Origin: Candidatus Bathyarchaeota archaeon | GTDB taxonomy: Archaea; Thermoproteota; Bathyarchaeia; 40CM-2-53-6 | Length of the DNA stretch: 18,073 bases | Direction: 5' to 3' | Assembly: GCA_005888755.1 (NCBI GenBank) | Contig: VBBQ01000003.1 | Coordinates: 4,935-23,007, forward strand | Part shown: positions 1 through 18,073 of the stretch, one piece after another | How the letters are laid out: each line of letters begins with the position of its first letter | How positions within the stretch are numbered: position 1 is the stretch's first letter | The notes under the pieces: generated by a model | Told to the model about the DNA's origin: nothing | Database searches by the model: none | What the model saw: only the letters and a program-made list of their open reading frames with translations | Position numbers and translations under genes: made by a program

Positions 1-163
1 ACCTGGGACCCTGTTGGGACAGGCTACCAGCCCCGATTGCAGTGCATAGTGAATCTCTAGCGGTGCCTGTGTGCCTACGATGACCTCGTTCCCGGGTCAG
101 GGACTCGTACCCTTTGCCAAGACGGTAAACGGGCATAGGCTGACATCGGCCGACCGAATAGAG

Positions 164-985
164 TCAGCCGCAAACTCTGGGCTCGTCACACTGATCGACA
201 CGGGGGCAGTATTCATCGCTAGACTTCCCGACGACTAAGACAAATCCTTCCCCTTCATCAGTGACCTGCCCAACAGCATAAGTAGCCTCTCCAATGCCAA
301 CGTTGGAAGCCAATTTTTCAGCAGTTAAGCCTCCCTGAGGTATTATGCCGGCTGTCTTCGCACCAAGAGCTCCTGCTAACGCTCCAGTGATGAAAGCGGA
401 TCCCAGGCCAGAAGATGTGATCGTGTGCACCGAAACGTACTAGGCCGCTGCGTATGACCCTGTGTTAATAGTTCCACCTATTGCAGCGTTTGCCAGAATG
501 TTTCCTGCTACCGAACTCCGGGCTACGGCGGCCCCCGTCCCCTGCGACCGCTCCCAAGGCAGCAGTCAGTACCGCTCCTTTGAGAGTTTCCTTGTCTCCA
601 GCGGCAAAGGTATAGGAAGTCGTTGACAAGGCCGCGCCGACGGCCGCAGCTGCAAGTGGCGAAGCGATGCCGCCAGTAGCAACGACTGCAACAACCGCTA
701 CTACAATGACTGCAATCGTGAATGCTTGTGCTTGTTGTTGCCGGCTCCATGTGAGTGGGTTCCACCAGTTGAGCCGGACAGATCTCTCAGTGTTGTTGGG
801 TCGTCGATGACATAGATGTAGAGATTGAGGATTTGCGGGTTGTTGAGCTCGCCCTGCTTGGGATCTGGCGATATGAATCGCCCAGTTGAAGGGTCGTACC
901 ATCTGTGGAAGTAATAGTACAAACCTGTCGTTTGGCTAACGGGTTTGCCCGTAATCTTGTTAGTCGGAATATTCTCGCGAGTCTA
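164..985 (-). pseudogene. RHS/YD-repeat protein, C-terminal remnant, broken by frameshifts and a stop
   Basis: Read on the minus strand, about 970 to 780 encodes a clear RHS-associated core: YYYFHRWYDPSTGRF, then ISPDP, then NLYIYVIDDPTTLRDLSG, as in the end of RHS/YD-repeat polymorphic toxins. A shift of frame near 775 is needed to continue into WWNPLTWS and an Ala/Val-rich membrane-like segment (about 770-545). A second shift near 540 leads into VARSSVAGNILANAAIGGT. An in-frame TAG lies at about 440, after which the same frame continues to a stop at 164. Only the C-terminal end of the normally very large protein is present, because the toxin gene vapC stops at 1023 just upstream. Upstream of about 985 the frame is also broken. 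The tail (about 430-164) matches no toxin domain I know. This is a decayed fragment, not a working gene. Bases 1-163 show nothing I can name. Confidence 0.8.
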
Positions 986-1022
986 CTCTTGGTCGACAGT
1001 TTAGAGTAATCAAACGGTCCGT

Positions 1023-1424
1023 TCAGAACCATTTGGTTCTAATGCCAAGGGTCTTGTAGTGTGGATCGTCCGTGACTACGTAGTCGGCCTCGCCCAGCTT
1101 GACCGGAGAGGCAATTAGCGCGTCAGCGATAGGAATCTCTTGATGTCTGAGTAGAAGGCTTCCCGCGGACAAGGCCATTTCCTCGCTGAGCGTTAGTATG
1201 TGTAGGCCTCTTTCTTTGAGGAGTCTCAGCCTTAGACGAGCGGTCGCTTCGCCGATTCTTACCCCGGCGATCTTCAGGAATTCCGTTAGGACGATTGTTG
1301 GAGCTAGAAGCCTATGTGTCAGCTCATGCGCCATAGCGGCTTCGACCTCTCTCTTGGTGTCCTTGTCTGGGGGAAATTCGAGTGTGAGCAGGAGCCGTGT
1401 GTCAGCTATGGCGGTCAACGCCAC
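1023..1424 (-). CDS. vapC: VapC-type PIN-domain ribonuclease toxin
   Basis: 133 residues, the usual length of a VapC toxin. PIN domains are Mg-dependent RNases with a cluster of acidic residues. Here these are D8 in the first strand (IADTRLLL), E48 (TIVLTEFLKI), D101 (IPIADALIAS) and D119/D120 (YVVTDDPHY), in the expected order. The start is GTG at 1424, which overlaps the end of the antitoxin gene by 10 bases (antitoxin stop TGA at 1415-1417), so the two are probably translationally coupled. The protein is expected to be cytosolic and held inactive by its partner. The substrate RNA cannot be told from the sequence. The frame is intact and all acidic residues are present, so the toxin looks active. 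Confidence 0.88.
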   Translation of the reverse strand: MALTAIADTRLLLTLEFPPDKDTKREVEAAMAHELTHRLLAPTIVLTEFLKIAGVRIGEATARLRLRLLKERGLHILTLSEEMALSAGSLLLRHQEIPIADALIASPVKLGEADYVVTDDPHYKTLGIRTKWF

Positions 1425-1651
1425 TTCTTTCTCATGCTGTCTAGTTCCTGGAGAATCTTCTTGTAGGATTCAGTCCCCACTACTTTTCCCCCCTCAAGCG
1501 GTCCGGCTGGTTTGAGCAAGATGCCCTGCTCATGCTCGTGAACTTCGAGTAGAGAGCCTTCCTCTATTTTCAGACGCTGCCTCAATTCGACGGGTATGGT
1601 TACCTGACCTTTGCGTTTTACCTTGACGTTGGACAACTCAATCCGAGTCAT
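1415..1651 (-). CDS. vapB: AbrB/MazE-fold antitoxin of the VapBC pair
   Basis: 78 residues. Residues about 8-48 are a swapped-hairpin AbrB/SpoVT DNA-binding domain: VKVKRKGQVTIPVELRQRLK followed by EEGSLLEVHEHEQGILLKP. The C-terminal tail (about 55-78, YKKILQELDSMRKKW) is basic and helical and is the expected toxin-binding part. By family knowledge the protein neutralises VapC and represses its own operon. ATG start at 1651 with a short or absent leader. The toxin gene starts inside its last codons. Confidence 0.88.
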   Translation of the reverse strand: MTRIELSNVKVKRKGQVTIPVELRQRLKIEEGSLLEVHEHEQGILLKPAGPLEGGKVVGTESYKKILQELDSMRKKWR

Positions 1652-1667
1652 ACTATATACCAGTCGA

Positions 1668-1675
1668 ACTTAAGT
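1668..1675 (-). promoter_or_regulatory. Possible vapBC promoter/operator, palindromic ACTTAAGT
   Basis: The perfect 8-base palindrome ACTTAAGT is centred about 20 bases before the vapB ATG (1651), with TATATAG between. The position suits a TATA-like element for a leaderless transcript, and a palindrome could also be an AbrB-type antitoxin operator. It also lies about 33 bases before a tiny plus-strand ORF (ATG 1705), so it could serve both directions. Only position and symmetry support this call. Confidence 0.3.
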
Positions 1676-1704
1676 CTTCCGAAACACCATCCCGCATCGT
1701 ACCT

Positions 1705-1788
1705 ATGCTCCACCCTGTGTTCGGCGCCTTGATTGCAGCTATTGGTATGATCGTGTCGCTTGTTGCAGCCCTGATATCCAGCGACTAA
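1705..1788 (+). CDS. Possible 27-residue hydrophobic peptide
   Basis: ATG-to-TAA ORF encoding MLHPVFGALIAAIGMIVSLV followed by AALISSD. Apart from the ends it is one continuous membrane-spanning stretch. It lies head to head with vapB across the palindrome at 1668-1675. No clear ribosome binding site is seen. Such short hydrophobic ORFs can arise by chance or be remnants. The uninterrupted hydrophobic helix and charged last residue are the only support. No family recognised. Confidence 0.22.
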   Translation: MLHPVFGALIAAIGMIVSLVAALISSD

Positions 1789-1822
1789 ACAGAATCTTGA
1801 TGATGACAGGGAAACGCGGTAG

Positions 1823-1963
1823 ATGAAGTGTGTCGGGGAGCCTTTAGTGATTGACCTCAAAGGTTACAACGATGGCGTTAATGTGTTTCTAGAGGAGTTC
1901 TGGGGTCGGATCCAGAGAGAAGACGGTTGGAAAGCACCACCTAATCAATGGGGTTTCGCGTGA
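1823..1963 (+). CDS. Small ORF, 46 residues, unknown
   Basis: ATG at 1823 to TGA at 1961-1963. The protein begins MKCVGEPLVIDLKGYNDGVN and ends WGRIQREDGWKAPPNQWGFA; it is aromatic- and charge-rich and looks more protein-like than random sequence. It may be a short gene or the tail of a lost gene. The 34-bp repeat copy at 1964-1997 begins on the base directly after its stop codon, which may be coincidence or may mark an insertion edge. No family recognised. The rest of 1652-2002 shows no other gene. Confidence 0.25.
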   Translation: MKCVGEPLVIDLKGYNDGVNVFLEEFWGRIQREDGWKAPPNQWGFA

Positions 1964-1997
1964 CAAGAACGCTTATCTCTCCAAATCGCGTATAGTA
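1964..1997 (+). repeat. 34-bp imperfect direct repeat, copy 1
   Basis: Begins CAAGAACGCTTATCTCT and ends CGTATAGTA. It matches 5261-5294 at 31 of 34 bases, and all three differences are transitions (C/T, C/T, G/A). The similarity stops sharply on both sides. The copies are in the same orientation and enclose the SRPBCC to AAA+ segment. It could be a duplicated target or attachment site, or a shared promoter-like element (the other copy contains TTTAAAT). Confidence 0.6.
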
Positions 1998-2002
1998 AAT
2001 TC

Positions 2003-2416
2003 CTAGAATTGCTCGAGTATTCGCTTCAGGTTCTGGGTTGAATGTTGAGCCGTTTTCCGTATGTTCCTCTTGATCGTGATTAGATCCATGATCCTACCAA
2101 GGATTGAGTAAGGCGGCCTATACTCCACTTCCAAAGAGTAGCGCGTGCCATCCCCCTCCTTCTTGACACGATTCGCAGCTTTCATTCTCATTGCTTCAGG
2201 TGTGCCGGAAATCGCTTGCCAAACGACAGAGTCGTTTTCCGCCCATTCTATGACTCTTCCATCCCATTCCATTTTTCTGCCCATAACTTGACCCGAGTGG
2301 TGTGCGGAAGCGCCCACTCCAGTCTTCTCCTTTGAAGTGTATCTAGCGCTAGAAACGAAGTCGAGCCAATCATTGCAAATGTCATGTTGAGTAATACGGC
2401 TAAACACCTTTTCCAC
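2003..2416 (-). CDS. SRPBCC (START-like) domain protein, N-terminus uncertain
   Basis: About 137 residues from a GTG at 2416. The pattern fits the SRPBCC/polyketide-cyclase fold: EKVFSRITQ at the start, then MEWDGRVIEWAENDSVVWQAI with the alternating strands of the sheet, then TRYSLEVEYRPPYSILGRI and a long C-terminal helix ending LKRILEQF. Members bind small hydrophobic ligands, and the ligand here is not predictable. The usual first strand is encoded just upstream in the same frame (TTKVGSSVFIDAPVEKVF) but has no ATG, GTG or TTG before the stop at about 2500. So either a rare start is used, the start was lost, or the GTG at 2416 gives a shortened protein. It lies on the same strand as, and downstream of, a possible winged-helix ORF. 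Confidence 0.7.
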   Translation of the reverse strand: MEKVFSRITQHDICNDWLDFVSSARYTSKEKTGVGASAHHSGQVMGRKMEWDGRVIEWAENDSVVWQAISGTPEAMRMKAANRVKKEGDGTRYSLEVEYRPPYSILGRIMDLITIKRNIRKTAQHSTQNLKRILEQF

Positions 2417-2497
2417 AGGGGCATCAATGAATACGCTTGATCCGACTTTGGTCGTGATAGGAATCGCCTCAATCCAACGACGAAGAAATCGTCGATT

Positions 2498-2782
2498 TTA
2501 GGATTTAACGTTGAGCAATGTCCGTCTGGCGATAGAGTGTTGCCCGGGGGGAGTCGATTCGTAAACAATTCCGAGAGGATGACCGCGTCCTTGCAAGTTC
2601 GTTTGCTGAATCCACCCCGCACCCGTATTTACAAGCTCCCTCAGTGCATGGGCGCGAACCAAGGTGTTGATTCGTGGGCGCGTAGAGTCTATACAGACCA
2701 TTCGGTATGTTCGATGTGCCACAACGGAGCCATCTAGCGAAAGAGGCTGTTGAATCATACCGCGAACTTCGCGAATAATCAA
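2498..2782 (-). CDS. Possible winged-helix DNA-binding protein or remnant
   Basis: 94 residues, ATG at 2782. Residues about 40-75 (ALRELVNTGAGWIQQTNLQG then RGHPLGIVYESTPPG) resemble the last helix and wing of a winged-helix regulator, where a GRGxP turn precedes a strand and a T-P-G. The upstream helix-turn-helix is not clear. The gene lies 50 bases after the hydrolase-AAA+ gene and just before the SRPBCC gene, all on the minus strand. Winged-helix regulators are often next to SRPBCC proteins, which gives weak support. Plus-strand frames over the same bases look less protein-like. No family is assigned. Confidence 0.3.
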   Translation of the reverse strand: MIIREVRGMIQQPLSLDGSVVAHRTYRMVCIDSTRPRINTLVRAHALRELVNTGAGWIQQTNLQGRGHPLGIVYESTPPGQHSIARRTLLNVKS

Positions 2783-2832
2783 GGACGGTTTTCTATTATC
2801 GGTAGGAATGAGGGAAAGGGTAGGATTTGTCT

Positions 2833-4617
2833 TCAGTCTCTCACTGAAACGAACTGTCCTACAAGCTCTTCTCTCACTGTCTTAGTCCTTTCCCAGAACT
2901 CCTTGTTCTCAGGGTCTCCAGCGTTGAACAAGTGATCATACTTCACCCTATCCTCTCCTTGGGGTAGCCGTTGGACGGCCTGGTTTGTAAATTCCCTGAA
3001 TTGACGCGGGTTTGAGAGGCGAGGAGTTATACAAACATAGTAAACCGCGAGTTTTTCCACTTCGTTGACCGGATGGGCCCGTTTTTTCCCGGCCTGTCTG
3101 AATTGGCCGAGTCCTAGGACGAACTTGTCGCCTTGGCTGAGGGTAGGGATCACAAACTCGTTCCCCGAAGGGATACGGCTGAGAAGATCAGGCCCTTTCG
3201 GGCGCGTCATGATACGCTGCTTCATCTCCTGCATTTCAGAGGTGGAACTTCCAGCTAGGACAAAAGAGACTCTGCCACCTCCACCACGTTCGAGACCGGG
3301 AAGAAGGGCCTCGTAGGGCCATGACTGTCCCGGTTTGGCGTCGACCTCGTCAACCAGGCATAACGAAGATTGCCTAATCGAACTAAGTTGGTCAAGTTTG
3401 GACCTGAACTCGTTCTCGCTCAATTGTGCAAGGTTCAATTCTTCGTAAGAAACAGTATCCTTCAACGAGTTGGCAAGCTCCTGTACAAAGTAGGTCTTTC
3501 CGCTTCCAGGCGGAGCCCATACCAGATAATTCTCTCCATTCGATGGAGATTTTAGGCCCATGATTATTTTCTGTTTCCAGTCTTTCAGAGAATTTCGGAC
3601 CTCCGCCTGGTATCGCAGATAGTTGCCGACGACACTGAATCTCGCAAGAGCAATCTCGTCCGTCTGAACAATCAGTTTTTTCGTCTCGGACAGCTCGTGT
3701 TCAGGGAGGCGATCGGTAATGACTTGCTTCGTGAATACTTGATCTTGTGGTGAGACGCCTTGGAACTGTCTGATTTCACGCAGGAAAATTGGCCAGGCTG
3801 GCTCGTTTTCGAGAAGGATGTGGTTCCTTCCTTCAAAGGGTACAAACCTGGCTCCTCGGATTTGCGTGGCCAACAATCTTCCCTGATCGAAGGGAACAAT
3901 CGCATCCTCGCGAGCGTGAAGGATCAGTGTGGGCACGTCAATCTCTTCGAGTAAGTCGGTTACGTCGATGTTGCTATTCACATCGTCAAATTTCAGTGCA
4001 TTCTGAGGTGGACAAGATACGCGTTGAAGTTCGTTGAACCATCTCATCTGCTCGGGTCCGGCGTCTGGTATGAACAGCGAAGTGAACAGTTGTCTGAAAG
4101 CAGGATTGTCCTGGCCCCAGCCGAGCTCCATTAGTTTGTGCATTAGTCTCCGTTTCTCACCTAGTTCTTTGTCTTCCTGAGTCCGCTCACGCTTTGCATA
4201 ACCTAGCGCGTAAGTGCCGTAGAGTACTAGTTTGTCCACTCGACCAGGATGGCGCGCTGCATATGCAATGCTTACTGGGCCACCCTGTGACACGCCCAGT
4301 AACGTGAACTTGTTAAGGTTAAGTGAATCCACAACCGTTTCTAGGTCGCTAACCCAAGCCTCGAACGTGAAATCAGACACATTCCAGTCTGAGAGTCCAC
4401 AGCCGCGCTCGTCATACCGAATGTAGTGATTGTATCTCGAGAGTTCTCTAATCCAATGGTACCATACCGGACTCTCGACGTCAAACTGTAAATGACTCAG
4501 ATAATGGGCAGCCCTCACGACAGGCGGACCCACTCCAGTCGTGGCGAAAGCTATTCGAGTGCCGTCTTGAGCCTTGCAGAAGCGAATTCTCTGCCCGTGC
4601 TGGTCTTGCACTTGCAT
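2833..4617 (-). CDS. Alpha/beta hydrolase fused to an AAA+ ATPase
   Basis: 594 residues, ATG at 4617. Residues about 10-285 are an alpha/beta hydrolase of the type otherwise found fused to adenylate cyclases or LuxR regulators (RIAFATTGVGPP; YIRYDERGCGLSD). A full catalytic triad is visible: S110 in GVSQGG, D238 in HAREDAIVP, H266 in GRNHILL. After a linker (about 290-325), residues about 326-560 form an AAA+ module. Its Walker A is APPGSGKT (368-375), Walker B is LCLVDEVD (D423/E424), sensor-1 region is FVLAGSS (453-458), a probable arginine finger is R481 in LLSRIP, and a lid contains NPRQFREF. No membrane segment or signal peptide. The hydrolase half could be an enzyme or a ligand sensor driving the ATPase; the substrate is unknown. 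I know of no characterised protein with this layout. It is preceded by a TATA-like box. Confidence 0.85.
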   Translation of the reverse strand: MQVQDQHGQRIRFCKAQDGTRIAFATTGVGPPVVRAAHYLSHLQFDVESPVWYHWIRELSRYNHYIRYDERGCGLSDWNVSDFTFEAWVSDLETVVDSLNLNKFTLLGVSQGGPVSIAYAARHPGRVDKLVLYGTYALGYAKRERTQEDKELGEKRRLMHKLMELGWGQDNPAFRQLFTSLFIPDAGPEQMRWFNELQRVSCPPQNALKFDDVNSNIDVTDLLEEIDVPTLILHAREDAIVPFDQGRLLATQIRGARFVPFEGRNHILLENEPAWPIFLREIRQFQGVSPQDQVFTKQVITDRLPEHELSETKKLIVQTDEIALARFSVVGNYLRYQAEVRNSLKDWKQKIIMGLKSPSNGENYLVWAPPGSGKTYFVQELANSLKDTVSYEELNLAQLSENEFRSKLDQLSSIRQSSLCLVDEVDAKPGQSWPYEALLPGLERGGGGRVSFVLAGSSTSEMQEMKQRIMTRPKGPDLLSRIPSGNEFVIPTLSQGDKFVLGLGQFRQAGKKRAHPVNEVEKLAVYYVCITPRLSNPRQFREFTNQAVQRLPQGEDRVKYDHLFNAGDPENKEFWERTKTVREELVGQFVSVRD

Positions 4618-4648
4618 GAACCTTTCACATCATCTAGTCCTAGCTCGG

Positions 4649-4655
4649 TATATTT
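4649..4655 (-). promoter_or_regulatory. TATA-like box for the hydrolase-AAA+ gene
   Basis: Minus-strand AAATATA centred about 35 bases before the ATG at 4617, in AGAAATATACCGAG. This fits an archaeal TATA box with a leader of roughly ten bases. Confidence 0.4.
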
Positions 4656-5090
4656 CTCTCGCAAGGTCACCTGTAAGTGGTCTATCTCGCATCACAAGAT
4701 TCCCCATGCTCGCGATTGTCTCTTCAGGACTTGGCCCGGTGCCGCCTTAGCGGGCCGCTGATGTTCTTGATCGTGGCCATGCTCGCGGTAATAAGACTAG
4801 CAGAGTTGACTGCGGATGCTACAACGAAAGATCCTGGTTCCACTGACTTATCGAAGGTCTGGCTAGTGGCGCGCCGAGAGAGGCACGAGCTACGGGTGCA
4901 ATGCTTTGCTCCAGCCCTCAGGACAAAAGTTCCCTTTCCCAGAAGGCACTTGCCGGCGTAGTCCTCAATCCAGTGAGGCATACCGTACGAGGTGAACAGG
5001 GGTTCTTAGTCCTCGTAACCCGAGTCTTTCGGTTTGGGTCGGCCACCTTTATTCCCTGTTCGGTGCCTAGGTCATTTCTGAGGTCTGATT

Positions 5091-5143
5091 GGTTGAACTG
5101 TCAAAACCCGCATTCTCAGATTGGATACGAAAGCGGTTCAACC
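5091..5143. repeat. Inverted repeat GGTTGAAC / GTTCAACC
   Basis: Perfect 8-base arms at 5091-5098 and 5136-5143 separated by 37 bases. It lies in the gene-free region upstream of other hairpins. Possible RNA stem or protein-binding dyad. Confidence 0.4.
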
Positions 5144-5158
5144 CAAGTTCTGATGATT

Positions 5159-5190
5159 AGGATTTTCTTCCTACGTAGGAGGAATTTCCT
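5159..5190. repeat. 32-base dyad with perfect TCCTACGTAGGA core
   Basis: Arms 5159-5174 and 5175-5190 are complementary at 13 of 16 positions, and one mismatch would be a G-U wobble in RNA. The central 12 bases are a perfect palindrome. There is no loop, so an operator bound by a dimeric protein is as likely as an RNA hairpin. It is followed 13 bases later by the hairpin at 5203-5218. Confidence 0.5.
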
Positions 5191-5202
5191 ATGTTTTATG
5201 CT

Positions 5203-5218
5203 AGCCTTTAGCAAGGCT
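5203..5218. repeat. Perfect hairpin AGCCTT-TAGC-AAGGCT
   Basis: Six-base perfect stem (5203-5208 with 5213-5218) and four-base loop TAGC. No T-run follows on either strand, so it is not a classical terminator. Confidence 0.4.
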
Positions 5219-5260
5219 GACCGTGGAAGTCGGGAACTTAGTTGGACAAATCTGTCTATC

Positions 5261-5294
5261 CAAGAACGCTTATCTCTTTAAATCACGTATAGTA
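5261..5294 (+). repeat. 34-bp imperfect direct repeat, copy 2
   Basis: Same orientation as copy 1 at 1964-1997 with three transitions. This copy contains TTTAAAT (5277-5283), which could act as a TATA box in either direction. It lies about 100 bases beyond the 3-prime end of the minus-strand polyferredoxin gene. Confidence 0.6.
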
Positions 5295-5392
5295 GGGTAG
5301 AAAGAACATGAGCCAGGAAGACCTGGCACATCAGGCTTCTTTTGGATTACCCCCCAGCTCCATGACAAAGTTAGTGAAGGGACGATATGCTT

Positions 5393-6391
5393 CTAGGGGA
5401 ACTTCGGGGAGAGTGCTCCGGCTGGGCATGCGTCAATGCATGCCATGCAAAGGATGCATTCCGAGTCGTTGAACTTTTTCCAGTCCAAGTCCAGGATCGG
5501 AATCTGCATTGGACATGCGGTTTCGCATTCTTTGCAGCTTGAACACTTGATAGGGTCACGGTGCATTCCTAGCAAGCTGTTTTTCTGGAAGACTGCCATT
5601 ATGCCTCCGACCGGGCAGATGTAGCGGCACCAGAATCGTGGGATTCGCCACGCTGCGTAGATGAATCCTATGAGGATCAGAATATTGATCCACGTAAGCG
5701 CTGAGACACCTCCAAGCCAGGAGCCAATGTTGGCTGCGGACAGATCGGAGGCTTGAGCGGTTGCCAAGAACCTCCACGAGTGTGCCAGTAATAGAGGTAG
5801 AGTTCCGAAAAGGGTGCCGTCGGGGGTTATTGCGATGAAGACCCCTGGAGCAAAGTCTCCAAGACTCTGTTTGTAGTCGGCTCCGACCCCGTAGTACAGT
5901 GCGAGCGCTAGAGTCCCGCTCATCAAGAAGACGATTCCTACGAGAACATACTTCAACCGGATCCAGTACTCGTGGCGGCGAGTCTGGACGAAGTCGACTC
6001 TCCCTTTGATACTCGTAATAACGTCTTGAAGAAAACCGACTGGGCAAATCCAGCCGCACATGAATCTCCCTAGGAGGGCGCCAACTACGAACATAATCCC
6101 AATGGGCAGCCATGGAAAGATTGCCTCGGACATAAGAAGTGTAGAAGCGTCTAAGGTTGAACCTATCGCACCTTGTGCCTTAACACTGACAACTACTGGA
6201 AGTACGACCCAGGATCTTGCGAGGTTGAACGCCGGAATTAGGCGAGCGAGTGCGATACCTGCGAACAGGAGAAAGAATCCGAGCTGCACGAGGGTCCTAA
6301 TCGGCCAATAGTAAATTCTCCCCTGTCGCAAGCCTTGCCATGCTCGTTTGGCAATGCCGACTTTCGGTTCGCTTGTCACAACAGGTTCCAT
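5393..6391 (-). CDS. NapH/CcoG-like polyferredoxin membrane protein
   Basis: 332 residues, ATG at 6391. Several membrane helices (about 33-53, 93-110, 148-168, 234-248) alternate with two CxxxCP motifs typical of NapH/NosR/CcoG-type proteins: C112-GWI-C116-PVG and C255-RYI-C259-PVG. The C-terminus holds two 4Fe-4S clusters: C283xxC286xxC289xxxC293P and C312xxC315xxC318xxxC322P. Such proteins carry electrons between the quinol pool and soluble or periplasmic partners, or help copper and oxidase assembly; which one applies here is open. It follows a 41-residue membrane peptide gene by 12 bases and is divergent from the Rieske-cytochrome b cluster, which suggests a shared respiratory role. Confidence 0.82.
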   Translation of the reverse strand: MEPVVTSEPKVGIAKRAWQGLRQGRIYYWPIRTLVQLGFFLLFAGIALARLIPAFNLARSWVVLPVVVSVKAQGAIGSTLDASTLLMSEAIFPWLPIGIMFVVGALLGRFMCGWICPVGFLQDVITSIKGRVDFVQTRRHEYWIRLKYVLVGIVFLMSGTLALALYYGVGADYKQSLGDFAPGVFIAITPDGTLFGTLPLLLAHSWRFLATAQASDLSAANIGSWLGGVSALTWINILILIGFIYAAWRIPRFWCRYICPVGGIMAVFQKNSLLGMHRDPIKCSSCKECETACPMQIPILDLDWKKFNDSECILCMACIDACPAGALSPKFP

Positions 6392-6403
6392 TGGGGCTCT
6401 AGC

Positions 6404-6529
6404 CTAACCGAAGAACGGAAGGAATTGACGTACCAACTCCTGGATGATGCTCCATTGCTCCGAGTAGACGCCAAGCATCATGGCCGCCAACCCTACGAAT
6501 AATGTGAGTGTTGCGATGACTCGATTCAT
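6404..6529 (-). CDS. Small single-span membrane protein, 41 residues
   Basis: ATG at 6529, TAG at 6404-6406. The protein begins MNRVIATLTLFVGLAAMMLG and ends VYSEQWSIIQELVRQFLPFF plus G. Residues about 4-22 form one membrane helix, followed by an amphipathic tail. The stop is 12 bases before the ATG of the polyferredoxin gene on the same strand, so the two are almost certainly co-transcribed. It resembles in kind the tiny accessory subunits of respiratory complexes, but no family is recognised. A TATA-like AATATAAC lies about 60 bases upstream. Confidence 0.6.
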   Translation of the reverse strand: MNRVIATLTLFVGLAAMMLGVYSEQWSIIQELVRQFLPFFG

Positions 6530-6639
6530 ATTGGATTACCATTAGTTCGGCGAAACAGTTTAGCATCCCCGGAGTTTGCGTAGTTATATTGTTTCCGAAG
6601 ACCATGGCCATTCCCGTTCCTGCGTATGATATAGACAAG

Positions 6640-6649
6640 TCTTTAATAG
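6640..6649 (+). promoter_or_regulatory. Promoter of the Rieske-cytochrome b cluster
   Basis: TCTTTAATAG at about 6640-6649 lies about 55-60 bases before the Rieske ATG (6701), which would leave a leader of roughly 30 bases. That leader holds a strong ribosome site GGAGG at 6688-6692. On the other strand AATATAAC (about 6585-6592) could drive the small membrane protein, making 6530-6700 a divergent promoter region. Confidence 0.4.
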
Positions 6650-6700
6650 CGTGGAAACGGACCGAGCGAAAATTATTCTTGAGTACTGGAGGAATTGTCC

Positions 6701-7426
6701 ATGGACGATAAGAAGCCTAGTACGTCCACGAACTCCCCTCCTCCGTCGACACAACCAGCCGCTTCCCAGCCACCCAATCCCGCCCCGCTCGCAAAGAGCC
6801 CTCTCATATCGCGACGAAGATTTCTCCAAGGAGCCCTAGCCGCATCCGCGGTTTTGGCTGCTGCCTCCGTCGGTGCATCAGGCCAAATTCTAGGCCCTCT
6901 TATTCCGCCGCGTCTACCCTCGCAGACCCTGATCGGTACTGATACGACAACGCTGGAATCTGGATACGACGGTGCCGTTGCTGCAGGGACCCTTTACACT
7001 GACCTACTCAGCGGGAAGGTGCCTTCATGGACGCACTTCTTCTATTGGCCTTTCGACTCTACCGTGAGCCCGTATTACAAGAACGTCGTATGTCGACTTC
7101 CCGACCCCGTTCAACTCACGTCAATGTCGAACGCCTTTACTGCGCCAGATGGGACCAAGTTCGTGGCCTACAACGTCACGTGCGTACACCTCAGATGTCT
7201 AGTCAACCCTGGATACGCAGGTCCCGCCGAAGCCGGCGAATTCAGGCTACAATGTCCCTGTCATGGAAGCCAGTACAGGATCAGCGATGGAGTACCTGTC
7301 GCGGGGCCAGCGTTCGACTTAGGACTTCTTCCACTACCGCAGATAACACTAGGAGTAGATTCGACAGGGAAACAGCTAGTTGCAATTGCAATAAACGGAG
7401 AGCCCGGCGTTGGCCGCACCCAGTAG
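6701..7426 (+). CDS. Rieske iron-sulfur protein with Tat signal
   Basis: 241 residues from ATG 6701, which lies 8 bases after GGAGG; an in-frame TTG at 6695 is too close to that site. A long Pro/Ser-rich N-terminus precedes a twin-arginine signal, S37-R-R-R-F-L-Q, and a hydrophobic segment to about 60, so the protein is exported folded and probably stays anchored. Rieske box 1 is C161-V-H163-L-R-C166 and box 2 is C185-P-C187-H188-G-S190. C161, H163, C185 and H188 bind the 2Fe-2S cluster and C166/C187 form the disulfide. Box 1 has R165 where most have Gly. Together with the next gene it forms the quinol-oxidising core of a cytochrome bc-type complex. Confidence 0.93.
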   Translation: MDDKKPSTSTNSPPPSTQPAASQPPNPAPLAKSPLISRRRFLQGALAASAVLAAASVGASGQILGPLIPPRLPSQTLIGTDTTTLESGYDGAVAAGTLYTDLLSGKVPSWTHFFYWPFDSTVSPYYKNVVCRLPDPVQLTSMSNAFTAPDGTKFVAYNVTCVHLRCLVNPGYAGPAEAGEFRLQCPCHGSQYRISDGVPVAGPAFDLGLLPLPQITLGVDSTGKQLVAIAINGEPGVGRTQ

Positions 7427-8840
7427 TAAGAAGAAAGGGGTCCTCGACCCCATCATCGCTCTCCTCAAGTGGACTTGGGAGAGACTGGAACGTACTCTCC
7501 TCCTCGGACTAAAGATAGTCTTTCCCTCGCGATTCATCAGCCCGATGGGCTTTCTAGGAATGCTGACGCTCATAGTCTTCATCATCCTAGGCGTCACAGG
7601 GGCACTACTTCTGTTTCACTTTACTCCCTTCTTTGGTAGTTGTCCGCCAGCGCCTGCAAACGTGACCTATATCCCCACAGCTACATGCAATCAAGCTTAC
7701 AACAGCGTACAATCCATAAACAACAATGTGGCCTGGGGATCGATCATCCGAAACATCCACTACCACGCCTCCAACGCAATGGTACTCCTAGCGGTAATGC
7801 ACATGTTCTACCAGTATTTTGGCGGACGATACAAGCTCCGATACGAGATCCTCTGGGTCACAGGAATTATCCTCGGCGTTGTCACCGTGATCGAAGCATA
7901 CACCGGTTACGACCTAATCTTCAACATTCGAGGACAATTAGCCATCAATATTGGACAGACCCTCACATTTTACAGTCCAGTGATTGGTGCTGACCTTGCA
8001 CGGATAATATTCGGGTTCAGCTTCAACGATCTCGCCATCAGATTCTATGCCTTCCACGTCTTCATCATACCAATAATAATGCTGGCAATAATGGCAGTCC
8101 ACCTTCCAAGGAACCTTGTTCTAGACATACCGGTCGCCTCGGCCATAACAGGGATCATTCTGATCATGGGCGGACTCTTCCCCGTGGATGTGGGGGTGAA
8201 ATACGATCCCAACGTGGAGACCCAAATCACATTCCCGGAATGGTACTTCACAAGTCTTTACGCTTTCATCAGGGTTAGGGGACTCGCTCCCCTCATAGCG
8301 GGAGCTATAATCCCAACAATATTCATACTAATCTTCACAGTGGCCCCGTTCTTTGACCGTGGAAGGAAAATCGCAATGATTGACCGTCCTTTCTGGGTTG
8401 CGCTCGGCGTGGCCTCTCTAGGACAAATCGCGATAGTGACTGTTTGGGGATTCCGAGCCGCAGACCCGCTCGTCGCACTTACGGGCCCTGGACAATTAGT
8501 GATTGACCCAACCCTCTTCTTCGGATCACTGTTACTGGCTATCGCGTTGGGCTACGGCTTTGTCTACGCATATGTTAGATGGAGACGCGGCAAGATAGAT
8601 GCACTTCGCGCAGCTAGAAAACCAATACCATTTCGAAGGCTACAGCCCTACATGTTCTCCAAGAGCGAAGTCTATTCGTTACTAGGCGGCCTGCTGCTTT
8701 TGCAGGCTTTCCTAGATGTTTCGATATTTCGAGCGCTCGTAGAGAATCTCAATAATTTTGTCCTCCTCGAAATCGGGATGGTCTTGGTCGCCTTCGCTGC
8801 TGCGGTTCATATATACAGGATATCCAGTCAAGCGAAGTGA
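7410..8840 (+). CDS. Cytochrome b of a bc1/b6f-type complex
   Basis: 476 residues from TTG at 7410, overlapping the Rieske gene by 17 bases, so the two are coupled. About ten membrane helices. The four heme-binding histidines are H117 and H131 (14 apart) and H216 and H231 (15 apart). A 14/15 pattern is that of cytochrome b6, whereas mitochondrial-type cytochrome b has 14/14. The quinol-site motif PEWY is at residues 276-279. Quinol oxidation passes electrons to the Rieske protein and to the two b hemes. Two or three further C-terminal helices (about 368-470) resemble the subunit IV part and extra helices of archaeal forms. No cytochrome c1 or f gene is in the cluster, so the acceptor may be the cupredoxin that follows. 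Confidence 0.93.
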   Translation: MAAPSSKKKGVLDPIIALLKWTWERLERTLLLGLKIVFPSRFISPMGFLGMLTLIVFIILGVTGALLLFHFTPFFGSCPPAPANVTYIPTATCNQAYNSVQSINNNVAWGSIIRNIHYHASNAMVLLAVMHMFYQYFGGRYKLRYEILWVTGIILGVVTVIEAYTGYDLIFNIRGQLAINIGQTLTFYSPVIGADLARIIFGFSFNDLAIRFYAFHVFIIPIIMLAIMAVHLPRNLVLDIPVASAITGIILIMGGLFPVDVGVKYDPNVETQITFPEWYFTSLYAFIRVRGLAPLIAGAIIPTIFILIFTVAPFFDRGRKIAMIDRPFWVALGVASLGQIAIVTVWGFRAADPLVALTGPGQLVIDPTLFFGSLLLAIALGYGFVYAYVRWRRGKIDALRAARKPIPFRRLQPYMFSKSEVYSLLGGLLLLQAFLDVSIFRALVENLNNFVLLEIGMVLVAFAAAVHIYRISSQAK

Positions 8841-8847
8841 TTGATGA

Positions 8848-9423
8848 ATGCAGGTCCCCAAGAGACATCTCCCCGTCGTTGGTCTCTTAGGCTTGATAGT
8901 GATCGCCGCTGCTGGGGGGACAGTTTACTACTATCAGTTCCTGACCCCGCACCAGTCTACGCACGGACCTCCATCTCACAGGCTCATCTTCATGACAGCA
9001 ATTGTAGAAGAAGAGGGCGGCTTCAAGTTCTATGACACAGCATATCTTAACCAGACCTCTCTACCGGCGTTCAACGCAACTGCCGGACCCAGCTTTGCCG
9101 GATTGAAATACCAGAATTACAAACCGAGCTCAACCGACAATCGGACAATCGATGCAAACGTGGGGGATTCAATCACGTTCTATATTAAGGGCGTGAACGC
9201 TACTCATACCGCGCCGCTCTTTTCTAATCATCATGGATTCACGATCGATATAATGCCCCAGCCCGTAACAGTTACGGATGGCCAACTAGGCGGCAACATT
9301 TTCTTCAACTCGTGGTACACCGTAACATTCACTGTAAACGCTGCTGGGCTGTATGAATACAGGTGTACCGTCTTCTGCAGCAACGGTCATACTCAGATGT
9401 ACGGGAACATCATCGTGACATAA
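8848..9423 (+). CDS. CuA-type cupredoxin, cytochrome oxidase subunit II-like
   Basis: 191 residues, ATG 8848, 7 bases after cytochrome b. One N-terminal membrane helix (about 9-30) anchors a cupredoxin domain outside the membrane. The C-terminal motif C173-TVF-C177-SNG-H181-TQ-M184 has the CuA spacing CxxxCxxxHxxM, and H128/H129 in NHHGFTI supplies the other histidine. The usual Glu between the cysteines (CxExC), which acts through its backbone, is Val175. No two-helix N-terminus as in classical subunit II and no subunit I gene is in the window. It could be an oxidase subunit, or an electron shuttle from the Rieske-cytochrome b complex. Confidence 0.87.
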   Translation: MQVPKRHLPVVGLLGLIVIAAAGGTVYYYQFLTPHQSTHGPPSHRLIFMTAIVEEEGGFKFYDTAYLNQTSLPAFNATAGPSFAGLKYQNYKPSSTDNRTIDANVGDSITFYIKGVNATHTAPLFSNHHGFTIDIMPQPVTVTDGQLGGNIFFNSWYTVTFTVNAAGLYEYRCTVFCSNGHTQMYGNIIVT

Positions 9424-9433
9424 GGCGGCTGAA

Positions 9434-10348
9434 CTGCTCGCTCAACGTGAGATTCAATCTTCCGCAAAGGATCGACTCTTAACCTACTACGAGTACTCAA
9501 AGCCCAAAATCTGGTACCTTCTCGTCTTCACCTCTCTCACAGCAACCTTTGTCGCGAACAGCCTACTATCGACCAACCTCTCCATAGTCAAATGGATTAC
9601 CGCAGCTGTCGCGATCACATCAGGCTGCGCAGGTTGTAACGCGCTGACAAACTATGTCGACAGAGACATAGATGCGATCATGACCCGAACGCGACACCGG
9701 CCGCTTCCCAGCGGAAGAATTACCCCCTCGTCTGGGCTCCGATTTGGCCTCTCTCTCGTAGCGATCTCTATCTTGCTCTCATTCACGTTGAACCTGCTCT
9801 CGGTTCTCTGGATGGCTCTCGGAGTTCTCGACAACGTCGGAGTCTACAGTTTACTGTTGAAGCGACGTAGTGCTCTGAATATCCTCTTAGGAGGATTCAG
9901 CGGCGGGCTGCCAGTCCTATTCGGATGGTCAGCAGCCACGCCAGGCCCAATTGGAACAATCTCCCTTCTTCCAATACTCATGGCCGGATTGGTATTTCTC
10001 TGGATTCCAATCCACATCTGGTTCCTCGCAGTTACCTACCGAGCAGACTACGCGAAAGTTGGAGTACCAATGCTCCCGGTGGTGATAGGACCTGTGCCAG
10101 CGATCCGCCTGATTGTGATTTTCACGATGATCCTCTTCCCTTTTTCCATCGGCGTCTACCTACTCGGCCACTTCGGCCTAGTTTACGGTCTGGTCGCGGT
10201 TTTCGGTGGGATAGCTAACTTGATCGGGAGCGTCTGGGTGCTCTACAAACCTACGGAGACCAATGCTTGGAAGATGTTCAAGATCTCCAGCCCCTACCTC
10301 TTCCTACTCTTCACTGCAATGATCATCGACGTCGCGCTGAGAGCCTAG
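9434..10348 (+). CDS. ctaB: Heme O synthase (protoheme IX farnesyltransferase), non-standard start
   Basis: UbiA-family prenyltransferase that adds farnesyl to heme b in the membrane, a step needed for heme-copper oxidases. The match is seen in YYEYSKPKIW, in TNYVDRDIDAIMTRTRHRPL (the Asp-rich Mg-diphosphate site), in LLLKRRSALNILLGGFSGGL and in IHIWFLAVTYRADYAKVGVP. The frame is open from just after a stop at 9416-9418, but contains no ATG, GTG or TTG before the ATG at 9680, which lies inside the active site and cannot be the start. I place the start at CTG 9434 (304 residues, the usual length), 10 bases after the cupredoxin stop. This choice is uncertain. The stop overlaps that of the convergent gene. 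Confidence 0.88.
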   Translation: MLAQREIQSSAKDRLLTYYEYSKPKIWYLLVFTSLTATFVANSLLSTNLSIVKWITAAVAITSGCAGCNALTNYVDRDIDAIMTRTRHRPLPSGRITPSSGLRFGLSLVAISILLSFTLNLLSVLWMALGVLDNVGVYSLLLKRRSALNILLGGFSGGLPVLFGWSAATPGPIGTISLLPILMAGLVFLWIPIHIWFLAVTYRADYAKVGVPMLPVVIGPVPAIRLIVIFTMILFPFSIGVYLLGHFGLVYGLVAVFGGIANLIGSVWVLYKPTETNAWKMFKISSPYLFLLFTAMIIDVALRA

Positions 10349-11553
10349 GCAAGTAGTCGCATGAATGTTCCCATGCCCCCAGGGATCTGGCACATTATCA
10401 CATCAGCAATCTTCTTCGTGCCCATCATACGCAGCATGAGATCAAAGAGAAACCCGTGGGCCATGACCTTATCTGAGGCTTGACGCATCAACTTCGAGTT
10501 CTCCATCTCCAAGCCTATCTGCTCCTTCCAGGATGCTTCATAGCTTGACAGGGGTGTCTGATGCTCGAAATAGTTGACCGCAGCCTCGGCAGCCAAGTCT
10601 CCTGTAATCAGAGCGGTCTGAATTCCGCCTCCATTTGTGGGCATTACCATTCCTGCCGCATCGCCGACGGCCATGACCCGATCAGAATATGTTCGAGAGA
10701 GTGGTCCATCGACTGGTAGACTGTCGCCGATCATCGAGGCTTTGTTCCCGCCCACCAATCGTTTCGAGGCGACAGTGTTCTTCTCGATGAAACCAGTGAG
10801 TAAATCTCGTATCTGCCAGTCCCGCCTAACATAGGGTTCCCTGATCCCGATTCCGACGTTTGCCCGTCCTTGTCCTTTCGGGATTATCCATCCGTATCCG
10901 CCAGGCGAGTATCGGGGATCCATGTACATCTCCGCAACATCCTGCTCGACATTGAGGTCGGTCATGAGATACTCTATGTTCGTAGCGACCGCATAGGGAC
11001 CTGCATAGGCTCTTTCCGGAAGGCCGGCTCTCTCCGCCGTCTCACTCGGATATCCGTCCGCTGCGATGATTACGTCTCCGTGGACAGCTTTTTCCCTGGT
11101 CGGTCCGACCCAGCCTCCCTGATCATCCGGAAAGTAGTGGGCTTGGACCCCGATGTCAATGTCAGCTCCATGGCTTCGAGCAATGTCTCCAAGGTGACTC
11201 TCAAAGATATGCCGATCGAGGATGTAAGCTCCAAACGAAAACTCAAACTCGTGTCCCCTAGGACTTATCAAACGAATAGAACGACACGTATTATCGACAG
11301 ATTCAGGTGGTGCATCGATGACATCGAGATTCTTCACTCTAGGGACAAGCCTTTCCATCTCAGCTTTGACCGGAAAATATTCGCCGCAACGGACCGGTGT
11401 GCCGAGAATTTTCTTTTTCTCGAAAACCTTGACCTTCAAACCCTTCTGTGATAAGTGAAGTGCTGCAGAAAGGCCACCAGGACCACCGCCGACGACAATG
11501 ACGTCGTACTTGCTTCCGTTCAAAGTTGTTGCGGCAGCTCCTGATATCGGCAA
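10345..11553 (-). CDS. Geranylgeranyl reductase family FAD-dependent oxidoreductase
   Basis: 402 residues, TTG start at 11553. An N-terminal Rossmann FAD site is at residues 16-27 (YDVIVVGGGPGG), followed by an acidic strand end at E45, C56-G-E58, and the second FAD motif VGDAAGMVMPTNGGG (296-310). GGYGWIIPKG (218-227) is the substrate-side segment typical of this family. In archaea these enzymes saturate the isoprenoid chains of membrane lipids, and related members reduce other prenyl compounds such as menaquinone side chains. The respiratory neighbourhood leaves the quinone option open. The TTG sits about 25 bases from a TATA-like box, so the message is nearly leaderless. A second TTG lies 30 bases further in. 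Confidence 0.87.
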   Translation of the reverse strand: MPISGAAATTLNGSKYDVIVVGGGPGGLSAALHLSQKGLKVKVFEKKKILGTPVRCGEYFPVKAEMERLVPRVKNLDVIDAPPESVDNTCRSIRLISPRGHEFEFSFGAYILDRHIFESHLGDIARSHGADIDIGVQAHYFPDDQGGWVGPTREKAVHGDVIIAADGYPSETAERAGLPERAYAGPYAVATNIEYLMTDLNVEQDVAEMYMDPRYSPGGYGWIIPKGQGRANVGIGIREPYVRRDWQIRDLLTGFIEKNTVASKRLVGGNKASMIGDSLPVDGPLSRTYSDRVMAVGDAAGMVMPTNGGGIQTALITGDLAAEAAVNYFEHQTPLSSYEASWKEQIGLEMENSKLMRQASDKVMAHGFLFDLMLRMMGTKKIADVIMCQIPGGMGTFMRLLA

Positions 11554-11574
11554 CGTGAAACATTCAGTTGAAGT

Positions 11575-11582
11575 GATTTATG
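11575..11582 (-). promoter_or_regulatory. TATA-like box for the geranylgeranyl-reductase-family gene
   Basis: Minus-strand CATAAATC about 25 bases before the TTG start at 11553, the distance expected for a leaderless archaeal transcript. It is divergent from the hppA promoter. Confidence 0.45.
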
Positions 11583-11625
11583 CGTTTGGCCCGGTTCGCA
11601 ATTGTTAGTGTGATCAGTGAATAGA

Positions 11626-11632
11626 TTTATAA
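11626..11632 (+). promoter_or_regulatory. TATA-like box for hppA
   Basis: TTTATAA at 11626-11632 on the plus strand, about 60 bases before the TTG start at 11690. The expected transcription start is near 11655. Confidence 0.5.
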
Positions 11633-11650
11633 TGCCGGCCGGGTGGTTTG

Positions 11651-11663
11651 ACGGAAATTCCGT
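11651..11663. promoter_or_regulatory. Palindrome ACGGAAATTCCGT at the expected hppA transcription start
   Basis: Perfect 13-base odd palindrome about 25 bases downstream of the TATA-like box, at the expected transcription start, where a bound repressor would block initiation. It could instead be a short hairpin in the leader. Support is symmetry and position only. Confidence 0.35.
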
Positions 11664-11689
11664 AGTTTGAAATTAGCAGGAACCAAAAC

Positions 11690-13825
11690 TTGGCGTTCGA
11701 CCCTCTTATCCTAACGACATCTCTCGCGGTCGTCGGGGTCATCGCCTCAATGATCTTGGTTCTATCGGTCAAAAAGTACCCGACAGGGAACGAGAAGATG
11801 ATCGCGATATGGAAGGCGATCATGGAAGGCTCCAACGCGTACCTCAAAAGACAGTTCCGAACAATCGGCATAATCGCAGTAATCATCGCTATCGTCATCG
11901 TTGCCGCTTTCGGCGGAATCTTCAGTCTAACCTATGGCGCTGAGATAGCCTTCAGCTTCTTACTAGGAGTGACCTTCTCCCTGATAGCCGCCTACATCGC
12001 TATGTATTCCGCGACAAACGCGAATGTTAGGTCCACGGCGGCAGCCGAGACATCGACGTATCTGGCTTTGAAAGTGGCCACGCTCGGAGGCGGAGCGCTT
12101 GGACTGGCGGTGATTAGCATGAGTCTGCTCGGTCTCTCTCTCCTCTACGCTGCCTTTGGCGACCCGGGAGTCCTGGCAGGGTTCGGATTCGGAGCATCAT
12201 TGGCCGCATTGTTCGCGCAACTGGGCGGAGGAATATTCACCAAATCAGCAGACGTTGGAGCGGACCTTGTTGGGAAGGTTGAGGAGAATTTTCCAGAGGA
12301 TGACCCGAGAAACCCGGCGGCTATAGCAGATAATGTTGGTGATAACGACCTTGGAGGCATGATCATCGGGCTGATCGTATCGATCATACTCTTCCAAGGC
12401 ATAAGTGTCTACTACGTGACGATGCCGCTAATCGTCAGATCGCTTGGAATAATTGCCACATTCGTAGGCCTCGCTGTAGCAATCTTCGAGAAGAAATTCA
12501 AGAACCCGATAAAACCGACCAGGGACGGACTCCTAGTCGCTTCCGTCGTCGCAGCGATTCTCATGTTCATCGCGACGTGGTACGTTTTCGGTCCATCTGG
12601 AGTGACTCCCGGTGGCAGTGCTCTCGCGGCGTACGCCCTTTACGGATGCATGGTATCGGGGCTGGCGGCAGGTCTGCTAATAGTGCTCTATACTGAGTAT
12701 TACACAGGATCGGGGGCAAAGTCCGTGATTACCATCGCTGAGAGATCAAAATCTGGTCCAGCGCTCACTATCATGTCCGGCACGGCTGTAGGTATGATTT
12801 CAAGTGGACTGCCGGTCATCACTGTAGCGATTACTCTCCTCATCTCATTTGCTCTGGGAGAACAATTCGCGGTTTTAGCGAAAATCAACGACACTTTCCT
12901 TGGAGGGGTCTACGGAACCACCATGGCTACGATGGGCATGCTCTCAACGGCCGGAATCGTTTTGACTATGGATGGTCTAGGCCCAATCGTCGACAACGCG
13001 GGAGGAATCGCCGAAATGTCTGGCGCTCCAGACGAAGTCCGAGAGCGAATAGAGCCTCTTGACACACTTGGCAATACGACCAAGGCCCTCACTAAGGGCT
13101 ATGCGATGGGCTCAGCTGCCCTAGCATCTCTACTGCTCTTCCAAGCCTTCGTGCTGGAAGTCGCAAGATACCAAGCCAAGATAACCGACCTAACGTCGAT
13201 CACGAGTGCCCAAGCCACTCTTCTAGGTACGAAATTGTCCAGTCTAGGATCTGCTCTCGCTCTCAACCACCCTGATGTTGTCATAGGAGCCTTGATTGGG
13301 GCCATGCTCCCCTTCGTATTCTCAGGGACCGCAATCAACGCAGTAAGCGTTGGCGCATACCGCATGGTCGAAGAGGTCCGGAGACAGTTCAGGGAGATTC
13401 CTGGATTGAGAGAAGGGACCGCTAAACCGAACTATGCGGCTGCGGTGGACATCTCCACAAGAACAGCTTTGCGATTGATGGTTGTCCCGGGCGCAATCCC
13501 AGTGGTGGCGCCGATAGTTGTGGGAGTATTCCTAGGATGGGCCGCGGTTGGAGCATTAGTAGTTGGGGCCACATTATCTGCCATACCATTGGCCATCATG
13601 ATGATGTGGGGAGGAGCCGCGATGGACAACGCAAAGAAGTACGTTGAAGCAGGACACTTCGGGGGTAAAAATACAGAGACGCACGCGGCAACCGTCGTCG
13701 GCGACACGGTTGGCGACCCCTGGAAGGACACCGCCGGTCCCAGCCTACACATTCTCATCAAACTCCTAAATACGATATCCTTGGTCTTTATTCCGCTCTT
13801 CTTGGCAGCACTCATACTGCTATGA
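11690..13825 (+). CDS. hppA: Membrane-bound proton pyrophosphatase, altered active-site loop
   Basis: 711 residues with about 15-16 membrane helices; TTG start at 11690. It hydrolyses cytosolic pyrophosphate and moves protons out. Family motifs: D188-x7-K196-x-E198, EDDPRNP (203-209), DNAGGIAEM (435-443), GNTTKALTKG (461-470), MDNAKKYVE (645-653) and GDTVGDPWKDTAGPS (671-685). K465 in GNTTKA marks the potassium-independent class. The motif normally written DNVGDNVGDxAGMxADLFES is here D214-NVGDND-LGGMIIGLIVS. It lacks two residues and the Asp at the water-coordinating position, and the following Glu on the same helix, which helps ion transport in family members, is also absent. The rest of the site is intact. 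First gene of a group with the next two. Confidence 0.9.
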   Translation: MAFDPLILTTSLAVVGVIASMILVLSVKKYPTGNEKMIAIWKAIMEGSNAYLKRQFRTIGIIAVIIAIVIVAAFGGIFSLTYGAEIAFSFLLGVTFSLIAAYIAMYSATNANVRSTAAAETSTYLALKVATLGGGALGLAVISMSLLGLSLLYAAFGDPGVLAGFGFGASLAALFAQLGGGIFTKSADVGADLVGKVEENFPEDDPRNPAAIADNVGDNDLGGMIIGLIVSIILFQGISVYYVTMPLIVRSLGIIATFVGLAVAIFEKKFKNPIKPTRDGLLVASVVAAILMFIATWYVFGPSGVTPGGSALAAYALYGCMVSGLAAGLLIVLYTEYYTGSGAKSVITIAERSKSGPALTIMSGTAVGMISSGLPVITVAITLLISFALGEQFAVLAKINDTFLGGVYGTTMATMGMLSTAGIVLTMDGLGPIVDNAGGIAEMSGAPDEVRERIEPLDTLGNTTKALTKGYAMGSAALASLLLFQAFVLEVARYQAKITDLTSITSAQATLLGTKLSSLGSALALNHPDVVIGALIGAMLPFVFSGTAINAVSVGAYRMVEEVRRQFREIPGLREGTAKPNYAAAVDISTRTALRLMVVPGAIPVVAPIVVGVFLGWAAVGALVVGATLSAIPLAIMMMWGGAAMDNAKKYVEAGHFGGKNTETHAATVVGDTVGDPWKDTAGPSLHILIKLLNTISLVFIPLFLAALILL

Positions 13826-13846
13826 TCCGACGGGTCGTGGCGGCTA

Positions 13847-14797
13847 ATGAGTTCACCCGCCAAAACCGCCATCCTGAGGGCCATTCTTCCTAACGACAAT
13901 TCGGCGAAGGATGCATTGGTGCTTGGAACACCTGCCAAGACTGAATCGCAAAGTGTCATACTGACTTCTGGAAACATGACAACGGAAGCAATTGTGGGTC
14001 ACATCAAGGAGCTCTCGAAGCTACGAGATGAGATCCTCCAAGTCATGCGGCAACTCAACCTCACAAGGGAAGGGAGCCCGAGTCCAGTCAAACAGTTAGA
14101 CTACGATAACGAACTGGAATCAGCGAGACGAGAGCTGGACGAGATGAGGAACCAGTACCAGGAGGCCCAAAGAAGGATCGAAGATGTTCAGAGACAACTC
14201 GACGATTCCAAGAAGCGGGTCGCAGTCGTCACCGAGATATCTCAGACTGGTTTTGCGGCCGACCAGTTGGAATCTGAGGCTGGAGACTTCCGGAGAATCT
14301 TGGGAAGATTGCCTGTCAAGAAACTGGAGGCTGCGCAGAGAGCAATGGTCTCACAATTCAAGGACCAAGCAATCCTGGCTATCGGCAACAAGAAACAGGA
14401 CATGTTCTACATCCTCATCGCAGCGCCGAAGGACAAGTCTTCCCAGGCGCTTCAAACGCTCCTCCTATACGACTTCGCCCCTATAGAGATTCCAGAATAC
14501 AAATCGCCGGATATCAAATCAGAAATTCAGAGAGAAGAAGATAGAGCTAGGGCGCTCGCCAAGGCGCTCGGCGAGTTGGAACCGCAGGTAGATGATTTGC
14601 GCAGGAAGGCTGGACAGACGCTGAACAGGAGACTCGACGAAGTCGTTGATACTCTGATGCTGCTCCGCGGAATCCTCAAACTAGGCGAAGGAACTCAGGC
14701 CTCCCGTGTCTACGCTAGACTGGAAAGAGTCCTTCCAGCGGAGACCATAACAAACCTGTCCAAGAGAGGCATCATCGAACTGGAGTCTTCCTCGTAG
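13847..14797 (+). CDS. Soluble coiled-coil protein resembling the cytosolic arm of A-ATPase subunit I
   Basis: 316 residues, ATG 21 bases after hppA. No membrane segment. Residues about 50-128 and 222-285 are charged coiled coils. Between them, about 145-217 (GRLPVKKLEAAQRAM ... ILAIGNKKQDMFYILIAAPK ... LLLYDFAPIEIPE) is an alpha/beta unit like the lobe of the N-terminal half of A/V-ATPase subunit I, which links peripheral stalks to the membrane part. The family resemblance is from pattern, not a confirmed match. True atpI lies on the other strand at 17021 onward and, judged by its reading frame, has its own N-terminal part beyond the window. This would therefore be a separate, membrane-free relative. 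Another possibility is an unrelated coiled-coil protein. Confidence 0.55.
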   Translation: MSSPAKTAILRAILPNDNSAKDALVLGTPAKTESQSVILTSGNMTTEAIVGHIKELSKLRDEILQVMRQLNLTREGSPSPVKQLDYDNELESARRELDEMRNQYQEAQRRIEDVQRQLDDSKKRVAVVTEISQTGFAADQLESEAGDFRRILGRLPVKKLEAAQRAMVSQFKDQAILAIGNKKQDMFYILIAAPKDKSSQALQTLLLYDFAPIEIPEYKSPDIKSEIQREEDRARALAKALGELEPQVDDLRRKAGQTLNRRLDEVVDTLMLLRGILKLGEGTQASRVYARLERVLPAETITNLSKRGIIELESSS

Positions 14798-14811
14798 AAG
14801 CGCGAACATTT

Positions 14812-15417
14812 GTGAGCAGTCCAGACCTAGAGGCACAAACAACACCACGAATCAAGGATGCGCTAAACGCCGCGATCCAGCGAACCGGAGAGGAAGAATT
14901 CGCTAGCCTATCGGGAATTGAGACTTCCGTTCTAGAGAGAATCCTACAAGACGAGGGAGAGTATGTCCCCGTAGCTATCGTAACGTTAGCATGCCAGGTC
15001 AATAGAAGCCACAACGATCCGGAACCTGCACGTTCTAGCATTAGCGAGTGCTTGAAGGGGGCAATCTTGAGATTGCCTGAGCAGAGGAACTATGGAAAGA
15101 CGACAGAACCAGACGAATCTTCGATCATAAAACGCCAACGAGCTCGATCCTTCAAAGTTCAGAATCGTGCCGGACGAATTTACGACCCCGCGGCACTTAG
15201 AATAGTGGGATTCAGTGTCAACCTGTTCACCTTTCTCGTCCTTGGCTACTTCCTAGGCGGAATAGTCTTAGGACCATTATTCGGGGTTGGTTCATGCGTG
15301 GGGGTAGTGGCTGCACCGCCATGGATTACCCCATGTGCGGGGTCTGGGATAGGACTCGTGTTCGGATCAGTTATCGGACTTGCATACACGTACTACTATT
15401 TCGTCAAGAAACTCTAG
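14812..15417 (+). CDS. Two-helix membrane protein with possible N-terminal HTH, unknown function
   Basis: 201 residues, GTG start 14 bases after the previous stop, so probably co-transcribed with hppA. Residues about 28-62 (FASLSGIETSVLERILQDEG ... VPVAIVTLACQ) have the spacing of an XRE-like helix-turn-helix, but weakly. A charged linker (65-125) leads to two membrane helices, about 131-153 and 176-197, Gly-rich and joined by a loop with WITPC, ending YYYFVKKL. The helix pair has the layout of AtpZ/AtpI accessory proteins of ATP synthases, but I cannot assign that family. It ends 30 bases before the end of the convergent atpC. Confidence 0.6.
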   Translation: MSSPDLEAQTTPRIKDALNAAIQRTGEEEFASLSGIETSVLERILQDEGEYVPVAIVTLACQVNRSHNDPEPARSSISECLKGAILRLPEQRNYGKTTEPDESSIIKRQRARSFKVQNRAGRIYDPAALRIVGFSVNLFTFLVLGYFLGGIVLGPLFGVGSCVGVVAAPPWITPCAGSGIGLVFGSVIGLAYTYYYFVKKL

Positions 15418-15447
15418 TCAACAACCAAAATTGGAGAACATACGGAA

Positions 15448-16521
15448 TCAGTCTGGAATTGCGACCAACGATCTGATCTGGTCAGGTTTCATTCCGGCCC
15501 CCACTCCAGCTACGATCGCTGCAAGGTTTCTAGCCTCGTTCTCCTTCATCACCAAGAAAGCAAGAACAATTCCAAGTGTGTATGGGAATCCAAGAAATAT
15601 CCTCTTGCTCATGTGAATAGAGTGTTTTCTTGACGCGACCTCTAGGAAGGAGAGTGACTTTGTCTCTTCATGCTTCTGCCTCGCGCCGGAGAGAATCCTA
15701 TGGTAATATGGATGCGATGATGCTAGATCTAACGCTTGAGTGACGTCCTGAGCGACTAAAAGCTGGTCTATCGTTCGATCGTCAAGTTTCCACGAGGAGG
15801 ATATGAGATGCTCGCGGACGCTCGGGATTCCTATCAATTTACTTCTCAGAATGATAATCAGATTTGCCAAATCGACGGTTCCTCCTACTATCGGAAGACA
15901 GCTCTCTCGGTCGAACCCTCCAAGCTTGTCGTTCACATAATTGTAGAATCGCTCCTCCCCCCAAGCAGTAATGATGTCTCGAACTAGGGAGGCTTTTTCG
16001 CCCACTAGGTCCTCCATTGAGAAGCCTTTCACTCTGTTTACTAGGGCTCTGTCGCCCACAATTCCGACAATTGTGCGAAGATCATCCATCGAATATAGGC
16101 GGTGAAGCTCAGCCTCCTTGAGGAGGGCTAGAGGCTGACGTGTCGAGACGAATTCCTCCCAGGTTTTTCCCTGAGCCTTGAAGACCACAATTGCGGCTAG
16201 GTCATAGGCGTCGAAACGGCGGCTAAATTCGAGGAGAAAGTCTCGCGCCGGTCCTTGGGAAGAGGAGATGAGGGTTTTGACTCCTCGAGCGAAACCTAAC
16301 CGGACAGCCCGCTCGGTCTCTATTGGGGAAGAACCCTCTTTCAGCTCCGAGAGTTCCTTGCCATATGGCCCTTCTGCAAGGACGCCCAAGATCTCGCTTT
16401 GAGTCCGGAACTCTGCCAGGGAATGAATCTGCTGCCGTTCCAGGAGCTTGCCTTTCTCTCCTCGAATCCTTGCTATTATGTAGTTGTCTCCCACGATATG
16501 CGATAGGGTTTCAGTTTCCAC
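15448..16521 (-). CDS. atpC: A-type ATP synthase subunit C
   Basis: 357 residues, GTG start at 16521. Subunit C (homologous to V-ATPase subunit d) caps the rotor ring and joins it to the central shaft. The C-terminal signature GFPYTLGIVLAFLVMKENEA followed by RNLAAIVAGVGAGMKPDQIR is diagnostic, and three repeats of an all-helical unit are visible (for example YDLAAIVVFKAQG near 130 and VDLANLIIILRSK near 240). It follows atpK by 12 bases on the same strand. No further subunit gene follows on this strand, so E, F, A, B and D must lie elsewhere or upstream of atpI outside the window. Confidence 0.9.
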   Translation of the reverse strand: METETLSHIVGDNYIIARIRGEKGKLLERQQIHSLAEFRTQSEILGVLAEGPYGKELSELKEGSSPIETERAVRLGFARGVKTLISSSQGPARDFLLEFSRRFDAYDLAAIVVFKAQGKTWEEFVSTRQPLALLKEAELHRLYSMDDLRTIVGIVGDRALVNRVKGFSMEDLVGEKASLVRDIITAWGEERFYNYVNDKLGGFDRESCLPIVGGTVDLANLIIILRSKLIGIPSVREHLISSSWKLDDRTIDQLLVAQDVTQALDLASSHPYYHRILSGARQKHEETKSLSFLEVASRKHSIHMSKRIFLGFPYTLGIVLAFLVMKENEARNLAAIVAGVGAGMKPDQIRSLVAIPD

Positions 16522-16533
16522 GACAGGTCGCTG

Positions 16534-17016
16534 TTAACTCGCTTGTAGAACGAGCAGTAGCGCTGTGACTAGGGCGTAGATAGCCAGAGCTTCCGCCAAT
16601 ATCAGGGTGATAACCGCCCTCGAGAATATTTCTGGCTTTTCGGCCGTGGCGGCGGCTAATGCGCTTCCGGACGTGCCGATACCGAATCCGGCGCCCAAGG
16701 CGGCGGCTCCCATTGTTAATCCGCCGGCAAAGATTCTGACAGAGCCAGCGAGCGTGAGAGCATCGGTGATATGGAAGACGGAGAGGAGGCCCACCACGAG
16801 TCCATAGATGGCGAGAGCTTCGGCGAGAATCGTTGCGATGAAGGTCTTGAACATGACCTCAGGCCTTTCAACTCCCGCGCCAGCAATGGCCGGCCCGGAG
16901 ATTCCGATGCCTATTCCCGCGCCAATTGCGGACAGGAGGACGCTAAGTCCGCCGCCGAGGCCAGCCCAAAATGTGGGGCATAGAGTGACAGACGTTAGGG
17001 TAGCGCAGTCAACCAC
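16534..17016 (-). CDS. atpK: A-type ATP synthase subunit K (rotor proteolipid)
   Basis: 160 residues in two hairpin repeats, four membrane helices, GTG start at 17016. Helix pairs: GLSVLLSAIGAGIGIGISG with TFIATILAEALAIYGLV, and GAAALGAGFGIGTSGSALAA with AVITLILAEALAIYALV. Each repeat keeps the ion-binding Glu (ILAEALAIY). Na-type rings usually have a Thr or Ser next to this Glu and a Gln in the first helix. Here Ala follows, so proton coupling is likelier. Each unit carries two carboxylates, unlike eukaryotic subunits that lost one. Its start is 4 bases after the atpI stop. Confidence 0.92.
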   Translation of the reverse strand: MVDCATLTSVTLCPTFWAGLGGGLSVLLSAIGAGIGIGISGPAIAGAGVERPEVMFKTFIATILAEALAIYGLVVGLLSVFHITDALTLAGSVRIFAGGLTMGAAALGAGFGIGTSGSALAAATAEKPEIFSRAVITLILAEALAIYALVTALLLVLQAS

Positions 17017-17020
17017 TTAG

Positions 17021-18073
17021 TTACACAGTCCAACTTGTCGGTTCTCGGTAGGGCGCGAATGACGATCCTGATCCTTCATAAAACTTGCTAAACCATTCAA
17101 CCCAGTGAAGCCTCAGGGTTTGCACGAAAACGATCAAACCTTCCAAGATCATTACGAGCAGGTTGCCAATTATGGCACCGACTAGCCCGCCAAAACTGAA
17201 GAAAGCGAATTTTATTGCAAAGTCTGCAAGGTTGAGAGCCCATATTCGAAGGTAGGATAACGTGTTGCTCCCAGCGCTGATGAATACCTCAAACAGGTGG
17301 AGTGGTCCCTCTTTCCATCCCATTATTCCCATTGGTATGAACAACAAGACGAGAAGTAGCGGATTCTGAAGAAGCACTCCGAACTTGTAGCCAGCGATTA
17401 CGACTCGGGCTGCGAGATAGACGAATACTATGTAGAACCACGCCCAAGAGATTGGTCCGTAAAGAGCGTGTTTGATCTCGTGATTCCGCACCTTGTTGTA
17501 AGCGCTCAGAACGAGGCCGGAGAAATAGTGTCCAACTCCGAAGAGAAGAATCACTGCCATGTAGGTGAGAAGGTGGGAAATGTCGGGAGTGGACGCGAAA
17601 GCTCCCTCATTTGGGTTGAAGAACGGCCGAAAACCGAAGACCGCCTGGGACTCGAAACCGAAGAAGTCGCCGAAAACAAACCCAAAAATCGTGATCCCTA
17701 CACCAAGCATGACTATGAGTTCTGCCCCGTTGACGAACAATTGGCCAATCTCGAAAATCTTGACCTTTTTTCTCTTCAGGTAGAGAAGAAAGAGGCCTAG
17801 AGCTAGGAATATTGGGCCCTCTCCGAAGTCTCCGAACATCAAACCATAGATGAGGGGGAATGTGAGAATCATGAATACCAAGGGGTTTGTTTCATGATAA
17901 GACGGGATGCCGAAATTGTCGATGACGGACTGGAGAGGCTTGGTCCATCCTGGAACCCTGACCAGGGTCGGTGGAGTCTGGCGGTCGTTGGCCTCAAGGC
18001 CGTTTTCTAGGGACTCGCCATGAGAGATCTCCTGCCCTTGCCCCTCTTCTACGTGAACGGAAACGAGTCCTTT
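17021..18073 (-). CDS. atpI: A-type ATP synthase subunit I, C-terminal part (runs off window)
   Basis: About 350 codons visible, open to the window edge at 18073. The TTG at 17881 is not the start because the same frame continues upstream (LVRVPGWTKPLQSVIDNFGI then PSYHETNP). The membrane half includes LTFPLIYGLMFGDFGEGPIF, FGVGHYFSGLVL and NTLSYLRIWALNLADFAIK; the Arg in SYLRIWAL is the conserved charge that faces the rotor Glu and is essential for ion flow. The region before the first helix is the expected link to a cytosolic arm, which should lie beyond the window. First in the order I-K-C with 4- and 12-base gaps, as in archaeal ATP synthase operons. Confidence 0.92.
   Translation of the reverse strand, partial: KGLVSVHVEEGQGQEISHGESLENGLEANDRQTPPTLVRVPGWTKPLQSVIDNFGIPSYHETNPLVFMILTFPLIYGLMFGDFGEGPIFLALGLFLLYLKRKKVKIFEIGQLFVNGAELIVMLGVGITIFGFVFGDFFGFESQAVFGFRPFFNPNEGAFASTPDISHLLTYMAVILLFGVGHYFSGLVLSAYNKVRNHEIKHALYGPISWAWFYIVFVYLAARVVIAGYKFGVLLQNPLLLVLLFIPMGIMGWKEGPLHLFEVFISAGSNTLSYLRIWALNLADFAIKFAFFSFGGLVGAIIGNLLVMILEGLIVFVQTLRLHWVEWFSKFYEGSGSSFAPYREPTSWTV

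Follow-up and report, generated by a model that had tools for sequence, protein, structure and literature searches.

What is the role of an archaeal protein that joins an alpha/beta hydrolase to an AAA+ ATPase in one chain? The gene that raises this question lies in a window of 18,073 nucleotides (the whole stretch of DNA analysed) from a Candidatus Bathyarchaeota contig, at 2833..4617 on the minus strand, and encodes 594 amino acids plus a stop codon from an ATG start. A sequence-only reading of the window had described an intact 594-residue open reading frame (ORF), which holds, and to this we add the strand it had left out: the plus strand over 2833..4617 contains many stops and is not open, while the minus-strand ORF is intact.

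The N-terminal half is an alpha/beta hydrolase by both fold and catalytic triad. The domain spans residues 9–288 (3754..4593, minus strand), as delimited by Pfam, a structure model and PDB matches, and is recognized by Pfam Abhydrolase_1 (E = 6e-19, residues 50–273). In the model, helices 147–166, 172–182, 188–201 and 204–215 form a helical lid. The catalytic residues are Ser110 in the SQGG elbow (GVSQGG, 4288..4290), Asp238 (HAREDAIVPF, 3904..3906) and His266 (GRNHILL, 3820..3822), all on the minus strand. Ser110 and His266 are kept in 29/29 aligned homologues, and Asp238 in 28, with Glu in the remaining one (L011); the complete triad previously read from the sequence is thus confirmed residue by residue and is conserved across homologues. 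The closest structural matches are esterases and haloperoxidases, led by an Exiguobacterium esterase (5h3h, Z 30.4 over 263 residues at 2.3 Å), and further matches include rice D14 (5dj5, Z 27.4) and RsbQ (1wom, Z 27.1). In NCBIfam the hydrolase half comes closest to the LipJ lipase/adenylate cyclase model NF058673 (residues 6–302, E 8e-25), with a score of 87 bits against a cut-off of 800; as the fusion protein also carries no cyclase domain, it does not qualify as a LipJ.

A disordered linker of variable sequence and length (residues 291–302, 3712..3747, minus strand; pLDDT <50) leads into the C-terminal half, which is a true AAA+ ATPase. By model, PDB matches and alignment, this domain covers residues 308–594 (2836..3696, minus strand) and includes an N-terminal helix and a C-terminal lid. 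Both nucleotide-binding motifs, on the minus strand, were found where the sequence-only reading had placed a complete Walker A/B site: Walker A is APPGSGKT (residues 368–375, 3493..3516), with P370, G371, G373 and K374 invariant in 19 aligned rows, and Walker B is LCLVDE (residues 419–424, 3346..3363), with D423 and E424 invariant in the same rows. Two further arginines, invariant in all 19 rows, are assigned candidate roles from their positions, both on the minus strand: Arg481 (DLLSRIP, 3175..3177) is a candidate Arg finger, placed in the model at the end of helix 475–480 and before strand 487–489 (strand 5), and Arg538 (3004..3006), in lid helix 537–549, is a candidate sensor 2.

Pfam fits this half with generic AAA models only (AAA: E = 5e-6, 27.3 bits against a cut-off of 21.2, residues 365–447), and none of the 25 NCBIfam matches listed is an AAA model. 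The sequence-only reading had allowed that this half might lack homologues and fail to fold as AAA+; modelled separately (308–594 plus a few flanking residues), it folds as AAA+ with a lid at high confidence (pLDDT 91.9, pTM 0.87) and matches NtrC1 (1ny5, Z 16.5) and FtsH, p97, MgsA, ClpC and ClpX (Z ~15). The whole-protein model has pLDDT 86.6 and pTM 0.51, so that the geometry between the domains is not confidently predicted. What sets the family apart is a C-terminal signature, KYDHLFNAGDPENKEFW (residues 559–575, 2893..2943, minus strand), drawn from the alignment of 19 AAA rows and lying largely at or past the end of the best PDB alignments. Most positions of the tail R-x-K-Y-D-H-L-F-x-x-G-D-P-E-N-K-E-F-W vary little or not at all across the 19 AAA domains, and R557, D561, L563, F564, G567, D568, K572, F574 and W575 are identical in 19/19. 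Pfam matches of the fusion protein comprise the hydrolase and AAA only, with neither a DNA-binding nor a protease domain, and they contain no STAND-type NTPase signature; some relatives match nSTAND_NTPase5 below cut-off. Conservation of R481 and R538 disfavours membership of the STAND NTPases.

The fusion recurs. We found 11 full-length hydrolase-AAA copies at 43–98% identity, distributed over the source genome and its near relative BA_21 (a soil MAG of Candidatus Bathyarchaeota whose copy is 98% identical), three Thermoplasmata MAGs (54–55%), a Euryarchaeota-labelled MAG (53%), a Dormibacterota MAG (52%), two Dehalococcoidia MAGs (43–44%) and, for two further copies, genomes of the Thermoplasmata class search. 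The two Dehalococcoidia copies adjoin rpsB/tsf/pyrH-type housekeeping genes and are therefore regarded as truly bacterial. Between the source genome and BA_21 the gene differs by 8, 4 and 27 changes at codon positions 1, 2 and 3, with dN/dS of 0.16 overall, 0.16 in the hydrolase and 0.12 in the AAA part, ratios that indicate purifying selection on both halves. A chance ORF or an assembly chimera is ruled out by the recurrence in several phyla and the dN/dS of 0.16. The AAA family as a whole has a patchy distribution, as horizontal transfer would predict: in samples that take in the genomes at the centre of the searches, it is present in 16/300 Thermoplasmata-class, 1/400 Chloroflexota and 3/296 Actinomycetota genomes, and in 1/300 genomes of the class to which a Nitrososphaerales MAG with several copies belongs. 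In a sister genus (L038; L025:780-1086), the fusion gene survives as a decayed remnant: only the last 100 residues are left, at 76–94% identity, and they are interrupted by a stop and a change of frame.

Each half also occurs with other partners. The sequence-only reading had assigned the hydrolase to a class usually fused to adenylate cyclase or LuxR domains, and its clade bears this out with LuxR and winged-helix outputs: hydrolases of the same clade (53–58% identity) carry a Trans_reg_C winged helix in L013 and L091 and a LuxR GerE domain in L014 and L092. In the same archaeal genus, a more distantly related hydrolase (L037) has Guanylate_cyc as its fusion partner. The clade also has members that stand alone: the source genome's own 309-aa paralogue and eight relatives. 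The AAA family, in turn, is joined to FlgO/TolB_N plus TPR at three loci (L016, L018, L026) and to TPR at nine (L015, L017, L020–L022, L035, L076, L080, L087); these segments join it at either end, and a YheO-type PAS domain precedes it at another locus (L023). Among plasmid homologues of the TolB_N/TPR part are some with adenylate/guanylate cyclase or winged-HTH annotations (H32, H35); most plasmid homologues of the PAS part bear a PAS-domain annotation. Going by this module exchange and these plasmid annotations, the partner domains of the AAA family adjoin signalling outputs elsewhere.

Stand-alone AAA-family copies also exist: one in Actinomycetota (L105:1279-2355, 358 aa) is slightly extended at its N terminus and lacks any other known domain, and a similar copy occurs in a second genome (L106). 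The Nitrososphaerales MAG JOPF053 (L016, L018, L026, L045–L073) shows a lineage-specific expansion to nine AAA-family matches, mostly of AAA-TolB_N/FlgO-TPR architecture, two of which lie in tandem on the same contig. An apparent AAA-Peptidase_A4 fusion (L079) was rejected as a partner swap: its AAA half lacks the N-terminal part and has changed conserved sites, and it is followed by low-complexity sequence and then a separate signal/transmembrane-like stretch with the peptidase, so that we took it for a degenerate gene that reads through into the next one and left it out of the count. Tree tests weakly reject a single clade of AAA-fused hydrolases (p-AU 0.022, or 0.040 without the long-branch Dehalococcoidia) and, with L079 left out, a single clade of hydrolase-fused AAA domains (p-AU 0.041); with L079 included, the latter test gave p 3e-30 and was dominated by that sequence. 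As both tests reject a single clade weakly, they weakly suggest more than one fusion event.

No conserved operon partner was found among the loci compared, and the fusion gene stands alone. The genes around it mark the window as archaeal and encode V-type ATPase subunits, a geranylgeranyl reductase, an H+-pyrophosphatase and a Rieske/cytochrome b pair; the fusion gene is adjoined by genes for an iron-sulfur membrane protein and an SRPBCC-like protein. The latter, an SRPBCC/polyketide-cyclase-like protein (2003-2416, minus strand), lies ~400 bp downstream on the same strand; an SRPBCC-like gene is also downstream in L005 and is absent from the ORF lists of the other phyla. A VapC-like PIN-domain protein is encoded nearby (1023-1424, minus strand). 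On the sister contig the PIN gene is a different one and forms a pair with a gene for a MazE/AbrB-type antitoxin (L005:2534-3221). Genes at 6695-9423 (plus strand) and 5393-6391 (minus strand), adjoining that of the 4Fe-4S membrane protein, encode a TAT-signal-like Rieske protein, a cytochrome b/b6-like protein and, with similarity to the CoxB/NosZ end (E 5e-8), a cupredoxin-like protein, together a respiratory cluster in a genome of the Bathyarchaeia, which are mostly described as anaerobic. Further along, a coiled-coil protein (13847-14797, plus strand) is weakly similar to an archaea-specific SMC-related protein (E 3e-7; score 29 bits, cut-off 300).

We think the fusion protein is probably a cytoplasmic one-component signal transducer, in which an oligomeric AAA+ output is under the control of a hydrolase that senses a ligand or uses it up. 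The N-terminal hydrolase would bind, and probably slowly hydrolyse, a small ester- or lactone-like molecule, as D14/KAI2 or RsbQ do. A conformational change would then be relayed via the flexible linker to the C-terminal AAA+ domain, switching its ATP-dependent assembly or its remodelling activity on a partner. Since the Arg-finger candidate is conserved, this domain is most likely a ring-forming ATPase that would oligomerize through R481. Ligand sensing, coupling of the domains and the remodelling output are what we infer from these features; the presence of input and output in one protein, together with the domain exchange, fits one-component transducers. Several observations count in favour: both modules are exchanged with signalling modules, the triad and the full AAA+ site are conserved, RsbQ and D14 are structural neighbours, RsbQ-PAS offers a precedent, and the gene has no conserved operon. 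Against these stand a conserved triad that would fit an ordinary esterase as well, best structural matches among esterases and haloperoxidases, a low-confidence interdomain geometry (pTM 0.51) and the lack of a recognized domain naming the output. Of the earlier proposal of a ligand- or hydrolysis-controlled ATPase in signalling, the ligand-controlled ATPase appears to fit, given the AAA+ fold of the C-terminal half and the different input domains found on its relatives.

The conserved triad raises the alternative that the hydrolase is a working enzyme, such as a metabolic esterase or lactonase whose assembly and gating depend on ATP, with the AAA+ half as its regulator, scaffold or substrate-delivery motor. 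Retention of the triad in all aligned copies save for one Asp-to-Glu change, best PDB matches that are catalytic esterases, and the 309-aa stand-alone paralogue in the same genome and genus are all in keeping with such an enzyme. However, the AAA family also occurs with non-enzyme inputs (TPR/TolB_N, PAS) and so is no partner peculiar to hydrolases, and members of the hydrolase clade are fused to DNA-binding domains as well; we regard a gated enzyme as unlikely. A part in transcription, as a directly controlling AAA+ activator analogous to bacterial enhancer-binding proteins, draws on the sigma54 activator NtrC1 being the top structural match (Z 16.5) and on the AAA domain taking the place of the DNA-binding outputs of related fusions. 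Yet FtsH, p97 and ClpX score within 2 Z units of NtrC1, the sequence has no GAFTGA loop and Pfam recognizes no DNA-binding domain in it, and archaea are not known to have sigma54, which makes this role quite improbable.

A possible role in defence had also been raised. In a defence or cell-suicide protein, the AAA+ domain would sense infection and unleash the hydrolase, for example as a lipase. AAA+ ATPases are generally used for effector thresholding in conflict systems (PMC7159879), but a PADLOC scan of the fusion protein gave only marginal ATPase-motif matches (best E 0.0087) and no weighty system match, and ten scanned neighbours gave no credible defence match. The stable housekeeping neighbourhood of the two Dehalococcoidia copies and the exchange with signalling inputs also weigh against it, and we now consider a defence function very improbable. 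A viral origin was rejected: only ten weak viral matches were obtained, to the P-loop region, and the viral structure library returned generic AAA ATPases.

Beyond this protein, and more tentatively, the AAA+ family could be a general exchangeable output in soil and acidophile archaea and some bacteria, standing in for DNA-binding, cyclase or kinase domains downstream of several sensors that are unrelated to one another (alpha/beta hydrolase, TolB_N/TPR, PAS) and converting small-molecule signals into ATP-driven protein remodelling; we hold this to be plausible, if somewhat short of probable. The recurrence of the fusion across archaea and bacteria suggests an uncharacterized type of sensor-and-switch protein. 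If confirmed, it would offer one chain in which ligand binding, hydrolysis and AAA+ assembly are measurable together, and signalling outputs would then also include the other members of this unnamed AAA+ family, which has up to nine matches in a single Nitrososphaerales MAG. Few archaeal one-component systems with non-DNA-binding outputs are known. The literature searched, which covered few subscription papers, held no account of a hydrolase-AAA+ fusion or of the AAA family's range of inputs, and no characterized protein of the same architecture was found.

Among known systems, NtrC1, FtsH, p97, ClpX and MgsA share with the C-terminal half the AAA+ fold, Walker A/B and the Arg-finger and sensor-2 positions, whereas the fusion differs from them in its low identity (12–19%), its KYDHLF..GDPENKEFW tail and its lack of GAFTGA and of a protease domain. 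Hydrolases are known as sensors in plants (D14/KAI2) and in Bacillus (RsbQ). D14/KAI2 have the same fold and an intact triad, used for perception (Z ~27), but they are plant receptors with 15–19% identity to the fusion hydrolase, and they act with separate partner proteins. RsbQ-RsbP is likewise built on an alpha/beta hydrolase sensor (Z 27.1) with interchangeable outputs: RsbQ-PAS drives phosphatase, histidine kinase or diguanylate cyclase outputs (Nadezhdin 2011, PMC3183031), and the text of that paper makes no mention of AAA. RsbQ, however, is a separate gene acting through a PAS domain, whereas the fusion is one chain, and no RsbP-type PAS protein is encoded beside it, the neighbours being the iron-sulfur membrane protein and the SRPBCC-like protein. 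LipJ (NF058673) resembles the fusion in having a hydrolase as N-terminal input and differs in its output, a class III cyclase. The hydrolase-LuxR (GerE) and hydrolase-Trans_reg_C fusions have a hydrolase of the same clade and with the same triad (53–58% identity for L013 and L014), although their output is DNA binding, through an N-terminal winged helix or a C-terminal LuxR domain, in place of AAA+. Both superfamilies and hydrolase-sensor fusions were thus already known; the AAA+ family as the output had no precedent in the literature searched.
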